Positions 1 through 64,000 of a DNA stretch of 64,000 nucleotides are shown here, one piece after another. The stretch lies in NCBI RefSeq assembly GCF_014297445.1, contig NZ_JACORU010000005.1:62001-126000 (forward strand), read 5' to 3'. The notes beneath the pieces were generated by a model, which worked only from the letters and a program-made list of their open reading frames with translations, did not search any database and had not been told where the DNA came from. The DNA comes from Ramlibacter albus. GTDB lineage: Bacteria > Pseudomonadota > Gammaproteobacteria > Burkholderiales > Burkholderiaceae_C. Both the position numbers and the translations under genes were made by a program. Positions within the stretch are counted from its first letter, which is position 1; each line of letters opens with the position of its first letter.

Positions 1-1
1 G

Positions 2-787
2 GCGCAGGACGTGGTGCGCCGCATCCGCGAGGTGACGGACAAGCCGATCAAGTACGTGGTGCTCAGCCATTACCACGCGGTGCGCGTGCTGGGCGCCTCG
101 GGGTACGGGGCGGAGCATGTGATCGCCAGCCGCGACACCTACGACCTGATCGTGGAGCGCGGCGAGCAGGACAAGGCCAGCGAGATCGGCCGTTTCCCGC
201 GCCTTTTCCGCGCGGTGGAGTCGGTGCCCGAGGGGCTCACGTGGCCGACGATCACTTTCAGCGGCGCGATGTCGGTCTGGTTGGGCAAGCTCGAAGTGCA
301 GTTGCTGCAGCTCGGGCGCGGCCACACCAAGGGCGACACGGTGGCGTGGCTGCCGCAGCAGCGCATCCTCTTCTCCGGCGACCTCGTGGAGTTCGACGCC
401 ACGCCGTATGCCGGCGATGCGTACTTCAAGGACTGGCCGCAGACCCTGGACAACCTCGCGAAGCTGGACCCCGTGGCGCTGGTGCCCGGCCGCGGCGCGG
501 CGCTCACCACCCCCGCGCAGGTGCGCGAGGGCCTGGCCGGCACGCGCGCCTTCATCAGCGACGTGTACGCGAGCGTGCAGGCCGGCGTGAAGGCCGGCAA
601 GGACCTCAACGCGGTCTACAAGGAGACGTACTCGAAGCTCGAGCCGAAGTACGGCCACTGGGTGATCTTCGACCACTGCATGCCCTTCGACGTGACGCGC
701 TGCTACGACGAGGCCACGCAGTACCCCGACCCGCGCATCTGGACGGCCGAGCGCGACGTGCAGATGTGGCAGACGCTCGAAGGTTAG
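2..787 (+). CDS. MBL-fold metallo-hydrolase-like protein, 5' end outside the window
   Basis: The reading frame is open to the left edge, so the N-terminus is missing. The visible 261 residues have the metallo-beta-lactamase fold order: a first metal loop (LSHYHAVR), then RGHTKGDT, then FSGD, then VPGRG near the end. In active members the first loop reads HxHxDH and the last reads PGHG. Here the Asp and the last His of the first loop are Val and Arg, and the late His is Arg, so at least three usual metal ligands are replaced while H-x-H, GHT and SGD remain. It lies two bases before the FAD monooxygenase and is probably co-transcribed with the homogentisate genes. The fold is clear; hydrolase activity is doubtful. 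Confidence 0.85.
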   Translation, partial: AQDVVRRIREVTDKPIKYVVLSHYHAVRVLGASGYGAEHVIASRDTYDLIVERGEQDKASEIGRFPRLFRAVESVPEGLTWPTITFSGAMSVWLGKLEVQLLQLGRGHTKGDTVAWLPQQRILFSGDLVEFDATPYAGDAYFKDWPQTLDNLAKLDPVALVPGRGAALTTPAQVREGLAGTRAFISDVYASVQAGVKAGKDLNAVYKETYSKLEPKYGHWVIFDHCMPFDVTRCYDEATQYPDPRIWTAERDVQMWQTLEG

Positions 788-789
788 CC

Positions 790-2457
790 ATGGATTACCA
801 GAAGCTGGTGTTCGACTACGTGCGCTCGCGCGACCAGGACGCGGCGCGACCGGTGCGCCGCCCCGTCGTCATCGTCGGCGCCGGCCCCATCGGCCTGAGC
901 CTCGCCATCGACCTCGCGCAGCGCGAAGTGCCTGTCGTGCTGCTCGACAACGACAACGTGCTCTCGGCCGGTTCGCGCGCCATCTGCTTCGCCAAGCGCA
1001 CGCTGGAGATCTGGGACCGGCTGGGATGCGGCGGCCGCATGGTGGCCAAGGGCGTGTCGTGGAACAAAGGCCGCGTGTTCCTGCGGACCGAGGAGGTGTA
1101 CAGCTTCGACCTGCTGCCCGAAACAGGCCACGAGCGCCCGGCCTTCATCAACCTGCAGCAGTACTACGCCGAGGGTTACCTTGTGGAGCGCGCACAGCAG
1201 TTGCCGCTGGTGGACATCCGCTGGAAGAACAAGGTGGTGGCGCTGGAGCAGCGTGCGGACCATGCGCTGCTGACCATTGAAACACCCGAGGGCAACTACC
1301 AGCTCGAGGCCGGTTACGTTGCCGCGTGCGACGGCTCGCGTTCAACCGTGCGGCAGTTGCTCGGCCTCGAAAGCAAGGGCCGTGTGTTCAAGGACCGGTT
1401 CCTCATCGCCGACGTGAAGATGAAGCTGCCGCATCCGGCCGAAAGGTGGTTCTGGTTCGACCCGCCCTTCCACCGCAACCAGAGCGTGCTGCTGCACATG
1501 CAGCCGGACGGCGTGTGGCGCATCGACTTCCAGCTGGGCTGGGACGCCGACCCCGAGAAGGAGAAGCGCGCCGAGAACATCATCCCGCGCGTCAAGGAGA
1601 TGCTCGCGCACTCGTCGCTGAAGGATGCGGAGTTCGAGCTGGAGTGGGCGAGCGTCTACACCTTCTCGTGCCTGCGCATGGACAGCTTCCGACATGGCCG
1701 CGTGCTGTTCGCAGGCGACTCCGCGCATGGCGTATCGCCGTTCGGTGCGCGCGGCGCGAACTCCGGCGTGCAGGACGCGGAGAACCTCGCGTGGAAGCTC
1801 GCTGCCGTGCTGCAGGGCCAGGCACCCGATGCGCTGCTGGACACGTATGCGTCCGAGCGCGAGTACGCCGCCGACGAGAACATCCTCAACTCCACGCGCG
1901 CCACCGACTTCATCACGCCCAAGAGCGAGGTGAGCCGCTTGTTCCGCGATGCCGTGCTGCACCTCGCGAAGGACCACGCATTCGCGCGCACGCTCGTGAA
2001 CAGCGGGCGGCTCTCGGTCCCGGCGGTACTGCACAACTCGCCGTTGAACACGCCCTCCGATGAACCTGCGCAAGGCCGCATGGTGCCCGGCGCGCCCGCG
2101 CTCGACGCGCCGGTACTCCGGAGAGATGGCAGTGGCAGCTGGCTGCTGCGCGAGCTGGGGCAGGGCTTCACGCTGCTGGTGGCCGGCGACGCTTCGGCTG
2201 CAAACGACCTGCGGCGCGCCGGCGAAGGGATCGCACCGCTCAAGGTGCTGTCCGTAGCGGCAGGGGCCGAGCCGAGTGCCGGGCTCGCGCAGGGGCACGA
2301 CCTCGCCGACCCGCAAGGCCTCGTCGCCCAGCGCTACGACCTGCGCCCCGGCACCGCCGTGCTGCTGCGCCCCGACCAGCACGTGTGCGCCCGCTGGCGC
2401 GCAGCCGACGCCGCTGTCGTGCGCGCCGCGATCAACCGCGCGCTCGCCCGCGCCTGA
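790..2457 (+). CDS. FAD-dependent aromatic-ring monooxygenase (MhpA/PheA type)
   Basis: 555 residues of the class A flavoprotein hydroxylase family. The N-terminal Rossmann motif VGAGPIGL (residues 29-36) binds FAD. A GDSAHGVSPFGARGAN segment near residue 308 is the second FAD/ribityl motif. A thioredoxin-like C-terminal domain follows, as in phenol and 3-hydroxyphenylpropionate hydroxylases. These enzymes hydroxylate phenolic rings using NAD(P)H and O2 in the cytoplasm. The ATG lies two bases after the previous stop and the gene is followed by a DUF2783 gene, a Bug protein, hmgA and fahA. The context suggests it feeds homogentisate, for example by 6-hydroxylation of 3-hydroxyphenylacetate (MhaA-like). 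The substrate is inferred from context only. Confidence 0.93.
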   Translation: MDYQKLVFDYVRSRDQDAARPVRRPVVIVGAGPIGLSLAIDLAQREVPVVLLDNDNVLSAGSRAICFAKRTLEIWDRLGCGGRMVAKGVSWNKGRVFLRTEEVYSFDLLPETGHERPAFINLQQYYAEGYLVERAQQLPLVDIRWKNKVVALEQRADHALLTIETPEGNYQLEAGYVAACDGSRSTVRQLLGLESKGRVFKDRFLIADVKMKLPHPAERWFWFDPPFHRNQSVLLHMQPDGVWRIDFQLGWDADPEKEKRAENIIPRVKEMLAHSSLKDAEFELEWASVYTFSCLRMDSFRHGRVLFAGDSAHGVSPFGARGANSGVQDAENLAWKLAAVLQGQAPDALLDTYASEREYAADENILNSTRATDFITPKSEVSRLFRDAVLHLAKDHAFARTLVNSGRLSVPAVLHNSPLNTPSDEPAQGRMVPGAPALDAPVLRRDGSGSWLLRELGQGFTLLVAGDASAANDLRRAGEGIAPLKVLSVAAGAEPSAGLAQGHDLADPQGLVAQRYDLRPGTAVLLRPDQHVCARWRAADAAVVRAAINRALARA

Positions 2458-2467
2458 AGGACAAGCG

Positions 2468-2662
2468 ATGCCCCTGAACACCGCCCCCAACCTCGAAGCC
2501 CCCGACGACTTCTACGAAGCCCTGATCGAGGCCCACAAGGACCTCGACCTCGCGCAGAGCCAGGCGCTGAACGCGCGCCTGGTGCTGCTGCTGGCCAACC
2601 ACATCGGCCGCCAGGGCGTGCTGCGCGAAGCGCTGCGCGCTGCCCGCGGCAACAACCCTTGA
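2468..2662 (+). CDS. DUF2783 domain protein, possible coupling protein of the monooxygenase
   Basis: 64 residues, ATG 11 bases after the monooxygenase stop with AGGA just upstream. The sequence (LEAPDDFYEALIEAHKDLD, then NARLVLLLANHIG) matches what I know of DUF2783, a short all-helical family that typically follows FAD monooxygenases of this kind. No catalytic motif, signal peptide or cysteine pair is visible. In Pseudomonas putida U the 3-hydroxyphenylacetate hydroxylase has a flavoprotein (MhaA) plus a small coupling protein (MhaB); this gene occupies the equivalent place. That equivalence is inference. Confidence 0.85.
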   Translation: MPLNTAPNLEAPDDFYEALIEAHKDLDLAQSQALNARLVLLLANHIGRQGVLREALRAARGNNP

Positions 2663-2681
2663 CCCACCCGGAGACACACCG

Positions 2682-3656
2682 ATGAACCTCAAGCAACTCT
2701 CCCGCCGCACGCTGCTGGGCGTGGCCTTCGCCGCTGCCACGCTGCCGCAACTCGCAGCCGCCGACGAGCGCCCGCTCGAATGGGTGGTGGGCTATGCCGC
2801 CGGCGGCGGCTCCGACGCCGTCGCGCGCGCCGTGGGCGATGCCATGAGCAAGACCCTGGGCCGCGCCGTGGTCGTCAACAACAAGCCGGGCGCTGCCACC
2901 AACATCGCCGCGCAGTACGTCGCCACGTCGAAGGACTACGGCAACATCATGTTCACGGCGGACTTCGCCACGCTCGCCGCGAACCCGTGGCTGTTCAAGA
3001 AGCTGCCCTACAACGCGGACAAGGACTTCATCCCGGTCGGCATGCTCGCGCGCTTCCCGATGCTGCTGGTGGTGCACCCCGGCGTGCCCGCGAAGAACTA
3101 CAAGGAGTTCGTGGAGTGGGCGAAGTCGCAGGCCAACGGCATCAGCTACGCGTCCGCCGGCAACGGCAGCCCGCACCACCTCGCCGGCGAGCTGCTGCGC
3201 GAGCGATCAGGCCTCAAGATGCAGCACGTGCCGTATCGCGGCGCGGCACCGGCGGTGCAGGACCTCGTGGGCGGGATGATCCAGGTGGGCCTGATGGACA
3301 GCGCCAGCGTGCAGCAGTACATCGCCGCCGGCAAGCTGCGCGCCATCGGCGTTGCGAGCCCCGCGCGCCTGCAGGTAATGCCGGAGGTGCCGACGCTGGC
3401 CGAGCAGGGCCTGAAGGACTACATTGCCTATGCGTGGCAGGGCCTCGTGGTGCCCGCGGGCACGCCGCCCGAGACGGTGATGAAGCTCAGCCAGGCGCTG
3501 CAGGTGGCGCTGGACTCAACCGCCGTGAAGGCGCGCTTCCAGGTGCTGGCCCTCGAATCGATGAAGGGCACGCCCCAGCAGATGGCCGAGTTCGCGCGCA
3601 ACGAACGCCAGCGCTGGGGCAAGGTGGTGCAGACTGCGGGCATCCAGCTCGATTGA
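2682..3656 (+). CDS. Bug-family tripartite tricarboxylate transporter substrate-binding protein
   Basis: 324 residues. The leader [19 protein letters not shown] carries a twin arginine followed by a hydrophobic stretch and a likely cleavage after ALPQLAAA-type residues, so it is periplasmic. The Bug (TctC) fold is shown by [18 protein letters not shown] near the N-terminus, the [15 protein letters not shown] loop near residue 185 and APAGTPPE-type sequence (here [10 protein letters not shown]) near residue 260. A GGAGA site lies 8 bases before the ATG. It sits 10 bases before hmgA, so a carboxylated aromatic acid is a plausible ligand. No tctA or tctB membrane genes are present in the window. 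Confidence 0.95.
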
Positions 3657-3666
3657 TGGAGGGTTC

Positions 3667-4953
3667 ATGTCCCTGACGTACCAGTCCGGCTTCGGCAACG
3701 AGTTCGCGAGCGAGGCGGTCCCCGGCGCCTTGCCGCAGGGCCGCAACAGCCCGCAGCGCGCGCCGTTCGATTTGTATGCCGAGCTCGTTTCGGGCACCGC
3801 GTTCACCGCGCCACGCGCGGAGAACCGGCGCACGTGGGTGTACCGGCGGCAGCCCTCGGTCGTCTCCGGTGCGTTCGCGCCGTACGAGCAGAAGTGGTGG
3901 TTGAGCGGCGCCGCGGCCGGTGCGGGCGTGCTGCCCGAGCCGCTGCGTTGGGGCCCGTTCGAGATCCCTTCGGAGCCCGCGGACTTCACCGACGGCATCC
4001 GCACGGTCGCAGCCAATGGCGACGTCATGGCGCAAAGCGGGGTGGCCGCGCACGTGTACCTGTGCAACCGCTCGATGGACCGGCGCGCGATGGTGAACGC
4101 GGACGGCGAGATGCTGCTAGTGCCGCAGCAGGGGCGGCTCGTGATCCGCACCGAGCTCGGCGTGCTGGAGGTGAAACCGGGTGAGGTTGCGCTGCTGCCG
4201 CGCGGCATGGCCTTTCGCGTCGACGTGCCGGACGGCCCCTCGCGCGGCTACATCTGCGAGAACTACGGCGCGATGTTCCGCCTGCCCGAGCTCGGCCCCA
4301 TCGGTTCGAACGGGCTTGCGAACGCTCGCGACTTCCAGGCGCCGGTCGCGGCGTACGAAGACGGATCGAGCGGTTGCGAGCTGGTGAAGAAATTCGCGGG
4401 GCGCTTCTGGCGCACGCAACTGAAGGCCACGCCCTTCAACGTGGTCGCATGGCACGGCAACCTCGCGCCACTGAAGTACGACACGGCCAACTTCATGACG
4501 ATCGGCTCGATCAGCTTCGACCACCCGGACCCGTCGATCTTCACGGTGCTCACATCGCCATCGGACACACCGGGCACTGCGAACTGCGACTTCGTGATCT
4601 TCCCGCCGCGCTGGCTGGTGGCCGAGGACACGTTCCGCCCGCCCTGGTACCACCGCAACGTGATGAGCGAATTCATGGGTCTCGTGTACGGCCAGTACGA
4701 CGCCAAGCCGCAGGGCTTCCGCCCCGGTGGCGCGTCGCTGCACAACGCCTTCGTGCCGCACGGGCCGGACGAAGAGGCTTTCGAGAAGGCGAGCAGCAGC
4801 AATCTTCAGCCGCACAAGCTGGACAACACGCTGGCCTTCATGTTCGAAAGCCGCTGGCTGTTCCACCCCACCGCGTATGCGCTGCAAGGCGGCGCGCTCG
4901 ACAAGGACTACGCCCAGTGCTGGGCCGGCCTGCAGGACAAGTTCAAGCCATGA
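3667..4953 (+). CDS. hmgA: Homogentisate 1,2-dioxygenase
   Basis: 428 residues, the normal length. It opens the ring of homogentisate to 4-maleylacetoacetate with a non-haem Fe(II) in the cytoplasm. The start [13 protein letters not shown] and the segment [10 protein letters not shown] are typical. The iron ligands are visible as His329 and Glu335 in [12 protein letters not shown] and His365 in VPHGPD. GGAGGG lies 5 bases before the ATG. The gene overlaps fahA by ATGA, so the two are translationally coupled. Confidence 0.98.
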
Positions 4954-6218
4954 CGATGCTCGACGAAACGCATGACCCGGCGCTGCGCAGCTGGGTCGAG
5001 TCGGCCAATGACGCCGGCACGGATTTCCCGATCCAGAACCTGCCGTTCGGCCGGTTTCGCCGCGCGGGCAGCGGCGAGGACTTCCGCGTCGGTGTCGCCA
5101 TCGGCGACCAGGTGCTGGACCTGCGAGCCGCCGGGCTGCTGGATGATGCGGACCTCAAGCCGCTGATGGCGTCGGGGCCCGCGCGGCGCCGCGATCTTCG
5201 CGCGCGGCTGTCCGCCGCCTTGCGCGAGGGCAGTGCACAGCGCGACGCGCTCGCGAAGTGCCTCGTGCCTCAAGCGCAAGCCGAGATGGCCGTGCCTTGC
5301 ACCATCGGCGACTACACCGACTTCTACACCGGCATCCACCACGCCACCGCCGTCGGCAAGCTGTTCCGCCCCGACAACCCGTTGCTTCCGAATTACGAGT
5401 GGGTCCCCATCGGCTACCACGGACGCAGTTCGTCCATCGTGCCGAGCGGCACGCCGGTGCGCCGCCCACGGGGCCAGACGCAACCGCCGGGTGCGGCGCA
5501 ACCGGTGTTCGGCCCTTGCCAGCGGCTCGACTACGAAGTGGAGCTGGGCTTCTTCATCGGCACAGGCAACGCGATGGGCCAGCCGGTGTCCATCGACGAT
5601 GCCGAGGAACATCTCTTCGGCGTGACGCTCTTCAACGACTGGTCCGCGCGCGACATCCAGGCGTGGGAGTACCAGCCGCTCGGGCCCTTCCTGTCGAAGA
5701 ACTTCGGCAGCACGATCTCACCTTGGGTGGTCACGCTCGAAGCGCTCGCACCTTTCCGCGCGCCGCTGAAGCGCCCCGCCGGCCATCCCGATCCGCTGCC
5801 TCATCTCGATTCGAAGGCCACGCGCGAAAGCGGCAGCCTCGACATCCGCCTCGAGACGTGGATCCAGACCGAGGCAATGCGCAAGGCCGGGCAACCGGCG
5901 GTGCGGCTTGCAACGAGCAATGCAGCCGACGCCGCTTTCTGGACGCCTGCGCAGCTCGTCGCGCACCACACGTGCGGCGGCTGCAACCTGCAGCCGGGCG
6001 ACCTCTTCGGCTCCGGCACCTTGTCCGGTCCATCGCAGGAGCAGTCCGGCTCGCTGCTGGAACTCACGAAAGGCGGCAAGGAGAAGGTGAAGCTGCCCAA
6101 TGGCGAGGAGCGTTCGTTCCTGCAGGATGGGGATGCGCTCGAATTGCGAGGTGTGTGCGAGCGGCCAAGGGCTCGGCGCATCGGGTTTGGCGCGTGCGCC
6201 GGAATGATCGTCGGTTGA
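4950..6218 (+). CDS. fahA: Fumarylacetoacetase
   Basis: 422 residues. It hydrolyses fumarylacetoacetate to fumarate and acetoacetate, the last step of the homogentisate pathway. An SH3-like N-terminal domain is followed by the catalytic FAH domain with [11 protein letters not shown] (Asp124 as Ca ligand, His131 as catalytic base), YEVELG (Glu196 and Glu198) and [13 protein letters not shown] (Asp230). The start ATG overlaps the hmgA stop. The maleylacetoacetate isomerase gene that should act between the two enzymes is not in this window. Confidence 0.97.
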
Positions 6219-6227
6219 AACGCAGGA

Positions 6228-6437
6228 TCAAGGATCGATCGGCGGCCCCACGATCCGCTTGATCTGCTTCTGGATCGAGCCGCGCCGCTCCTTGATCTGC
6301 AGCGACTCCGCGAACGCCCGCTCGGCCCCGGCGAGGTCGCCACGGCGGCGCATCTCGGTGGCGCGGATCAGTGCAGCGGCTTCCTGCTCCATCAGGAGGT
6401 GCAACTCGGAGCGCAAGAGGTTCAGGTCCGGGTCCAT
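6228..6437 (-). CDS. Small hypothetical protein, helical
   Basis: 69 residues, charged and helical, with a core resembling a single TPR-like helical pair (RRRGDLAGAERAFAESLQ). No signal peptide or catalytic motif. It is convergent with fahA, 9 bases away. The composition looks like real coding sequence rather than a shadow, but I recognise no family. It could be a small regulatory or scaffold protein. Confidence 0.5.
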   Translation of the reverse strand: MDPDLNLLRSELHLLMEQEAAALIRATEMRRRGDLAGAERAFAESLQIKERRGSIQKQIKRIVGPPIDP

Positions 6438-6657
6438 CGTTCGGCTGCGTCGCAAGATGATGCCTCGGCCGCAACGCGCACCACGTAAGCGGGCCGCTAC
6501 AACCTGTTTCCCTTCACCGAGCAACTTCACTCGCCCGAGGGCGCCGAGCTCGTCAACGCGTGAGTATCTGGCCGACAATCGCCTCGGCAGCGCAACCGAC
6601 AGTGGAACCCCTCGCGCGCAAATAGCATCGAACCAAGCAGTCATTCGAGCCACGGAC

Positions 6658-6852
6658 ATGAGTACGCAGGGAGCATCCACACCCAACGAAGGCGCCCCCA
6701 CGGGCGAAAGCGCAACCGGCAGCGGTGAAGGCTCCGTCACGGCGCTGCAGCACATGAAGCGCCAGCGCCAGCAGCAGCAACAGCAGCAACCTCGCAATGA
6801 CCTGCTTGGCGGTGGCAATCGCGAAAGCCACCCGGGCGAGGGCGGGGGTTGA
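6658..6852 (+). CDS. Small Gln/Gly-rich hypothetical protein
   Basis: 64 residues, low complexity: a Ser/Thr/Gly-rich N-terminus, a basic LQHMKRQR stretch, then a run of seven glutamines encoded by CAG/CAA (about 6769-6789) and a Gly-rich tail. Probably disordered. It resembles the small basic Ser-rich protein at 50212-50436 in style only. No family recognised. The CAG tract could vary in length. The 220 bases before it (6438-6657) hold nothing I can identify. Confidence 0.4.
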   Translation: MSTQGASTPNEGAPTGESATGSGEGSVTALQHMKRQRQQQQQQQPRNDLLGGGNRESHPGEGGG

Positions 6853-6954
6853 TCACGCCACGGCTCGGCAGCGGTTAGAACACGTACATCCGGAAACAAA
6901 GCACAGCTCGGCGTAAGCAAGGTCCTACACGCGACGCTCGCGCATGAGCATCTA

Positions 6955-7230
6955 ATGTGCGCCGTGCAACGAAAACAGATGTTCGACGCGGGCCGGCCGC
7001 CGCCCGTGGGCCAGCTCCTCCTCGACGAAGAACGGCGCCAGTGGCGAGTGGAAAGCGTCATCCGCAGCGCCAGCATCCAGGACTACTTCCTCGTTCGCCT
7101 GAAGCGGTTGCAGGAGGGCGAGACCGCGGACGGCGGCATGCGCGTGCTGTCGCCGACGGAGTTCGCGTCGATGATCCGCGAGCGGCGGCTCATCCCGTTC
7201 GGGCCGGAGGTGCAGCCGCCGGCCCCTTGA
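6955..7230 (+). CDS. Small hypothetical protein
   Basis: 91 residues, soluble, with mixed alpha/beta character (GQLLLDEERRQWRVESVI, then DYFLVRLKRL). An internal ATG at 6979 would give an 83-residue form beginning at MFDAG. No clear ribosome site precedes either start. No family recognised. It lies between unrelated units and is followed by the esterase lipoprotein 125 bases later. Confidence 0.5.
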   Translation: MCAVQRKQMFDAGRPPPVGQLLLDEERRQWRVESVIRSASIQDYFLVRLKRLQEGETADGGMRVLSPTEFASMIRERRLIPFGPEVQPPAP

Positions 7231-7355
7231 GTGCGTGAACCTTCGCACAGCTGAGCAAGTACCTGACACCGTTTCGGCGGCGCATGTGTGCTCCGCCTAC
7301 ATTGAAGCCGCAGGCCGGCTCGCCAGAATCCCATCCATACATGGGAGATGGCAGC

Positions 7356-9104
7356 ATGATCCGGAATCGATTGGGCGCAATGGCCTTCGCGGTCGTACTC
7401 GCGGCAGGCCTGCAGGGCTGCGGCGGCGGCAGCAGCAACGACAGTTCATCCACGCCCTCGCCGCAAGCGCAGGCAACCGCGCCGACCGCGATGGCGATGC
7501 TCTCTTCGAGTGACACGGCGCTGCGCCGGCAGACGCAGTACGGCCCGGTGCTGGGCGCTCGCGACTCCGCCACCGGCACGCTGCAGTGGCTCGGCATCCC
7601 CTACGCCAAGCCGCCGGTTGGCGATTTGCGCTGGCGTGCCCCCGTCGAGCCCGACCCGTGGCAGGACGTTCTGCAGGCGCGCAGCTTCGGCGCATCGTGC
7701 AGCCAGGCGGGGCGCTTGTTCAGCCCCTCGGCCGATGGCAACACCTTCAGCCTCTCGGTGCGCGACACCATCGGCAAGCCGGTGGGACAGGAGGACTGCC
7801 TCACGCTCAACATCTGGCGCCCCGAGAAGGCCGCGGGCAAGCTGCCGGTGATCGTGTTCATCCACGGCGGCAGCAACGTCGTCGGCTACTCCGCCGACCC
7901 GATGTACCACGGTGGCACGCTCGCGTCGAAGACGAACGCGGTGGTGGTGACCGTCAACTACCGCCTCGGCATGTTCGGCTGGTTCGACCTCGCGCAGCTG
8001 AAGACGGGCGACCCCGCCAACGACTCCGCCAACTTCGGCACGCTGGACCACATCCAGGCGCTGCGCTTCATCCAGCGCAACATCGCGTCCTTCGGCGGCG
8101 ATCCGTCCAACGTCACCGTGATGGGCGAGTCCGCGGGCGCGGTGAACGTGTGGGCGCTGCTCGTGTCCCCGCTCGCCAATGGCCTGATGCACAAGGCCGT
8201 GTCCATGAGCGGCGGCCTGTCCGTGAAGACCAATGGCGATTCGCGCGACTACGCCACCAAGCTGATGCGCGCGCTGCTCAAGGCGGACGGCAAGGCCAGC
8301 GACGACCTGAGCGCGGACCTGTACATTTCCTCGCTCACCGCCGCCGAAGTCGCCGCGTACATGCGTTCCAAGACGGCCGACGAGATGATCCGCGTCGCGG
8401 TCGCCAACAAGCTGCCGGACGCACCGGCCGTGCTCACCGACAACTACGTCATCCCGTGGGCGCCCAATTCCGCCATCGCATCGGGCAACTACAACCGCAT
8501 GCCCATGCTTGCCGGCAACAACCTCGAAGAGGGCAAGCTGTTCGGCGGCCTGGTCGGCGCTTACAAGCCCACCGACTACGACCGCTTCACGATGATGTAC
8601 ACGTTCGACCCGAACGCCGCCACGGGGCTGACGGACGCGGACTTCATCCAGCCGCAGTTCCTGCCCGTCGAGCAGCCCGGCACCGGCTGGAACGACGTGG
8701 CGTACGCACTGACCACGGGGGTGTTCACGTCGCTCACGCAGCACTCGATGAACTCGCTGATCCTGCAGCAGCCCACGCAGACCTGGTACTACCGCTTCGA
8801 CTGGCGCAACGAGCCCGCGCCTTTCCGCAATGTCTACGGCGCGGTGCACGCGCTCGACCTGCCGTTCTGGTTCGGCAACTTCGGCAAGAACTTCTTCTCG
8901 TTCGCCTTCAACGACGTCAACCAGCCGGGCCGCCTGCAGCTGTCCGAGTCGATGATGGCGACGATCGGCACGTTCGCCGCCACGGGCCGCCCGGAGAACC
9001 CGAAGCTGGGCGTGCTCGCGTGGCCCAACTGGCCCGCCGGCGTGGTGCTCGACGCGACGAATGCGGAGCAGCGCGTCAACGTGCTGCCGGTGGTGCTGCC
9101 CTAG
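7356..9104 (+). CDS. Carboxylesterase type B family lipoprotein
   Basis: 582 residues. The leader ends in the lipobox LQGC followed by a Gly/Ser linker, so it is a lipoprotein anchored in the envelope. The alpha/beta-hydrolase core has the oxyanion segment FIHGGSN, the nucleophile elbow GESAGA with Ser259, and the catalytic His498 in GAVHALDLPFWFG. The fold is that of the cholinesterase/para-nitrobenzyl esterase family, which hydrolyses carboxylic esters. GGGAGA lies 9 bases before the chosen ATG. It is convergent with the PucR regulator; the two stop codons overlap in one CTAG. Confidence 0.95.
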   Translation: MIRNRLGAMAFAVVLAAGLQGCGGGSSNDSSSTPSPQAQATAPTAMAMLSSSDTALRRQTQYGPVLGARDSATGTLQWLGIPYAKPPVGDLRWRAPVEPDPWQDVLQARSFGASCSQAGRLFSPSADGNTFSLSVRDTIGKPVGQEDCLTLNIWRPEKAAGKLPVIVFIHGGSNVVGYSADPMYHGGTLASKTNAVVVTVNYRLGMFGWFDLAQLKTGDPANDSANFGTLDHIQALRFIQRNIASFGGDPSNVTVMGESAGAVNVWALLVSPLANGLMHKAVSMSGGLSVKTNGDSRDYATKLMRALLKADGKASDDLSADLYISSLTAAEVAAYMRSKTADEMIRVAVANKLPDAPAVLTDNYVIPWAPNSAIASGNYNRMPMLAGNNLEEGKLFGGLVGAYKPTDYDRFTMMYTFDPNAATGLTDADFIQPQFLPVEQPGTGWNDVAYALTTGVFTSLTQHSMNSLILQQPTQTWYYRFDWRNEPAPFRNVYGAVHALDLPFWFGNFGKNFFSFAFNDVNQPGRLQLSESMMATIGTFAATGRPENPKLGVLAWPNWPAGVVLDATNAEQRVNVLPVVLP

Positions 9105-11065
9105 GGCGCATCCCGTGTGAGGTTCCACAGCCGCAGGGCGATGTGGATCTCCAGCGCGCGGCTGGCGTTGCCGAGGTGGCCGATGAGGTCTTCGATGGTC
9201 GCCAGCCGCTGCCGCACCGTGTTCACGTGGATGCCCAGGCGCTGCGCGGCCAGCTTGGCGTTCTGGTTGCTGTCGAAATAACTCAGGAGCGTGGGCGCCA
9301 GCTCGGTGCCGCGCTTCTCGTCGTAGCCGGTCAGGGCGCCGATGGTGGACTCGAGGAAGGCGGCCAGGCTTTGCTGGTCGTGCGTCTCGAACAGCGTGGA
9401 GTACAGCGCCATCTCGTTCTGGCTGACGATGTGGCCCTGCACGCCGAGGCGGCGCAGCACGGGCAGCGCGCGGCGCAGCATCAGGAAAGCGGCTGGCAGG
9501 CTCGGGGCGCCCGAGAGCGGCCGCGACACGACGCCGCGCCACTGCGCCCCCGCCCCGTTGCGGGCAAGCTCCGTCACGACTCGGCGCACATTCTCGGCCT
9601 GCGTGGTGGCGCACAGAACGGTGAGCACGCCATCCATCTCGTCGAAGATCGCATGCGGCAGCAGCTTGCCGGTGCGCAGCCGCCGCGCGACTTGCCCGGC
9701 GTTCGGCTCGCCCAGGTCGAGCAGCAGGAAGGTGCAGGGCTGCGTGAGCTCCAGGCCGAAGCGCGCCGCGCGCTCGCACAGCACCGGCACGTCGTCCTGC
9801 CGCGGGGAGACGAGGGCACGCAGCAGCGAGGACTCGTCGCGGCTCTGGCTGGCCTCGCTGCGTTCGCGCGCGAGCAGCACGATGCCCACCACGCTCGTCG
9901 CGCGCTCGAAGGTGCGGACCGACATCTCGTCGAGCGCGTCGCGCCGGAAGAGCAGCACCGAGCCCAGCATGTCGTCGCCGGCGATCACGGCGTTCACGCG
10001 GCAGGCCTCGCCGTCCACTTCGTAAGCGAGCACCGAGCGGCCGACCTGGCGGCTCTCGCGCACGGCCTTGGCAAGCGCGCTGCTGTGGTGTCCGTTGGGT
10101 TCGTAGCGCAGCGCGGCGGCGCCGTCGTAGCCCGGGGCCGTGCCGCGCGCGATCACCTGCGCGGCTTCGTCGAGCACCAGCAGGCAGCCCTGCATCAGCT
10201 GCGCGACCGCTTCGCACAGCGTCGCCAGCGACGCGCCGCGAGCCAGCAGCGACGTCATCTGCTCGTGCGCCTCGGCGGCCGCCTGCACCTTGCGCGCGTG
10301 GCGCTCCAGCTCGGCGCGCGCCGTTTCGGCGCTGGCGCGCGCGGCGTTCGCCTGCTCGAACGCCTTCGCGTTCTTGATCGCGACCGCCGCGTGCGTGGCG
10401 AGCGTGGAGAGGATGGAGATGTTGTGCGCGGTGTGCGTGCGGTGGTAGCGGTCGGCCACGAACAGCAGGCCGATCACCTCGCCTTCCCACAGCAGCGGCA
10501 CGCCGGCGACGGCGGCCACGCCTTCGTCGCGGAAGGTCGCGTCCAGCGCGGGGTCGTGCGTGAAGCGCGTGTCGCTCAGGTAGTCCGGCGTGGTGAAGGG
10601 CAGGCGCGTGCGCACGACCACGCTCACGATGCCGTGGTCGTTGCTCGCGGTCATGTTGCCGGTGCTGCGCGCGAGCGCGCCGTCGACCGCGATCACGTGG
10701 AAAGCCTCGAGGGCCGTGTCGTACGTGGACAGCCATGCGACCTGCGAGCCCAGCATGTTGCGTGCGCGCGAGACGATGGCTTGCAGCAGCTCGGCCAGGT
10801 CGAGATGGCTCGAGAGGTCGCGCGCGGACTCGATGACGGCGAGCATGCCGCTTTCGCGCTGCTGCGACAGCTCCAGCCGGTTGCGCAGCGCCATCGCCAT
10901 GCGCACGAGTTCGATCAGCCCGGCCTTGTCGCCTTCGCTGTCGGGCAGCGACTCGGCTTCGGCCAGCCGCGCCGCGAAGTCGTCGGCGCCTGCGCCCTGG
11001 TGCAGCAGCCGGATGAGGTCCCAGGCGATCGCCTGCGCGGCGTCCGCCTTGATGTCCGTGGACAT
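9101..11065 (-). CDS. GAF-domain PucR-family transcriptional regulator
   Basis: 654 residues. A GAF domain (about 70-220) with GVAAVAGVPLLWEGEVIG leads into a coiled coil, a CdaR/PucR central region, and the C-terminal PucR helix-turn-helix (LGIHVNTVRQRLATIEDL, near 605-625). Such proteins activate catabolic operons in response to a small molecule, here probably bound by the GAF domain. An ATG nine bases further upstream (11074) has AAAGGA directly against it; that site is correctly spaced for the ATG at 11065, so I chose the latter. It is divergent from the SDR-esterase genes and probably controls them. Confidence 0.93.
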   Translation of the reverse strand: MSTDIKADAAQAIAWDLIRLLHQGAGADDFAARLAEAESLPDSEGDKAGLIELVRMAMALRNRLELSQQRESGMLAVIESARDLSSHLDLAELLQAIVSRARNMLGSQVAWLSTYDTALEAFHVIAVDGALARSTGNMTASNDHGIVSVVVRTRLPFTTPDYLSDTRFTHDPALDATFRDEGVAAVAGVPLLWEGEVIGLLFVADRYHRTHTAHNISILSTLATHAAVAIKNAKAFEQANAARASAETARAELERHARKVQAAAEAHEQMTSLLARGASLATLCEAVAQLMQGCLLVLDEAAQVIARGTAPGYDGAAALRYEPNGHHSSALAKAVRESRQVGRSVLAYEVDGEACRVNAVIAGDDMLGSVLLFRRDALDEMSVRTFERATSVVGIVLLARERSEASQSRDESSLLRALVSPRQDDVPVLCERAARFGLELTQPCTFLLLDLGEPNAGQVARRLRTGKLLPHAIFDEMDGVLTVLCATTQAENVRRVVTELARNGAGAQWRGVVSRPLSGAPSLPAAFLMLRRALPVLRRLGVQGHIVSQNEMALYSTLFETHDQQSLAAFLESTIGALTGYDEKRGTELAPTLLSYFDSNQNAKLAAQRLGIHVNTVRQRLATIEDLIGHLGNASRALEIHIALRLWNLTRDAP

Positions 11066-11201
11066 GCGAAACATTCCTTTCGGGTGGCAGAGGCTAGGGC
11101 GCTTCGGCGTTGCAGCCCCTAGGGTTTGTCCCGAGTGGGTTGCCCACATCGGGTGCAAGCGAGGAGTGTGCGCCTTGCATATAGGTTCCGTGCGAGGGCT
11201 T

Positions 11202-11217
11202 GGACACAGTGTTGTCC
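11202..11217. promoter_or_regulatory. Inverted repeat in the PucR/SDR divergent region
   Basis: GGACACAGTGTTGTCC has 5-bp arms (GGACA/TGTCC) and ends one base before the SDR ATG. A second symmetric block, CCCTAGGG, lies at about 11117-11124. The 150-bp divergent region is where the PucR-type regulator would be expected to bind. The link is by position only. Confidence 0.35.
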
Positions 11218-11218
11218 G

Positions 11219-11977
11219 ATGCAGCGCCTGAACATCGTCGACTCGCTCAGGCCGCAGCCCGGCCTGAGGGTGCTGGTCACCGCCGGCGCCAACGGCATCG
11301 GTGCGGTCATCGCGCGCGCCTTCCACGAGGCGGGCGCGCACGTGCACGTGTGCGACATCGACCGCGCGGCGCTCGACCGGCTTGCCACCGAAGCACCCGG
11401 CATCAGCAGCAGCGCGGCCGACGCCTCGATGGCCAGGGACGTGGACCTCGTGTTCGACGACGTGCGCGGCACGCTGGGCGGGCTGGACGTGCTGGTCAAC
11501 AACGCCGGGATCGCGGGGCCCACGGCCGCCGTGCAGGACACCGACCCCGAACTATGGGAGCGGACCGTGGCGGTGAACCTGGGCAGCCAGTTCCTCTTCG
11601 CACGGCGCGCGGCGCCCCTGTTGAAGGAGTCGCGCGCCAACCCGTGCATCGTCGCCATGAGCTCCGTGGCGGGCCGGCTGGGTTGCGCGCATCGCACGCC
11701 GTATGCAGCGACGAAGTGGGCAGTGGTCGGCCTGATGAAGTCGCTGGCCATCGAGCTCGGTCCGCACGGCGTGCGCATCAACGCCATCCTGCCCGGCGCC
11801 GTGGACGGCAAGCGCACCGACGGCGCGACGCGCGAGGCGTGCTCGCGCAGGACGTCGCTGCGCCGCATGGTCACCGCCGAGGACGTGGCGGCCATGGCGC
11901 TGTTCCTGTGCTCCCCGGCCGCGCGCAACGTCACCGGCCAGGCCGTGAGCGTGGACGCGAACACCGAGTACCTCTGA
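11219..11977 (+). CDS. Short-chain dehydrogenase/reductase
   Basis: 252 residues, the classical SDR length. The nucleotide motif is VTAGANGIG (near residues 21-29), then VNNAG (near 99), the catalytic Ser in MSSVAG and the YAATK pair (near 161). It would oxidise an alcohol or reduce a ketone with NAD(P)(H). No Shine-Dalgarno is visible before the ATG, and a 16-bp inverted repeat ends one base before it. It heads a unit with the tannase-like esterase 29 bases downstream. The substrate is unknown. Confidence 0.93.
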   Translation: MQRLNIVDSLRPQPGLRVLVTAGANGIGAVIARAFHEAGAHVHVCDIDRAALDRLATEAPGISSSAADASMARDVDLVFDDVRGTLGGLDVLVNNAGIAGPTAAVQDTDPELWERTVAVNLGSQFLFARRAAPLLKESRANPCIVAMSSVAGRLGCAHRTPYAATKWAVVGLMKSLAIELGPHGVRINAILPGAVDGKRTDGATREACSRRTSLRRMVTAEDVAAMALFLCSPAARNVTGQAVSVDANTEYL

Positions 11978-12006
11978 CGGGCCCTTCCACAACACAAGGA
12001 GACACC

Positions 12007-13755
12007 ATGAACCCAGCAAAGACGAACATGCGCGCCCGCTTTACGCTCGGCTGCGTGGCCGTGGCCGTGGCCGTGGCCGTGGCCGCGTTGGCCGCGTGCG
12101 GCGGTGGCGGCAACGACGAGCCTCCCGCGTCGGCACCGGCCCCGCAGGCGCAGGCGCCGATGGCGTGCGGCGAGCTCGTGAACATGGCGATCCCGGCGTC
12201 GGCGATCGGGCTGCCGACGACCGGTGCGACGGTGACCAGCGCGACCGTCGTGGCCGCCAGCGGCAGCGGCGCCGCAGCCGTGCCCGAGCACTGCCTCGTC
12301 AACGCGGCCATCGCCCCCGTGGACGCCACCGCGCCGAAGATCCTGATGCGCGTGGCGTTGCCGGCGACGTGGAATACCAAGGCCCTGATGCTCGGTGGCG
12401 GCGGGTTCGACGGCAGCATCCCCAACGTGGTCGGCAACGTCTCGAACGGCGCGACCGACCAGCCGCTGCCGGTGGCGCGCGGCTATGCCGTCTTCGGCAG
12501 CGACTCGGGCCACCAGGCGGGCGCCCGCGCGTCCCTCGACGGCACCTTCGGCCAGAACGACGAGGCGCTGCGCAACTGGGGCGGCGACGCGCTGAAGAAG
12601 ACGCGCGACACCGCGATGTACATCATCAACAAGCGCTACGCGGCCGCACCGGCGAAGGCGTACTTCTCGGGCGGGTCCACCGGCGGGCGCGAAGCGATCC
12701 AGAGCATCCAGCGCTGGCCGGCCGACTGGGACGGCGCGATTGCGTGGTACCCCGCGTGGAACCAGGCCTCCGCGATGCTCGGTGGGCAGGCGGGCACGCT
12801 GGCGCTCACCAAGCCCGGTGCGTATCCCAACTCGGCCAAGCGGCTCGCGCTGATGACGGCGGCGCTGCAGGCCTGCGACACGCTCGACGGCGTGGCCGAC
12901 GGCCTCATCAGCAACCAGAACGCGTGCAATGTGCGCTTCGACCCCGCGACGGCCACGCTCAACGGCGCGCCGCTGCGCTGCGCCGGCGGTGCGGACACGG
13001 GCGACACGTGCCTGTCCGACGCGCAGATCACCGCCGTGAAAGCGATCAACACGCCGGTGCGCTTCGGCTTCGCGCTGGGCAGCGGCGAGACGGGCTACCC
13101 CGGCTACAACGTGTGGGGCGCGGACCTGGGCATCACGGCACCGGCGACCGCGGTGTCGGGCACGGTCGCGTTCCTGAACCTCGCGTCCACGGCACCGGCC
13201 AACCCGATGCCGGCCACCGCGCCCTACATCAGCCAGCAGCTCGATGGGGTGCTGAAGAACATCATCACGCGCGATGCGAACTTCAACCCCTTGTCCTTCG
13301 ATCCGCTCGGCCCCACGGCTCTCGCGGACCGCTGGGGTGTGCTCAGCCGGATGATCGACGTTTCGAGCGACCTCTCGGGTTTCGTCAACAAGGGCGGCAA
13401 GCTGCTCATGGCGCACGGCGTGCACGATGTGCTGGTGAGCTCGCGTGCGACGGCCGACTTCTACTCGCGGCTGCTGCAGCAGTTCGGGCAGGCGAAGCTG
13501 GACACCTTCGCGCGTTACTACGAGATCCCGGGGCTCGGCCACGCGGTCAGCAGCCAGTTCAATGCCACGTGGGATGCACTGACAGCGCTGGAGCAATGGG
13601 CCGAGAAGGGCACCGCGCCCACGGGCCAGGTGACGCGCGACACGGTCGGCGTGCCCGGCCGCACGCGGCCCCTGTGCGAGTACCCGAAGTGGCCGCAGTA
13701 CAAGGGCACGGGTGACGTCAACTCGGCTGCGTCGTTCACATGCGTGGTGCTGTAA
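12007..13755 (+). CDS. Tannase/feruloyl-esterase family lipoprotein
   Basis: 582 residues. The leader has an unusual VAVAVAVA core encoded by a GTGGCC tandem repeat and ends at a lipobox LAAC, so it is a lipoprotein. The tannase/feruloyl esterase fold is shown by LGGGGFDG, the nucleophile elbow SGGSTGGREA (Ser224), a late Asp in HGVHDVLV and His in PGLGHAVSS. The family cleaves gallate or hydroxycinnamate esters. AAGGAG lies 6 bases before the ATG. With the upstream SDR and the downstream Bug protein it suggests external hydrolysis of a plant-derived aromatic ester followed by uptake. Confidence 0.93.
   Translation: MNPAKTNMRARFTLGCVAVAVAVAVAALAACGGGGNDEPPASAPAPQAQAPMACGELVNMAIPASAIGLPTTGATVTSATVVAASGSGAAAVPEHCLVNAAIAPVDATAPKILMRVALPATWNTKALMLGGGGFDGSIPNVVGNVSNGATDQPLPVARGYAVFGSDSGHQAGARASLDGTFGQNDEALRNWGGDALKKTRDTAMYIINKRYAAAPAKAYFSGGSTGGREAIQSIQRWPADWDGAIAWYPAWNQASAMLGGQAGTLALTKPGAYPNSAKRLALMTAALQACDTLDGVADGLISNQNACNVRFDPATATLNGAPLRCAGGADTGDTCLSDAQITAVKAINTPVRFGFALGSGETGYPGYNVWGADLGITAPATAVSGTVAFLNLASTAPANPMPATAPYISQQLDGVLKNIITRDANFNPLSFDPLGPTALADRWGVLSRMIDVSSDLSGFVNKGGKLLMAHGVHDVLVSSRATADFYSRLLQQFGQAKLDTFARYYEIPGLGHAVSSQFNATWDALTALEQWAEKGTAPTGQVTRDTVGVPGRTRPLCEYPKWPQYKGTGDVNSAASFTCVVL
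12055..12084 (+). repeat. GTGGCC hexanucleotide tandem repeat (5 copies) in a signal peptide
   Basis: Five perfect head-to-tail copies of GTGGCC encode (Val-Ala)5 in the hydrophobic core of the esterase signal peptide. Because the unit is two codons, slippage would change leader length without a frameshift. Confidence 0.9.
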
Positions 13756-14528
13756 GCGACATCGTCGCGGCGGACGCGCAACCTGTGTTGCACGCAGCCT
13801 GGCTACCTGCGGCCCACACGGCGCGGCAGGCTGCGGCCGATGACGACGAGCCGCTGCTCGCGTCCAGCGAACGCGCGGCGCTCAATGGCAGCGAGTGGTT
13901 CGCCGCGCTGCCCATGAGCGTGCGCCATGACCTGCTGCGCCGCTGCCGCGTGCGACGTTACCGTGAAGGCGAGCCGCTGCACGGCGGCTTGCGCGGCATC
14001 GGCCTCGACGCGGTGGCATCGGGCGCCGTCGCCATCGCGATGCGCGAGTCGCCCGAGCTTGCGTTCGACTACCTGCCTGCGGGAACGTGGCTCGTCGACC
14101 CGGCGCTGTTTGCCGGCGGCGAACGTCGGCACGTGGTTGTCGCGCATGCCGGCACGAGCATCGTGAGCATCGGCAGCGATGCGCTCGCCGAGGCGATGGG
14201 GCGGCACTTCGGGCTGGAGCAGGCTTTGCTGGGCCTCAGCCACGGCCTGCTGGCGTCGCAGTGCGAGATCCTCAGCGAGCTCTCCGGCCCGGACCTGCGC
14301 ACGCGTCTCGCGCGCTGCCTGCGGCGCCTCGCCGCGCGCTTCGGCGAGCCCGAGCCGCGCGGCGTGCGCATCGCGCTGGAGCTGAAGCAGGACGCGCTCG
14401 CAACGCTGGTGCGCGGCTGCAGGGCGCGGGTGAACCTGCACCTGAAGGCACTGGAGCGTGCGAGCGTGCTCGTGGTGGAGCGGCAGATCGTGGTGCGGGA
14501 CGAGCGCGCGCTGGCAAGTCATTGCTGA
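13740..14528 (+). CDS. Crp/Fnr-family transcriptional regulator
   Basis: 262 residues. A cupin-like sensor domain (about 60-160) is followed by a long helix and a winged helix-turn-helix (KQDALATLVRGCRARVNLHLKALERA, about 215-240, shown here in two parts: KQDALATLVRGC and RARVNLHLKALERA). The usual cAMP-binding residues are not evident, so the effector is unknown. The first ATG overlaps the esterase stop by 16 bases; a later start near 13914 is possible, because the first 55 residues are not typical. It probably regulates the esterase/Bug unit. Confidence 0.85.
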   Translation: MRGAVSDIVAADAQPVLHAAWLPAAHTARQAAADDDEPLLASSERAALNGSEWFAALPMSVRHDLLRRCRVRRYREGEPLHGGLRGIGLDAVASGAVAIAMRESPELAFDYLPAGTWLVDPALFAGGERRHVVVAHAGTSIVSIGSDALAEAMGRHFGLEQALLGLSHGLLASQCEILSELSGPDLRTRLARCLRRLAARFGEPEPRGVRIALELKQDALATLVRGCRARVNLHLKALERASVLVVERQIVVRDERALASHC

Positions 14529-14583
14529 CTGCGCGGGCGTCGCGGGCGCCGTGGCGCTACGATGCGGCCAAGGAGACCCCGCG

Positions 14584-15561
14584 ATGAAGTCCAGAAGAAG
14601 CATCCTCCGCGGCCTTGCCGCCACTGCGGCCCTGGCCGCCCTCGCAGGCACCGCGTCCGCGCAGGCCTTCCCCACCAAACCCATCACGCTCGTCGTGCCC
14701 AACCCGCCCGGCGGCCTCGTCGACGGCTCGGCGCGGCTGCTCGGCGACCCGCTCTCGCGCCTGATCGGCCAGTCCGTCGTCATCGACAACCGCGGCGGCG
14801 CGAGCGGCAACGTGGCCTACGGCAACGTGGCGCGTGCGGCGCCGGACGGCTACACGCTGCTCGTGTCGTATTCCGCGTACCACGTGGGCAACCCATCGCT
14901 GTTCCCCCGGATGCCGTGGGCGCAGAAGGACCTGGCACCGGTGGCGCTGATCACCGCGGCCACCAACCTGATCGCGGTGCATCCTTCGGTGCCCGCGAAC
15001 AACCTGAAGGAATTCGTCGCGTTCCTCAAGAAGAACCCGGGCAAGCTCAGTTATGCGTCGCAGGGCAACGGCTCGCTCTCGCACGTGGGCACCGAGATGT
15101 TCAAGATGCAGACCGGCACGAGCATGGTCCACATCCCTTATCGCGGCTCGGGCGCGGCGATCGCGGACGTGCTGTCCGGGCAGGTGCAGGTGTTCATGAC
15201 CACGCCGCCGTCGGTGATGGGGCACATCCAGGCCGGCAAGCTCAAGGCACTTGCGGTGACGAGCAAGGCACGCCACCCGGGCGTGCCGCAGGTGCCGACG
15301 ACGAGCGAAGCGGGCATGCCCGGCTTCGAGCTCGAAGCGTGGGTCGGCATCTTCGCGCCGGCCGGCACACCGCCCGACGTCATCAACAAGCTCACGACGA
15401 CGATCCAGCAGGCGCTGGAGTTGCCGGAGACCAAGACGCGCGCCACGGCCGCGGGCATCGAGCTGCGCTACCTGCCGCCCGCGCAGTTGCAGGCGCTGGT
15501 GGACCGCGAGACGGCGTTCTGGGCCAAGACGATCTCGGCCGCGAAGATCACCGCCGACTGA
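14584..15561 (+). CDS. Bug-family substrate-binding protein
   Basis: 325 residues with a basic leader (MKSRRSILRGLAATAAL) and cleavage after TASAQA. Typical Bug elements are LVVPNPPGGLVDGSARLL, IPYRGSGAAIADVLSGQVQ and FAPAGTPPDVI. AAGGAG lies 8 bases before the ATG, 55 bases after the Crp-like gene. It probably delivers a carboxylated ligand from the preceding esterases, but its transporter is not nearby. Confidence 0.95.
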   Translation: MKSRRSILRGLAATAALAALAGTASAQAFPTKPITLVVPNPPGGLVDGSARLLGDPLSRLIGQSVVIDNRGGASGNVAYGNVARAAPDGYTLLVSYSAYHVGNPSLFPRMPWAQKDLAPVALITAATNLIAVHPSVPANNLKEFVAFLKKNPGKLSYASQGNGSLSHVGTEMFKMQTGTSMVHIPYRGSGAAIADVLSGQVQVFMTTPPSVMGHIQAGKLKALAVTSKARHPGVPQVPTTSEAGMPGFELEAWVGIFAPAGTPPDVINKLTTTIQQALELPETKTRATAAGIELRYLPPAQLQALVDRETAFWAKTISAAKITAD

Positions 15562-15623
15562 GCTTCATGCGATAGCACGCCGCATCCAGCCGGGCCGATC
15601 CTGCGTACCGGCCTGGCAAGGAG

Positions 15624-16499
15624 ATGCGCGTGAAGAAGTTTCTGGCTGCCGCCGCTGCGGCGTTGCTGATCGCGGGTGCGGCGGCCGATGCGGCCGCGCA
15701 TGACACATGGCTGGCCCGGGGCGCCGAGCCGGGCCGGGTGCAACTGCTGTTGTCCACGGGCAATCGTTTCCCCATTGCCGAGTTCGCACCGCCGGTGTCG
15801 AGCATCGAGCGCGCCGGCTGCACGGACGCCAGCGGGGCCGTCCACAACCCGAACCCCGTCGGGGACGCGACCGCCGCGTTGCGGCTCGTACTTGCCCCGC
15901 GCGATGGACAGGCGCTTGCCTGCCATGTGCAGCTCGTCCCGTTCGACATCGAGCTCACGCCGCAGCTGGTCGAGGTTTACCTGCGGGAGATCCGCGCGCC
16001 GGACAGCGTGCGCTCCGCCTGGGAGCAGATGCGCAAGGCCGGCAAGCCCTGGCGCGAGCGCTACGTGAAGTTCGCGCGCATCGAGCTCGCAACCGCGGCC
16101 GGTGACGAGTCGCCCGCGCAGTGGCGCACCTTGCGCGAGGCAACACCCGGCGCGCCGCTCGAGATCGTGCCGGGCGGCACCGCACCGCTGCAAGCCGGCC
16201 GCGAGGCCGTCTTTCGCGTGCTCGCATCGGGCCGGCCGGTGCGCGATGTCCCCGTCGAACTCGTCAGCGACCGCAGCCCCGTGGGCGTCTGGCTGCGCAG
16301 CGATGCCGACGGCCTGCTGCGCGTGACGATCCCGTTCGCGGCCGATTGGCTGCTGCGTGCCACGGTGCTCGACCTTGCAGGCGATGCGTGGAACAGCCGC
16401 TTCGCCACCTTCGCCTTCACCGCGCGCGCGCCCTACGCAGCACCGGCCGCGGCGGATTCGAGACCTCGCAACGCGATGGGGTTTGCTGCCCGGCCGTAA
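15624..16499 (+). CDS. Exported DUF4198-family protein
   Basis: 291 residues. The leader MRVKKFLAAAAAALLIAG is followed by AAAHDTWLARG; an N-terminal His after cleavage (AHDTWL) is characteristic of DUF4198 proteins, some of which bind transition metals. A C-terminal beta-sandwich-like segment (VFRVLASGRPVRDVPVELV, LRVTIPFAADWLLRA) fits the family. It lies 59 bases before a DUF4331 gene, with which it likely forms an operon. Its function is unproven; a metal-uptake role is only suggested by the family. Confidence 0.85.
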   Translation: MRVKKFLAAAAAALLIAGAAADAAAHDTWLARGAEPGRVQLLLSTGNRFPIAEFAPPVSSIERAGCTDASGAVHNPNPVGDATAALRLVLAPRDGQALACHVQLVPFDIELTPQLVEVYLREIRAPDSVRSAWEQMRKAGKPWRERYVKFARIELATAAGDESPAQWRTLREATPGAPLEIVPGGTAPLQAGREAVFRVLASGRPVRDVPVELVSDRSPVGVWLRSDADGLLRVTIPFAADWLLRATVLDLAGDAWNSRFATFAFTARAPYAAPAAADSRPRNAMGFAARP

Positions 16500-16558
16500 T
16501 CCACGCGCACGCATCCGGCGTATCGGCTGCTCCCCAACCCACGCAGCAAGGAGAAGAC

Positions 16559-18166
16559 ATGCACAGGACCCGGATCGCATCGGCCGCCGCCCTCGTGGCG
16601 GCCGCCGCCCTCGCAGGCGGCACGGCGCTGGCCTCGAGCCATCGCGAAGCGCCTTTCCTCACCACCAGCCCCAAGGTGGACGCCACCGACTTCTACATGT
16701 TCCGCAGCTACGAAGGCGTCGCGGCCAACGGCAGCGGCGGCCGGGCGGATTACGTGACGCTCATCGCCAACTACATCCCGCTGCAGGCGCCGTACGGCGG
16801 GCCCAACTTCTTCCAGATGGACCCGAACGCGCTGTACGAGATCCACGTCGACAACAACGGCGATGCGGTGGAGGACCTGACGTTCCAGTTCCGCTTCAGC
16901 AACCGCCTGAACAGCGTGTCGCTGCCCATCGGCGCCGCCGGCGCGCAGAAGTCGGTCGCGATCCCGCTCGTGCAGGCCGGCGGCGTGAGCGCCGTTTCGG
17001 ATGCGAACCTGAACGTCAACGAGACGTACACCTTGACGCTCGTGCGCGGCGACCGCCGCAAGGGCACGGGCCAGGCCGTCACCAAGGCGTCGGGCGGCGC
17101 CACGTTCGAGAAGCCGGCGGACTTCATCGGCACCAAGACCTTCGGCAGCGTGGCCAACTATGCGGCCTACGCGGCGCGCCACGTGCATGAGATCCGCGTG
17201 CCGGGCTGCCCCGCGGGCAAGGACACGGGCCGCGTGTTCGTCGGCCAGCGGCAGGAAGGCTTCGCGGTCAACCTGGGCCCGATCTTCGACCTGGTGAATG
17301 CGCCGCTCGCGGTGATCACCAACCCCGCGAACATCAACGCGGCCGCGGCCAACTCCATCCAGGGCTACAACGTCACCTCGCTGGCGCTCGAAGTGCACAA
17401 GGACTGCCTCACCGCCGGCACGGACCCCGTGATCGGTGGCTGGACCACCGCGAGCCTGCGGCAGGCCCGCCTGTTGTCCGGGGCGCCGGCGGCGGGGCTG
17501 CAGGCCAACGACAAGCCCGGCGGTGCATGGACGCAGGTGTCGCGCCTCGGCCAGCCGCTGGTCAACGAGGTCGTGATCGGCCTGAAGGACAAGGACAAGT
17601 TCAACGCCTCGAAGCCGAAGGACGACGCGCAGTTCCTGGACTACGTGACGCACCCCACGCTGCCTGCGCTGCTCGGGCTCGTGCTGACCGGCAAGGCCGA
17701 CGGGCTGGCCCCGACGAACTTCCCGCGCACGGACCTCGCGACGGTCTTCCTCACGGGCATCCCCGGCGTCAACAAGCCGGCGACGGCGGCGCCTTCGGAG
17801 ATGCTGCGGCTGAACACGTCCACGCCGCCGGTGCCGTTCGCGGCGCAGAACCGGCTGGCCATCGTGGGCAGCCTCAAGTCGTCGGGCAGCGATTTCGCGG
17901 GCTTCCCGAACGGGCGGCGGCCGAAGGACGACGTGGTGGACATCGCGCTCGCCGCGATGCTGGGCGGCTTGTGCATGGCCAACGGCGACAACGACACGCT
18001 GAAGCTCAACACCGTGCCGGGCACCTCGATCACGTCGGCGTGCAAGCCGTCGAGCGTGCCGGCGGGCGCGGCGTCGCTCGACGTGCACGACGCGGTGGAC
18101 CAGGCGGCCGTGCCTTTCCTCGCGGGCTTCCCGTACCTCAACACGCCGAACCCCGGTTCGCAGTGA
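16559..18166 (+). CDS. Exported DUF4331-family protein
   Basis: 535 residues with a clear Sec leader (cleavage near ALASSHREAP). SSHREAP and DATDFYMFRSYE directly after the leader are hallmarks of DUF4331, a family of exported proteins of unknown role. AAGGAG lies 5 bases before the ATG. It is followed 11 bases later by a small lipoprotein gene and preceded by a DUF4198 gene. Three Cys residues suggest possible disulphides. No catalytic motif is recognised. Confidence 0.93.
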   Translation: MHRTRIASAAALVAAAALAGGTALASSHREAPFLTTSPKVDATDFYMFRSYEGVAANGSGGRADYVTLIANYIPLQAPYGGPNFFQMDPNALYEIHVDNNGDAVEDLTFQFRFSNRLNSVSLPIGAAGAQKSVAIPLVQAGGVSAVSDANLNVNETYTLTLVRGDRRKGTGQAVTKASGGATFEKPADFIGTKTFGSVANYAAYAARHVHEIRVPGCPAGKDTGRVFVGQRQEGFAVNLGPIFDLVNAPLAVITNPANINAAAANSIQGYNVTSLALEVHKDCLTAGTDPVIGGWTTASLRQARLLSGAPAAGLQANDKPGGAWTQVSRLGQPLVNEVVIGLKDKDKFNASKPKDDAQFLDYVTHPTLPALLGLVLTGKADGLAPTNFPRTDLATVFLTGIPGVNKPATAAPSEMLRLNTSTPPVPFAAQNRLAIVGSLKSSGSDFAGFPNGRRPKDDVVDIALAAMLGGLCMANGDNDTLKLNTVPGTSITSACKPSSVPAGAASLDVHDAVDQAAVPFLAGFPYLNTPNPGSQ

Positions 18167-18177
18167 AGGATGCCGCC

Positions 18178-18495
18178 ATGAAACAGCAAGCACGCATTTC
18201 CCTGCGCGTGGCGGTGCTCGCCGCCCTGGCTGCCAGCACCGCGTTGCTCGCCGGTTGCGGCGGTGGCGGCGGCGACGAGCCCGTCGCTGCCGGGCCCGCG
18301 CCCGCGCCCGCGCCCGCGCCGGTGCCCGCGCCGCCGCCGGCCTCGCAAGTGCCCGCTTCCGCGACGACGAGTTCGGCCGGCGCCGTCGCGTTCGTCAGCG
18401 CGACGGCGGCGGCGAGCAGCGAGGGCGCCGAGCCACTCGTCGTGGGCGACGCCACGCTCGCGACGTCCGACTCGGACGAGCCGCAGGTGCTCTGA
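18178..18495 (+). CDS. Small Pro/Ala-rich lipoprotein
   Basis: 105 residues. The leader ends at the lipobox LLAGC followed by five glycines, then a PAPAPAPAPVPAP spacer and a Ser/Ala-rich tail ending in an acidic patch. It is probably an extended envelope-anchored tether. The proline tract is encoded by a CCCGCG tandem repeat. It is the last gene of the DUF4198-DUF4331 unit and is followed by a strong hairpin. Confidence 0.8.
   Translation: MKQQARISLRVAVLAALAASTALLAGCGGGGGDEPVAAGPAPAPAPAPVPAPPPASQVPASATTSSAGAVAFVSATAAASSEGAEPLVVGDATLATSDSDEPQVL
18295..18318 (+). repeat. CCCGCG hexanucleotide tandem repeat (4 copies)
   Basis: Four perfect copies encode Pro-Ala dipeptides in the lipoprotein spacer. 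Copy-number change would lengthen or shorten the tether in frame. Confidence 0.85.
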
Positions 18496-18517
18496 CAGGC
18501 GACGGTCACTGCATGAA

Positions 18518-18551
18518 AGCGACGCCCGCCGGCCGTCCGGCGGGCATCGCT
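18518..18551. terminator. Strong hairpin between convergent genes
   Basis: A 9-bp perfect GC stem (GCCCGCCGG/CCGGCGGGC) with loop CCGT is extended, after one mismatch, by AGCGA/TCGCT. It fills the gap between the lipoprotein stop and the PIN-toxin stop, so it can terminate both ways. No T-run follows. Confidence 0.6.
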
Positions 18552-18955
18552 CATCGCGCGAAGGGATTCAGGACTTCGACCTTGAACGGTTTGAAGTCCG
18601 CAACATTGCGCGTGACGACAGCCAGCCCATGAACGCGTGCTGTCGCGGCAATCATCGCGTCTTCCCTGAGTGTTTCGGACCGCCGGTGCATCAGCCTCGC
18701 CCACTCCCGGAAAGAGGCCGCATCCATCGGCAGCACATTGAAGGTGCCGGTGACCTGCCCCAGCCAGGACTCGAGGGCTTCGGCCTTTGCGGGGTCCTGC
18801 AGCCGGGTGATCTCGATCCCCGCCTGGATTTCACCGATGGTGACGGCCGACACGTGCATGTCCACGTCCGGCGTTGCGCGCAGCCACTGCAGCACCCCGC
18901 CATGAGGCTTGGGCTTGCGCAGCTCGGAGACCACGTTGGTGTCGAGGAGGTACAC
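18551..18955 (-). CDS. PIN-domain toxin of a type II toxin-antitoxin pair (VapC/FitB-like)
   Basis: 134 residues. The PIN acidic residues are Asp5 (LLDTNVVSEL), Glu42 (TIGEIQAG), Asp99 (REDAMIAA) and Asp120 (NVADF), so an Mg-dependent RNase is expected. The LRKPKPHGGVLQWL region resembles FitB-type toxins. The start is GTG, 4 bases after the antitoxin stop, consistent with translational coupling. Confidence 0.9.
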   Translation of the reverse strand: MYLLDTNVVSELRKPKPHGGVLQWLRATPDVDMHVSAVTIGEIQAGIEITRLQDPAKAEALESWLGQVTGTFNVLPMDAASFREWARLMHRRSETLREDAMIAATARVHGLAVVTRNVADFKPFKVEVLNPFAR

Positions 18956-18959
18956 GAGC

Positions 18960-19217
18960 TCAGCGCAGCACCGGCGGCCGCCGGCTTTTCACCACGCCAC
19001 GCGCAGGCACCGGGATGTCGGCACGGGCTTCGTCGGAAAGCAGCAGCTCCTTGAGCGTGGGGCGCGCTTGCGCCTGCAGCCGGCGCCACTCGTCCGCCGC
19101 CACGAGCACAGCCGCTTCGGCGCCACGGCGGGTCACCATCTGGGGGCCATCGGTCAAGCATTTCTCCAGGAATTCGCTGAACCGCGCCTTTGCATCCTGC
19201 ACGGGCCATGACTGCAT
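18960..19217 (-). CDS. Phd/YefM-type antitoxin
   Basis: 85 residues. The N-terminal WPVQDAKARFSEFLEKCL followed by DGPQMVTRRGAEAAVLV is the Phd/YefM DNA-binding fold. The C-terminal region (about 50-85) is basic and proline-rich, as expected for the toxin-wrapping tail. ATG at 19217 with GAGG 6 bases upstream; an in-frame TTG 12 bases earlier is less likely. Direct repeats just upstream probably form its operator. Confidence 0.9.
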   Translation of the reverse strand: MQSWPVQDAKARFSEFLEKCLTDGPQMVTRRGAEAAVLVAADEWRRLQAQARPTLKELLLSDEARADIPVPARGVVKSRRPPVLR

Positions 19218-19229
19218 TGCGAACCTCAA

Positions 19230-19251
19230 CTGACTAGTTCGCTGACTAGTT
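19230..19251. promoter_or_regulatory. Direct-repeat operator of the toxin-antitoxin pair
   Basis: CTGACTAGTT occurs twice with a 12-bp period, each copy containing the palindrome ACTAGT. A possible -10 (TAAACT on the minus strand) overlaps the distal copy. The position just before the antitoxin gene fits autoregulation. Confidence 0.6.
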
Positions 19252-19286
19252 TAGCACGACCAGCCCGGAGCGTGTGGTCGGGCCGC

Positions 19287-20015
19287 TCAGAAGATCGTTC
19301 GGCGTGCCATCCGCAACCACCCGGGCGCGTCGAGAGACCAGCGCCGGACGATCTCGCGAGCGCGTGTGGCGAGAACTTGCTCCTTCGGGACCTCGCCGCA
19401 GTGAGCGACGACGACCACGTTGCCGGCTTCGGTGGGCGGGAACTGCCACACCGTCCGTGGCTGCAGCGCGTTGCGGATGCGCGCGACGCTCTCGCGCACG
19501 TCGAGGTCGCGGCCGATCAGGTTGACGGCCATCGTGCCGCATTCGCGCAGGCAAGCGCGGCAGTTCGCGTAGAACGGCTCGGTGTCGAGGGCGGGTTTCT
19601 CGACGTCGGCGTCGTAGGCGTCGACCTGCATCACGTCGAAGCGGCCTGCGTTCGCGGGGTCGGCAACGAACTGCGCCGCGTCCGCGTGCACAACCCGCAG
19701 CCGCTCGCCATCCGCCGGCACCATGAACTGCGTGCGGCAGATCTCGATCACCCGCGCATCGATCTCCACCGCCGTGGCATGCATTTGCAGGATGCGATGC
19801 GCGAACTTTGTCAGCGACCCCGCGCCGAGCCCCAGCGTCACGAGGTGCTTGCCCGAAAGCGCCGCGAGGTCGTGGAACAACAGCCACGCCGACATGCGCA
19901 CCGCGTATTCCAGCTCCAGGTCGTCCGGCGCCGCGATGCGCATCGCGCCCTGGCACCAGCGCGTGCCGAACTTGAGCAGGCGCAGCCCCTGGGTTTCGGT
20001 GACTTCGATTTCCAT
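19287..20015 (-). CDS. Spermidine-synthase-like methyltransferase-fold protein
   Basis: 242 residues with the spermine/spermidine synthase Rossmann core: TLGLGAGSLTKF (near 60-70), AVEIDARVIEI (near 82) and FDVMQVDAYDAD (near 127). The last differs from the canonical DxxD of true SpeE. Such proteins are often annotated as spermidine synthase but have unknown substrates. It is divergent from the gene at 20051 with a 35-bp gap. Confidence 0.85.
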   Translation of the reverse strand: MEIEVTETQGLRLLKFGTRWCQGAMRIAAPDDLELEYAVRMSAWLLFHDLAALSGKHLVTLGLGAGSLTKFAHRILQMHATAVEIDARVIEICRTQFMVPADGERLRVVHADAAQFVADPANAGRFDVMQVDAYDADVEKPALDTEPFYANCRACLRECGTMAVNLIGRDLDVRESVARIRNALQPRTVWQFPPTEAGNVVVVAHCGEVPKEQVLATRAREIVRRWSLDAPGWLRMARRTIF

Positions 20016-20050
20016 GCACCCGATAATGCCGCTTTCGAAAACCCGCCGAC

Positions 20051-20584
20051 ATGAAGCGACCCGAGCTCCCCGGCCACGAACTGTTCGTCTCCACCGCCGC
20101 CGGCCAGGGCGAGGTGCTGACGCTGCGCTTCATCTCCGACATGCTGCCCGGCGCGCCGCCTTCGGCGTACGTGCTGCACGCGTTCGAGTGCATGCAGCCC
20201 GAAGTGGCGCTGGCCTTCGTGCGCCGCGTGATGGATGCGGGCCGCATGGTGCAGCTCTCGTGGCGCGCCGAGCGGCTGGTGCTCTCGACCAGCGAGCGCG
20301 AGGAATACCTGCTCACGGCGCGGCGCTTCACCGGCAAGCCCGCCGAGCCGAGCATGGCCGAACTCGCCGACGCGATGAAGCGCGTTTACGCCTGCTACCT
20401 CGCCGCCAACAAGGCCAGCCGCCGCTCCGTCGCGCGCCTGCAGCGCGTGCGCGACCTGCTGCTCGAACAGGCACGGCGCATGCGCGGCGCCGCGGCCGGC
20501 CACGGGCCGGACAGCGAGCTCGCCGCGGTGTACGCGCAGCACGCCGAGTTCATCGAGCGGCTCTTCAACGAAACCGAAGCGTGA
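20051..20584 (+). CDS. Conserved-looking hypothetical protein
   Basis: 177 residues, soluble, helical in the second half (VARLQRVRDLLLEQARRMRG). The start is MKRPELPGHELFVSTAAGQG. No family recognised. The last 13 codons are duplicated 53 bp downstream in another frame, and the second copy ends exactly at the stop of the convergent ABC gene. This suggests the gene once ended there and has been rearranged. Confidence 0.75.
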   Translation: MKRPELPGHELFVSTAAGQGEVLTLRFISDMLPGAPPSAYVLHAFECMQPEVALAFVRRVMDAGRMVQLSWRAERLVLSTSEREEYLLTARRFTGKPAEPSMAELADAMKRVYACYLAANKASRRSVARLQRVRDLLLEQARRMRGAAAGHGPDSELAAVYAQHAEFIERLFNETEA

Positions 20585-20633
20585 CTTCCGGCGACGCCGG
20601 GTTCGTGCAGCGGCTCTTCAACGAAACGGAAGC
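20542..20633 (+). repeat. Tandem partial duplication of a gene 3' end
   Basis: The 39-bp blocks 20542-20580 and 20595-20633 differ at 5 positions; the last 24 bp differ at one. Both encode [13 protein letters not shown], but the 53-bp offset puts the second copy out of frame. Confidence 0.8.
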
Positions 20634-21323
20634 CTAAGCCACGCCCGTGGCCGTGAGGTGCAGCAACCGGTCGGCCCGCGCCGCCGCCGCTTCGGAGTGC
20701 GTCACCAGCACGAGCGCGGTGCCATGTTCGCGCGCCTGCGCCAGCAGCACGTCGAGCACCCGCGCGGCCGTGCCCGGGTCGAGGTTGCCGGTGGGCTCGT
20801 CGGCGAGCAGCACGCGCGGGCGATGCACGAGTGCGCGCGCGATGGCGACGCGCTGCAGTTGCCCGCCGCTCAGCGACTGCGGCAATCGCGCGCCGAAGCC
20901 TTCGAGGCCGACGGCCGCGAGCATCGAGTCCACACGCTTGGCATCGGGCCGCCCGAGCAGCAGCAGCGGCAGGCCGACGTTCTGCGCGACGTCCAGGTGC
21001 GGCAGCACGTGGAAGGCCTGGAAGATGAAGCCCAGCTTCTCGCGGCGCAGCAGCGCGCGGGCTTCGTCGCCCAGCGTGCCGAGGTCCACGCCGTCGATGC
21101 GCACCGTGCCGGCGTCCCAGGTGTCCAGGCCCGCGATGCAATTGAGCAGCGTCGATTTGCCGACGCCCGATTCGCCGACGATGGCGACGAATTCGCCGGC
21201 GTGGACTTCGAGGTCGACGCCTTCGAACACGGCCTCGTCGCCGTAGCGCTTCGCCAGCCCGCGAACTTCGACAACGGCACCTGGGGCGCTCGCCCGGGCG
21301 CCGCCCGGCACCGTCGCACTCAT
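20634..21323 (-). CDS. ABC transporter ATP-binding protein (LolD/MacB-type)
   Basis: 229 residues: Walker [10 protein letters not shown] (near 49-57), Q-loop [11 protein letters not shown], signature [10 protein letters not shown] and Walker [13 protein letters not shown]. The length and sequence fit the LolD/FtsE/MacB class that powers lipoprotein or lipid export. No membrane partner is encoded here. The start overlaps the miaA stop by ATGA, so it is translated with miaA. Its stop overlaps the end of the duplicated fragment on the other strand. Confidence 0.93.
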
Positions 21324-22252
21324 CGCGCCAGCTCCTCGGCTCGCGCCACCACCTGCGCAATCGCATCCGGCGCGTCGCACGCGATCACCTGCCGCCGCGG
21401 CATCGAGCGCAGCCAGGTGAGCTGCCGCTTCGCGAGCTGGCGCGTGGCGAAGATGCCGCGATCGCGCAGTTCGGCCATCGGGAAGGCGCCGTCCAGCGCC
21501 TCCCACGCCTGCCGGTAGCCCACGCTGCGCATGCTGGGCAGGCCGGGGTGCAGGTCGCCGCGCGCACGCAGCGCCTCCACCTCGCCAAGGAAGCCGCCCG
21601 CCAGCATCGCGTCGAAGCGCTGCGCGATGCGCTCGTGCAGCCAGCCCCGGTCCCGCGGCTCCAGCGAGAGGAACAGGGCCGGCGCCAGCCCGGCACTTCG
21701 CCGCTCGCCGTGGAAGGACGACAGCGGCCGCCCTGTCGAACGAAAGACCTCCAGCGCGCGCTGGATGCGCTGCGAGTCGTTGGGCGCGAGGCGCGCTGCC
21801 GTGACAGGGTCGACGCGCGCCAGCTCCTCGTGCATCGCCGGCCAGCCGCGCGCGGCGGCTTCCTCGTCGATGCGCTGTCGCACGCCCGCGTCGGCGGGCG
21901 GCATCGCGTCCAGCCCCTCGAACAGCGCCTTGTAATAGAGCATGGTCCCGCCGACCAGCAGGGTCGCACGGCCACGCGCGGCGATCTCGCCCACGAGCCG
22001 CGTCGCATCCGCCGCGAACTCGGCGGCGCTGTACGCCTGCACCGGGTCGCGGATGTCGACCAGGTGGTGCGGCACCTGCGCGCGCTCCGCGGGGGTGGGC
22101 TTGGCCGTGCCGATGTCCATGCCGCGATAGACCAGCGCCGAGTCGACGCTCACGATCTCGCACGGAAGCCGGCCTGCGATCGCCAGCGCGGCCGCCGTCT
22201 TGCCGCTGGCTGTCGGGCCGGCGAGGGCGATCACGGGGGCGGAAGCAGGCAT
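21320..22252 (-). CDS. miaA: tRNA dimethylallyltransferase
   Basis: 310 residues. It adds the dimethylallyl group to A37 of tRNAs reading UNN codons. P-loop GPTASGKT (near 11-18), then [18 protein letters not shown] and [10 protein letters not shown] are diagnostic. It is the last member of the conserved tsaE-amiC-mutL-miaA order, but is separated from mutL by three genes here. It overlaps the ABC ATPase gene by 4 bases. Confidence 0.97.
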
Positions 22253-22280
22253 CCGGTCGAGCGTAGCATCCCCGTCCGCA

Positions 22281-22295
22281 TGTTGTAGGACAACA
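22281..22295. promoter_or_regulatory. Perfect palindrome between miaA and the hybrid kinase
   Basis: TGTTGTAGGACAACA has 6-bp perfect arms around AGG. It lies 29 bases upstream of miaA and 49 bases upstream of the divergent kinase gene, so it may be a regulator site or part of the miaA promoter. Confidence 0.35.
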
Positions 22296-22343
22296 GCGCT
22301 TCGCAACCGCCGAGCTGGGCGCGACTCGCATGCGACGCACATA

Positions 22344-24308
22344 ATGGGTTGTTTCACCCGAGCCGAAGACGCAAAGATCTTGAGCGCCGCCCTGGACCTC
22401 CCCGAGAAGTACGACAGCAGCGTGCAGCAGCGGCTGCAGCTGCTGATCGACGCCGTCACGGACTACGGGATCTTCCTGCTGGACCCCGATGGCTACGTCG
22501 CCTCGTGGAACTCCGGCGCGCGCAAGCTCAATGGCTACGAGCGCTCCGAGATCATCGGCAAGCACTTCTCGGTGTTCTACCCGCCCGAGGCCGTGGCCGC
22601 CGGCTGGCCCGACGAGGAGCTGCGACGTGCACGCGCGCAAGGCAAGTTCGAGGACGAAGGCTGGCGCATCCGCAAGGACGGCACGCGCTTCTGGGCCAAC
22701 GTCATCATCACGGCCCTGTTCGAGCCCGACGGGCGCCTCACCGGCTTCGCCAAGATCACGCGCGACCTGACCGAGCGGCGGCGCGCCGAGGAGCAGCTGC
22801 GCGAGAGCGAGGAGCGCTTCCGCCTGCTGGTGGACAGCGTGCGCGACTATGCGATCTTCATGCTCGACCCGCAGGGCATCGTGCGCAGCTGGAACGTGGG
22901 CGCGGAGGCCATCAACGGCTACAAGGCCGGCGAGATCATCGGCAAGCACCTGAGCGTCTTCTACACGGCCGAGGACATCGCGGCGCGCAAGCCGGAGATC
23001 GAGCTGGAAGTGGCGGCCACGCAGGGCCGCGCCACCGACGAGGGCTGGCGCAAGCGCAAGGACGGCACGCTCTACTGGTCGAACGTGGCCGTCACCGCCA
23101 TCCGCAACCGCGACGGCGAGCTGATCGGCTTCGCAAAAGTGACGCGCGACATGAGCGAGCTGCGCCGCCTGCAGGAGCTGGAGCTGTCGAGCCAGCGCAT
23201 GAACGAGTTCCTCGCGATGCTCGCCCACGAGCTGCGCAACCCGCTCGCGCCCATCCGCAACGCCGTGACGATCATGCAGCTGGAGACGCTGAACAACCCG
23301 GTGCTGCGCAACTGCCGCGACGTGATCGACCGGCAGCTCACGCACGTGACGCGGCTGGTGGACGACCTGCTGGACATCGGCCGGCTCACCTCCGGCAAGA
23401 TCACGCTGCGCAAGGAGCTCGTGCCTTACGCCGACATCGTGCAGCGCGCGGTGGAGACGGCGCGGCCCGTCGCGGAGGCACGGCGCCACACGATGACCAT
23501 TTCGCTGCCGCCGTACCCGGTCCACGTCAACTGCGACCCCACGCGCATCTCGCAGGTGATCCAGAACCTGCTGGTGAATGCCGCGAAGTTCACGCCCGAG
23601 GGCGGGCGCATCGAGCTGTCGGTGGTGCAGGAGTCCGGCTTCGTGGTGACGTCGGTGAAGGATACCGGCCGCGGCCTGGAGCCGCACGAGATCAGCCACA
23701 TCTTCCAGCTGTTCGCGCAGGGCGAGCAGGTCAACCCCAACGAGAGCGGGCTGGGCATCGGGCTCACGCTCGCGCGCTCGCTGGTCGAAATGCATGGCGG
23801 CACGCTCGATGCCACGAGCGCCGGCCTGGGGCAGGGCAGCACGTTCACCTTCCGCCTGCCGGCGTCCAAGGCCGTGCCCGCGAGCGACGACGAGAGCGTC
23901 GAGGCGCCCAAGGAGCCGGGCCGCCGCATCCTCGTCGTCGACGACAACCGCGACGCGGCCGACAGCACGACCGCGATCCTTCGCTTGCTGGGTTACCAGG
24001 TCGAGGCTGCCTACGAGGGGCAGGCCGCGCTGGCCGCTGCCGCGCGCCTGAAGCCCGACGTGGTGTTGATGGACCTGGCGATGCCCGGCCTGGACGGCTT
24101 CGAGACGCGGCGCATGCTCAAGTCCATGCCGTCGATGGAGCACGTGTACACCGTCGCGATGACGGGCTTCGGGAACGAGGACGACAAGCAGCGCACGCGC
24201 GCCGCGGGTTTCGACGCGCACCTGACCAAGCCGGTGGAGCTCGATGGCCTGATCCGCCTGCTGAACGATGCACGCGAGCAGATGCACGGCGGCGGCGCAT
24301 CGTCATAA
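22344..24308 (+). CDS. PAS-PAS hybrid sensor histidine kinase/response regulator
   Basis: 654 residues, no membrane segment, so cytoplasmic. Two PAS domains (about 30-155 and 160-285) each contain a WNxGA...NGY...EIIGKHxSVFY pattern. The dimerisation domain has His295 in [11 protein letters not shown]. The ATPase domain has [14 protein letters not shown] and [20 protein letters not shown]-terminal receiver has VVDDN, Asp577 in [10 protein letters not shown] and a late TKPVEL Lys. The output regulator is not encoded adjacent. It probably senses light, redox or a small ligand through PAS; which one cannot be told. Confidence 0.95.
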
Positions 24309-24337
24309 CGGCAAGCTCGTCCTTACAATGGGCTGCA

Positions 24338-25120
24338 ATGAAGCCGCCCCTCGCGATCGAACTGGCCGGCGGGCCCCTTGCCAAGGGCCGTCTCCCGGCG
24401 ATCTGCGCGCCGCTGGTGGGGGGCACGGCCGATGCGCTGGTGGAGGAAACCGCCGCCGTCGCCGAGAAGGAGCCCGACCTGCTGGAGTGGCGGGTGGACT
24501 TCTTCGAAGCCATCGCCGACACCGACCAGGTGCTGGAGACCGCGTGGCGCATCCGCCAGGCCGCACCCGGCATCCCCTTGCTCTTCACCCGCCGCTCGCG
24601 CCGCGAAGGTGGACAGCCCATCGACCTTGCCGAGGACGCGGTGCTGGAGCTGTACCACGCTGTCTGCAAGAGCGGGCTGGTGGCCCTCGTCGATTACGAG
24701 ATGAGCAACGAGCCGGACCACGTGAGCCGCGTGCGCAACCTCACGCGGCGTTGCGGCGTCAAGCTGGTCCTCTCGTACCACAACTTCCAGGAGACGCCGC
24801 CGGAGGCGCAGCTGCTGGCGCGCCTGCGGCAGGCCGCGCAGCTCGATGCCGACGTCGGCAAGGTGGCCGTGATGCCGCGCTCGCTGGAGGATGTGCTCAC
24901 CGTGATGCATGCCACGCTGAAGGCGTCGCGCGAGGTGGGCATCCCCGTCATCACGATGGCCATGGGCGGCTGGGGTGCGCTCACGCGCCTGTGCGGCGGG
25001 GTGTTCGGCTCGGCGCTCACGTTTGCCGTGGGGGCGAGCAGTTCGGCGCCGGGGCAGGTGCCGATCGAGGATGTTCGCGCCGCGTTGGCCCTGATCCGCA
25101 AGGCGATGGGCGAAAGCTGA
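24338..25120 (+). CDS. aroD: 3-dehydroquinate dehydratase, type I
   Basis: 260 residues. It makes 3-dehydroshikimate through a Schiff-base lysine. LLEWRVDFFEA (near 48) and VLSYHNFQETP (catalytic His near 147) match type I enzymes, with the Lys expected at GKVAVMPRS (near 173). Most Burkholderiales use the small type II AroQ for biosynthesis, so this copy may serve quinate catabolism or be an extra isozyme. A TACAAT hexamer at 24324 could be its -10. Confidence 0.95.
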   Translation: MKPPLAIELAGGPLAKGRLPAICAPLVGGTADALVEETAAVAEKEPDLLEWRVDFFEAIADTDQVLETAWRIRQAAPGIPLLFTRRSRREGGQPIDLAEDAVLELYHAVCKSGLVALVDYEMSNEPDHVSRVRNLTRRCGVKLVLSYHNFQETPPEAQLLARLRQAAQLDADVGKVAVMPRSLEDVLTVMHATLKASREVGIPVITMAMGGWGALTRLCGGVFGSALTFAVGASSSAPGQVPIEDVRAALALIRKAMGES

Positions 25121-25121
25121 T

Positions 25122-25973
25122 TCAGCGGAACGAGAACAGCTCGCGCAGCGCTTCGCGGTATTTCTCGCGGCCGACGGACATCGTGCTGAAGTGCGAGCCG
25201 CCTTCGACGAGTACGAACTTCTTCTTGCCCGTGGCCGCTTCGTAGAGCTTGCGCCCGAGCTCGCTCGCGATCAGCGAGTCGTTGCTGCCGTGCACGACGA
25301 GCAGGGGCGAGCCGATCTTGTCCACCTTGCGCACCGACTCGAAGCGCTGCGTGATCAGCGGGCCGATCGGCAGCCAGCCCCACTTCATGGAAGCCGCCAC
25401 GTCGGGGATCGACGTGAAGGTGCCTTCGACGATGGTGCCTTGTTCGTCGTCCACGCGCGAGGCGAGGTCGATGGCGATGGCGCCGCCCAGCGAGTGGCCG
25501 AAGATGTAGCGCGGGCGGTTGGGGTACTTGGCCGCGAGCCAGTCCCACGCGGCGCGGGCGTCCTCGTACGCCATCTCCTCCGAGGGCAGGCCGGGTGTGC
25601 TCTTGCCGAAGCCGCGGTAGTCGATGGCCAGCACCGAGAAGCCGTGCTCCTGCATGCGCTGGATGCGCGGGGCCGAGCCTTCGACGTTCCAGCGGGCGCC
25701 GTGCAGGTAGAGCAGGACGGGCGCGGTGTCCGGGCGCTCGGCGGCCGGCAGCCAAAGGCCGTGCAGCCTGATCGGCTGGCCCGTGACGCGCGAGCCGAAT
25801 TCGACCCAGACGTGTTCCATGCCCTCGGCGTGCTGCGAGCTGGCGCCCCAGCTGCGGTCGCTGGGCTGGAAGATCCAGGCGCGCTGGCGCTCGTCGAGCG
25901 TGGTGCAGCCCATCGTCAGGGCGGCGGCGAGGGCGGCGAGGGTGAGGACGAGACGGCTTTTCATGGCAGTCAT
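25122..25973 (-). CDS. Alpha/beta-hydrolase lipoprotein
   Basis: 283 residues. The leader MKSRLVLTLAALAAALTMGC ends in a lipobox-like TMGC. The BAAT/prolyl-oligopeptidase-like fold is shown by YLHGARWN, DYRGFGKS, the nucleophile elbow FGHSLGGA (near 165), Asp in VVHGSNDSLI and His in GGSHFS. A second ATG at 25964 (MKSRL) is equally plausible; neither has a clear ribosome site. The substrate is unknown. Its stop is one base from the aroD stop. Confidence 0.9.
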   Translation of the reverse strand: MTAMKSRLVLTLAALAAALTMGCTTLDERQRAWIFQPSDRSWGASSQHAEGMEHVWVEFGSRVTGQPIRLHGLWLPAAERPDTAPVLLYLHGARWNVEGSAPRIQRMQEHGFSVLAIDYRGFGKSTPGLPSEEMAYEDARAAWDWLAAKYPNRPRYIFGHSLGGAIAIDLASRVDDEQGTIVEGTFTSIPDVAASMKWGWLPIGPLITQRFESVRKVDKIGSPLLVVHGSNDSLIASELGRKLYEAATGKKKFVLVEGGSHFSTMSVGREKYREALRELFSFR

Positions 25974-26016
25974 GGCAGAGTCTGCCTGAACGGGAAAAGT
26001 TTCGCCGGGAAGTGTT

Positions 26017-27807
26017 TCAGCGGCCGCGCAGGAAGAGCGCGTCAAGCTCCTTGACGGTCACCTGCCGCCACGTCGGCCGCCCATGGTTGCACTGGTCGGA
26101 GCGCTCGGTCTCCTCCATCTGCCGCAGCAGCGCGTTCATCTCGTCGATCGTGAGGCGGCGGTTGGCGCGCACGGCGCCGTGGCAGGCCATCGTGGCGAGC
26201 AGTTCGTTCCTTGCGCGTTCGACCACGCTCGCCGAGTCGTGCTGCGCGAGCTCGGCGAGGACGCTGCGGGCGAGTTCGACGGCGTCGCCCTGCGCCAGCG
26301 TGGTCGGAACGGCGCGCACCGCGAGCGTCTTCGGGGACAGCGCGGTGATCTCCAGGCCCAGTTGCGCCAGCGTCGTCGCGCTCGATTCAGCTACCGCCAC
26401 TTCCTGCGGCGTGGCGGCGAAGGTGGCGGGGATCAGCAGCGGCTGGCTCGCGATCTCGCGGGCGTCCATCTGTGCTTTCAGTCGCTCGTACACGATGCGC
26501 TCGTGCGCCGCGTGCATGTCGACGACCACCAGCCCGTGCGCGTTCTCGGCGAGGATGTAGATGCCTTGCAGCTGCGCGATCGCGCGGCCGAGCGGCCATT
26601 GGATCTCGTCATTCCCGCGGAGGCGGGAATCCAAGGCTTCAGGAACGCTTTGGGTTCCCGCCTCCGCGGGAACGACCGTGGGGGCCCACAGCGTCGCAAT
26701 ATCCGAAACCTTGTGCCCCAGCGGCATCTCCGGCTGCCGCCACACCGGCTGCGGCGGCAGCGACTCGGTCACAGGCGTCATCGGCAATACCGGCGCACCG
26801 GCTCGCGGCGCGGCCAGCGCGTATTCGATCGCATGCCGCACGGCCTGGTGCACCTCGCGGCTGTCGCGGAACCGCACCTCGATCTTCGTCGGGTGCACGT
26901 TCACGTCCACGCGAGCCGGGTCGATGTCCACATACAGCGCATAGACAGGATTGCGCTGGCCATGCAGCACATCCTCGTACGCGCTGCGCGCCGCATGCGT
27001 GAGCACGCGGTCGCGCACATAGCGCCCGTTGACGTACGCGAACTGCCAGTCGGCGCGCGACCTTGCCGCATCCGGCACGCCCGCGCGCCCGGTGACACGC
27101 AGCGGCCCCATGCGATGCTCCACCTCGACGCTCTGCACGACGAAGTCCTCGCCCAGCACGTCCGCCAGCCGCTGCTCGCGCGTGGCGGGGCGCCACTGTT
27201 CGACCAGCCTGCCTTCATGCCACACGGCAAAGCCGACGTCCGGCCGCGCGAGCGCGTGGCGGCGCACGGCTTCGAGGCAATGCGCCATCTCGGTGGCATC
27301 GGTCTTGAGGAACTTGCGGCGCGCCGGGGTGCTGAAGAACAGCTCCTTCACTTCGACGGTCGTGCCCACGGAGCGGGCCGCAGGGCGCAGCTCGCCGCTG
27401 CTGGCTTCGAGCATGAAAGCGGTGGACTGCTCAGCGGTGCGCGACAGCAGGGTGAGCTCCGACACCGAGGCGATGGCCGCCAGCGCCTCGCCGCGGAAAC
27501 CCATCGTGCCGACCGACTCCAGGTCGGCCAGTGACGTGATCTTGCTGGTGGCGTGTCGCCGCAGGGCGAGCGGCAGTTCCTCGCGTGCGATGCCGCCGCC
27601 GTCGTCCTCGACAGACACCAGCCGCACACCGCCCGCGAGCAACCGCACCGTCACTTGCGTGGCGCCCGCATCGAGCGCGTTGTCCACGAGCTCGCGCACC
27701 ACCGACGCGGGCCGCTCCACCACCTCGCCGGCGGCGATCTGGCTCACGAGCTCGTCGGGCAGTTCGCGGATGGGGCGTTTGGAGGGAGGGGACAGCACGG
27801 CGCTCAC
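26017..27807 (-). CDS. mutL: DNA mismatch repair protein MutL, with an inserted repeat element
   Basis: 596 residues. N-terminal GHKL ATPase: ELVDNALDAGAT, EDDGGGI, TMGFRGEAL. The C-terminal domain has DMHAAHERIVYE, close to the DQHA(x2)E(x4)E endonuclease motif, plus CNHGRP, so it may nick DNA as in MutH-less bacteria. Residues 378-400, in the flexible linker, are encoded by a 69-bp palindromic element. The start is GTG (SAVLSPPSKRPIR); no better start is in frame. Linker inserts usually leave MutL functional. Confidence 0.96.
   Translation of the reverse strand: MSAVLSPPSKRPIRELPDELVSQIAAGEVVERPASVVRELVDNALDAGATQVTVRLLAGGVRLVSVEDDGGGIAREELPLALRRHATSKITSLADLESVGTMGFRGEALAAIASVSELTLLSRTAEQSTAFMLEASSGELRPAARSVGTTVEVKELFFSTPARRKFLKTDATEMAHCLEAVRRHALARPDVGFAVWHEGRLVEQWRPATREQRLADVLGEDFVVQSVEVEHRMGPLRVTGRAGVPDAARSRADWQFAYVNGRYVRDRVLTHAARSAYEDVLHGQRNPVYALYVDIDPARVDVNVHPTKIEVRFRDSREVHQAVRHAIEYALAAPRAGAPVLPMTPVTESLPPQPVWRQPEMPLGHKVSDIATLWAPTVVPAEAGTQSVPEALDSRLRGNDEIQWPLGRAIAQLQGIYILAENAHGLVVVDMHAAHERIVYERLKAQMDAREIASQPLLIPATFAATPQEVAVAESSATTLAQLGLEITALSPKTLAVRAVPTTLAQGDAVELARSVLAELAQHDSASVVERARNELLATMACHGAVRANRRLTIDEMNALLRQMEETERSDQCNHGRPTWRQVTVKELDALFLRGR
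26608..26676. repeat. Small palindromic mobile repeat inside mutL (dRS3-like ends)
   Basis: A 20-bp ATTCCC-N8-GGGAAT unit (26611-26630) and a GTTCCC-N8-GGGAAC unit (26654-26673) form the arms of a 69-bp inverted repeat whose outer ends are GTC and GAC. The unit pattern equals that of Neisseria dRS3 repeats. On the minus strand it reads as 23 sense codons beginning VVPAEAG and ending SRLRGND, a peptide pattern common in mis-annotated repeats of many proteobacteria. Confidence 0.85.
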
Positions 27808-27844
27808 ACCCGCATTCTAGGTGGGGCTACAATCCGCGCCCCCC

Positions 27845-29140
27845 ATGAAGCCCTATTGCGCCATCGACTTCGGCACGTCCAATTCCGCCATCGCGATCGC
27901 GGCGGCGGGCGGGCGCATGGCGCTCGTGGACGTGGAGGCGGGGCAGCGCACCATGCCGACCGCGGTGTTCTACCTCGTCGAAGGCCGCAGCGCGTACGAA
28001 GAACCGCTGCGCCTCTACGGCCGCGAGGCACTCGCGACTTACGTGGAAGGCCACGAAGGGCGCCTGATGCGCTCGATGAAGAGCATCCTCGGCTCCAGCC
28101 TCGCCGACCAGTACACCGACGTGGGCGGCGGCCACACGGTGCGGTACATGGACGTGGTCGGCGGCTACCTGCGGCACCTGAAGTCGCTCGCCGAACGCGA
28201 CGCCGGCGCGCCATTGCAACGCGCGGTGCTGGGCCGGCCGGTCTTCTTCGTCGACGACGAACCGGAGCGCGACCGCCAGGCGCAAGCCACGCTCGAAGCC
28301 GCGGCGCGCAGCGTGGGCTTCAACGAAGTGAGCTTCCAGTACGAGCCCATCGCCGCCGCGCTCGACTACGAGCAGGGCACGCAGCACGAGGAGCTGGTGC
28401 TCGTGGCCGACATCGGCGGCGGCACGTCGGACTTCTCGCTCGTGCGCGTGGGCCCGCAACGCCGCGAGCGGCTCGACCGCAAGGACGACATCCTCGCCAA
28501 CCACGGCGTGCACGTGGCCGGCACCGACTTCGACCGGCAGGTGGAGCTCGCCACGATCCTGCCTGCGTGCGGCTACCGCGCCCTCGGCCCCGCGCGGCCC
28601 GGCCAGCCGGCGCGCGAAGTGCCCAGCCGCGTGTACTTCGACCTCGCGACGTGGCACCTCATCAACACCGTCTACACCGCGCCGCGTGTGCACGAGCTGC
28701 GGCACATGAAGTCGTTCTACGCCGACGTGCAGCAGCATGCGCGGCTGATGCGCGTGGTGCAGGAGCACCTCGGCCATGCGCTGCTCGGCCAGGCCGAGGC
28801 CGCGAAGATCGCGGTGGCGCAGGGCGGCCCGGCGAGCATCGACCTGTCGCGGCTGGAGGCGGGGCTCGCTTCGGCGCTCGACGAGCCGCAAGCCGTGCAG
28901 GCGCTCGATGCCGACCTGCACAAGATCGCCGATGCGGCGCAGCAGACGTTGCGCATGGCGGGCGTGCAGCCGCAGCAGGTGGACGTGCTCTATTTCACCG
29001 GCGGCTCCACCGGCTTCGAGCCGCTGGTGGCGCGCATCGCCGCTTGCGTCCCCGGCGCGCGCGTGATCCACGGCGACCGCCACGCCAGCGTCGCGCAAGG
29101 CCTCGGCGTGCACGCCCAGCGCCTCTACGCGCAGGGATAA
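27845..29140 (+). CDS. Hsp70-family protein (YegD-like)
   Basis: 431 residues, much shorter than DnaK (about 640), containing only the actin-like ATPase part. AIDFGTSNSAIAI is the phosphate-1 loop, VADIGGGTSDFS (near 195) phosphate 2, and YFTGGSTGFEPL (near 385) the adenosine motif. It lacks the substrate-binding domain, as in E. coli YegD. Divergent from mutL with only 37 bases between; a TACAAT hexamer at 27828 could be its -10. The partner substrate is unknown. Confidence 0.94.
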   Translation: MKPYCAIDFGTSNSAIAIAAAGGRMALVDVEAGQRTMPTAVFYLVEGRSAYEEPLRLYGREALATYVEGHEGRLMRSMKSILGSSLADQYTDVGGGHTVRYMDVVGGYLRHLKSLAERDAGAPLQRAVLGRPVFFVDDEPERDRQAQATLEAAARSVGFNEVSFQYEPIAAALDYEQGTQHEELVLVADIGGGTSDFSLVRVGPQRRERLDRKDDILANHGVHVAGTDFDRQVELATILPACGYRALGPARPGQPAREVPSRVYFDLATWHLINTVYTAPRVHELRHMKSFYADVQQHARLMRVVQEHLGHALLGQAEAAKIAVAQGGPASIDLSRLEAGLASALDEPQAVQALDADLHKIADAAQQTLRMAGVQPQQVDVLYFTGGSTGFEPLVARIAACVPGARVIHGDRHASVAQGLGVHAQRLYAQG

Positions 29141-29147
29141 TCCGCCG

Positions 29148-29795
29148 ATGGACATCATCGCCTTCCTGATCGACTTCATCCTGCACGTCGACCGGCACCT
29201 CGAAACCTTCGTCAGCACCTACGGCGCCTGGGTTTATGCGCTGCTGTTCCTCATCATCTTCGTTGAGACGGGCGTGGTGGTGATGCCCTTCCTGCCCGGC
29301 GACTCGCTGCTGTTCGTGGTGGGCGCGCTGTGCGGGCTGGGGCTGATGGACTACTGGACGTCGTGCGGGCTGCTGCTCGCCGCGGCCGTGCTCGGCAACC
29401 AGAGCAACTACACCATCGGCCGCTACTTCGGGCCCAACGTGTTCCAGTGGGAGCACTCGCGCTTCTTCAACAAGAACGCCTTCAACCAGGCGCATGCGTT
29501 CTACGAGAAGTACGGCGGCATCACCATCGTGGTGGCGCGCTTCATGCCCTTCCTGCGCACCTTCGCGCCCTTCGTGGCCGGCGTGGCGCAGATGACGCGC
29601 CGCAAGTTCAGCTTCTACGACGTGACCGGCGGCGCGCTGTGGGTCGTCGGCATCATCACGGCCGGCTACTTCTTCGGCAGCGTGCCGTGGGTGAAGGCGA
29701 ACCTCGAGAAGATCATCTGGGCGATGATCCTGATCCCCGGCTTCATCGTGATCGGCGGGGCGATGCGGGCGCGCTTCAAGGCGGCGCGCACGTGA
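29148..29795 (+). CDS. DedA/VTT-family membrane protein
   Basis: 215 residues with about five hydrophobic segments. ETGVVVMPFLPGDSLLF (near 41-57), GNQSNYTIGRYFG and the re-entrant FMPFLRTFAPFVAGVAQM (near 129-146) are the VTT-domain signature with its conserved Arg. DedA proteins act in lipid (undecaprenyl or polyprenyl phosphate) flipping at the inner membrane. It is 7 bases after the Hsp70-like gene and followed by a hairpin. Confidence 0.95.
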   Translation: MDIIAFLIDFILHVDRHLETFVSTYGAWVYALLFLIIFVETGVVVMPFLPGDSLLFVVGALCGLGLMDYWTSCGLLLAAAVLGNQSNYTIGRYFGPNVFQWEHSRFFNKNAFNQAHAFYEKYGGITIVVARFMPFLRTFAPFVAGVAQMTRRKFSFYDVTGGALWVVGIITAGYFFGSVPWVKANLEKIIWAMILIPGFIVIGGAMRARFKAART

Positions 29796-29801
29796 CGCCG
29801 A

Positions 29802-29822
29802 GGCCGGCCCGCCGGGCTGGCC
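29802..29822 (+). terminator. Hairpin after dedA
   Basis: GGCCGGCCC-GCC-GGGCTGGCC forms a 9-bp stem with one G-T pair, starting 6 bases after the DedA stop, followed by GGAATTGATAA rather than a T-run. Confidence 0.5.
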
Positions 29823-29854
29823 GGAATTGATAAGCACGCGTATTATCTGGCGCC

Positions 29855-31165
29855 ATGAACGCGCCGGAAACCCTCACCCGCTGGTCCACCCCGGGCTCCA
29901 GCCGCGTGCCCTTCTGGGCCTACACGGACGCGCAGCTGTACCGGCGCGAGCTCGACCGCATCTTCTACGGGCCCCACTGGTGCTACGTCGGGCTCGAGGT
30001 CGAGGTGCCGAATGTCGGCGACTACAAGCTCAGCTGGGTCGGTGAGCGTTCGGTGATCCTGGTGCGCGACCGCGTGGCGCCGAAGGACCGCGGCACCGAC
30101 ACCGGCATCCGCGTGGTCGAGAACCGCTGCGCACACCGCGGCGTGCGCTTCTGCCAGCAGCCGCACGGCAACGCACGCAGCTTCGTCTGCCCGTACCACC
30201 AGTGGACGTACAAGCTCAATGGCGAACTGGCGGGCCTGCCGTTCAAGGACGGCGTGAAGGACGGCGACTGCGTCAACGGCGGCATGCCGGCGGATTTCGA
30301 CGTGAAGCAGCATGGCTTGACGAAGCTGCGCGTCGCCGTGCTGCACGGGCTGGTGTTCGCCACCTTCAGTGAGGATGCCGAGCCGTTGGAGCAGTACTTC
30401 GGCCCGAACGTCATGCCGTGGCTGGACCGCATCTTCAAGGGCCGGCAGCTCACGCTCCTGGGCTACAACCGCCAGCGCATCCCGGGCAACTGGAAGCTGA
30501 TGATGGAGAACATCAAGGACCCGTACCACCCGGGCCTGCTCCACACCTGGTTCGTCACCTTCGGGCTCTGGCGCGCCGACCAGAAGAGCCGCATGGTGAT
30601 GGACGAACACGGCCGCCACGCGGTGATGATCTCGCGCCGCAACGAGGGCGGCGAGAACAAGACCGTGACCGAGGGCGTCACCAGCTTCAAGCAGAACATG
30701 GCGCTCAACGACACGCGCTTGCTCGACGTGGTGCCGGAGCCGTGGTGGAAGGTGCCCGACCCGTCGAACCCCGGCAGCGACATCATGCCGACGGTGACGA
30801 TGATCACGCTGTTCCCCTCGCTCATCATCCAGCAGCAGGTGAACTCGCTGTCCACGCGGCACATCGTGCCGCGCGGCGAGGGCGAGTTCGACTTCGTGTG
30901 GACGCATTTCGGGTTTGCGGACGACAGCGAGGAGATGACGCGCCGCCGGTTGCGGCAAGCCAACCTATTCGGCCCGGCGGGCTTCGTCAGCGCCGATGAC
31001 GGCGAGGTGATCGAGTTCAGCCAGCAGGGCTTCGCGCAATGGGGCGAGGACGGCGAGACCTTGTGCGAGCTGGGAGGCACCGGCACCGGCGGCACCGAGC
31101 ACATGGTCACGGAGACCCTCATCCGCAGCATGTATGCCTACTGGAAGAAGGTGATGGCCGAATGA
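29855..31165 (+). CDS. Rieske aromatic-ring hydroxylating oxygenase, alpha subunit
   Basis: 436 residues. The Rieske [2Fe-2S] ligands are Cys92, His94, Cys112 and His115 (CAHRG and CPYHQW). The mononuclear iron site is KDPYHPGLLH with His225 and His230, and Asp222 as the bridging residue. The sequence around ENIKDPYHPGLLH resembles the salicylate 5-hydroxylase (NagG)/anthranilate dioxygenase branch. Electrons must come from a ferredoxin and reductase not encoded here. It overlaps the beta gene by ATGA. TATTAT lies 9 bases before the ATG. The substrate is uncertain. Confidence 0.95.
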   Translation: MNAPETLTRWSTPGSSRVPFWAYTDAQLYRRELDRIFYGPHWCYVGLEVEVPNVGDYKLSWVGERSVILVRDRVAPKDRGTDTGIRVVENRCAHRGVRFCQQPHGNARSFVCPYHQWTYKLNGELAGLPFKDGVKDGDCVNGGMPADFDVKQHGLTKLRVAVLHGLVFATFSEDAEPLEQYFGPNVMPWLDRIFKGRQLTLLGYNRQRIPGNWKLMMENIKDPYHPGLLHTWFVTFGLWRADQKSRMVMDEHGRHAVMISRRNEGGENKTVTEGVTSFKQNMALNDTRLLDVVPEPWWKVPDPSNPGSDIMPTVTMITLFPSLIIQQQVNSLSTRHIVPRGEGEFDFVWTHFGFADDSEEMTRRRLRQANLFGPAGFVSADDGEVIEFSQQGFAQWGEDGETLCELGGTGTGGTEHMVTETLIRSMYAYWKKVMAE

Positions 31166-31638
31166 GCACGGAGCTGATGCTGCGCCTGGAGATCGACGCG
31201 CTCAACGCCGACTACGCCGCCGCCCTCGACGAGCGCCGCTTCGACGACTGGCCGGAGTTCTTCGTCGACGACGCGAAATACACCGTGCAGGCCCGCGAGA
31301 ATTACGACCGCAAGCTGCCGCTCGCGCTGATCGCGCTGGAAAGCAAGGGGATGATGAAGGACCGCGTGTACGGCATCACGCAGACCATCTACCACGGGCC
31401 GTACTACACGCGGCACGTGGTGGGCCCGGCGCGCATCACGGCGGGCGAGGGGGAGCGCATCCGCGCGGAGGCGAATTACGCGGTCTTCCGAACCCGGCCC
31501 GGCGATGCGAGCGAGGTCTACAACGTGGGGCGGTATGTCGACGAGATCGTGCGAACAGGCGGCGGGCTGAAATTCGCCCACCGCCTGTGCGTCTACGACA
31601 GCGAGATGGTCCTCAACTCGCTGATCTACCCGGTCTAG
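31162..31638 (+). CDS. Ring-hydroxylating oxygenase, beta subunit
   Basis: 158 residues, NTF2-like fold of oxygenase beta subunits. FDDWPEFFVDDAKYTVQARENYD and ESKGMMKDRVYGI are typical of the structural subunit that packs with alpha in an alpha3beta3 hexamer. The start overlaps the alpha stop, so expression is coupled. No third component follows. Confidence 0.94.
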   Translation: MSTELMLRLEIDALNADYAAALDERRFDDWPEFFVDDAKYTVQARENYDRKLPLALIALESKGMMKDRVYGITQTIYHGPYYTRHVVGPARITAGEGERIRAEANYAVFRTRPGDASEVYNVGRYVDEIVRTGGGLKFAHRLCVYDSEMVLNSLIYPV

Positions 31639-31655
31639 GGTCTGCTATCCAGCGC

Positions 31656-31862
31656 TTAGCGCTTGGCAGCCTTGTTGCCCAGGTAGCCGCCGGCCACGGC
31701 ACCGGCGATGGCGCCGCCCGTACCCGCAACGGCGTCACCCAGCACGCCACCCACCACGGCGCCGCCGACGGTACCCACCGTCGTGCGGTCCATCGAGGCG
31801 CAGCCGCCCAAACCCAGCATGGAGGCGGCCACCAGGGCCGCAGCAACGATACGCGTCTTCAT
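31656..31862 (-). CDS. Glycine-zipper lipoprotein (OsmB-like)
   Basis: 68 residues. The leader ends at the lipobox LGGC; then GTVGGAVVGGVLGDAVAG and GGAIAGAVAGGYLG form the Gly-zipper two-helix segment, ending in basic NKAAKR. Such small outer-membrane lipoproteins are osmotic or stress induced. A CCTACAGC-like element lies about 80 bases upstream, shared with three other small envelope or stress genes of the window. Confidence 0.88.
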   Translation of the reverse strand: MKTRIVAAALVAASMLGLGGCASMDRTTVGTVGGAVVGGVLGDAVAGTGGAIAGAVAGGYLGNKAAKR

Positions 31863-31935
31863 GTCTTCACCTTCCTGAATTGTTGGTCGGGCCCTCCTGT
31901 AGGCCCCGTGTGGCGACTTTAGGAACACCGCCGCA

Positions 31936-31949
31936 GCCGGGCTGTAGGA
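31936..31949 (-). promoter_or_regulatory. Shared CCTACAGCCCGGC-type element, copy 1
   Basis: On the minus strand it reads TCCTACAGCCCGGC, about 75-85 bases before the Gly-zipper lipoprotein gene. A second box (TTCCTAAAG) lies about 25 bases downstream. It aligns with the sites at 50506, 55393 and 60472. Confidence 0.5.
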
Positions 31950-32041
31950 ACCGCTTGACGGGGGGTGTCGGCACCGCGCACGATAGGTTGCAGGCGCGCT
32001 GCGGGCCGATGAGGTTCCGGCGGCGCGCAAGGAGGCCATGC

Positions 32042-32902
32042 ATGGACACACGCAACATCGCCGCGGTTTGCACCGCCCTTCTTACCTGTGGTTTCGCGGC
32101 CGCGCAGGAACCGCCGGGCGTGCGCGTGCTCGTGAGCGCCGTCCACCAGAAGGGCGACGTGGTGTACAGCTACCAGATCGAGAACGAGTCGGACAGCGCC
32201 ATCGACTACCTGCGCCTCGGTTCGCTGGAGCCGGGCAAGGAGCTGCCCGCGACGCCGTGGAAGGCGAACCCCTTGCTATCGGACATCCCGTCGCCGGTGC
32301 CCAAGGAGCAGTGCTATGCGTTCAAGAGCATGACCTGCGAGGTGGCGGTTTTCCAGACCTTCGCGATGACCGAGCCGCGTGCGCTGCTCGTGATGCGAGG
32401 GGCGGAATTGCATGCGGTGCATGCGTCGGGCTTCTCGGCGCCGGAGTTGATCAAGGCCCGCACGGCCAGCACCGTGGCGCTGGTGCGTGTGCCGGGGGGT
32501 GCGGCGGGCTACCTGACCGTGCCTGCTGCCGTCGGGCTTTACGACCGCCAGCCGAACGACGAGCAGGGCCGGCCCGTGCGCGAGCTGCAGGTGGCGCTGA
32601 CGAAAGCGGATACGACGCCGCCGGTGCTCACCGGTGCGGCGGCCGTCGAGAAGCAGGGGCCGATGCTCGAAGTGCGCGTGAACCTGCAGGTGAAGGACGA
32701 CGTTGATCCGGAGCCCGAAGTGCAACTCGTCTCCGTGACCGCCAACCAGCCGCTGCTGCCGCGCGACGTGCAGTCGGGCGACATGCGCCGCATGCTGCTG
32801 CGGCCCGTGAAGGGCCGCGTCTACCAGCTGACGTACAAGGCGATCGACGCGTCGCAGAACGCGGCGCAGCTCGTCATCCCGGTCTCGGGCGAACCGAAGT
32901 AA
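32042..32902 (+). CDS. Hypothetical exported protein
   Basis: 286 residues. A short Sec leader with cleavage near GFAAAQEPPG precedes a mostly beta-strand protein (VVYSYQIENESDSAIDYLRLG; then VEVRVNLQVKDD-like strands, with two Cys at QCYAF and MTCEV that may pair). AAGGAGG lies 7 bases before the ATG; another ATG four bases earlier is out of frame. No family recognised. Its stop directly abuts the amiC stop on the other strand. Confidence 0.8.
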   Translation: MDTRNIAAVCTALLTCGFAAAQEPPGVRVLVSAVHQKGDVVYSYQIENESDSAIDYLRLGSLEPGKELPATPWKANPLLSDIPSPVPKEQCYAFKSMTCEVAVFQTFAMTEPRALLVMRGAELHAVHASGFSAPELIKARTASTVALVRVPGGAAGYLTVPAAVGLYDRQPNDEQGRPVRELQVALTKADTTPPVLTGAAAVEKQGPMLEVRVNLQVKDDVDPEPEVQLVSVTANQPLLPRDVQSGDMRRMLLRPVKGRVYQLTYKAIDASQNAAQLVIPVSGEPK

Positions 32903-34258
32903 CTAGACGACCCGGCTGCGCGCCAGCGGTGGGTTCTTCGCGAAGTAGCGCTGGATCCCGCGCATCAGCGCATCGGCCAGTTCGTCCTGGTACGAAGCAG
33001 TGCGCAGCTTGGTTTCTTCCTCCGGGTTGCTGATGAAGGCCGTCTCCACCAGCACGCTCGGGATGTCGGGCGCCTTCAGCACAGCGAAGCCCGCCTGCTC
33101 GACCTTGGCCTTGTGCAACTTGCCGACGTTGCCGATCTCGCCGAGCAGCGCGCTGCCGAGCTTGAGGCTGTCGTTGATCTGTGCCGTGGTGCTCATGTCG
33201 AGCAGGGCGCGCGCGACGTGCTGGTCCTGCGTGCGCACGTTGACGCCGCCCACGAGGTCGGCGCTGTTCTCCTTGTTCGCGAGCCAGCGTGCGGCGGCAC
33301 TCGACGCGCCGGTGCGCGAGAGCGCGAACACGCTCGCGCCGCGCGCCTGCGGCTCGACGAAGGCGTCCGCGTGGATGCTCACGAACAGGTCCGCCTGCAC
33401 GCGCTGGGCCTTCTGCACGCGCACGTGCAGCGGCACGAAGAAGTCCGCGTCGCGCGTCATGAAGGCGCGCATCGGGTTTCCGTTGACCGTTGTCGCGTTG
33501 ATGCGCTCGCGCAGCTTGTGCGCGACGGAGAGCACCACGTCCTTCTCGCGCGTGCCCGCGGGGCCGACGGCGCCGGGGTCCTCGCCGCCGTGGCCGGGGT
33601 CGAGGGCAATGATGATCATGCGGTCGGTCTTGGACGGCGGGGGCGCGGGTGCAACCGACAGCGTCTGCGATGGCGACAGCTGCGGTGTGGGCACCGAGGG
33701 CCGCGGCTGGGTCTGTTTGGCGATCAGCTCCGCGATGGGGTCCACGGCGGGCGCGGGCGCGGCCGCCGGCTTCTCGCGCAGGCGCTCGGCGATCAGCGCT
33801 TCGAGCGGGTCCACCGGTTTCGCGGGGTACAGGTCCACGAGCAACCGATGCTGGTACGCCGCCACCGGCGGCAGGTTGAACACCTGCGGCAGCGCCTGCT
33901 GCTTCAGGTCGATCACGAGCCGCACGCCGCTGGCCGCGCCGCTGCCCACGCGGATGCCCGCGATGTACGGGTCGTCGGTCTGCACCTTGGCGACCAGCTC
34001 GCGCAATTGCGGGTTGAGCTCGATGCCCTCGATGTCGATCGCCAGCCGCGGCGGCGACTGCACCACCAGCGACTTCGCGGTGAGGATGCCGTCGGACTCG
34101 ATCGTCACGCGCGTGTAGTCCGGTGCGGGCCACACGCGCACGCCGAGGATGCTCGCGCCGAACGCAATTTCGGCTTGGCCCAGCAGCAGGACCAGCGTGC
34201 CGGCCTGGAGCACGTCGCGGCGTTTCATGCCGGGCCCGGCCATGTCGCGCGCCTTCAT
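32903..34258 (-). CDS. amiC: N-acetylmuramoyl-L-alanine amidase (AmiC type)
   Basis: 451 residues. A twin-arginine leader (MKRRDVLQAG, from residue 11) is followed by an AMIN domain (about 40-150), a Pro-rich linker, and the Amidase_3 domain: zinc ligands in DPGHGGEDPG (His), REKDVVL (Glu) and SIHADAF (His), with the catalytic Glu in VETAFISN. It splits the septum during division. The ATG at 34258 overlaps the tsaE stop by ATGA; an internal ATG at 34228 gives the plain Tat leader. Order tsaE-amiC is conserved. Confidence 0.96.
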   Translation of the reverse strand: MKARDMAGPGMKRRDVLQAGTLVLLLGQAEIAFGASILGVRVWPAPDYTRVTIESDGILTAKSLVVQSPPRLAIDIEGIELNPQLRELVAKVQTDDPYIAGIRVGSGAASGVRLVIDLKQQALPQVFNLPPVAAYQHRLLVDLYPAKPVDPLEALIAERLREKPAAAPAPAVDPIAELIAKQTQPRPSVPTPQLSPSQTLSVAPAPPPSKTDRMIIIALDPGHGGEDPGAVGPAGTREKDVVLSVAHKLRERINATTVNGNPMRAFMTRDADFFVPLHVRVQKAQRVQADLFVSIHADAFVEPQARGASVFALSRTGASSAAARWLANKENSADLVGGVNVRTQDQHVARALLDMSTTAQINDSLKLGSALLGEIGNVGKLHKAKVEQAGFAVLKAPDIPSVLVETAFISNPEEETKLRTASYQDELADALMRGIQRYFAKNPPLARSRVV

Positions 34259-34746
34259 GCCAGCAACTCCTGCCCGCGCACCGTCTGCGCCTTGAGCGCC
34301 ACGCGGCGGATATCGTCGGCATCGGCGTCGATGCGAACGACGAGGTCGGCCACGGGCAGCAGGCCTGCCGCCTTCTCCGGCCACTCGGCGATCTTCAGCC
34401 CCGGCTTGGCGAAGATGTCGCGAAAGCCCGCGTCTTCCCACTCGCGCGGGTCGCCGAAGCGGTAGAAGTCGAAGTGCCAGATGGGGAACTTCGCGTTTTC
34501 GTACGGTTCCACCACCGCGTAAGTCGGGCTCTTGATGCGGCCCTGCACGCCCAGGGCGCGCAGCAGGTGGCGCACGAGCGTCGTCTTGCCGGCGCCGAGG
34601 TCCCCCTGCAGTTCGACGTACGCGTCGGCGAGTGCGGGTGCCGCAGCCAGCCGGGCGGCGAACAGCCCGGTGTCTTCCTCGTTGCGCCAGACTTCGGCGC
34701 GGATAATCGGCAAGTGACGTTCAGCGGCGCTCAGGGCGGCTCCCAT
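34255..34746 (-). CDS. tsaE: tRNA threonylcarbamoyladenosine biosynthesis ATPase TsaE
   Basis: 163 residues. Walker A GDLGAGKTT (near 48-56), KSPTYAVVEPY and WHFDFYRFGDP are diagnostic. It assists TsaB/TsaD in making t6A37. The ATG at 34746 gives MGAALSAAERH. Its 5' end overlaps the divergent queG start region by 33 bases. Confidence 0.96.
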   Translation of the reverse strand: MGAALSAAERHLPIIRAEVWRNEEDTGLFAARLAAAPALADAYVELQGDLGAGKTTLVRHLLRALGVQGRIKSPTYAVVEPYENAKFPIWHFDFYRFGDPREWEDAGFRDIFAKPGLKIAEWPEKAAGLLPVADLVVRIDADADDIRRVALKAQTVRGQELLA

Positions 34747-35793
34747 TTACTGGCCCAGGTACGGCATTGGGCCCTCGAACTCGGATTTTCCCAAATCGGG
34801 GTGGCCGGCGTCGACCTTTCCGCCGCCGAGCCGGGCCTTGCGGCCTGGCTGGATAACGGTTTCCACGGCGAGATGGCCTACATGCAGGCCCATGGTTTAC
34901 GCAGGGCGCGGCCCGCGGAGCTCGTGCCGGGCACCGTGAGCGTGATTACCGCACGCATGGACTACCTTCCCGCAACAACCCCCGAGGGCTGGCAGGCCAT
35001 CGAGTTCGAGCGGCTGCAACGCCCCGGCGAAGCCATCGTTTCGCTCTACGCCCGCGGCCGCGACTACCACAAGGTTCTGCGTTCGCGCCTGCAGAAGCTG
35101 GCCGAGCGCATCGCGCAAGCCGTCGGCCCGTTCGGCCACCGCGTCTTCACCGATTCGGCGCCCGTGCTGGAAGTGGAGCTCGCATCGCGCAGCGGCCAAG
35201 GGTGGCGCGGCCGCCACACGCTGGTGCTGGACCGCGAGGGCGGCTCGATGTTCTTCCTCGGCGAGATCTACGTGGACCTCGCGCTGCCGCCCACCGAGCC
35301 TGTCACCGACCATTGCGGCACGTGCAGCGCCTGCATCGACGTGTGCCCCACCGGCGCCATCGTCGCGCCGTACCGGCTGGATGCGCGGCGCTGCATCTCG
35401 TACCTGACGATCGAGCACCCGGGTTCCATCCCGGTCGAACTGCGCCCGCTCATGGGCAACCGCATCTACGGTTGCGACGACTGCCAGCTCGTCTGCCCCT
35501 GGAACAAGTTCGCGCAGCGCAGCCCGCTGCCGGACTTCGAGGCACGGCCCGAGCTCACCGGCCGCACGCTCGTGGAGCTGTTCGCGTGGAGCGAGGAGGA
35601 GTTCCTCCGGCGCACCGAGGGCAGCCCGATCCGGCGCATCGGGCACGAGCGGTGGCTGCGCAACATCGCCGTCGCGATGGGCAATGCCCTGCGCGCCGGC
35701 GAAGACGAGGCAATCCGCGTCGCCCTCGCATCGCGCCGCGAGACGGCCAGCCCGCTGGTGCGCGAGCACATCGACTGGGCTCTCGCGGGATGA
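34714..35793 (+). CDS. queG: Epoxyqueuosine reductase
   Basis: 359 residues. It reduces epoxyqueuosine to queuosine in tRNA using cobalamin and two [4Fe-4S] clusters; the cluster cysteines are in CGTCSACIDVCPTGA (near 205-219) and CDDCQLVCPWNK (near 258). The best start is GTG at 34714, 17 residues before the conserved AQVRHWALELGF; no ATG precedes that block in frame. It is divergent from, and overlaps, tsaE. Confidence 0.95.
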   Translation: MTFSGAQGGSHLLAQVRHWALELGFSQIGVAGVDLSAAEPGLAAWLDNGFHGEMAYMQAHGLRRARPAELVPGTVSVITARMDYLPATTPEGWQAIEFERLQRPGEAIVSLYARGRDYHKVLRSRLQKLAERIAQAVGPFGHRVFTDSAPVLEVELASRSGQGWRGRHTLVLDREGGSMFFLGEIYVDLALPPTEPVTDHCGTCSACIDVCPTGAIVAPYRLDARRCISYLTIEHPGSIPVELRPLMGNRIYGCDDCQLVCPWNKFAQRSPLPDFEARPELTGRTLVELFAWSEEEFLRRTEGSPIRRIGHERWLRNIAVAMGNALRAGEDEAIRVALASRRETASPLVREHIDWALAG

Positions 35794-35827
35794 TGGTATA
35801 CAGGCGAGATCGAACGGAGGGGGTCCT

Positions 35828-36049
35828 ATGAAGCGCAAGTCTTCCGGCAAATGCGAGCAGGCGCTCGAGTCGCCGCGCGCCGGAATCGCTTCCTTGGTGG
35901 AGGCACTCGACATGTTCGAGCCGGGATTCGTCCTCGAGCGCAGCCAGCCTCACCTGAACCCGCCCAGCACCCCCAGCGAGAACGGCAGGCTCGCGAGGCC
36001 GAGCACGGTCGAGATCGTCACCAGCGCCGCGACGAAAGCGCCGTTGTAG
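35828..36049 (+). CDS. Possible small protein overlapping the AEC transporter 3' end
   Basis: 73 residues beginning MKRKSSGKCEQALESPRAGI, preceded by GGAGGGGG 5 bases before the ATG. The first 40 codons look natural; the last 33 are antisense to the transporter gene and may be spurious read-through, so the true end is uncertain. No family recognised. Confidence 0.3.
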   Translation: MKRKSSGKCEQALESPRAGIASLVEALDMFEPGFVLERSQPHLNPPSTPSENGRLARPSTVEIVTSAATKAPL

Positions 36050-36876
36050 CCCATCCGTGCGGCGAGCACGTAGCAACTCGCGGCGGTCGGCAGGCCGGCA
36101 TACGCAAGCAACACCAGCGTCTGCGTGCGGTCGAGCTGCAGCGCGTGGGCAAGACCCCATGCGACCAAAGGCGAAGCGACGTGACGGATCACGAGCAGCG
36201 ACACCGCCAGCGCCTTCGCGCGTTGCAGGCTGCCGAACTGCATGCCGGCCCCCGCGGTCATCAGCCCGAGCGCGAGCGAGGCCGCACCGATGCGCGTGAA
36301 GCTCTGCTCCATGAAGCCGGGAATCTTCAGGCCGAGGAAGTTGCCCGTGAGCCCCACCGTCGTCGCGATGATCAGCGGGTTGCGCAGCAGCGCGGAGCCC
36401 AGGTGCATGCCGCCGTGGCGCGCCATCGGCCACACGGCGCCGACGTTGACCACCGGCACGCAGAAGCCGATGAGCACAGCGATCAGCATCAGGCCCTGCG
36501 GGCCGGCGACCCGCTCCGACATCGCGAGCGCGATGTAGGAGTTGAAGCGAAAGGCCACCTGCGCCGCACCCGCGTGCTCGCGCGCGTCGATGTATTTGCG
36601 CAGCCCGGGCAGGTGAGGCACCGCGTAGGCCATCGCGATGCCGGCCGCGCCGAGCGCGAGGCCCGCGCCGATCAGGCTGGAGGTGGCGCCGATGTCCAGT
36701 GGGCTCTTGAGGATCGACTGCACCAGCAGCACCGGGAAGAGCACGTAATAGACGAGGCCCTCGACCTGTTCCCACACCGGCCGGTCCAGCGGCGTGTAGC
36801 GGCAGATCAGGAACCCGGCGAGGATGAGCGAGAAGTCGGGAAACAGCAGTTCGGCGAAATTCACCAGCGCGAGCAT
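35950..36876 (-). CDS. AEC (auxin efflux carrier) family transporter
   Basis: 308 residues with about ten hydrophobic segments in two halves, the normal AEC arrangement (SLILAGFLICRYTPLDRP; LIGFCVPVVNVGAVW; NPLIIATTVGLTGNFLG). Members export or import organic acids such as malate or malonate. It is divergent from a Bug protein with 101 bases between, carrying a 13-bp palindrome. Confidence 0.92.
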   Translation of the reverse strand: MLALVNFAELLFPDFSLILAGFLICRYTPLDRPVWEQVEGLVYYVLFPVLLVQSILKSPLDIGATSSLIGAGLALGAAGIAMAYAVPHLPGLRKYIDAREHAGAAQVAFRFNSYIALAMSERVAGPQGLMLIAVLIGFCVPVVNVGAVWPMARHGGMHLGSALLRNPLIIATTVGLTGNFLGLKIPGFMEQSFTRIGAASLALGLMTAGAGMQFGSLQRAKALAVSLLVIRHVASPLVAWGLAHALQLDRTQTLVLLAYAGLPTAASCYVLAARMGYNGAFVAALVTISTVLGLASLPFSLGVLGGFR

Positions 36877-36902
36877 AGCGGCCTTACCGGGAGTAACCCT
36901 TA

Positions 36903-36915
36903 TGTGGAGTCCACA
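36903..36915. promoter_or_regulatory. Perfect palindrome between AEC transporter and Bug gene
   Basis: TGTGGA-G-TCCACA is a perfect 6-bp inverted repeat in the divergent intergenic region, 27 bases from the AEC start and 63 from the Bug start. No regulator gene is adjacent. Confidence 0.45.
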
Positions 36916-36977
36916 GGCCCGGCCGCGCGCGAGAAGTTAGGATGGTGGATTCCTCTCAACGCTTCCAGGAGTCAACA

Positions 36978-37943
36978 ATGAATCGCCGTGATTGGGCCGC
37001 GTTCGTGGCAGCCGCCGTGGCCCTGCCCACCGCATTCGCGCAGGCCTATCCCAACAAGCCGGTCAAGCTGGTGGTGCCCTTCGCACCCGGCGGCACCACC
37101 GACATCATCGCCCGCGTCATCTCGGAGCCGCTCGGCAAGGCCCTCGGCCAGCCCGTGGTGGTGGAGAACAAGGCCGGTGGCGGCGGCGTGATCGGCGCGA
37201 CCGAAACCGCGCGCACCGCGCCGGACGGCTACAACCTCGGCGTGGCCACCGTGTCCACCACCGCGGCCAACCCCGCCATCAACCCGAAGATCCCGTACAA
37301 CCCGGTCACGGACTTCACGCCCATCATCAACATCGCCGCGACGCCCAACATCATCGCGGTGCACCCGAGCTTCCCCGCGAAGGACTACAAGACCTTCATC
37401 GAGGTGCTGAAGAAGAACCCGGGCCGCTACTCCTACTCGTCGTCGGGCACGGGCGGCATCGGCCACCTGCAGATGGAGCTGTTCAAGAGCCTGTCGGGCA
37501 CCTTCGTCACGCACATCCCGTACCGCGGCGCGGGCCCGGCGCTCAACGACACCGTCGCCGGCCAGGTGCCGATGATCTTCGACAACCTGCCCTCGGCGCT
37601 GCCCTTCATCAAGGAAGGCCGCCTCATCCCGATCGTGGTGGCCGCGCCCACGCGCGTGAAGGACCTCCCCAACGTGCCGACGTTCAAGGAAGTGGGGCTG
37701 GAGCCGGTCAACCGCATGGCGTACTACGGCATCTACGGGCCGAAGGGCCTGCCCGCGGACATCGTGACCAAGGTGCACGACGGCGTGGTCAAGGCGCTGC
37801 AGGACCCGGCGGTGAAGAAGCGCATCGAGGAGACCGGCTCGCTGATCGTCGCCAACACGCCGCAGCAGTTCGCCGACCAGATCAAGGCGGAGTTCGCGGT
37901 GTACAAGAAGGTGGTGGACCAGGCGAAGCTGAAGCTGGACTGA
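36978..37943 (+). CDS. Bug-family substrate-binding protein
   Basis: 321 residues; leader [23 protein letters not shown] with twin arginine. Bug elements: [39 protein letters not shown] and [19 protein letters not shown] lies 7 bases before the ATG; an in-frame upstream ATG at 36942 lacks a ribosome site. Divergent from an AEC carrier, which might be its functional partner in place of TctAB; this is speculation. Confidence 0.95.
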
Positions 37944-37959
37944 CCTGCCGGCACCGGAT

Positions 37960-37984
37960 CAGCGCCTACTGGCAGTAGGCGCTG
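37960..37984. terminator. Perfect hairpin between convergent Bug gene and repeat lipoprotein
   Basis: CAGCGCCTACT-GGC-AGTAGGCGCTG has perfect 11-bp arms. It begins 17 bases after the Bug stop and contains the stop and last codons of the convergent gene. No T-run. Confidence 0.55.
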
Positions 37985-39483
37985 CAGTACTGGCGCGCCG
38001 TCTGCCCGGAGTTGTAGGCTCGAAGCACGTCGGTGAGGTACGAGCACATGCGTGCCTGGTTCGTCGTCTCGCCCGCGCATGCGTGGGCGAACGCGGCCTG
38101 GCAGATCAGGGCCGTCTGCGGGTCCGCCGTCGGCCCGCGGTAGGTGCCCAGCCGGCTGCAGCTGCCCACGGAGGTGCTGCCCCCGCCGGACCTGTCGTCG
38201 CCGAAGAGCCCTCCGTTGCCGCTCGTGCCGGACCCGCCGCTGGTGCTGCCGCTGGTGTTGCTGCCGCCGCAACTGGTCAGTTGGACCGCGCGGCCGTTCA
38301 CCAGCGTCCACTTCTCCTGGCATGCGATCGTGATGCCCCCGCCGGTGCGGCCGGTCGTGCCCGAGCTGCCCCCGGTCGATGCCGAGCTGGTGCCCGAGCC
38401 CGTGGTTCCGCTGCGCGGCGTTCCGGTCGACGAGACAGGTTGGCCCGTGCCGACATTTCCCACGTTGCTGTTCGCGGCGTTCGCGCCTGCGAGGTTGGCG
38501 GCCGTTGCCGTCTGCCCGGCGACGATCGCGTCGGCGTAGGCCGAGCAATACGTCGACGAATAGAGGGTGGGCGTGCCGTCGTAGCACTGGTCGAAGGCCG
38601 ACTGCCAGCGCGAGCCGCTCGAGCTGCCGGTGGCGCTCGAGGTGGTCGATGTCGTGCTGGAACCCGCTCGCGGCGTACCTGTCGACGAAACCGGTTGCCC
38701 CATCCCGATGTTGCCGACGTTGCTGTTCGCCGCGTTCGCGCCGGCGAGGTTCGCGGCCGCGGCGCCCTGGCCGGCCGCGATCGCGTTCGCGTAGGCCGTG
38801 CAATAGGCCGTGTTGTAGAGCGCCGGGGTGCCGTTGTAGCAGGTGTTGTAGGCAGCCTGGTACGAGGACGATGCGGACGTGCCCGAAGAGGACGCGCCCC
38901 GAGCCCCCGTGGTGTTGGCCGGGTTGCTGCCGTGCGCCTGGTACGTGCTCACCTGCTGGTTGTAGCCGCGCGCGGCGCTGCCGTACGTGGCGTCGGTTTC
39001 CAGGTTGCCCAGCAGGCGCGCGAGGTTGGCGACGATCTGGCCTCGCACCGAGGGGCCGTATGCCGCGAACACCTGGGTGACGGCGGCGAGCAGCACGTTG
39101 TAGGAAGCCGCGTTGACGCTCTGCGCGGTCACGCCCAGGTTGCCCAGGATGCGCGCGGTGAAAGCGGCGTCGGACAGCGTGGCGAATTCCGAGGCGAACT
39201 GCGCGGCCAGCGCGGCACCGTCGCCGCTCACCTGCGCGGCGAACGACGTGAGCTCCGCGTTGCTCGGGGCGCCGCCGTAGAACGCCAGGTAGATCCGCGT
39301 GGCGGTGCGGGCGCTGTCGCTTGACGCCGTGGAAGGAGGCGACTGGAGCGCCAGCGCCACGGCACGCGCCAGCGGGTCCGCCTGCGCGGCCTGCGTGGCC
39401 TCGGCCACCGTCACATCGTTGCCGCCACCGCCGCATGCCTGCAGGGCCGCGGCCAGGAGCATCACCAGGGTCGTCTTGCGCAT
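37966..39483 (-). CDS. Large repeat-containing lipoprotein with DUF4214-like N-terminus
   Basis: 505 residues. The leader ends at the lipobox LQAC followed by GGGG. Residues about 60-180 resemble DUF4214 (ATRIYLAFYGGAPSNAELTSF; ASYNVLLAAVTQVFAAYG). Two tandem units, about 208-273 and 293-358, share CYxGTPxLYxxxYCxAYAxAI followed by ANLAGANAANSNVGN and GQPVSSTGTPR. A third, diverged Cys unit ends the protein (CQAAFAHACAG to CSAYCQ). Ser/Gly linkers separate the parts. GGGAGGA lies 4-9 bases before the ATG. Function unknown; a surface or matrix protein is likely. The paired Cys suggest disulphides. Confidence 0.85.
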   Translation of the reverse strand: MRKTTLVMLLAAALQACGGGGNDVTVAEATQAAQADPLARAVALALQSPPSTASSDSARTATRIYLAFYGGAPSNAELTSFAAQVSGDGAALAAQFASEFATLSDAAFTARILGNLGVTAQSVNAASYNVLLAAVTQVFAAYGPSVRGQIVANLARLLGNLETDATYGSAARGYNQQVSTYQAHGSNPANTTGARGASSSGTSASSSYQAAYNTCYNGTPALYNTAYCTAYANAIAAGQGAAAANLAGANAANSNVGNIGMGQPVSSTGTPRAGSSTTSTTSSATGSSSGSRWQSAFDQCYDGTPTLYSSTYCSAYADAIVAGQTATAANLAGANAANSNVGNVGTGQPVSSTGTPRSGTTGSGTSSASTGGSSGTTGRTGGGITIACQEKWTLVNGRAVQLTSCGGSNTSGSTSGGSGTSGNGGLFGDDRSGGGSTSVGSCSRLGTYRGPTADPQTALICQAAFAHACAGETTNQARMCSYLTDVLRAYNSGQTARQYCSAYCQ

Positions 39484-39584
39484 CTCATCCTCCCGATCCA
39501 TTGCGTCGGTGCGGATGCTAGGTGCGCGGGCCACCCCCGGTCTTCCCCCATTCGGGCGATGCGCGGGTGGTATCTTTCGCCCCA

Positions 39585-40469
39585 ATGTCCGACCCCGCCA
39601 TCGACGGCTTCATCGACGCGCTCTGGCTGGAAGAGGGCCTGGCGAAGAACACGCTGGCCGCCTACCGGCGCGACCTCGCGCTGTACGCGCGCTGGCTGAA
39701 GGAGAACCGCGGCAAGGGGCTCGATGCGAGCGAGGTGCACGACCTCGAGGGCTACCTCGCCGCGCGCCGCGCGGGCAAGAACAGCTCCGCGCAGCGGCGC
39801 CTGACCGTGTTCAAGCGCTACTTCCGCTGGGCCGTTCGCGAGCGGCTCATCGTGGCCGACCCGACGCTCAAGCTCGTCCCGCCCAAGCGCATGCCGCGCA
39901 ACATCAAGACGCTGACCGAGGCGCAGGTGGAGGCGCTGCTGGCCGCGCCCGACGTGGACACACCGCTGGGCCTGCGCGACCGCACGATGCTGGAGCTGGT
40001 GTACGCGAGCGGCCTGCGCGTGAGCGAGCTCGTCACGCTCAAGACCTTCGCCCTCAGCTTCAACGAGCACGTGCTGCGCGTCACCGGCAAGGGCAGCAAG
40101 GAGCGGCTCGTGCCGTTCGGGCAGGTCGCCTCCGACTGGCTGAAGCGCTACATGGCCGAAGCGCGCGGGGCGATCCTCGCCGGGCAGCAGACCGAGGACC
40201 TGTTCGTCACCGCGCGCGGCGCCGGCATGACGCGGCAGATGTTCTGGGAGGTGGTGAAGAAGCACGCGCGCGCCGCCGGCATCACGCAGCCGCTGTCGCC
40301 GCACACGCTGCGCCACGCCTTCGCCACGCACCTGCTCAACCACGGCGCGGACCTGCGCGCGGTGCAGATGCTGCTCGGGCACGCCGACATCTCCACCACC
40401 ACCATCTACACGCACGTCGCGCGCGAGCGGCTCAAGAGCCTGCACGCGCAGCACCACCCGCGCGGGTAG
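39585..40469 (+). CDS. xerD: Site-specific tyrosine recombinase XerD
   Basis: 294 residues. N-terminal SAM-like domain, then the catalytic domain with Arg in ASGLRVSELV, Lys in GKGSKERLVPF, His-x-x-Arg in HTLRHAFATHLL, His in LLGHADIS and nucleophile Tyr in TTIYTHV. It resolves chromosome dimers with XerC. It is chromosomal and not next to mobile-element genes, so it is the housekeeping enzyme rather than an integron or phage integrase. Confidence 0.95.
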   Translation: MSDPAIDGFIDALWLEEGLAKNTLAAYRRDLALYARWLKENRGKGLDASEVHDLEGYLAARRAGKNSSAQRRLTVFKRYFRWAVRERLIVADPTLKLVPPKRMPRNIKTLTEAQVEALLAAPDVDTPLGLRDRTMLELVYASGLRVSELVTLKTFALSFNEHVLRVTGKGSKERLVPFGQVASDWLKRYMAEARGAILAGQQTEDLFVTARGAGMTRQMFWEVVKKHARAAGITQPLSPHTLRHAFATHLLNHGADLRAVQMLLGHADISTTTIYTHVARERLKSLHAQHHPRG

Positions 40470-42230
40470 TCAGGCGGTTGCGGCGAGCAGCTCGCGCAGG
40501 GCCGCGGCTGGCAGCGGCTTGTGCAGCAGCTTGCGGCCCGCGTTGCGCGCTTTGAGCAGGCGCTCCGGCGCCGTGTCGCCGCTGACCAGCACGCCGGGCG
40601 TCGGCCCGGCGACCGCCTCGACCCGCTCGAACACGCGCAGCCCGCTGTCGTCGCCGCGCAGGCGGAAGTCCGCCAGCACGAGGTCGGGCGGGTCCGACGC
40701 CGCAGCGGCGGCGGCTTCCTCGGAGCTCGACGCCTCCGAGCAGCGGCAACCCATCTCCTCCAGCAGCATGCGCATGCTCGTGCGCACCGCGGCCTCGTCG
40801 TCGACCAGCAGCACGTGCAGGTCGAACCGGTCCTGTGTGTCCGCCCGCGGCTGCGCCGGGAGGGCGGGCGGCGCGGCCGTGCGCGCCAGCACGAGGCGGA
40901 ACGTCGTGCCTGCGCCGGGCGCGGATTCCAGCCGCAGGCGAACCCCCAGCACTTCGCAAAGGCGCCGCACGATCGACAACCCGAGGCCCAGGCCCTTGGA
41001 GCGGTCGCGTTCCGGGTTGCCGGCCTGGAAGAATTCCACGAACACCTCTTCGTGCAGCTGCTCGGGGATGCCGATGCCGGTGTCGCTGACGCGGATCTCC
41101 ACGTCGTCGCCCACGTCGCGCACCGCGATGGCGATGCTGCCCTGCGGCGTGAACTTCAACGCGTTGTCGGTGAGGTTGCGCAGCACGCGGCGCAGCAGCT
41201 GCTCGTCCACCAGCACGTTGGCCTCGCTGCTCACGTCGAGCCGCGCGTCGAGCCCGCGCGCGCGAATGAGCGGCTCCACCTCGGCGAAGTGCCGCCGCAC
41301 CAGGGCGGCGGCCGGCACGGCCTGTGGCCTCACGTCCACCACACCCGCATCGAGCTTGGACACGTCCAGCAGGCTGTCCAGCTGCTCGCCGAGCGCCTGC
41401 GCCACTTCGGAAAGCATGCCGACCATGCGCGCGCTGCGCTCGTCCAGCGGGCGCATCTCCAGCGCCGAAGCCAGCACCATCACCGCGTGCAGCGGCTGGC
41501 GCAGGTCGTGGCTGGCGGAGGCGAGGAAGCGCGTCTTGCTCTTGTTCGCACGTTCGGCGTCCGCCAGTGCCTCCTGCAATTGCGCGACGAGCTCCTGCTC
41601 GCGAAACCGGATCAGGCACGACTCGCGGAAGGTCTGCCAGGTCGACTTGCCGAACCCGAGCAGCATCAGCGCGTACAGGACGACGAGGATGGCGCTGCCG
41701 ACGCCGATCAGGGGGCGCGCGTGCGTGTTCGGCAGCACGGCCCACAGCACGAGCAGCGGCACCATGATCGGCCCGCCGTACGCGACGATCGAGCCACGGT
41801 AGCCGGCGGACGTGCTGATCGATCCCGTGGCACAGGCGATCAGCACGATCGTCGCGAACGCCCGCTCGGCGACGTCCAGCGCGGGAAACGCCGCGAGGAA
41901 CAGCGCGAGCACGCTGCCGTGCAGCACCGAGATACCGAGGCGCTTGCGCACGCGAAGCTGCCAGTCGCCCGACGCCGGGTCGGCCAGCGCCAGGATCACG
42001 CGGCGGATCGCCAGCTGCGTCCCCACCACCGCCACGACCCAGCCGGCGGCCAGCCACGCCGGCACGTAGGGCCACGCGATGACCGCCAGCACGCTCGCGC
42101 CGACCACGATGCCCAGTGCCGAGCGCCATTGCACCACCGCGCCCAGCCGCAGGAATTCGTCCATGACGAACGCCTGCGCGGCGGGGTTCGCGCCCTCAGT
42201 GGATGCGGACGCCGCGGCGGGCTGCGACAT
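40470..42230 (-). CDS. Membrane hybrid histidine kinase/response regulator
   Basis: 586 residues. About six membrane segments in residues 35-195 form the sensor. Then a kinase core with His241 in SASHDLRQPLHA, N-box LTDNALKFTPQG, DTGIGIPE and GLGLGLSIVRRL. A C-terminal receiver has LLVDDE and Asp in LADFRLRG, ending in a phospho-Lys motif HKPLPA. It overlaps the LuxR regulator gene by 35 bases. This looks like a phosphorelay in which the receiver is a side or intermediate acceptor. The signal is unknown. Confidence 0.94.
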   Translation of the reverse strand: MSQPAAASASTEGANPAAQAFVMDEFLRLGAVVQWRSALGIVVGASVLAVIAWPYVPAWLAAGWVVAVVGTQLAIRRVILALADPASGDWQLRVRKRLGISVLHGSVLALFLAAFPALDVAERAFATIVLIACATGSISTSAGYRGSIVAYGGPIMVPLLVLWAVLPNTHARPLIGVGSAILVVLYALMLLGFGKSTWQTFRESCLIRFREQELVAQLQEALADAERANKSKTRFLASASHDLRQPLHAVMVLASALEMRPLDERSARMVGMLSEVAQALGEQLDSLLDVSKLDAGVVDVRPQAVPAAALVRRHFAEVEPLIRARGLDARLDVSSEANVLVDEQLLRRVLRNLTDNALKFTPQGSIAIAVRDVGDDVEIRVSDTGIGIPEQLHEEVFVEFFQAGNPERDRSKGLGLGLSIVRRLCEVLGVRLRLESAPGAGTTFRLVLARTAAPPALPAQPRADTQDRFDLHVLLVDDEAAVRTSMRMLLEEMGCRCSEASSSEEAAAAAASDPPDLVLADFRLRGDDSGLRVFERVEAVAGPTPGVLVSGDTAPERLLKARNAGRKLLHKPLPAAALRELLAATA

Positions 42231-42837
42231 AGACGGCTTCGGCGCGCGAGTGCACCTGCAGTTCGTCGAAGACGGCGCGCACGTGCGACTTCACCGTCTC
42301 CGGCGAGAGGCCCAGGTGGCGCGCGATCAGCTTGTTGGAGTGCCCGCGCAGCATCGCGCGCAGCACGTCGCACTGGCGCGCGGTGAGGCCGGGGAAGGCG
42401 TCGGCCAGCTCCAGCTGCCCGCCCGCGGTGGCAGGCGCGCCGGCGGTTTCCAGCGCCGCCGCCGGCAGGAAGAGGGCGCCGCGCGCCAGCGTGGCCAGCG
42501 CAGCGCGAAACTCCTGCTTGGAAGCGTCCTTCGGGATGAAGCTGGCGGCGCCCAGTTCGACGGCCCTGCGCACCAGGTGCATGTCGCGCTCGCCGGAGAC
42601 GATGACGATCGTCGACTCGGCGGCGGCTTCGTGCAGTGCCACGAGCGCGGCTTCACCGGTGAGGCCGCGCAGGTGCCAGTCCAGCAGGATGAGGTCGAAC
42701 GGCGTTCGCGAGGCCAGCGCCATCGCCTCCTCGGCCGAGCCGCACACGGAGACCGCGAGCTTGCCGTCGATCTCCTCCAGCACCAGCTTGAGCCCCTCGG
42801 CGAACAGCGCGTGGTCGTCGCAAATCAGGATTCGCAT
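42196..42837 (-). CDS. LuxR/NarL-type response regulator
   Basis: 213 residues. Receiver with CDDH, phospho-acceptor Asp in LLDWHLRGL (near 54) and Lys in IPKDAS. LuxR helix-turn-helix: GLTARQCDVLRAML and LGLSPETVKSHVRAVF. It is co-transcribed with and upstream of the hybrid kinase, its likely partner. Start ATG at 42837, MRILICDDHALF. Confidence 0.95.
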   Translation of the reverse strand: MRILICDDHALFAEGLKLVLEEIDGKLAVSVCGSAEEAMALASRTPFDLILLDWHLRGLTGEAALVALHEAAAESTIVIVSGERDMHLVRRAVELGAASFIPKDASKQEFRAALATLARGALFLPAAALETAGAPATAGGQLELADAFPGLTARQCDVLRAMLRGHSNKLIARHLGLSPETVKSHVRAVFDELQVHSRAEAVYVAARRGVRIH

Positions 42838-42903
42838 GTGTCGGGCGCATTCTAGGGGGCCCGGCGACGGCGCCGTGGGCGGCTCGCTCCAGGCGGGCCC
42901 GTG

Positions 42904-43656
42904 TCACCCAGGCGCTGATTTCCTGAACCTCATCGAGAGGCTGAATCTCTCGGCCGGGTACACGATCCGCCCGGACAGGATCAGGCTTCCATCGGCCAGG
43001 TAGTACCGACGCACCACTTCCATGCCCGGCCCGCCTTCGCTGGCGGAAAGCAACCCGGCTTCGGCCTGCGTGAGCAGCGTCGCCCGCGCGTCCTGCCGGA
43101 TCTCGTCGATCTCCACGCCGTATTCGCGCGCCAGCATCACGTGCGTGGCGCCATCGAGCTGCAGCAGGTGCTCCTGCACGCCGGGGTACCAGTCGCGCAG
43201 GTAGATCTCGGTCACGCCGAGCGGCACACCGTCGGAGCGGCGATGGCGCACACCCTGGATGTGGTGCCAGCCCGAACCGTCGGTGCATTCCAGCAGCGCC
43301 GCCTGTTCGCCGGTGACGACGATCTTGCGGATGCCGGAGATTCGCAGCTTCGCTTCGTGCGCGTATTCCGCGAGTTCGGACAAGGAGTTGATCGAATACG
43401 CGAAGTGCGCCTTCGGTGCCTGCTGCACGACGCGCGTACCGACGCCCGGCTGGCGCTCCACCAGCTTCAGTTGGGTGAGGTGGCGCAGCGCCTCGCGGAT
43501 CGTCTGGCGGCTGCGCTGGAACTCCTCGCTGAGCTGGTGCTCCGTGGGCAGGAGGCCGCCGACGGGGTACGCGCCCGACGCGATGCGCGACATCAGGGTG
43601 GCGGCGATTCGTGCGTGCTGGGGCTGGTGGCCGTTGGTAGTCCCGTTCTCCTGCAT
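42904..43656 (-). CDS. GntR-family regulator, HutC/UTRA subfamily
   Basis: 250 residues. Winged helix: LPTEHQLSEEFQRSRQTIRE (near 37-56). UTRA ligand domain about 90-240, with WHHIQGVRHRR and VTEIYLRDWYP. HutC-type repressors release DNA on binding a pathway metabolite. It is the last gene of the BKACE operon, overlapping the aldolase gene by TGATG. Its probable operators are at 47251-47286. Confidence 0.94.
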   Translation of the reverse strand: MQENGTTNGHQPQHARIAATLMSRIASGAYPVGGLLPTEHQLSEEFQRSRQTIREALRHLTQLKLVERQPGVGTRVVQQAPKAHFAYSINSLSELAEYAHEAKLRISGIRKIVVTGEQAALLECTDGSGWHHIQGVRHRRSDGVPLGVTEIYLRDWYPGVQEHLLQLDGATHVMLAREYGVEIDEIRQDARATLLTQAEAGLLSASEGGPGMEVVRRYYLADGSLILSGRIVYPAERFSLSMRFRKSAPG

Positions 43657-44468
43657 CACGCGATGTTAAGGCTGGCCGCCACGTCGGCCCGCCGGCGCTC
43701 CATGGCCAGGCTCATCATCCGGCGGTCGCCGCCGATCCAGAAGATGGTGACGCCCATCTCGCGCCAGAAGGCGGCTTCCTTTCGCAGGCCCTCGGAGTCG
43801 GTCGCGAGCAGCACGGCCACGCTGTCGATGCCCCGCTTCGATGCCGCACCCACGATGCGCCGCAACGCGGCGACCACTTCGGGGTGCGCCATGTCCGCCT
43901 TGTGGCCCATCGCCTGCGCGAGGTCGAAGGGCCCGGGGACGATGGCGGAGATGCCGGGTACGTCGAGGATCGCATCGATGTTCTGCACGCCCTCGAAATC
44001 CTCGATCAGCAGCCAGACCTGCGTGTTCTCGTTGGACCACTTCGCGAAAGCGGGCCAGTCGCGCGCGAGGTGCCAGTTGGCGCGGGTGCTGGGGCAGGAG
44101 CCCCGCGCGCCGTGGCCGCTGTCGTCGAGGTACTTCGCGGCGCGGGTGATGGCGCGCGCCTCATCGGCTGTCTTCACGTTCGGCACGATCACGCCCATGG
44201 CGCCCGCGTCGAGCGCGCGCAGCACGTGGTGCGGCGTGTGGTCGGGGATGCGCACGAAGGGCGTGATGCCGACGCCGTCGGCGGCCCGCAGCATCTCCGT
44301 CACCCGGTCGAAGGCGAGGGAGCCGTGCTCGCAATCGAGCACGACGAAGTCGAGGCCGGCCACCCCGGCCATCTCGACGTTGTCCGGGCTGCCGGTCTGG
44401 ATGATCACGCCCAGCGGCGACTCGCCCCGCTCACGCTTTTGCTTCACGAGGTTGGTTCTCTGTTTCAT
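43656..44468 (-). CDS. HpcH/HpaI-family aldolase/citrate lyase beta-like protein
   Basis: 270 residues. The family uses Mg2+ or Mn2+ to cleave or form C-C bonds with pyruvate or oxaloacetate-like keto acids, sometimes CoA esters. VLDCEHGSLAFD (active-site His), FVRIPDHTPHHVLRALDAGAMG, LIEDFEGVQNID (metal Glu) and VPGPFDLAQAMG are visible. It lies 15 bases after the BKACE gene and probably handles a downstream product. The substrate is not determined. Confidence 0.92.
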   Translation of the reverse strand: MKQRTNLVKQKRERGESPLGVIIQTGSPDNVEMAGVAGLDFVVLDCEHGSLAFDRVTEMLRAADGVGITPFVRIPDHTPHHVLRALDAGAMGVIVPNVKTADEARAITRAAKYLDDSGHGARGSCPSTRANWHLARDWPAFAKWSNENTQVWLLIEDFEGVQNIDAILDVPGISAIVPGPFDLAQAMGHKADMAHPEVVAALRRIVGAASKRGIDSVAVLLATDSEGLRKEAAFWREMGVTIFWIGGDRRMMSLAMERRRADVAASLNIA

Positions 44469-44483
44469 GCTTCTCTCGTTTCT

Positions 44484-45365
44484 TCAGGGTGTCATTCCGA
44501 GCAGGGCGCGCGTCTCGGCAACGGTGGCCGCGCGGCGGCGGCCGGCCAGCGCCTGTTCGGCGGTCAGCTGCACGAGCTGTGCGTTCGTGGGGCAGCCAAG
44601 TTCGGCATAGGCGTAGTCGCCGATGCCCGTCGAGACATGGCCGCCGCGCTCGATGGCCGCCGCGGCCACGTCGACGAGGTTGCCTTCGCGGCAGCACACC
44701 GACCATTCGAGCCTTCGCTGCGGCAGGAAGCGCAGGAGCGAATCCAGGCCGTCCACCGTGCCGGGGTGGCCGCCGAGGATGCCGCCCTCGGTGAGGACAA
44801 GGCACAGCAGCGCCGGGTCGTCGCGGACCCAGCCCGCCTGCACGAAGGTGTCCACCGTGCGCAGGCACGGGACGGTCCAGATGCACATCAGCTCCTTCAG
44901 GCCGAGCCGCTGCACTTCGCCGGCCAGCTGCTTGAGCGTCCCGACGGTGTTCACGTACGTCTTCGCCTGCGTGGTGAAGTCGCCGCGCGCGGCATCGAAC
45001 TGGTCGAGGTTGGTGCTGCCCATGTCGAGCGGCGCGAAGTCGGGCCTCGTCGCCTCGTCCTCGCACAGCCGCGCGAGAGGGGCGATGCGTGTCGCTGCGT
45101 CCGGCGTCACGACGCCCGCCATCGTCGGATGGATCAGCACGTCGCAGCGCTCGCGGATCAGGCGGATGGCCTCCGCGTACAAACCCACGTCGTGCGCGGG
45201 CGAGCCGTCGCCGTTGCGCACATGGAAGTGCACGATGGCCGCGCCCGCTTTCCAGCAGGCGTAGGCGTCCTCGGCGATCTCCCGCGGTGACCAAGGCACG
45301 TGCGGGTTCTTCTGCCGCAGCGACCACTCGTTCAGCCGCGCCTCGATGATGACCGGTTTCGCCAT
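44484..45365 (-). CDS. BKACE (beta-keto acid cleavage enzyme) family protein, paralogue 1
   Basis: 293 residues, TIM barrel of the 3-keto-5-aminohexanoate cleavage enzyme family, which condenses a beta-keto acid with acetyl-CoA to give acetoacetate and a new acyl-CoA. The zinc histidines are present (His46 and His48 in VHFHVRN). The third usual ligand, a Glu in a VGxED motif, is Gly249 here (STGIGDYAY). The Asn-rich C-terminal GCPTNAQLV is typical. Overlaps the Bug gene by TGATG. Substrate cannot be predicted from motifs alone. Confidence 0.9.
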   Translation of the reverse strand: MAKPVIIEARLNEWSLRQKNPHVPWSPREIAEDAYACWKAGAAIVHFHVRNGDGSPAHDVGLYAEAIRLIRERCDVLIHPTMAGVVTPDAATRIAPLARLCEDEATRPDFAPLDMGSTNLDQFDAARGDFTTQAKTYVNTVGTLKQLAGEVQRLGLKELMCIWTVPCLRTVDTFVQAGWVRDDPALLCLVLTEGGILGGHPGTVDGLDSLLRFLPQRRLEWSVCCREGNLVDVAAAAIERGGHVSTGIGDYAYAELGCPTNAQLVQLTAEQALAGRRRAATVAETRALLGMTP

Positions 45366-46339
45366 CAATCGGCCTTGACGCCGATCTTGCGGATCAGGTC
45401 CGTCCACTGCGCGGTTTCGCTGCGCACGGTGGCGTCCAGCTCCTCCGGCGTGGAGGCGATGACGTTGATACCCAGCTTCACCTGCTTGTCCTTCAGCTCC
45501 GGGCGGTTCAGCGCCACCTTGATCTCGTCGCTGACCTTGCGGACGATGTCATTGGGGGTGCCCGCGGGCGCGAACATCGCGAGCCATGACGTGGACGCGT
45601 AACCCGGTACACCGGCCTCGGCGATCGTCGGCAGGTCCTGCAGCACGGGCGAGCGCGTCGCGCCCGTCCACGCGATCGGCTTGATCAGCCCGGCGCGGAT
45701 GTTGGGCAGCGAGGTGGAGATCGCATCGAACATCAGCTGCACGTGGCCGCCGATCAGGTCCTGCATCGCGGGGGCCGTGCCCTTGTACGGAATGTGCTCC
45801 AGCTTCGTGCCCGCGAGCGAGTTGAACAGCTCGCCGCTCAGGTGGTTCACGCCACCGGCGCCGGAGGAGCCGAAGGCCACCTTCGAGGGATTCTTCTTCG
45901 CGTACTCGATGAGCTCCTTCACGTTCTTCACGGGCAGCGAGGGCGTGGCCACCAGGATCACCGGCAGGTTGACGAGCAGCGAGACACCGCGCAGTTCCTT
46001 CGGGTCGTAGGGCAGCTTGGGGTACAGGCCCGGCACGATCGAGAAGTGGCTGCTGGTGACCAGGAAGGTGTAGCCGTCGGCGGGCGCTTTCGCCACCGCC
46101 GCGGTGCCCACGGTGCTGCCCGCGCCGGGGCGGTTCTCCACCACGAAGGGTTGGCCGAACTTCGCCGTGAGCGCCTGCGCCACGTCGCGCGCGGTGAGGT
46201 CCGTCGAGCCGCCGGCCGGGAAGGGCACGATGATCTTCACGGGCTGGCTGGGCCACGGCGCCTGCGCCTGCGCACCGGCCGCGAACGCGCCTAATACCGC
46301 GGCGGCGATGATGCGGCGGCGGGTCAACTTCGATGTCAT
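45365..46339 (-). CDS. Bug-family substrate-binding protein of the BKACE operon
   Basis: 324 residues; leader RRRIIAAAVLGAFAAGAQAQA. Bug elements: IIVPFPAGGSTDLTARDVAQ, IPYKGTAPAMQDLIGGHVQ and FAPAGTPNDIV. It sits between the two BKACE genes and overlaps both, so it is almost certainly the uptake receptor for the substrate of this operon. No TctA/TctB partner is encoded here. Confidence 0.96.
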   Translation of the reverse strand: MTSKLTRRRIIAAAVLGAFAAGAQAQAPWPSQPVKIIVPFPAGGSTDLTARDVAQALTAKFGQPFVVENRPGAGSTVGTAAVAKAPADGYTFLVTSSHFSIVPGLYPKLPYDPKELRGVSLLVNLPVILVATPSLPVKNVKELIEYAKKNPSKVAFGSSGAGGVNHLSGELFNSLAGTKLEHIPYKGTAPAMQDLIGGHVQLMFDAISTSLPNIRAGLIKPIAWTGATRSPVLQDLPTIAEAGVPGYASTSWLAMFAPAGTPNDIVRKVSDEIKVALNRPELKDKQVKLGINVIASTPEELDATVRSETAQWTDLIRKIGVKAD

Positions 46340-47238
46340 GCCTTGTCTCCTTGGGTGCGGGTGATGAGGCCCAGGGCCTCTTGCGGTGTCGCGACGCGGC
46401 GGCCGCTCGCACGGGCGATGCGTGCGATCTCGGCCACCAGTTCCTCGTTGCGCGGCGTGCGCTCGCCGCCGAAATCCTCGATGCCGACGCGCACGTGGCC
46501 GCCGCGCCCGATCGCGAGCTGCGCCAGGCCGTCGGCGGGGCTGCCGTCGCGCAGCGTGACCATCCAGGGGATCGTTTCGCTGTCGAACAGGCGCAGCCAG
46601 GCCTCGAGGCCGACGGCGTCCGGGGAGAGGCCGAAGAGGCGGGCGCCGGCGCTGAACTCGAGCTTGACGATGCAAGCGCGTGGCAAGGTGCCTGCATTGG
46701 CGTGCGCCTGCACGAGCCGCGCGAAGCCGGGCTCGAACAGCGACATCGTGCAGGCGAGATCGCGCTCGCGGCAGAACTCGAAAGCCCACGCCACGTCGGC
46801 AAACGTCGTCTGGTAGACCTGGTCGTGCGTGGGCGCGCGGCCTTGCGCGTCGATGCGGCCGTAGTTCATGGTGCCGGGGTCGACCGGGACGATTTCGCAC
46901 AAGCCGGCGTCCGCGAGCTCGGCCACGTGCCCGAGGCGCGCCGCCATCGTCGTGCCGGGGCCGCCGCCGGGCAGCGTCGGGTACATCAGCAGGCTGGGGT
47001 GGAATTCGCGCACCCGGCGAAACGAGCGCAGGTAAGCCGAGCTGCCGTGATGGCCGCTGCCGCCGACGACGGCTTCGCCCGCATGTGCATGCACGATCGA
47101 GGCGCCCGCCTCGACGCACGCGAGGATCGAGTCCACGATCTCCTCTTCCGCGAGGGGGACGTGCGGGTTGGCGCGCTTGTCGCGGGCCCCGTTGATCGCG
47201 ACTTCGATCAGGACGGGCCGGGCGTCTTCGGTGGGCAA
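46336..47238 (-). CDS. BKACE family protein, paralogue 2
   Basis: 300 residues. TIM-barrel BKACE: IEVAINGARDKRANPHVP, GxSIVHAHAG with His50 and His52, PGTMNYG, and Glu254 in VGIEDFGGER. The usual VR after the HxH pair is AG, so its active site differs from paralogue 1 in a different place. The start is TTG with AGGAAG 6 bases before it; no ATG or GTG fits the family N-terminus. First gene of the operon, 12 bases after operator 1. Confidence 0.9.
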   Translation of the reverse strand: MPTEDARPVLIEVAINGARDKRANPHVPLAEEEIVDSILACVEAGASIVHAHAGEAVVGGSGHHGSSAYLRSFRRVREFHPSLLMYPTLPGGGPGTTMAARLGHVAELADAGLCEIVPVDPGTMNYGRIDAQGRAPTHDQVYQTTFADVAWAFEFCRERDLACTMSLFEPGFARLVQAHANAGTLPRACIVKLEFSAGARLFGLSPDAVGLEAWLRLFDSETIPWMVTLRDGSPADGLAQLAIGRGGHVRVGIEDFGGERTPRNEELVAEIARIARASGRRVATPQEALGLITRTQGDKA

Positions 47239-47250
47239 GGGGGTCTTCCT

Positions 47251-47286
47251 GTTTGTCTAGACAAACTCTAGTTTGTTCGGACAAAC
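47251..47286. promoter_or_regulatory. Tandem GntR/HutC operators
   Basis: Operator 1, GTTTGTCTAGACAAAC (47251-47266), is a perfect 16-bp palindrome containing GTCTAGAC, which matches the HutC consensus GT-N-TA-N-AC. Operator 2, GTTTGTTCGGACAAAC (47271-47286), keeps both 6-bp arms. The centres are 20 bp (two helical turns) apart. They sit between the BKACE operon and the SDR gene, beside a HutC-type regulator gene in the same operon. Confidence 0.88.
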
Positions 47287-47329
47287 TCCGCAAGAGAAGA
47301 ATCACTGCTCTGCATCAGGAGGCATTGAG

Positions 47330-48103
47330 ATGACGAATTTCGATCTGGCCGGCCGCACGGCCCTGGTCACAGGCGGTTTCGGCGGGCTGGGCCTGCATTT
47401 CGCGCAGGTCCTGGCACGGCAGGGCGCGCGCGTTGCGCTCGTGGGCCGCCGCGTCGAATTGGGGCAACAAGCTGCGGCGGCGCTGTCGCAATCGGTCGGG
47501 CGCCCGGGCGACGTCCGCGCGTTCGCCATGGACGTCACCGATCCGCGCAGCGTGGAGGACGGCTTTGCCCACGCGAAGGCCGAGCTCGGCGTGCCGACGA
47601 TCGTCGTCAACAACGCGGGCATCGTTGCCCGCGCCCCCGCGATCGAAATGAAGGACGACGACTGGCGCAACGTCATCGACGTCAACCTCACCGGCGTTTT
47701 CCGCGTCGCCCGGGCCGCGGCGAAAACGATGGTGGCTGCCGGCGTCGGCGGCAGCCTCATCAATATCGCTTCGATCCTCGGCTTGCGCGTGCGGGCCGGC
47801 GTCGCCCCCTACACCGCCACGAAGGCCGCGGTCGTTCAACTCACGCATGCGCTCGCGCTGGAATGGGCCGAGCACGGTATCCGCGTCAACGCGCTCGCGC
47901 CGGGCTACTTCGCCACCGACATCAACCGCGACCTGCTGCAGTCGCCGACCGGGCAGGCGATCATCTCGCGGGTGCCGCAAAAGCGTGCCGGGAAGCTCGA
48001 TGAACTCGACGGCCCCCTGCTGCTGCTGGCGTCCGATGCTTCCTCGTACATGACCGGCACTGTCCTGCCCGTCGACGGCGGGCACCTGGTCAGCACCCTC
48101 TGA
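47330..48103 (+). CDS. Short-chain dehydrogenase/reductase divergent from the BKACE operon
   Basis: 257 residues. VTGGFGGLG nucleotide loop (near 14-22), VNNAGI (near 96), catalytic Ser in NIASILG and YTATKAA. Typical of 3-hydroxyacyl or beta-hydroxy-acid dehydrogenases; oxidation of a beta-hydroxy acid would supply the beta-keto acid for BKACE. AGGAGG lies 7 bases before the ATG. Shares the operator region with the divergent operon and is probably co-regulated. Confidence 0.94.
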   Translation: MTNFDLAGRTALVTGGFGGLGLHFAQVLARQGARVALVGRRVELGQQAAAALSQSVGRPGDVRAFAMDVTDPRSVEDGFAHAKAELGVPTIVVNNAGIVARAPAIEMKDDDWRNVIDVNLTGVFRVARAAAKTMVAAGVGGSLINIASILGLRVRAGVAPYTATKAAVVQLTHALALEWAEHGIRVNALAPGYFATDINRDLLQSPTGQAIISRVPQKRAGKLDELDGPLLLLASDASSYMTGTVLPVDGGHLVSTL

Positions 48104-48114
48104 GCCGGGCGCGG

Positions 48115-48657
48115 CTACGCCTTGTCCGGCTCGATCCGCTTCGCGATCAGGTCCGCCACCGCGCGCAGCCGCCACACGTCCTGCAGCGACACGTCCTCGT
48201 TGACGTGGAAGGCGAACGCGCAGAGCGTGCCGAACACCTGCCCGTCGCTCAGCACCACCGGCACGCTCAGGTGGGTGCCGATGCCCTTGCCGCTCGGGGG
48301 CGCCTCACCCGATTCGACCAGCGGCGCCGCGTCGTGGATGTACTGCGGCAGGCGGCCGTTGACGATGCGGTGGCACCAGCTCTCCTCGAGCGGGTCGCCA
48401 TGGCCGGGGCGCACGTGCCCGGCGGTGCGCGGCGCGGCATCCACGGCCTTGAAGATGCGCTGGCCGTTTTCGAAACGTGAGACGAAGACCACGTCCATCT
48501 TCATCCGGCTGCGCAGGACGGCCAGCACCTTGTGGACGTTCTCGTCGAGCGCGGCGTCGCCGCGGTGGTCGGCGGTGGCCACGAGCAGGCCGTAGGCCTG
48601 CGCGACCAGCGGGTCGTCCTGGGGCGCGCTCATCTTCCTCGACGTCTCCTCGTCCAT
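48115..48657 (-). CDS. Stand-alone GAF-domain protein
   Basis: 180 residues, almost entirely one GAF domain (about 40-175), with DVVFVSRFENGQRIFKAV, ESWCHRIVNGRLP and THLSVPVVLSDGQVFGTLC. No output domain. It may sense a small ligand or redox signal (Cys in WCHR) or modulate a partner. An internal ATG at 48633 (MSAPQ) is an alternative start. Convergent with the SDR. Confidence 0.88.
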   Translation of the reverse strand: MDEETSRKMSAPQDDPLVAQAYGLLVATADHRGDAALDENVHKVLAVLRSRMKMDVVFVSRFENGQRIFKAVDAAPRTAGHVRPGHGDPLEESWCHRIVNGRLPQYIHDAAPLVESGEAPPSGKGIGTHLSVPVVLSDGQVFGTLCAFAFHVNEDVSLQDVWRLRAVADLIAKRIEPDKA

Positions 48658-48783
48658 AGCCTAGCCGCCCGTGCCGGGCGGCGCAAGGCCGAGGCGTTCG
48701 CCGCGTGTTTGTGGTCTTCTTCCGACGCGCGGCGCCAACTCCGGCTGGCTCGGCCCGGCCCGCCTGCCCGGCAGCATGGAGGC

Positions 48784-49233
48784 ATGCACAGATGGATTTC
48801 CGGCAGGAGGATGGTCGTGGCGCTTGCGCTGGCAGGCGCCTTTGCCGCCGCGGGCGGCCTGGCCATCGGCAAGGACACCGCGCGCACGCCCGAGAAGCGT
48901 GCCGAGGCGGCCATGGAAGCGAAGATCGACCGCGCGCAGGCCGCGTACGCCACGGCCCGCAAGAAGTGCGGCGACGCGAAAACGGACGCGCGCAAGGCCT
49001 GCGTGCACAAGGCACGCGTCGATCGCGACGCGGCCATCCGGCTCGCCAAGATCGAGAAGGTGCGCGAGCTCAACGCGCTGAAGGAAAAGGAAGAAGAGCG
49101 CCGCACTGGCCAGGCGGAGAAGCCGCTGTCGGACGCCGGCAAGTTCGCGGCCGCCAAGGCGCGCTGCGAGATGATGGGGCCGGACCGCGACCGCTGCCTC
49201 GCCGAGGCGAAGCAGCGCTTCCACAAGACCTAG
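48784..49233 (+). CDS. Exported small helical protein
   Basis: 149 residues. Basic leader MHRWISGRRMVVALALAG; the mature part is Lys/Ala/Glu-rich and helical with four Cys (KKCGD, KACVH, ARCEMM, DRCLAE), suggesting two disulphides. No family recognised. Its TAG stop shares CTAG with the stop of the convergent psuG. The 126 bases before it show nothing. Confidence 0.7.
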   Translation: MHRWISGRRMVVALALAGAFAAAGGLAIGKDTARTPEKRAEAAMEAKIDRAQAAYATARKKCGDAKTDARKACVHKARVDRDAAIRLAKIEKVRELNALKEKEEERRTGQAEKPLSDAGKFAAAKARCEMMGPDRDRCLAEAKQRFHKT

Positions 49234-50171
49234 GTTTTCGTCGCGGCGAGTGCGATGGCCAGCCGAGCGCCCACTTGCGCGTTGTGCTTGACGAGCGCGA
49301 TGTTCGCGGCGAGGCTGCGCCCGCCGGTCAGCTCCTTGATGCGTGAGAGCAGGAAGGGCGTGACGGCCTTGCCGGTGATGCCTTGCTGCGTTGCCTCCGC
49401 CAGCGCTCGATCGGTGATCGCATCGATCTCCTCACGCGGCATCGCATCCTGTTCGGGCACCGGCGTGCTCACGACCACGCCGCCTTGCAACCCCAGGTCC
49501 CACTTCGCGCGGATGAAGCGCGCCTGCGCTTCGGGCTCGTCGAGCCGGTAATCGGCGGGGAAGCCGCTGTCGCGCGTGTAGAACGCCGCGAAGTTGTCCT
49601 GCCCGCACGAGAGCACCGGAACCCCGTGCGTCTCCAGGTATTCGAGCGTGAGGCCGATGTCGAGGATGGACTTCGCACCTGCGCAAACGACCGCCACCGA
49701 TGTCTGGGCCAGCTCCTGCAGGTCCGCCGAGATGTCGAAGGTTTCGGCCGCGCCGCGATGCACGCCGCCGATGCCTCCGGTGACGAACACCTCGATGCCC
49801 GCGAGCGCGGCGCAGATCATCGTGCCGGCAACCGTGGTGGCGCCGGGCTCGCCGCTCGCCAGCACGGCGGGCAGGTCGCGCCGGCTCACCTTGAGTACGT
49901 TGGATGAGCGGCCGAGCAGCTCCAGCTCTTCATCAGCAAGACCGATGCGGATGCGCCCGCCGAGCACGGCGATGGTCGCGGGCTCGGCACCAAGGTTCCG
50001 GATGACCGCTTCCACCTCGCGCGCCATCTGCACGTTCTGCGGCCAGGGCATGCCGTGCGCGATGATCGTCGACTCGAGCGCGACGATGGGGCGGCCCGTG
50101 GCGCGCGCGGCGGCAACGGGCGCGCTGAATTCGAGCCAGCGTTTCGCTTTTGCCGTGGTTGCTGCATCCAT
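49230..50171 (-). CDS. psuG: Pseudouridine-5'-phosphate glycosidase
   Basis: 313 residues. It splits pseudouridine 5'-phosphate into uracil and ribose 5-phosphate. ALESTIIAHGMPWPQN, VFVTGGIGGVHRGAAETFDIS and SCGQDNFAAFYTRDSG are typical. The partner kinase gene psuK is not adjacent in this window. Start ATG at 50171 (MDAATTAK). Confidence 0.95.
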   Translation of the reverse strand: MDAATTAKAKRWLEFSAPVAAARATGRPIVALESTIIAHGMPWPQNVQMAREVEAVIRNLGAEPATIAVLGGRIRIGLADEELELLGRSSNVLKVSRRDLPAVLASGEPGATTVAGTMICAALAGIEVFVTGGIGGVHRGAAETFDISADLQELAQTSVAVVCAGAKSILDIGLTLEYLETHGVPVLSCGQDNFAAFYTRDSGFPADYRLDEPEAQARFIRAKWDLGLQGGVVVSTPVPEQDAMPREEIDAITDRALAEATQQGITGKAVTPFLLSRIKELTGGRSLAANIALVKHNAQVGARLAIALAATKT

Positions 50172-50211
50172 GCCGCGAGTGTGCACCAGCAGCGCGCGAA
50201 GCCGCGCTGGG

Positions 50212-50436
50212 TCAGCGGTCGCTCTTGCGCGTGCTGCTGCTGCTGCCCTTGCCGCTGTTGCTGCTGCGGCTGTTGGCGCTGCTGCGCTGCAGGCTGCGGT
50301 CCGTGCGGCCGCCCGTGCTGGCGCTGGGGCCTGCCGGCGGCTCGGCCGGCGTGCTGCGGAGTTTGCTGCCCTTCGCGCGGTCCATCTCGTGATTGGCTGC
50401 GCTGCGCATCTTCTGCATCGACGTGTGTTTCGCCAT
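50212..50436 (-). CDS. Small basic Ser-rich protein
   Basis: 74 residues beginning MAKHTSMQKMRSAANHEMD; the second half is Ser/Arg/Lys-rich and probably disordered. AAGGAG lies 9 bases before the ATG. It could be a nucleic-acid-binding stress protein. A CCTAC-type element lies about 77 bases upstream, shared with three other small genes. No family recognised. Confidence 0.7.
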   Translation of the reverse strand: MAKHTSMQKMRSAANHEMDRAKGSKLRSTPAEPPAGPSASTGGRTDRSLQRSSANSRSSNSGKGSSSSTRKSDR

Positions 50437-50505
50437 GGTGTTTCGCTCCTTCTGTTGCGATCCAATCTAGGCGCTGCGCGGCCGTGGGGTGTAGTCGGGG
50501 CGTGG

Positions 50506-50519
50506 GGCCGGGCGTAGGA
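50506..50519 (-). promoter_or_regulatory. Shared CCTACAGCCCGGC-type element, copy 2
   Basis: On the minus strand it reads TCCTACGCCCGGCC, about 75 bases before the small basic protein gene, with a further GACTAC box about 20 bases downstream. It lacks the AG of the other copies. Confidence 0.4.
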
Positions 50520-50592
50520 CTCGCCGGGTCAGGCGGCCGTGGGTGAGGCACACTCGAGCCGGCGCGCATGCGCCTGAAACGAAGGACGCGAA

Positions 50593-51012
50593 ATGCCGGA
50601 GACGAGAGACGCTGCCTATTTCAATGCGAGGAGCGAAGGCGCACTGCCCGGGCACCTCGGGATCCGCTTCACCTCCGTGTCGCCCGAGGTGATGCATTCG
50701 GAGCTCACGGTGGCCGCTCACCACATGGCCCCGAACGGGTTCCTCCACGCGGGCACGCTGGTCACGCTGGCGGACACGTCGTGCGGCTACGGCTGCGTGC
50801 TGAACCTGCCGCCGGAGGCGAGCGGTTTCACGACCATCGAACTGAAGTCGAACCATCTCGGGACCGCGACGCAGGGTGTCGTCCAATGCGTGGCCACGCT
50901 CGTGCATGCGGGCCGGACCACGCAGGTGTGGGATGCCGTCGTGAAGCACCAGCAGACGGGAAAGACACTCGCGCTCTTCCGCTGCACGCAGATGGTTCTC
51001 TATCCCAAGTAG
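50593..51012 (+). CDS. PaaI-type hot-dog thioesterase
   Basis: 139 residues. The NGFLHAGTLVTLAD segment (near 48-61) contains the catalytic Asn/His/Asp-like triad of hot-dog thioesterases; GCVLNLPPEA and FTTIELKSNHL complete the fold. It hydrolyses acyl-CoA, perhaps aromatic-CoA. Divergent from the small basic protein. GGACGCGAA precedes the ATG without a strong ribosome site. Confidence 0.93.
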   Translation: MPETRDAAYFNARSEGALPGHLGIRFTSVSPEVMHSELTVAAHHMAPNGFLHAGTLVTLADTSCGYGCVLNLPPEASGFTTIELKSNHLGTATQGVVQCVATLVHAGRTTQVWDAVVKHQQTGKTLALFRCTQMVLYPK

Positions 51013-51024
51013 CTGGTTGGTCGG

Positions 51025-51867
51025 CTATTCAGCCGGCACGGGTCGCTCCGGCGGGCCGTCGTACGTCCAGATGTATTGCCGGGGGATCGGCCCCTTGTTG
51101 CGGCCGCCTTGCTGGGTCTGCTCCCACGCATGGGCAAGGATGCCGACCGAGCGGGAGATGCAGAAGAGGCCTCGCGCCAGCGGCGCCGGGAAACCAAGCT
51201 CCGCATAGATCACGGCCGTGGCGCCGTCGATGTTCATCGGGATCCGCCGGCCCCCTTTGCGCGCAGCCAGTTCATCCTCGACCGCACGCGCAATCCGGGC
51301 GAAGCGTCCGCTGACGGCGCCTTGCTTCGCTGCTTCGTCCACCAACTCGAGCAGGCGAGCGGCCCTGGGATCGACCGGGTGGAAGCGGTGCCCGAACCCG
51401 GACACGAACTTGCCGCGCAGCTCGATCGCCTCGTCCAGCCCCTCCCGCACCGCCTGCGCGAGATCGCTGCCGGCATCGACGCGCGCGGCGATCGACTCGT
51501 ACATCTCGACGGCTTGCTCACCGGCGCCGCCGTGCACGTCCCCCAGCACGTTGACGGCCGACGCCATCGCGTTGTTCAGGCCGACCCCGCACGTGGCCGC
51601 CATGCGCGCGATGCCGATGCTCGGGGCTTGCGGCCCGTGGTCCACGGCAGCCATCAAGGCGGCTTCCAGCAATTCGCCCTGCGCCTTCGTCGGCAGGTCG
51701 CCTCGGGTCATCAGCCACACCATCTGCGCGAAGTTGACTCGGCCGATCAACTGCTCGATGGGGTATCCACGGTAGCGGATTACGCCCGGGGACATGTCGA
51801 TGATGGACGTGCGCCACCAATCCCTGGTGGCTTGTTCCGCGCTCTTCGGTTCTTGCTGGGTGCTCAT
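51025..51867 (-). CDS. Short citrate-synthase-family protein (citryl-CoA lyase-like)
   Basis: 280 residues, about 150 shorter than citrate synthase. The conserved segments are PIEQLIGRVNFAQMVWLM, GVGLNNAMASAVNVLGDVHGGAGE, and FGHRFHPVDPRAARLLELV. The small N-terminal domain is missing, as in proteins annotated citryl-CoA lyase. It could cleave or make a citryl-type CoA ester. It is convergent with the thioesterase. Substrate unknown. Confidence 0.82.
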   Translation of the reverse strand: MSTQQEPKSAEQATRDWWRTSIIDMSPGVIRYRGYPIEQLIGRVNFAQMVWLMTRGDLPTKAQGELLEAALMAAVDHGPQAPSIGIARMAATCGVGLNNAMASAVNVLGDVHGGAGEQAVEMYESIAARVDAGSDLAQAVREGLDEAIELRGKFVSGFGHRFHPVDPRAARLLELVDEAAKQGAVSGRFARIARAVEDELAARKGGRRIPMNIDGATAVIYAELGFPAPLARGLFCISRSVGILAHAWEQTQQGGRNKGPIPRQYIWTYDGPPERPVPAE

Positions 51868-51979
51868 ACGCGATCTTCTCCTCACGAAAGTGCTTGATGC
51901 CGGTCGATGTATAGCCCAACTCCGCCAGAAGCGGTGCCGACGCCCCGGTGCTATCGTTGCGCCGCAAGCAGGAGACTCC

Positions 51980-52918
51980 ATGATCGTCCGTGACCGGCCC
52001 CATGGCTTGCAGCTGATCTTCACGCTGCGCGGCTCTGTGCTGCCGCACATCGTGGGCAAGCTGGCCATCTGCACGGCTTTCGCGATCGTCGTGACCATCA
52101 CGCATGGCGTCCTGTACGAGGAGAAGGTCGCGCTGACGGCGGCGCCGTTCTCGTTGATCGGGCTGGCGCTGGCGATCTTCCTCGGTTTTCGCAACAGCGC
52201 CGCCTACGACCGCTACTGGGAAGCGCGCAAGCTGTGGGGCGACCTGGTCTACCGGTCGCGCGCGCTGGCGCGCCAGTTGCAGTCGCTCACCACGCTGGCG
52301 TCACCGGCCGCGCCCGACGATGGCGCGGACGTGCGCCGCGCCATCATGCTGCGCGCGATCGCGTTCGCATCGACGCTGCGCCACGAACTCCGCGGCACCG
52401 ACGCAGCCGCCGACTTGCGCCGCCTGCTGCCGGCCGATGAAGCGGCGGCCGGCGCCACGGCGGCGCGCGGCAGCGACTACCTGCTGCGGCGCATGGCGCT
52501 GGACCTCGGCAGCCTGGTGCGGGCCGGGCACTTGCAAGCACCGCTGGCCGCGAACATCGACGACTCGCTCACCGCCATGGGCGCGGTCGCGGCCGGCTGC
52601 GAGCGGATCCAGCGCACGCCGATCCCTTTCGCGTACACGTTGCTGCTGCACCGCACGGCGTGGCTGTACTGCCTGCTGCTGCCCTTCGGGCTGGTGGACA
52701 CCGTGGGCGCGATGACGCCGTTCGTGGTCGTGATCGTCGCGTACACGTTCTTCGGCCTGGCGGCGCTGGGCGACGAGATCGAGGAGCCCTTCGGCACCGC
52801 GGACAACCACCTGCCGCTGGACGCGCTGTGCCGCGAGATCGAAGCGAGCGTGCTGGACGCCCTGGGCGTGCGCGAGCTGCCGCCGCGGCTGGTGCCGGTG
52901 GATGGGCGGCTGACGTGA
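51980..52918 (+). CDS. Bestrophin-family membrane channel
   Basis: 312 residues, four hydrophobic segments. The FLGFRNSAAYDRYWEAR block (near 66-82), PFAYTLLLHRTAWLYCL and GDEIEEPFG are hallmarks of bacterial bestrophins (YneE-like), which form pentameric ion channels. AGGAG lies 6 bases before the ATG. Divergent from the citrate-synthase-like gene. Confidence 0.93.
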   Translation: MIVRDRPHGLQLIFTLRGSVLPHIVGKLAICTAFAIVVTITHGVLYEEKVALTAAPFSLIGLALAIFLGFRNSAAYDRYWEARKLWGDLVYRSRALARQLQSLTTLASPAAPDDGADVRRAIMLRAIAFASTLRHELRGTDAAADLRRLLPADEAAAGATAARGSDYLLRRMALDLGSLVRAGHLQAPLAANIDDSLTAMGAVAAGCERIQRTPIPFAYTLLLHRTAWLYCLLLPFGLVDTVGAMTPFVVVIVAYTFFGLAALGDEIEEPFGTADNHLPLDALCREIEASVLDALGVRELPPRLVPVDGRLT

Positions 52919-52946
52919 GGCGCGGCCCTCGACCTTCCGTGGGAGG

Positions 52947-53552
52947 TCAGCGTTCGAGCGGCGTGCCGGCGAGCCAGCGCGCGCCGCGCGCGTAGAGTTC
53001 CTGCACCCGTTCGCCCTTGAGCATCGGCATGTCCATCTTCACCTGGTAGCCGATCCCCGTCTGGATGTACGCGAGGTGCCGGTAGCCCTCGGGCATGCCA
53101 GCGAGTCGGGCGGCGTCGAGCTTGAGCGTCGCCGAGGGATCGACCGGATCGATCCGGTCCTTCTCGTAGATCGGCTGGCGGTGCAGCAGCTTCCACGCGC
53201 CGTCCACCTTGACGAGGAAGTCGTAGAAGCGGCCCGTGCACACGACGTCGCACAGCACGCCTTCCACCGGCCCGCGCTGCGAGATCGTCATCTTGGTCTG
53301 GGCGATGGCGCGCTCGCCGTTCACCTCGATGGCGCAGCCGCCGAGGAAGTGCAGGATGCTCACGCCCTTGTCCCAGCCCTCGCGGGTGACTCGGATGAAC
53401 TCGGTGTAGGGGCCCTGGAACCACGTGGCCATCATCACGCCGTCCGGGTGCCAGACGGTCGCGAAGCGTTCCCAGTCGCCGGCATCGCGCCAGACGGCCC
53501 AGCGTTCGATGAGCTGCCGGATCGCCAGTTCTTCCGCCAGGGTGTCGTTCAT
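52947..53552 (-). CDS. SnoaL/NTF2-like domain protein
   Basis: 201 residues, alpha+beta barrel: LIERWAVWRDAGDWERFATVWHPDGVM, and FYDFLVKVDGAWKLLHRQPIYE. The family includes polyketide cyclases, steroid isomerases and small hydrolases. No catalytic residue is firmly identifiable. Convergent with bestrophin. A bifunctional or detoxifying role is possible. Confidence 0.85.
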   Translation of the reverse strand: MNDTLAEELAIRQLIERWAVWRDAGDWERFATVWHPDGVMMATWFQGPYTEFIRVTREGWDKGVSILHFLGGCAIEVNGERAIAQTKMTISQRGPVEGVLCDVVCTGRFYDFLVKVDGAWKLLHRQPIYEKDRIDPVDPSATLKLDAARLAGMPEGYRHLAYIQTGIGYQVKMDMPMLKGERVQELYARGARWLAGTPLER

Positions 53553-53586
53553 GTGGTCCTCGCTTTCCGGGGGCAGAATAATCCGG

Positions 53587-53865
53587 ATGAGGCCCATCCT
53601 CAACTTCCTCGTGCCGGCCGCCCTCGTGTTTTACGGCGGCTGCGGCGAGCCGTTCAGCTGGCCGCGATTGATGGCCTCGAAGATCACTTACGAATATCCG
53701 TCCTACCGCGTGGACGAGCTCGCCGATGGCAAGCTCCTCGTGCATCGCCCCGGCATGACCGATGTGACGGTGGACGTGGAGCCGATCGGCAGGTTCTGCC
53801 AGCGCGGGCCCAAGGACTGCAGCTACGCCACCGACCAGGTGCTGATGCAGCTGCGGGGGCCGTAA
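53587..53865 (+). CDS. Small exported protein or lipoprotein
   Basis: 92 residues. A short hydrophobic leader MRPILNFLVPAALVFYGGC with a lipobox-like YGGC. The mature part is beta-rich with Cys in RFCQRGPKDCSYATD. No family recognised. Divergent from the SnoaL-like gene with 34 bases between. Confidence 0.65.
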   Translation: MRPILNFLVPAALVFYGGCGEPFSWPRLMASKITYEYPSYRVDELADGKLLVHRPGMTDVTVDVEPIGRFCQRGPKDCSYATDQVLMQLRGP

Positions 53866-53885
53866 CGCCTCGCGAGATCCGTCGG

Positions 53886-54275
53886 TTAATCCTTCTTCGC
53901 CGCGTCCGCCACAGTCGTCGCGGCCGCCTTCTCGAAGAACAGTGCCAACTCCGTAGGCGCGGCAGTGCCGTCAGCTGCAGTTGCGGCGACCTGTGCGGCG
54001 GGTGCGGCATCCACGGCAGCCGAAGCGGGCGCCTCCGGGCTCGCGGCGACGGCTTCGGGCGCCGAAGTGGCCGCCGTGGCTGCAGTGGTCGCCGATGCCG
54101 CCGATGCCGCGGGCTCAGCTGGGGCGGCCTGCGCCGACGGGCTCGGCAGTGGGGCCGCGGGCGCCGGTGCCGACGAGGTCGCGGTCGCGCCCGGCGACTC
54201 CTTGAAGTGCACCTCACACCCCGGCAGGCCCAGCGCCGCCACGGCGACGACGAAGGGAATGCGCCAGCCGATCAT
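53886..54275 (-). CDS. Ala/Pro-rich lipoprotein
   Basis: 129 residues. The leader ends at a lipobox LPGC; the rest is an Ala/Ser/Pro/Thr low-complexity stretch ending in a Lys-rich tail. It overlaps the L,D-transpeptidase gene by ATGA, so they are coexpressed; it may act as a spacer or envelope tether. Confidence 0.75.
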
Positions 54276-55345
54276 GCCCGCACCTCCACGTTCATCCCCT
54301 TGTTGGCAACGCTCGACAGCCGCACCACGTCCCAGTTGGTCAGGCGCACGCAGCCGCTGCTTTCCGCGCGGGACATCTGCGAAGGTTCGGCGGTGCCGTG
54401 GATGCCGGTGTGCTCCTTGCTGAGCGCCAGCCACATCACGCCCACCGGGCTGTTCGGGCCCGGGGGCAGCTTCACCTTCTTGTCGGTCTTCGGGTGGCGC
54501 AGCAGCGCCGGGTCGTAGCTGAAGTCGGGGTTGGGCGCCTGCGCGGTGACCTGCAGCGTGCCTTCGGGCAGCTCGAATTCCCGCCCGCCGATCGTGATGG
54601 GCATGGCGCCCATGACGCGGCCGTCGGCGCCCAGCACGTAAAGCATCTGCTCGGACTTGCTGATGCGCAGCGACGCCGCTTTCGACATGCTGGCGGCGCG
54701 GCCGACATCGGTGACGACCACGGCCTGGCCCGCCTGCATCGGCCGGCCCTTGTTCAAGGCGGTGAACAGCTTGGGGCTCATGTGGAAACGCTCGCTGACG
54801 GCTTCCTCGAGGCTCTCGTAGCCGAGCGACTGCATCCGCGACTGCGCCTCGGGGTCGTCCTTGGGGATGGTCACGTAAGGCCCGGCGACGTCCTTCTCCG
54901 TGAGAACGTACGTGGCGAACGCGGGCGCCTGCTGCCCCAGGGCCTGCCACGTCGCCGCATCCACCTTGCCGGTGGCGGGCAGGTTGTTCGCCGCCTGGAA
55001 CGCTGCGAGCGCCTTCTTCATGTTGCTGCCGAAGTTGCCGTCGATCTCGCCGACGGAAAACCACGCGCGGTCCAGCATGACCTGAGCGCGGATCACGTCG
55101 GGCCCTTTGGCGCCCGGCGCGAGTTCGCCCGGCGCCGCGGTGCCGTTGAGCTGCTGGATGTGCTGCATCGCATCGGCGGGGAAAGGCGCGGGTACCACAG
55201 CCGTTGCGGCGGCCGCGGAGTTCTTCGCGGTGGTGGCGTGCGATTTGCTTTTCTGCGAGGCCGCGTGCGCGGGCGGTGCAACAGCCGCAAGGCTGAGGGG
55301 CATCACCAGCGCGAGGGCGCGCAGGATCATGGCGTGGTGGCGCAT
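54272..55345 (-). CDS. L,D-transpeptidase with peptidoglycan-binding domain
   Basis: 357 residues. Leader to about residue 28; a peptidoglycan-binding-1 domain ([12 protein letters not shown], near 130) follows, then the YkuD domain with HGTAEPSQM and catalytic Cys in SSGCVRLTN. It cross-links peptidoglycan or attaches lipoprotein. An ATG 15 bases later is an alternative start. A CCTACAGC-type element lies about 55-60 bases upstream. Confidence 0.92.
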
Positions 55346-55392
55346 GAGGCAGGCTCCATAGGGACGTTGGAGCAACGTAACGCGGCGCCGGC

Positions 55393-55408
55393 GGCCCGGC
55401 TGTAGGTA
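55393..55408 (-). promoter_or_regulatory. Shared CCTACAGCCCGGC-type element, copy 3
   Basis: On the minus strand it reads TACCTACAGCCGGGCC, about 55-65 bases before the L,D-transpeptidase gene, followed about 24 bases later by GTTACG. It aligns with the sites at 31936, 50506 and 60472. Confidence 0.5.
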
Positions 55409-55492
55409 CGGTCGGAAAGCTTCGGTCGGCGGGGAGCGCGGCGCTGCGGCGGCGGGGCCTTCGACCTGGGGCTCGCCCCCGCGCTTGCAGGC

Positions 55493-57202
55493 TCAACCAT
55501 CCCCGCGCAGCCCCGGGAAATCCTCTTCCGCGAACGCCAGCCCGCCTGCGGGCGTGGCACCGCCGCGCGACACCTCCTGCGCGCGCAGCTGCACGCGGCG
55601 GATCTTGCCGGAGATCGTCTTGGGCAGCTCGACGACGAACTCGATGCGCCGCACACGCTTGTAGGGAGCGAGCCGCTGGCGCGCGAACGCGAGGATGCTC
55701 AGCGCCACTTCCGCCCCGGCCGTGCGTCCCGCCTTCAGCGTGACGTACGCCTTCGGCACGGCCAGCCGCACGGGGTCGGGGCTCGGCACGATCGCCACCT
55801 CCGCGACGTCGTCGTGCTCCATCAGCACGCTTTCCAGCTCGAAGGGGCTGATGCGGTAATCGGACGCCTTGAACACGTCGTCGGCACGGCCCACGAAGGT
55901 GAGGTAGCCGTCCGCGTCGCGCGCGGCCGTATTGCCGGTGTGATAGAAGCCGCCGCGCGTCGCGTCGGCGGTTTTCTCTTCGCTGTCGAGATAGCCGACC
56001 ATCAGGCCGACCGGGCGCTCCTTGAGGTCGATGCACACCTCGCCTTCCTGCGCTTCGTGGCCATCCACATCCAGCAGCACGATGCGGTAGCCGGGCAGGG
56101 GCAGCCCCATCGACCCCGGCTTCAGCGGCAGCCCCGGTGAGTTGCCCACCTGCGCGGTCGTCTCCGTCTGCCCATAGCCGTCGCGCAACGTAAGCCCCCA
56201 GGCCGCGCGCACCTGCTCGATGATCTCGGGGTTGAGCGGCTCGCCGGCGCCGGCGACGCTGCGCAGCGCGAGGCGGTTGCGCCACGCGCCGAGGTCTTCC
56301 TGGATCAGCATGCGCCACACGGTAGGCGGCGCGCACAGGCTCGTCACGCGGCAGCGCTCCAGCGTCTGCAGCAGCGCCTGCGCATTGAAGCGCGGCGTGT
56401 TGTGGATGAACACGCAGCAGCCCGCATTCCACGGCGCGAAGAAGCAGCTCCACGCGTGCTTGGCCCAGCCCGGCGACGAGATGTTCAGGTGCACGTCGTC
56501 CGGCCGCAGCCCCAGCCAGAACATGGTGGAGAGGTGGCCCACCGGGTAGCTCTCGTGCGTGTGCAGTACGAGCTTCGGCTTGGACGTGGTGCCGGAGGTG
56601 AAGTAGAGCAGCAGCGGGTCGGTCGCGGCGGTCGGTGCGTCGGGGCGGAAGTCGGTTGGAGCGGTGTTGCTGGCCGCGTAGTCCACCCAGCCCGCGTGCG
56701 CACCGCCCACCACGATGCGGCGGTACTCGCCCGCGAGGCCCTCGAACTTGCTCGCGTTGGCCGCACCCGCGATCACGTGGCGCACGTTGCCGCGGTCCAG
56801 GCGGTCGCGCAGGTCGTCCGGCGTGAGCAGCGACGTCGCGGGGATGACGACAGCGCCGAGCTTCATGGCCGCCAGCGCGCATTCCCACAGCGCGGGCTCG
56901 TTGCCCAGCATGAGCAGGATGCGGTCGCCGCGTGCCACGCCCTGCGCGCGCAGGAAGTTGGCCACCTGCGACGAGCGCGCGGACAGCTGCGCGAACGAGG
57001 CGCGGTACTCGCGCCCGTCCGCTTCCACGATCCACAGGGCGGTGGCGTCGTTGCCTTGCGAGATGGCGTCGAAGTGGTCCAACGCCCAGTTGAACTGCCG
57101 CAGGCGCGGCCAGCGGAAGCGTTCAACGGCGGCGACGGGTTGCTCGCGCAGCTCGAACAGCAGGTCGCGGGCGGCGTGGAATTCGTGGGTGGGGGAGTTC
57201 AT
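55493..57202 (-). CDS. Acyl-CoA synthetase (AMP-binding)
   Basis: 569 residues, ANL superfamily. YFTSGTTSKPKLV (phosphate loop, near 190), DGYGQTETT (near 345), YHTGNTAARD (ATP-binding Asp) and the late KTISGKIRR Lys. It activates a carboxylic acid as CoA thioester. The branch resembles benzoate/acetate- or fatty-acyl-CoA synthetases; which substrate cannot be read. It may supply the CoA thioester for the enoyl-CoA hydratase farther downstream. Confidence 0.93.
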   Translation of the reverse strand: MNSPTHEFHAARDLLFELREQPVAAVERFRWPRLRQFNWALDHFDAISQGNDATALWIVEADGREYRASFAQLSARSSQVANFLRAQGVARGDRILLMLGNEPALWECALAAMKLGAVVIPATSLLTPDDLRDRLDRGNVRHVIAGAANASKFEGLAGEYRRIVVGGAHAGWVDYAASNTAPTDFRPDAPTAATDPLLLYFTSGTTSKPKLVLHTHESYPVGHLSTMFWLGLRPDDVHLNISSPGWAKHAWSCFFAPWNAGCCVFIHNTPRFNAQALLQTLERCRVTSLCAPPTVWRMLIQEDLGAWRNRLALRSVAGAGEPLNPEIIEQVRAAWGLTLRDGYGQTETTAQVGNSPGLPLKPGSMGLPLPGYRIVLLDVDGHEAQEGEVCIDLKERPVGLMVGYLDSEEKTADATRGGFYHTGNTAARDADGYLTFVGRADDVFKASDYRISPFELESVLMEHDDVAEVAIVPSPDPVRLAVPKAYVTLKAGRTAGAEVALSILAFARQRLAPYKRVRRIEFVVELPKTISGKIRRVQLRAQEVSRGGATPAGGLAFAEEDFPGLRGDG

Positions 57203-57207
57203 GGTTG

Positions 57208-57450
57208 CTAATCGTCTCCGAAACCCGAGAACGAAAAACCGCTGTCCCTCTGCTTCTTGTTCTCGTCCTCGTCGCCGGGCAGCATGGCGACCGCGACGAT
57301 CCCGGCCACTGCCGCCAGCGCCGGAGAAAACAGCGCGACAGCGGCGGTCCCGAGTGCCCACCCTGTGAAGGACCTGCCGCGCCACCAGGCCGCGAGCGCG
57401 CCGACACCGCCGCCGACGCACAGGGCCACGCCGATCGTGGAGAGGTCCAT
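57208..57450 (-). CDS. Small membrane protein
   Basis: 80 residues with two hydrophobic segments (IGVALCVGGGVGALAAWW; VALFSPALAAVAGIVAVAML) and a charged, Gly/Asp-rich tail. No family recognised. Five bases upstream of the acyl-CoA synthetase start, on the same strand, so it may be its leader gene. Confidence 0.65.
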   Translation of the reverse strand: MDLSTIGVALCVGGGVGALAAWWRGRSFTGWALGTAAVALFSPALAAVAGIVAVAMLPGDEDENKKQRDSGFSFSGFGDD

Positions 57451-57559
57451 GGATTTCCTCCGGTACAACGCCGCGACCTTACTGCGGGCTGCGCCGGGGC
57501 GCAATCGTTCGGGGCTGATCTGTGCTACTTTGGCGCTCGCTGGCAGCAAGGAGTCCGTC

Positions 57560-58561
57560 ATGCCGCGTGTCGTTCGCTTTCTGGTCGTGCTTGCTACGGT
57601 CGCGCTGCTGGGAGGCACGGGCGCCCTTGCGCAGACGAGGGTTCCGATGGTGAGCCTGATCGTCAACTCGTCCTACGCGCCGCTATGGGTTGCGAAGGAT
57701 CACGGCCTGTTCGCCAAGCATGGCATCGATGCCGACCTGAACATCCTGGAGGGCGCATGGCGGCGGCTCGGCCCCGAGGTGCCGGTCGGCGTGGTCGGCA
57801 TCCCCGCTGCGATGCTCGGCGTTGCGGAAGGCAAGGACCTGAAGGTGCTGCTGCCCGTGGACAACACGCGGGTGAACTCGCAGCTGATCGCCGCGCCTGC
57901 GATCAAGACACCCGACGCGCTGCGCGGCAAGCGCATCGGAACCGCCACCTTCGGTGCCGGTGCCTGGATCAACGCCAACCTCGCGCTGCGCCACTTCGGG
58001 CTCGACCCTTCGCGCGACGGCATCACGTTCGTGGACGTCGGCGGCGCGCAGCAGCAGGCCGAAGCCCTCGAAGCGGGCCGCGTCGATGCGATCGTCATGG
58101 AGCCCGGCCGGGCCGCGGCTTTCCGGGCGAAGGGCTTCACGCTGCTGCTCGACCTGGAAGCGGCGAACGTCATGGGGGTGCAGAGCGCCCTCGTCGTGAC
58201 GACGCAGTTCCTGCGCGAGCGGCCGGACGTGGTGGAGCGCATCGTCACCGCGCTGGTGGAGGGGTTCGCATTCGCACTGGCACCGCAGAACGAGCAGGTC
58301 GTGCGCGAGACGATTGCAAGACGCATGAACCTGTCGACGCCTGCGGCCGTGGACACGGCTTATCGCAGCTTGCTGGCCCGTTCCAACCGCGAGCTCTACC
58401 CGTCGCTCGAAGCGATGCGCATCACGCAGCGCGTGATCGGGATGACGGACCCGCGGGTGCTTTCGGTGAAGGTGGACGAGCTTGCCGACGACAGCATCGT
58501 TCGCAAGCTCACGGCGTCGGGGACGGTGGAGCGGCTGTATCGCAGCTACGGGGTGAAGTAG
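57560..58561 (+). CDS. ABC-type substrate-binding protein (NMT1/SsuA-like)
   Basis: 333 residues. Leader RVVRFLVVLATVALLGGTGALA; the mature protein has VSLIVNSSYAPLWVAKDHGLFAKHGIDADL, then GTATFGAGAWINAN and QQQAEALEAGRVDAIVMEPG, as in nitrate/taurine/pyrimidine receptors. AAGGAG lies 9 bases before the ATG. No permease or ATPase is adjacent; ligand unknown. Confidence 0.92.
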   Translation: MPRVVRFLVVLATVALLGGTGALAQTRVPMVSLIVNSSYAPLWVAKDHGLFAKHGIDADLNILEGAWRRLGPEVPVGVVGIPAAMLGVAEGKDLKVLLPVDNTRVNSQLIAAPAIKTPDALRGKRIGTATFGAGAWINANLALRHFGLDPSRDGITFVDVGGAQQQAEALEAGRVDAIVMEPGRAAAFRAKGFTLLLDLEAANVMGVQSALVVTTQFLRERPDVVERIVTALVEGFAFALAPQNEQVVRETIARRMNLSTPAAVDTAYRSLLARSNRELYPSLEAMRITQRVIGMTDPRVLSVKVDELADDSIVRKLTASGTVERLYRSYGVK

Positions 58562-58578
58562 GCGCCCGCCACCCCTGC

Positions 58579-58977
58579 TTACCCTGAGCTGCCGGGCACC
58601 ATGCGGCCGGCCTGCAGTTGGCGGATGCGCGGTTGCACGTAGTACCCGCCGTACTCGGTATAGCGCAGGAAGGGCAGGCCGCAGCGCACGCAAGCCCACA
58701 CCTCGCAACGGTTGCAGGGATGGTGCGCAAACGAGATGGGCGCCAGGGGCGACCAGCTGTCGACCCCGACGGGGCGCGGCGCCTCCTCGAGCGTCGGCTC
58801 GTCATCGCCGGGCAGCCACAGCGCGCCGACGGGCCGCAGCAAGGACTCGTCGACCGTGGTGGGAAACGCTTCCCAGCCGGGGCTGGTGAAGGGCTTGCAG
58901 CTCGGGCAGGGGGCGCTGTTGACGTGTTCGCGTGCCAGCGCTTCGGCTTCGGCGCGCGTCAATCGTGGGAGGGACAT
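58579..58977 (-). CDS. Zinc-ribbon-like hypothetical protein
   Basis: 132 residues. Pairs CPSC (near 24) and CNRCEVWACVRC (near 87-98) suggest one or two Zn-binding sites. The tail GGYYVQPRIRQLQ is reminiscent of a zinc-finger protein. Function unknown. Its stop lies 17 bases after the convergent SBP stop. Confidence 0.7.
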   Translation of the reverse strand: MSLPRLTRAEAEALAREHVNSAPCPSCKPFTSPGWEAFPTTVDESLLRPVGALWLPGDDEPTLEEAPRPVGVDSWSPLAPISFAHHPCNRCEVWACVRCGLPFLRYTEYGGYYVQPRIRQLQAGRMVPGSSG

Positions 58978-59032
58978 TGCGTGATTCTGCCGTGGGGTCG
59001 ACCGGGCAGCGGTCGAATCGCGTGTACAGCTA

Positions 59033-59587
59033 TCAGCCGTACGTGGAACTGTTGACGCGGTGAAGTGGCGCTGCTTCGGCGACCACGCCCCGGGCGACCA
59101 CCGTCGAGCCGGCCGCGAGCTTGAACGCCGTGCCCGGGACCAGCTCATGCAACGCCGCCGAAGGGACCAGGCATTCGAGCGCCAGCGTCGGTGGTGGATC
59201 CTTCAGCCACAGCGCGACGGGCTCTTGCGACCGGACCGTGAAACCGCGTGGCCCCACGACGATCGTGCAGCGCTGCTCCTGCGCGTCGAGCCGCTGCGCC
59301 CATCCCTCGGGCAACACCTCGGCTTCGATGCGTGCAAGCAAGTGGGCCGTGAACGGCGCGCCCGGCGCGAACGTGGTTGGCGGTGGCTGGCGCCGCGGGA
59401 TCTTGCTGACGACATAGGCCACCAGGTTGCCCACCGCCGGCAGCCACATCACCAGCAGCAGCGTGCCGAAGTCGCGCAGCGCGGACGGGTTGGGCGCTTG
59501 AGCGCGGATGACGCTGCCGAGCACCGCCAGGGCCAGCATCACGGCCATTGCGAGGCGGCGGCGCGAGGACGTGACGATGATGGCCAT
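59033..59587 (-). CDS. Membrane-anchored hypothetical protein
   Basis: 184 residues. Two N-terminal hydrophobic segments (LAMAVMLALAVLGSVIRA; DFGTLLLVMWLPAVGNLVAYVV) precede a soluble beta-rich domain of about 110 residues. No family recognised. Next to a truncated hydrolase remnant. Confidence 0.65.
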   Translation of the reverse strand: MAIIVTSSRRRLAMAVMLALAVLGSVIRAQAPNPSALRDFGTLLLVMWLPAVGNLVAYVVSKIPRRQPPPTTFAPGAPFTAHLLARIEAEVLPEGWAQRLDAQEQRCTIVVGPRGFTVRSQEPVALWLKDPPPTLALECLVPSAALHELVPGTAFKLAAGSTVVARGVVAEAAPLHRVNSSTYG

Positions 59588-59661
59588 CGGGGGATTGTGC
59601 GCCTGCGACGCGGGGCCCGCGCCGAAGCGGCGCTTCAGTTCGCGTCGCCGCGTAGGCGCGG

Positions 59662-59970
59662 GTGCGGACGCCGAAGAGGCAGGAGCTTCTCTCGCTGCTG
59701 GCCGACATGGCGGCGTCCGTGGGACGCGAAGGATTTGCCAGGCAGCAGCAGGCAGCCATGGACCGCGTGGACAGCCGCGCGCTGCTGAAGGATCTCAAGG
59801 TCCCGGCGTTGGTGCTATACGGGCGCGAAGACCAGGTGACACCTCTCGCCATGAGCGAGGAAATGGCAGCCCTCCTGCCCGACGCGGAACTGGTGACCGT
59901 CGAGGTCTCCGGCCACATGACGACTCTGGATCAAACCGACATCGTGGCGGGGGCGATGCTGCGTTGGTGA
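59662..59970 (+). pseudogene. Alpha/beta-hydrolase C-terminal remnant
   Basis: 102 residues from a GTG start match only the C-terminal part of alpha/beta hydrolases: LKVPALVLYGREDQVTPL holds the Asp-bearing strand and VEVSGHMTTLDQ the catalytic His. The N-terminal half with the oxyanion hole and nucleophile Ser is missing, and an in-frame stop TAG lies just upstream. It is most likely a decayed gene. Confidence 0.75.
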
Positions 59971-60051
59971 ATCGCGTGGATGCGCGCTGTGTTTAGGTGT
60001 TGCGGACTGCCGGGGGATATCGTCTGCTTCGGGCCCAGAAGCTGACGCAAG

Positions 60052-60288
60052 CTAAGCAGGTGAAGTCTTCTCGTCGCCCCTCTCGCTAGTGACCGGGTCT
60101 TCGGCACCCCCATCCGCGGACATCCCGCCCGCGGATGGCGCGCTTTGCCCGGCCCAGCCTTTGACGTCGGGCAGCCCCCGCGGCGCGGCGGCCGAAGGCT
60201 CGATCGAACCTCGCTGCCCCTGCCGGGCCTGAGCGCTCATGAGCAGCAGCCTCTGCAGGCGCCTCGCGGGATCGATCTCTCTTGCCAT
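60052..60288 (-). CDS. Small hypothetical protein
   Basis: 78 residues, MAREIDPARRLQRLLLMS then a Pro/Ser/Gly-rich tail, probably disordered. No recognised domain, signal or motif. Could be spurious; the 266 bases after it (60289-60554) hold only the shared upstream element of the next gene. Confidence 0.4.
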   Translation of the reverse strand: MAREIDPARRLQRLLLMSAQARQGQRGSIEPSAAAPRGLPDVKGWAGQSAPSAGGMSADGGAEDPVTSERGDEKTSPA

Positions 60289-60471
60289 GACCGATGCTCG
60301 TGTGCACTGACACCGCGCGCATCCGGCGCGCGTCGCGCCCGCGCGTCGGCCGCGCGCGCAGCGGCGGGTCGCCCAAAGCGCTGTCGGGGCGAGGGCTTGG
60401 GCTGTCGCAGTGGTTGTCCACTCCCGGGTCGAAAGCAGATGGCGTTCCGGGATGCACCTTTGTAGGCGGGA

Positions 60472-60487
60472 GGCCTACAGCGCCGGC
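60472..60487 (+). promoter_or_regulatory. Shared CCTACAGCCCGGC-type element, copy 4
   Basis: GGCCTACAGCGCCGGC, about 75-80 bases before the Gly-zipper stress protein gene, with CTCCTAGC about 20 bases downstream. It aligns with the sites at 31936, 50506 and 55393. Confidence 0.5.
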
Positions 60488-60554
60488 GGCGTTCTCCTAG
60501 CTGCTTCAGGGATGCGGCGCCGGTATGGTGTCCCCTCTACGAAAGGAACATGAA

Positions 60555-61031
60555 ATGAGCAAAGAAGACAAGAAGGTTGGTGGCGGTGCGGTCGCAGGCG
60601 CGGCTGCGGGTGGCGTGATCGGCGGGGCAACTGCCGGTGCGCTTGCCGGTGGAGTGACCGGGCCCGTGGGCGCCGCCATTGGCGCCGCGGTCGGGGCGGT
60701 GGCGGGTGCCATCGCGGGCAAGAAGGCCGACCCAGCCATCGAGGACAGCTACTGGCGCGAGAACCACAAGACCCGGCCGTATGCGCAGAAGGACGTCGGC
60801 TTCGACCAGTACCAACCGGCTTATCGTGCCGGCGTGGAATCGTTCAACCGCAACCCGGATCGGTCGTTCGACGACGTCGAGCCGGAGCTCAGTCGTGACT
60901 GGAGCCGTGCGCGAGGCAGCTCCTCGCTCGAATGGGAGCATGCCCGCCCCGCGGCGCGCGACGCCTGGGAGCGCGTGAGCAATGCCGCCGAGCGCGCGAT
61001 CCCGGGCGATTCGGATCACGACGGCCGCTAA
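60555..61031 (+). CDS. Gly-zipper stress-type protein
   Basis: 158 residues. MSKEDKKVGGGAVAGAAAGG, then a Gly/Ala zipper hydrophobic region (about 8-55) with repeated GxxxG, then a soluble polar domain (YWRENHKTRPYAQ). No signal peptide in the usual sense. AAAGGA lies 9 bases before the ATG. Such genes are abundant in Burkholderiales and commonly stress-induced. It shares an upstream element with the OsmB-like lipoprotein. Confidence 0.85.
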   Translation: MSKEDKKVGGGAVAGAAAGGVIGGATAGALAGGVTGPVGAAIGAAVGAVAGAIAGKKADPAIEDSYWRENHKTRPYAQKDVGFDQYQPAYRAGVESFNRNPDRSFDDVEPELSRDWSRARGSSSLEWEHARPAARDAWERVSNAAERAIPGDSDHDGR

Positions 61032-61047
61032 CCGGGCCGGGCCCGGC

Positions 61048-62013
61048 CTATTCGGCCTTCACGTTCGCGCTCTTGACGAGGTTCACCCAGAACTTCTCGT
61101 CCTCGACGAGGAACTTGCCGAACGCCTCGGGTGATGCGGAGATCGATACCTCGGTGCCTTCTCGCGCCAAAGCAGCCTTCACGGAAGGCTGCTGCATCGC
61201 CGAGATCGTGGCGTCGTAGATCTTCTTCACCACCGCCGGCGGCGTGCCGGCGGGCGCGAACATGCCGTACCAGAACTCGAGGTTGTACTCGGGCAGGCCC
61301 GCCTCGCGCATGCCGGGCAGGTCGGGCACGAGGGGCGAGCGCTCGCGTGTGCTCACGGCGATGGCACGCAGGCGGCCGGTGGGCCCGGCATGCGGCAGCA
61401 CGGAAGGCGAGGTGCCGAAGGTCAGCTGTGTGTCGCCCGCCATCACGGACTGGATGGCGAGCGCGCCACCGCGATAGGGCACGCTCGTGAACTGCGCCCC
61501 CGTGATCTGCGTGAACAGGGCCGCGCCGAGGTGCGGCGCGGAGCCGTTGCCGGCATGGGCCACATTCAACTTGCCGGGCTCCTTCTTCGCGGCGGCGACG
61601 ATGTCCTGCACGCTCTTGAAGCCGGTGTTCGGGTTGACGGCCAGCACGAGCGGTGACGTCGTGATCTGCGTGATGGGCAGCAGGTCCTTCGGCTGGTAAC
61701 CCAGCTTCGGGTTGAGCGCAGGGTTGACGGAGATGCTGCTCGGGCTGGCGATGAGCAGTGTGTAGCCGTCCGGCGCGGACTTGGCGACGAAATCGGCGGC
61801 GATGCTCGAGCCGTTGCCGGGCCTGTTCTCCACGACGACGGGCTGGCCGAGCGCCTTGGAGAATGACTCGCTCATCGAGCGGGCGACGTAGTCGGCTGCG
61901 CCCGCGGGCGCGAAGCCGACGATCACGCGGATCGGCTTGACCGGGTATGTTTGCGCATGCGCGCCGAGAGCGAGAGCAGCAACCAAAGCGAACAGCAGCT
62001 TGGCGAACTTCAT
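61048..62013 (-). CDS. Bug-family substrate-binding protein
   Basis: 321 residues; leader MKFAKLLFALVAALALGAHA. Bug elements: VIVGFAPAGAADYVARSM, VPYRGGALAIQSVMAGDTQ and FAPAGTPPAVV. It follows an MDR oxidoreductase and an enoyl-CoA hydratase on the same strand, so it likely feeds that catabolic unit. No TctAB is encoded here. Confidence 0.95.
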   Translation of the reverse strand: MKFAKLLFALVAALALGAHAQTYPVKPIRVIVGFAPAGAADYVARSMSESFSKALGQPVVVENRPGNGSSIAADFVAKSAPDGYTLLIASPSSISVNPALNPKLGYQPKDLLPITQITTSPLVLAVNPNTGFKSVQDIVAAAKKEPGKLNVAHAGNGSAPHLGAALFTQITGAQFTSVPYRGGALAIQSVMAGDTQLTFGTSPSVLPHAGPTGRLRAIAVSTRERSPLVPDLPGMREAGLPEYNLEFWYGMFAPAGTPPAVVKKIYDATISAMQQPSVKAALAREGTEVSISASPEAFGKFLVEDEKFWVNLVKSANVKAE

Positions 62014-62025
62014 TGCCTTGTCTCC

Positions 62026-63012
62026 TCAGGCTTGTATGCGCAATGCGATCTTCCCAGTATGCGCGCCTTCTTCCATGCGGCGCTTGGCTTCGACGAGCTG
62101 GCCGAACTCGACCACCTGGTCCAGCTGCGGCTTGATGCGGCCGGATGCGAAATGCGGCATCACTTCCTCGACGAAGCGAGGGATGGACGCGGACCGCTGC
62201 TGCTTCGTGCGCAGCTTGTTCGACACGCCGAAGACGGCGAGGCGCTTCGCGTGCAGCGCCTCGAGGTCGAGGTCGGCATGCAGCACGCCGTCGACATAGC
62301 CGACCGTTGCGAGCCGGCCCTCGAACGCCATGCAGCGGATGTTCTCGGCGAACACGGAGCCGCCGACGGCATTGATCACGAGGTCCGCGCCATGCTGCTG
62401 CGTCGCTTCCATCACCTTCGCGGCGAACACCGGGTGCCGTGTGGCGATCGCGACGTCGAGCCCGAGCGGCTTGAGCGCTTCGAGCTTGGCAGCGGAGCCG
62501 GAGGTGCCGATCACGTTCGCGCCCAGCACCTTGCCGAGCTGCAGTGAGGCCACGCCGACGCCCGACGACACACCGTTGATCAACAGCCACTCGCCGGCTT
62601 TGAGCTTGCCTTGCAGCACGAGCATGTCGAACGCGACGAGGAAGGTAAGGGGGATGCTCGCAGCTTCTTCCCACGACAATGACTCCGGCTTGGCGATGGC
62701 CTCGGCCGCTTCCATCACCGCGTACTCGGAGAACGCGCCCGCGCAGCGGCCCATCACCTCGTCGCCGGGCTTCCAGCCGGTGACGCCTTCGCCGACGGCG
62801 ACCACCTCGCCCGAGCCTTCGCCGCCGATGGCCTTCCAGGTCCCCGGCTTGCCGTGCAGCCCATGCCCCGCGACGAACTCGCCGCGGTTCAGTGAAGCCG
62901 CGCGCATGCGAACGAGCAGCTGGCCGGGGCCCGGCTGCGGCGTCGGGGAGTCGCGCAGCTCGATGGTCGAGCCGTTGTCGTCGATCGTCATCCAGTAGGA
63001 CTGCATGCTCAT
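62026..63012 (-). CDS. MDR-family quinone oxidoreductase/alcohol dehydrogenase
   Basis: 328 residues. GroES-like N-terminus (GGEGSGEVVAVGEGVTGWKPGDEV) and Rossmann domain with LINGVSSGVGVASLQLGKVLGA. The cysteine/histidine ligands of zinc alcohol dehydrogenases are absent, so it is the zinc-free quinone-oxidoreductase subgroup using NADPH. ATG at 63012 overlaps the hydratase stop; an ATG at 63006 (MQSYW) has a better spaced AAGGGG. Confidence 0.92.
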   Translation of the reverse strand: MSMQSYWMTIDDNGSTIELRDSPTPQPGPGQLLVRMRAASLNRGEFVAGHGLHGKPGTWKAIGGEGSGEVVAVGEGVTGWKPGDEVMGRCAGAFSEYAVMEAAEAIAKPESLSWEEAASIPLTFLVAFDMLVLQGKLKAGEWLLINGVSSGVGVASLQLGKVLGANVIGTSGSAAKLEALKPLGLDVAIATRHPVFAAKVMEATQQHGADLVINAVGGSVFAENIRCMAFEGRLATVGYVDGVLHADLDLEALHAKRLAVFGVSNKLRTKQQRSASIPRFVEEVMPHFASGRIKPQLDQVVEFGQLVEAKRRMEEGAHTGKIALRIQA

Positions 63013-63815
63013 TTCCCCTTGAAGACTGGTTTGCGCTTTTCCATGAAAGCCGTGCGGCCCTCGGTGTAGTCCGCGCTCTCGAAGCAGCCGCGGATGCGGG
63101 CCGTACACTGCTCCAGGTCGATCTCGGGCGAGGCCCTGAGCACCTCACGCGTGATGTACTTGGCGGTCTCGATCGTCAGCGGCGCGTTCTCGCCGATGCT
63201 CGTCGTGTACTCGGCCAGCAGCGCGTCGAGCCCGTCGGTGGGCGCCACACGCGTGATCAGCCCGATCGACTTCGCTTCGTCCGCACCGATGCGCCGCGCG
63301 GTGAAGAACAGGTCCTTCGCGGTGCCGGGGCCCACGAGGTCCACGAGGTTCTTCATCGCCGAATAGCGATACCCAAGCCCCAGGCGCGCGGCCGGAATCG
63401 AGAACACCGAATCGCTCGACGCGATGCGCAGGTCGCACGCGATGGCCACGTTCACGCCGCCTCCGATGCAATAGCCGCGGATGCAGGCCAGCGTCGGCTT
63501 CGGGAAGTCGTGGATGCCCGTGAGCGTCTTCTCGGCCATCGCCTCGTAGTGCTTCACCGCTTCCTTCGCGGCGCGCATGTCCTCGAACTGCGAAATGTCC
63601 GCGCCGGAAACGAACGCCTTGGTCCCCGCCCCGGAGAACACCACCAGCCGCACGCGCTCGTCCTCGCGCGCCGCGTCGAGCAGCGGCGGCACCGCCTCCC
63701 ACATGTCCACCGACAGCGCGTTGTGCTTCGCCGGGTTGTTGAAGCGGATGTGCAGCGTGCTGCCATCCAGCCAGGTTTCGACGCGTTCGGTGGTGGAGGT
63801 GTAGGTGGTCGGCAT
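63009..63815 (-). CDS. Enoyl-CoA hydratase/isomerase family protein
   Basis: 268 residues, crotonase fold. FVSGADISQFEDM (first oxyanion-hole loop) and IRGYCIGGGVNVAIACDLRIA (second, here broken as GYCIGGGVNVAIACDL) are visible. The usual catalytic Glu pair is not clearly discernible. It acts on acyl-CoA substrates; which one is unknown. Followed by the MDR gene in a coupled ATGA overlap. Confidence 0.93.
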   Translation of the reverse strand: MPTTYTSTTERVETWLDGSTLHIRFNNPAKHNALSVDMWEAVPPLLDAAREDERVRLVVFSGAGTKAFVSGADISQFEDMRAAKEAVKHYEAMAEKTLTGIHDFPKPTLACIRGYCIGGGVNVAIACDLRIASSDSVFSIPAARLGLGYRYSAMKNLVDLVGPGTAKDLFFTARRIGADEAKSIGLITRVAPTDGLDALLAEYTTSIGENAPLTIETAKYITREVLRASPEIDLEQCTARIRGCFESADYTEGRTAFMEKRKPVFKGK

Positions 63816-63825
63816 AGGGCGAGTC

Positions 63826-64000
63826 TCAGCCTTTCAGGTGCTGCAGTATGGCCTGCGTGAAGGTTGCCGTGTTGCCCTTGCCGCGGATGTCGCCGGTGCG
63901 GACGTTCGCGTCACCGAGGGCGGCCGTCGTGGCTTTCGACATGGCCTGCGCCATCTTCACGGCGCGCGGGTTGTTGCGGCTGTGGCCCAGCCACTCGAAC
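63826..64000 (-). CDS. Isocitrate/isopropylmalate dehydrogenase family protein, C-terminal fragment
   Basis: Only the last 57 codons lie in the window; the gene continues beyond the right edge. The tail FEWLGHSRNNPRAV, then VRTGDIRGKGNTATFTQAIL, resembles the C-terminal helix and GDLGG-type loop of tartrate, isopropylmalate or isocitrate dehydrogenases. Which of them cannot be decided. It is 11 bases upstream of the enoyl-CoA hydratase gene on the same strand. Confidence 0.7.
   Translation of the reverse strand, partial: FEWLGHSRNNPRAVKMAQAMSKATTAALGDANVRTGDIRGKGNTATFTQAILQHLKG

Follow-up and report, generated by a model that had tools for sequence, protein, structure and literature searches.

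A conserved, probably GntR-regulated operon with two atypical DUF849 proteins in Ramlibacter albus and its possible role in the catabolism of a small polycarboxylate

The locus described here belongs to a 64,000-nucleotide stretch (the window) of contig NZ_JACORU010000005.1 of Ramlibacter albus. Profile searches confirmed six genes within positions 42904-48103, each with a family match exceeding a Pfam cut-off. All six families named in the initial annotation are present, the term BKACE being valid as a Pfam name only. The minus-strand order is BK2, Bug receptor, BK1, HpcH aldolase, and GntR regulator, with a short-chain dehydrogenase/reductase (SDR) gene divergent on the plus strand. Three junctions are stop/start overlaps (ATGA for BK2/Bug, TGATG for Bug/BK1, and GTGATG for HpcH/GntR), the BK1/HpcH junction is 15 bp long, and the divergent gap between BK2 and SDR measures 91 bp. 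BK1 and BK2 are the sole PF05853 matches of the genome at E<=0.001. In a consensus scan of positions 42600-48200, neither a sigma-70-like promoter nor a terminator-like site was found. The G+C content of the operon (69.0%) is close to that of the window (69.3%), and a recent horizontal gain, as judged by base composition, was rejected.

The GntR family regulator (42904-43659, minus strand; PF00392 63.9 bits, PF07702 57.8 bits) is of the HutC type and possesses a UTRA ligand domain. It is the last gene of the operon, and its GTG start overlaps the HpcH stop. HpcH/HpaI class II aldolases rely on His, Arg, Glu, and Asp as metal-binding and catalytic residues; the HpcH protein (43656-44468, minus strand, 270 aa; PF03328 112.8 bits) exhibits H48, R73, E156, and D182, and belongs to this class by both profile and residues. 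Its best NCBIfam match is GarL, with a score of 120.1 bits, under the cut-off of 406.75. The Bug/TctC-type solute receptor (45365-46339, minus strand, 324 aa; PF03401 247.3 bits) is encoded by a gene that overlaps its neighbours at both ends. The divergent gene (47330-48103, plus strand, 257 aa; PF13561 198.7 bits) encodes a classical SDR whose nearest profiles are gluconate 5-dehydrogenase/KduD, its best NCBIfam match (226.1 bits) falling short of the cut-off, 279. The neighbours of two plasmid relatives of the SDR are mainly fatty-acid or unrelated genes.

Two copies of TTTGTNNNNACAAA are located between BK2 and SDR. Operator-like palindrome 1 (TTTGTCTAGACAAA, 47252-47265) is separated by 13 bp from the start codon of BK2, and operator-like palindrome 2 (TTTGTTCGGACAAA, 47272-47285) follows at 20 bp, start to start. 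When the window was shuffled 100 times, the motif occurred 0.00 times on average, and no further exact match was found in the 6.15-Mb genome assembly.

The same five genes, with a paired palindrome before BK2, occur in an Alcaligenaceae bacterium and in Piscinibacter sakaiensis (modules L003 and L004). The core BK2-Bug-BK1-HpcH with an adjoining GntR is found in all three module genomes, from two families, and the palindromes are spaced by 20, 20, and 19 bp; the double palindrome has no further exact copy in either of two assemblies searched. Orthologues in the two other modules display identities of 80-85% for HpcH, 62-70% for Bug, 63-65% for BK2, and 54-59% for GntR. The HTH and UTRA domains, together with a local palindrome kept with the orthologues, suggest a HutC-type GntR acting on its own putative operator. 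The SDR is absent from both other modules, and its best match in genome G850 reaches only 43%. The idea of one regulated divergent unit, put forward in the initial annotation, finds support in the paired palindromes between BK2 and SDR, in the operon-like layout, in the dedicated GntR, in the position of the SDR on the far side of that operator-like region, and in the retention of the five-gene core in two further genomes, but the SDR itself falls outside the conserved unit. Against plasmid records, the best places for BK1, BK2, and HpcH all lie below 60% identity; no record covers 80% of the whole operon in a distant DNA search, in which the records listed (20 of 242) match the SDR or Bug gene only. 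On plasmids, the relatives of HpcH and BK2 designated H41 and H21 stand in neighbourhoods that differ from the setting of the operon.

BK1 (44484-45365, minus strand, 293 aa; PF05853 204.9 bits, cut-off 24.8) is a DUF849 protein of the branch resembling CESH[D], the cis-epoxysuccinate hydrolase of Bordetella sp. BK-52. The latter (PDB ID 5zmu) is its nearest solved structure (E 2.5e-92), and the AF2 model of BK1 superimposes on it with a TM-score of 0.88 and 49-50% identity. CESH[D] uses Glu14 as its third metal ligand, with R11, D115, and E190 serving in catalysis (PMC6429283). The metal ligands H47, H49, and E14, the proton donor R11, and D251 are all present in BK1, as well as D115, W164, and H200. 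In the catalytic pair, D115 is kept but E190 is replaced by Val, in BK1 as in both of its module orthologues; BK1 has a Glu at 193, where CESH[D] has an Asp. A CESH[D]-like activation of water in BK1 is therefore not assured. In the tree, BK1 groups with the CESH-like rows (support 95/95), whereas, of the 19 rows without R226, the four with E190 (CESH[D], L038, L039, and L056) form their own clade (100/99), with BK1 outside. Given the Val at 190, BK1 as a proven CESH was rejected. Nor does it resemble a canonical BKACE. In Kce numbering, the BKACE metal site comprises H46, H48, and E230, together with R226 and D231: H46, H48, and D231 are kept in BK1, while R226 is replaced by Ser, E230 by Gly, the base E143 by Cys, and Tyr145 by Trp. 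Lacking these BKACE residues as well as the catalytic Glu190, BK1 can be classed neither as a canonical BKACE nor as a proven CESH.

BK2 (46336-47238, minus strand, TTG start; PF05853 160.8 bits, cut-off 24.8), encoded by the first gene of the operon, diverges differently. H46, H48, R226, E230, and D231 are all kept in BK2 and in both orthologues, the last three within the motif RVGIED in BK2, but E143 is replaced by Ser and Tyr145 by Phe in all three proteins. BK2 has a Glu at the position of CESH E190. Its AF2 model is a TIM barrel that best matches DUF849 structures; 5zmu gives the best E-value, but the TM-scores hardly differ (0.74, against 0.73 for Kce). Among the distant BK2 relatives (19 examined of the 23 places listed outside its own genome), Glu143 is missing and Tyr145 kept in all 19, and the loss of Glu143 may therefore mean a different base for the same reaction. 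In BKACE15, replacing E171 by Leu is reported to abolish activity (PMC11961710), and this residue is probably equivalent to E143, the base that BK2 lacks.

The rows of the residue table fall into two groups. The rows without R226 carry R11, E14, and H200 in 19 cases out of 19, while those with R226 carry E230 in 35/35 and R11 in 0/35. Among the R226-type rows, Tyr145 is missing in 13 of 35 and E143 in 8 of 35, both counts including the three BK2s; Tyr145 alone is thus a weak mark of BKACE. The 2-aa fragment L007 was left out of the counts and the tree, and the over-long open frames L032, L034, L035, and L037 were left out of the tree. Residue 190 of the R11/E14 branch is Glu, Val, His, or Asn. 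BK1 and BK2 share with the BKACE family (Kce of Cloacamonas, BKACE15 of Paracoccus) the Pfam family and the TIM barrel; both sequences give better scores against 5zmu than against Kce, and in its fold BK1 is clearly closer to 5zmu. DUF849 groups without BKACE activity have been recorded, one of them with decarboxylation activity (PMC4922564). A heteromeric BK1/BK2 enzyme was set aside, with nothing for or against it.

The gene set is real, apparently tightly regulated, and probably devoted to the catabolism of some small organic acid. The sequence shows five closely packed genes, a dedicated GntR, a paired operator-like site with no other exact copy in the genome assembly, and the residue patterns of BK1 and BK2. 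The reading that we tentatively favour is an operon, induced by its substrate, for the catabolism of a hydroxylated or epoxy di- or tricarboxylate of small size (~C4-C6). GntR would repress both divergent transcripts until a ligand occupies its UTRA domain, and Bug would capture the acid outside the cytoplasmic membrane. BK1 would be a metal enzyme, its CESH[D]-type site (Glu14 and two His) complemented by Arg11 and Asp115, and may add or remove water or hydrolyse a C-O bond, without acetyl-CoA. BK2, with its Kce-type metal site devoid of the Glu143 base, may perform decarboxylation or another C-C cleavage, after which HpcH would cleave a 4-hydroxy-2-oxo acid to give an aldehyde together with pyruvate or a related compound. 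The SDR would be a local accessory, supplying or withdrawing a single related alcohol. In favour of this reading, an HpcH match also accompanies CESH-like DUF849 genes elsewhere, in eight of 13 such loci for which long context is available. Against it, the other five lack one, four of the eight come from one genus, and one match is weak and distant; L060 and L061 have no HpcH among their listed genes either. A bolder proposal, possible but doubtful, is that BK1 and BK2 run non-acetyl-CoA DUF849 reactions feeding HpcH in an undescribed pathway for hydroxylated polycarboxylates, the R11/E14 branch being a wider catabolic group tuned at residue 190.

Several other readings have to be weighed against this polycarboxylate operon. 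A pathway for branched or four-carbon sugar acids, with a beta-keto or phosphorylated sugar acid as the substrate of the CESH-like DUF849 protein, is unlikely. It would recall the isoapionate loci of rhizobial plasmids, which carry a CESH-like DUF849 gene with the R11/E14 set. CESH-like DUF849 genes stand near OiaX/RuBisCO-like and four-carbon acid sugar kinase genes in L040, L060, L061, and L055, and the GarL and gluconate 5-dehydrogenase profiles nearest to HpcH and SDR point the same way, even if these NCBIfam matches are under cut-off. However, the isoapionate loci have kinase and RuBisCO-like genes, absent among the six genes here, in place of HpcH, Bug, and BK2, and residue 190 of the CESH-like proteins concerned is His or Asn instead of Val.

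The route of the initial annotation, in which the SDR oxidises a beta-hydroxy acid and both BKACEs cleave the beta-keto acid or its product with acetyl-CoA, is quite unlikely. It draws on the common PF05853 assignment, on R226/E230/D231 in BK2, on an SDR adjoining 3 of the 19 distant BK2 relatives (L074, L076, and L077), and on the deoxyribonate precedent discussed below, but acetyl-CoA-dependent double cleavage is doubtful since BK1 lacks the BKACE residues and BK2 lacks Glu143, and the SDR proposed for the entry step is not conserved in the other two modules. With both enzymes missing key residues and one of them resembling a tartaric-acid-making enzyme, the pathway probably needs redrawing. 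An operon for cis-epoxysuccinate or a close analogue, in which BK1 is a CESH yielding a tartrate-type diol degraded by the other enzymes, is very unlikely: CESH[D] is nearest to BK1 in sequence and fold and shares its other active-site residues, but Glu190 is Val in all three BK1s, the E190 clade excludes BK1, and the operon lacks a tartrate dehydratase-like gene. It is scarcely credible that this is an ordinary HutC-regulated operon whose two DUF849 genes are a degenerate, non-catalytic leftover pair, as the missing BKACE residues could suggest; in the two other modules BK1 and BK2 are conserved, with identities of 62-74%, intact frames, and the same alternative residue sets.

No pathway with this exact gene set was found in the open-access literature searched. 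SDR oxidation followed by BKACE cleavage is nevertheless not new by itself, being described for the oxidative deoxyribonate pathway (Price et al. 2019, PMC6365646), where genes for a regulator and for transport likewise accompany those of the SDR and BKACE. It differs by its single BKACE, an HpcH aldolase and a Bug receptor not being among the genes named in the accessible part of that paper, and, in P. bryophila, by an AraC-type regulator instead of GntR. Conservation of an SDR with the DUF849 gene would be typical of such a pathway, and the SDR is found in one of the three modules. BsfD, of flavophos biosynthesis, is a DUF849 protein with Phe for the BKACE Tyr that performs another reaction, but it still uses acetyl-CoA and is biosynthetic (PMC12871164).

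The operon offers a compact case for finding out the function of the R11/E14 branch. Through it, CESH[D] gains a sister lineage equipped with a transporter receptor, an aldolase, and a regulator that senses a ligand, and a natural substrate thereby becomes testable via the ligands of Bug and of the UTRA domain; on the natural role of CESH, a search of PMC6429283 returned nothing. CESHs are reported to be used commercially in making tartaric acids (PMC10869282). In the plasmid records listed, most PF05853 proteins bear the name "3-keto-5-aminohexanoate cleavage protein", which is probably wrong for the R11/E14 branch. CESH[D] is the only characterised member of this branch met in the present analysis.

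The operon has the layout proposed by the initial annotation, with Pfam matches above cut-off for all six genes. On the minus strand lie the genes of a GntR regulator with a UTRA domain (42904-43659), an HpcH/HpaI aldolase (HpcH, 43656-44468), a first DUF849 (PF05853, BKACE family) protein termed BK1 (44484-45365), a TctC-type solute receptor termed Bug (45365-46339) and a second DUF849 protein, BK2 (46336-47238). The SDR gene (adh_short_C2, 47330-48103) is divergent to these core genes. None of the NCBIfam matches shown for the six genes reaches its cut-off, those of the SDR being the best 25 of 229 families. Within the core, neighboring genes overlap at three of the four junctions and are 15 bp apart at the remaining one; a divergent gap of 91 bp separates BK2 from the SDR. 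No description of this gene set was found in the open-access literature; catabolism of deoxyribonate by an SDR plus a BKACE has already been described in passages of PMC6365646.

The solved structure closest to BK1 is that of the cis-epoxysuccinate hydrolase CESH[D] (PDB 5zmu; E 2.5e-92, 312.7 bits), the best BKACE reaching 75 bits. In an alignment with CESH[D] and the reference BKACE Kce, whose numbering we take to be the chain number minus 6, BK1 exhibits R11, E14, H47, H49, D115, H200 and D251, and Kce residues R226, E230, E143 and Y145 are replaced by Ser, Gly, Cys and Trp, respectively. According to the review PMC6429283, Glu14 completes the metal ligands of CESH[D] as the third, catalysis involves D115 and E190, and R11, supported by D251, donates the proton; it also reports that CESH[D] retains just two of the three Kce metal ligands, in agreement with our alignment. 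The E190 position is occupied by Val in BK1 and in its orthologues from Alcaligenaceae bacterium CAII-56 (locus L003) and Piscinibacter sakaiensis (locus L004), and position 193 is Glu in BK1, Asp in CESH[D].

A residue census of DUF849 proteins comprised 54 rows (one fragment dropped from 55), an uneven sample, as some are closely related and most were reached via BK1. The 19 rows devoid of R226 all possess R11, E14 and H200; the 35 rows with R226 all possess E230, and R11 occurs in none of them. In a tree of 50 rows, BK1 and the CESH-like rows form a single branch (support 95/95), the BK1 lineage being separate (100/98) beside the remaining CESH-like rows (83/74), and four E190 proteins form a clade of their own (100/99). 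The AlphaFold2 model of BK1, built from four sequences (pLDDT 83.3), is nearest to 5zmu (TM 0.88, 49-50% identity), ahead of Kce (TM 0.81-0.83, 24-26%).

BK2 retains H46, H48, R226, E230 and D231 and, together with both orthologues, displays Ser at E143, Phe at Y145 and Glu at the CESH E190 position. Parts of PMC12871164 back the number of Kce Tyr145 and state that all BKACE sequences carry this residue. As a BKACE mark Tyr145 is weak, because 13 of the 35 R226-type rows, three BK2s included, lack it; E143 is missing from eight, the three BK2s again among them. The activity of BKACE15 is abolished by E171L, as an excerpt of PMC11961710 reports, and E171 would correspond to Kce E143, judging by the Tyr173/Tyr145 pairing in portions of PMC12871164. 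In the 50-row tree the three BK2s are set apart (100/100), joined by a single Massilia row on a long branch (L059). Distant relatives of BK2 (31-37% identity) were examined at 19 of 23 listed places outside its own genome; Met occupies their position 190, and Tyr145, R226, E230 and D231 are kept. All 19 have Ala at 143, so that E143 loss marks BK2-like proteins as a group, and these may employ a different base. Inactivity as a BKACE is likely. DUF849 groups on record as "not BKACE", one with decarboxylation, figure in sections of PMC4922564, and BsfD, of flavophos biosynthesis, is a known DUF849 enzyme with divergent chemistry (PMC12871164, in part). The BK2 model, built from three sequences (pLDDT 80.8), is a TIM barrel with its best E-value against 5zmu (1.3e-18) and about equal TM-scores for 5zmu (0.74), Kce (0.73) and 3e49 (0.75).

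The window and L004 share the five-gene module order BK2-Bug-BK1-HpcH-GntR; in L003 the genes run GntR-BK2-Bug-BK1-HpcH. Identities of the L003 and L004 proteins to those of the window are 80-85% for HpcH, 72-73% for BK1, 63-65% for BK2, 62-70% for Bug and 54-59% for GntR. Neither of the 16.9-kb loci, L003 and L004, contains a match to the SDR at E<=1e-5, and L004 harbors a divergent alpha/beta hydrolase in its place; in G850, the genome taken as P. sakaiensis, the best SDR match is 43%, below the 55% of an SDR paralogue in the window's own genome. The proposed order of events, SDR oxidation followed by acetyl-CoA-dependent cleavage by two BKACEs, fits poorly both the residues of BK1 and BK2 and the conservation pattern. 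Direct observations are the gene arrangement, the palindromes and the residue patterns; as a route, we infer that Bug would take up the substrate acid, BK1 would perform a water-using step, BK2 a C-C step and HpcH an aldol cleavage. Nearer to the SDR-plus-BKACE idea than the operon core are L074, L076 and L077, loci of other Burkholderiales in which an SDR adjoins a BK2-like DUF849 gene with Ala at 143; such adjacency is seen in 3 of the 19 short loci of distant BK2 relatives.

The module is rare across the genomes searched. Counting the own genome each time, BK1 is matched at E<=1e-40 in 8 of the 399 genomes searched for the order, in 3 of 398 for the phylum and in 2 of 299 for the family, and the 70% level is attained in these searches by the own genome and G850 only. 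Among the matches listed for 36 other genomes of the genus, BK1 identity is at most 38% (best E 8.2e-20). A pattern-limited scan of an 84,980-species collection returned five loci, two with the module.

Two palindromes, TTTGTCTAGACAAA and TTTGTTCGGACAAA, lie inside the 91-bp gap, 20 bp apart from start to start. They are the only exact matches to TTTGTNNNNACAAA in the 6,147,598-base assembly, where the backward control pattern has none. Within the window, the looser TTGTNNNNACAA likewise matches these two places alone (at least two matches in 2 of 100 shuffles). Upstream of BK2, L003 has two TTGTNNNNACAA sites spaced by 20 bp (at least two in 1 of 200 shuffles) and L004 two one-mismatch sites spaced by 19 bp (9 of 200), whose own form, WTGTAYGTACAW, occurs nowhere else in G850. 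Because paired palindromes precede BK2 in all three modules and the GntR proteins are related (54-59% identity among the three), a local circuit in which GntR would regulate itself through these predicted operator sites is well supported.

Other members of the BK1 branch are found in acid-sugar and dicarboxylate gene contexts. To note, rhizobial and Burkholderiales loci hold a CESH-like DUF849 gene with a four-carbon acid sugar kinase, accompanied by OiaX in the rhizobial L060 and L061 and by a RuBisCO-like gene in L040 and L055. An Octadecabacter plasmid (L038, 3781-9827) assembles a TRAP transporter, an MR/MLE enolase-family gene, an E190-type CESH-like gene and a CoA ester lyase, a candidate natural cis-epoxysuccinate/D-tartrate operon. 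In L039, a GntR gene (named NanR), Bug and an Ldh family gene stand beside the CESH-like gene. Four loci of one Burkholderiales genus (L050, L051, L053, L054) combine several Bug genes and a CESH-like gene with a putative polycarboxylate pathway cluster, made up in L054, by Pfam, of aconitase-like, MR/MLE, PEP mutase/ICL, MmgE/PrpD, PdxA and HpcH genes. By tblastn, HpcH was detected in 8 of 13 long CESH-like loci: the two modules, the four of that genus, L055 (~5 kb away) and L005 (a weak, distant match). The same search gave none in L038, with its annotated CoA ester lyase, L039, L040, L052 or L056. This proximity of HpcH to CESH-like genes is suggestive but falls short of independent proof.

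Elsewhere in the window, a citryl-CoA lyase-like gene (51028-52005; NF004864, 474.1 bits, cut-off 261) lies 3 kb to the right of the operon. On the left, adjacent to the GntR gene and on its strand, 40470-42837 encodes a hybrid histidine kinase, whose nearest profile is the NahK/ErcS family (278.5 bits, under the cut-off of 400), and a NarL-like response regulator. A XerD site-specific recombinase (39591-40469) is above cut-off, and an AndAc-like Rieske oxygenase large subunit (29855-31165) scores 365.7 bits, under the equivalog cut-off of 750.
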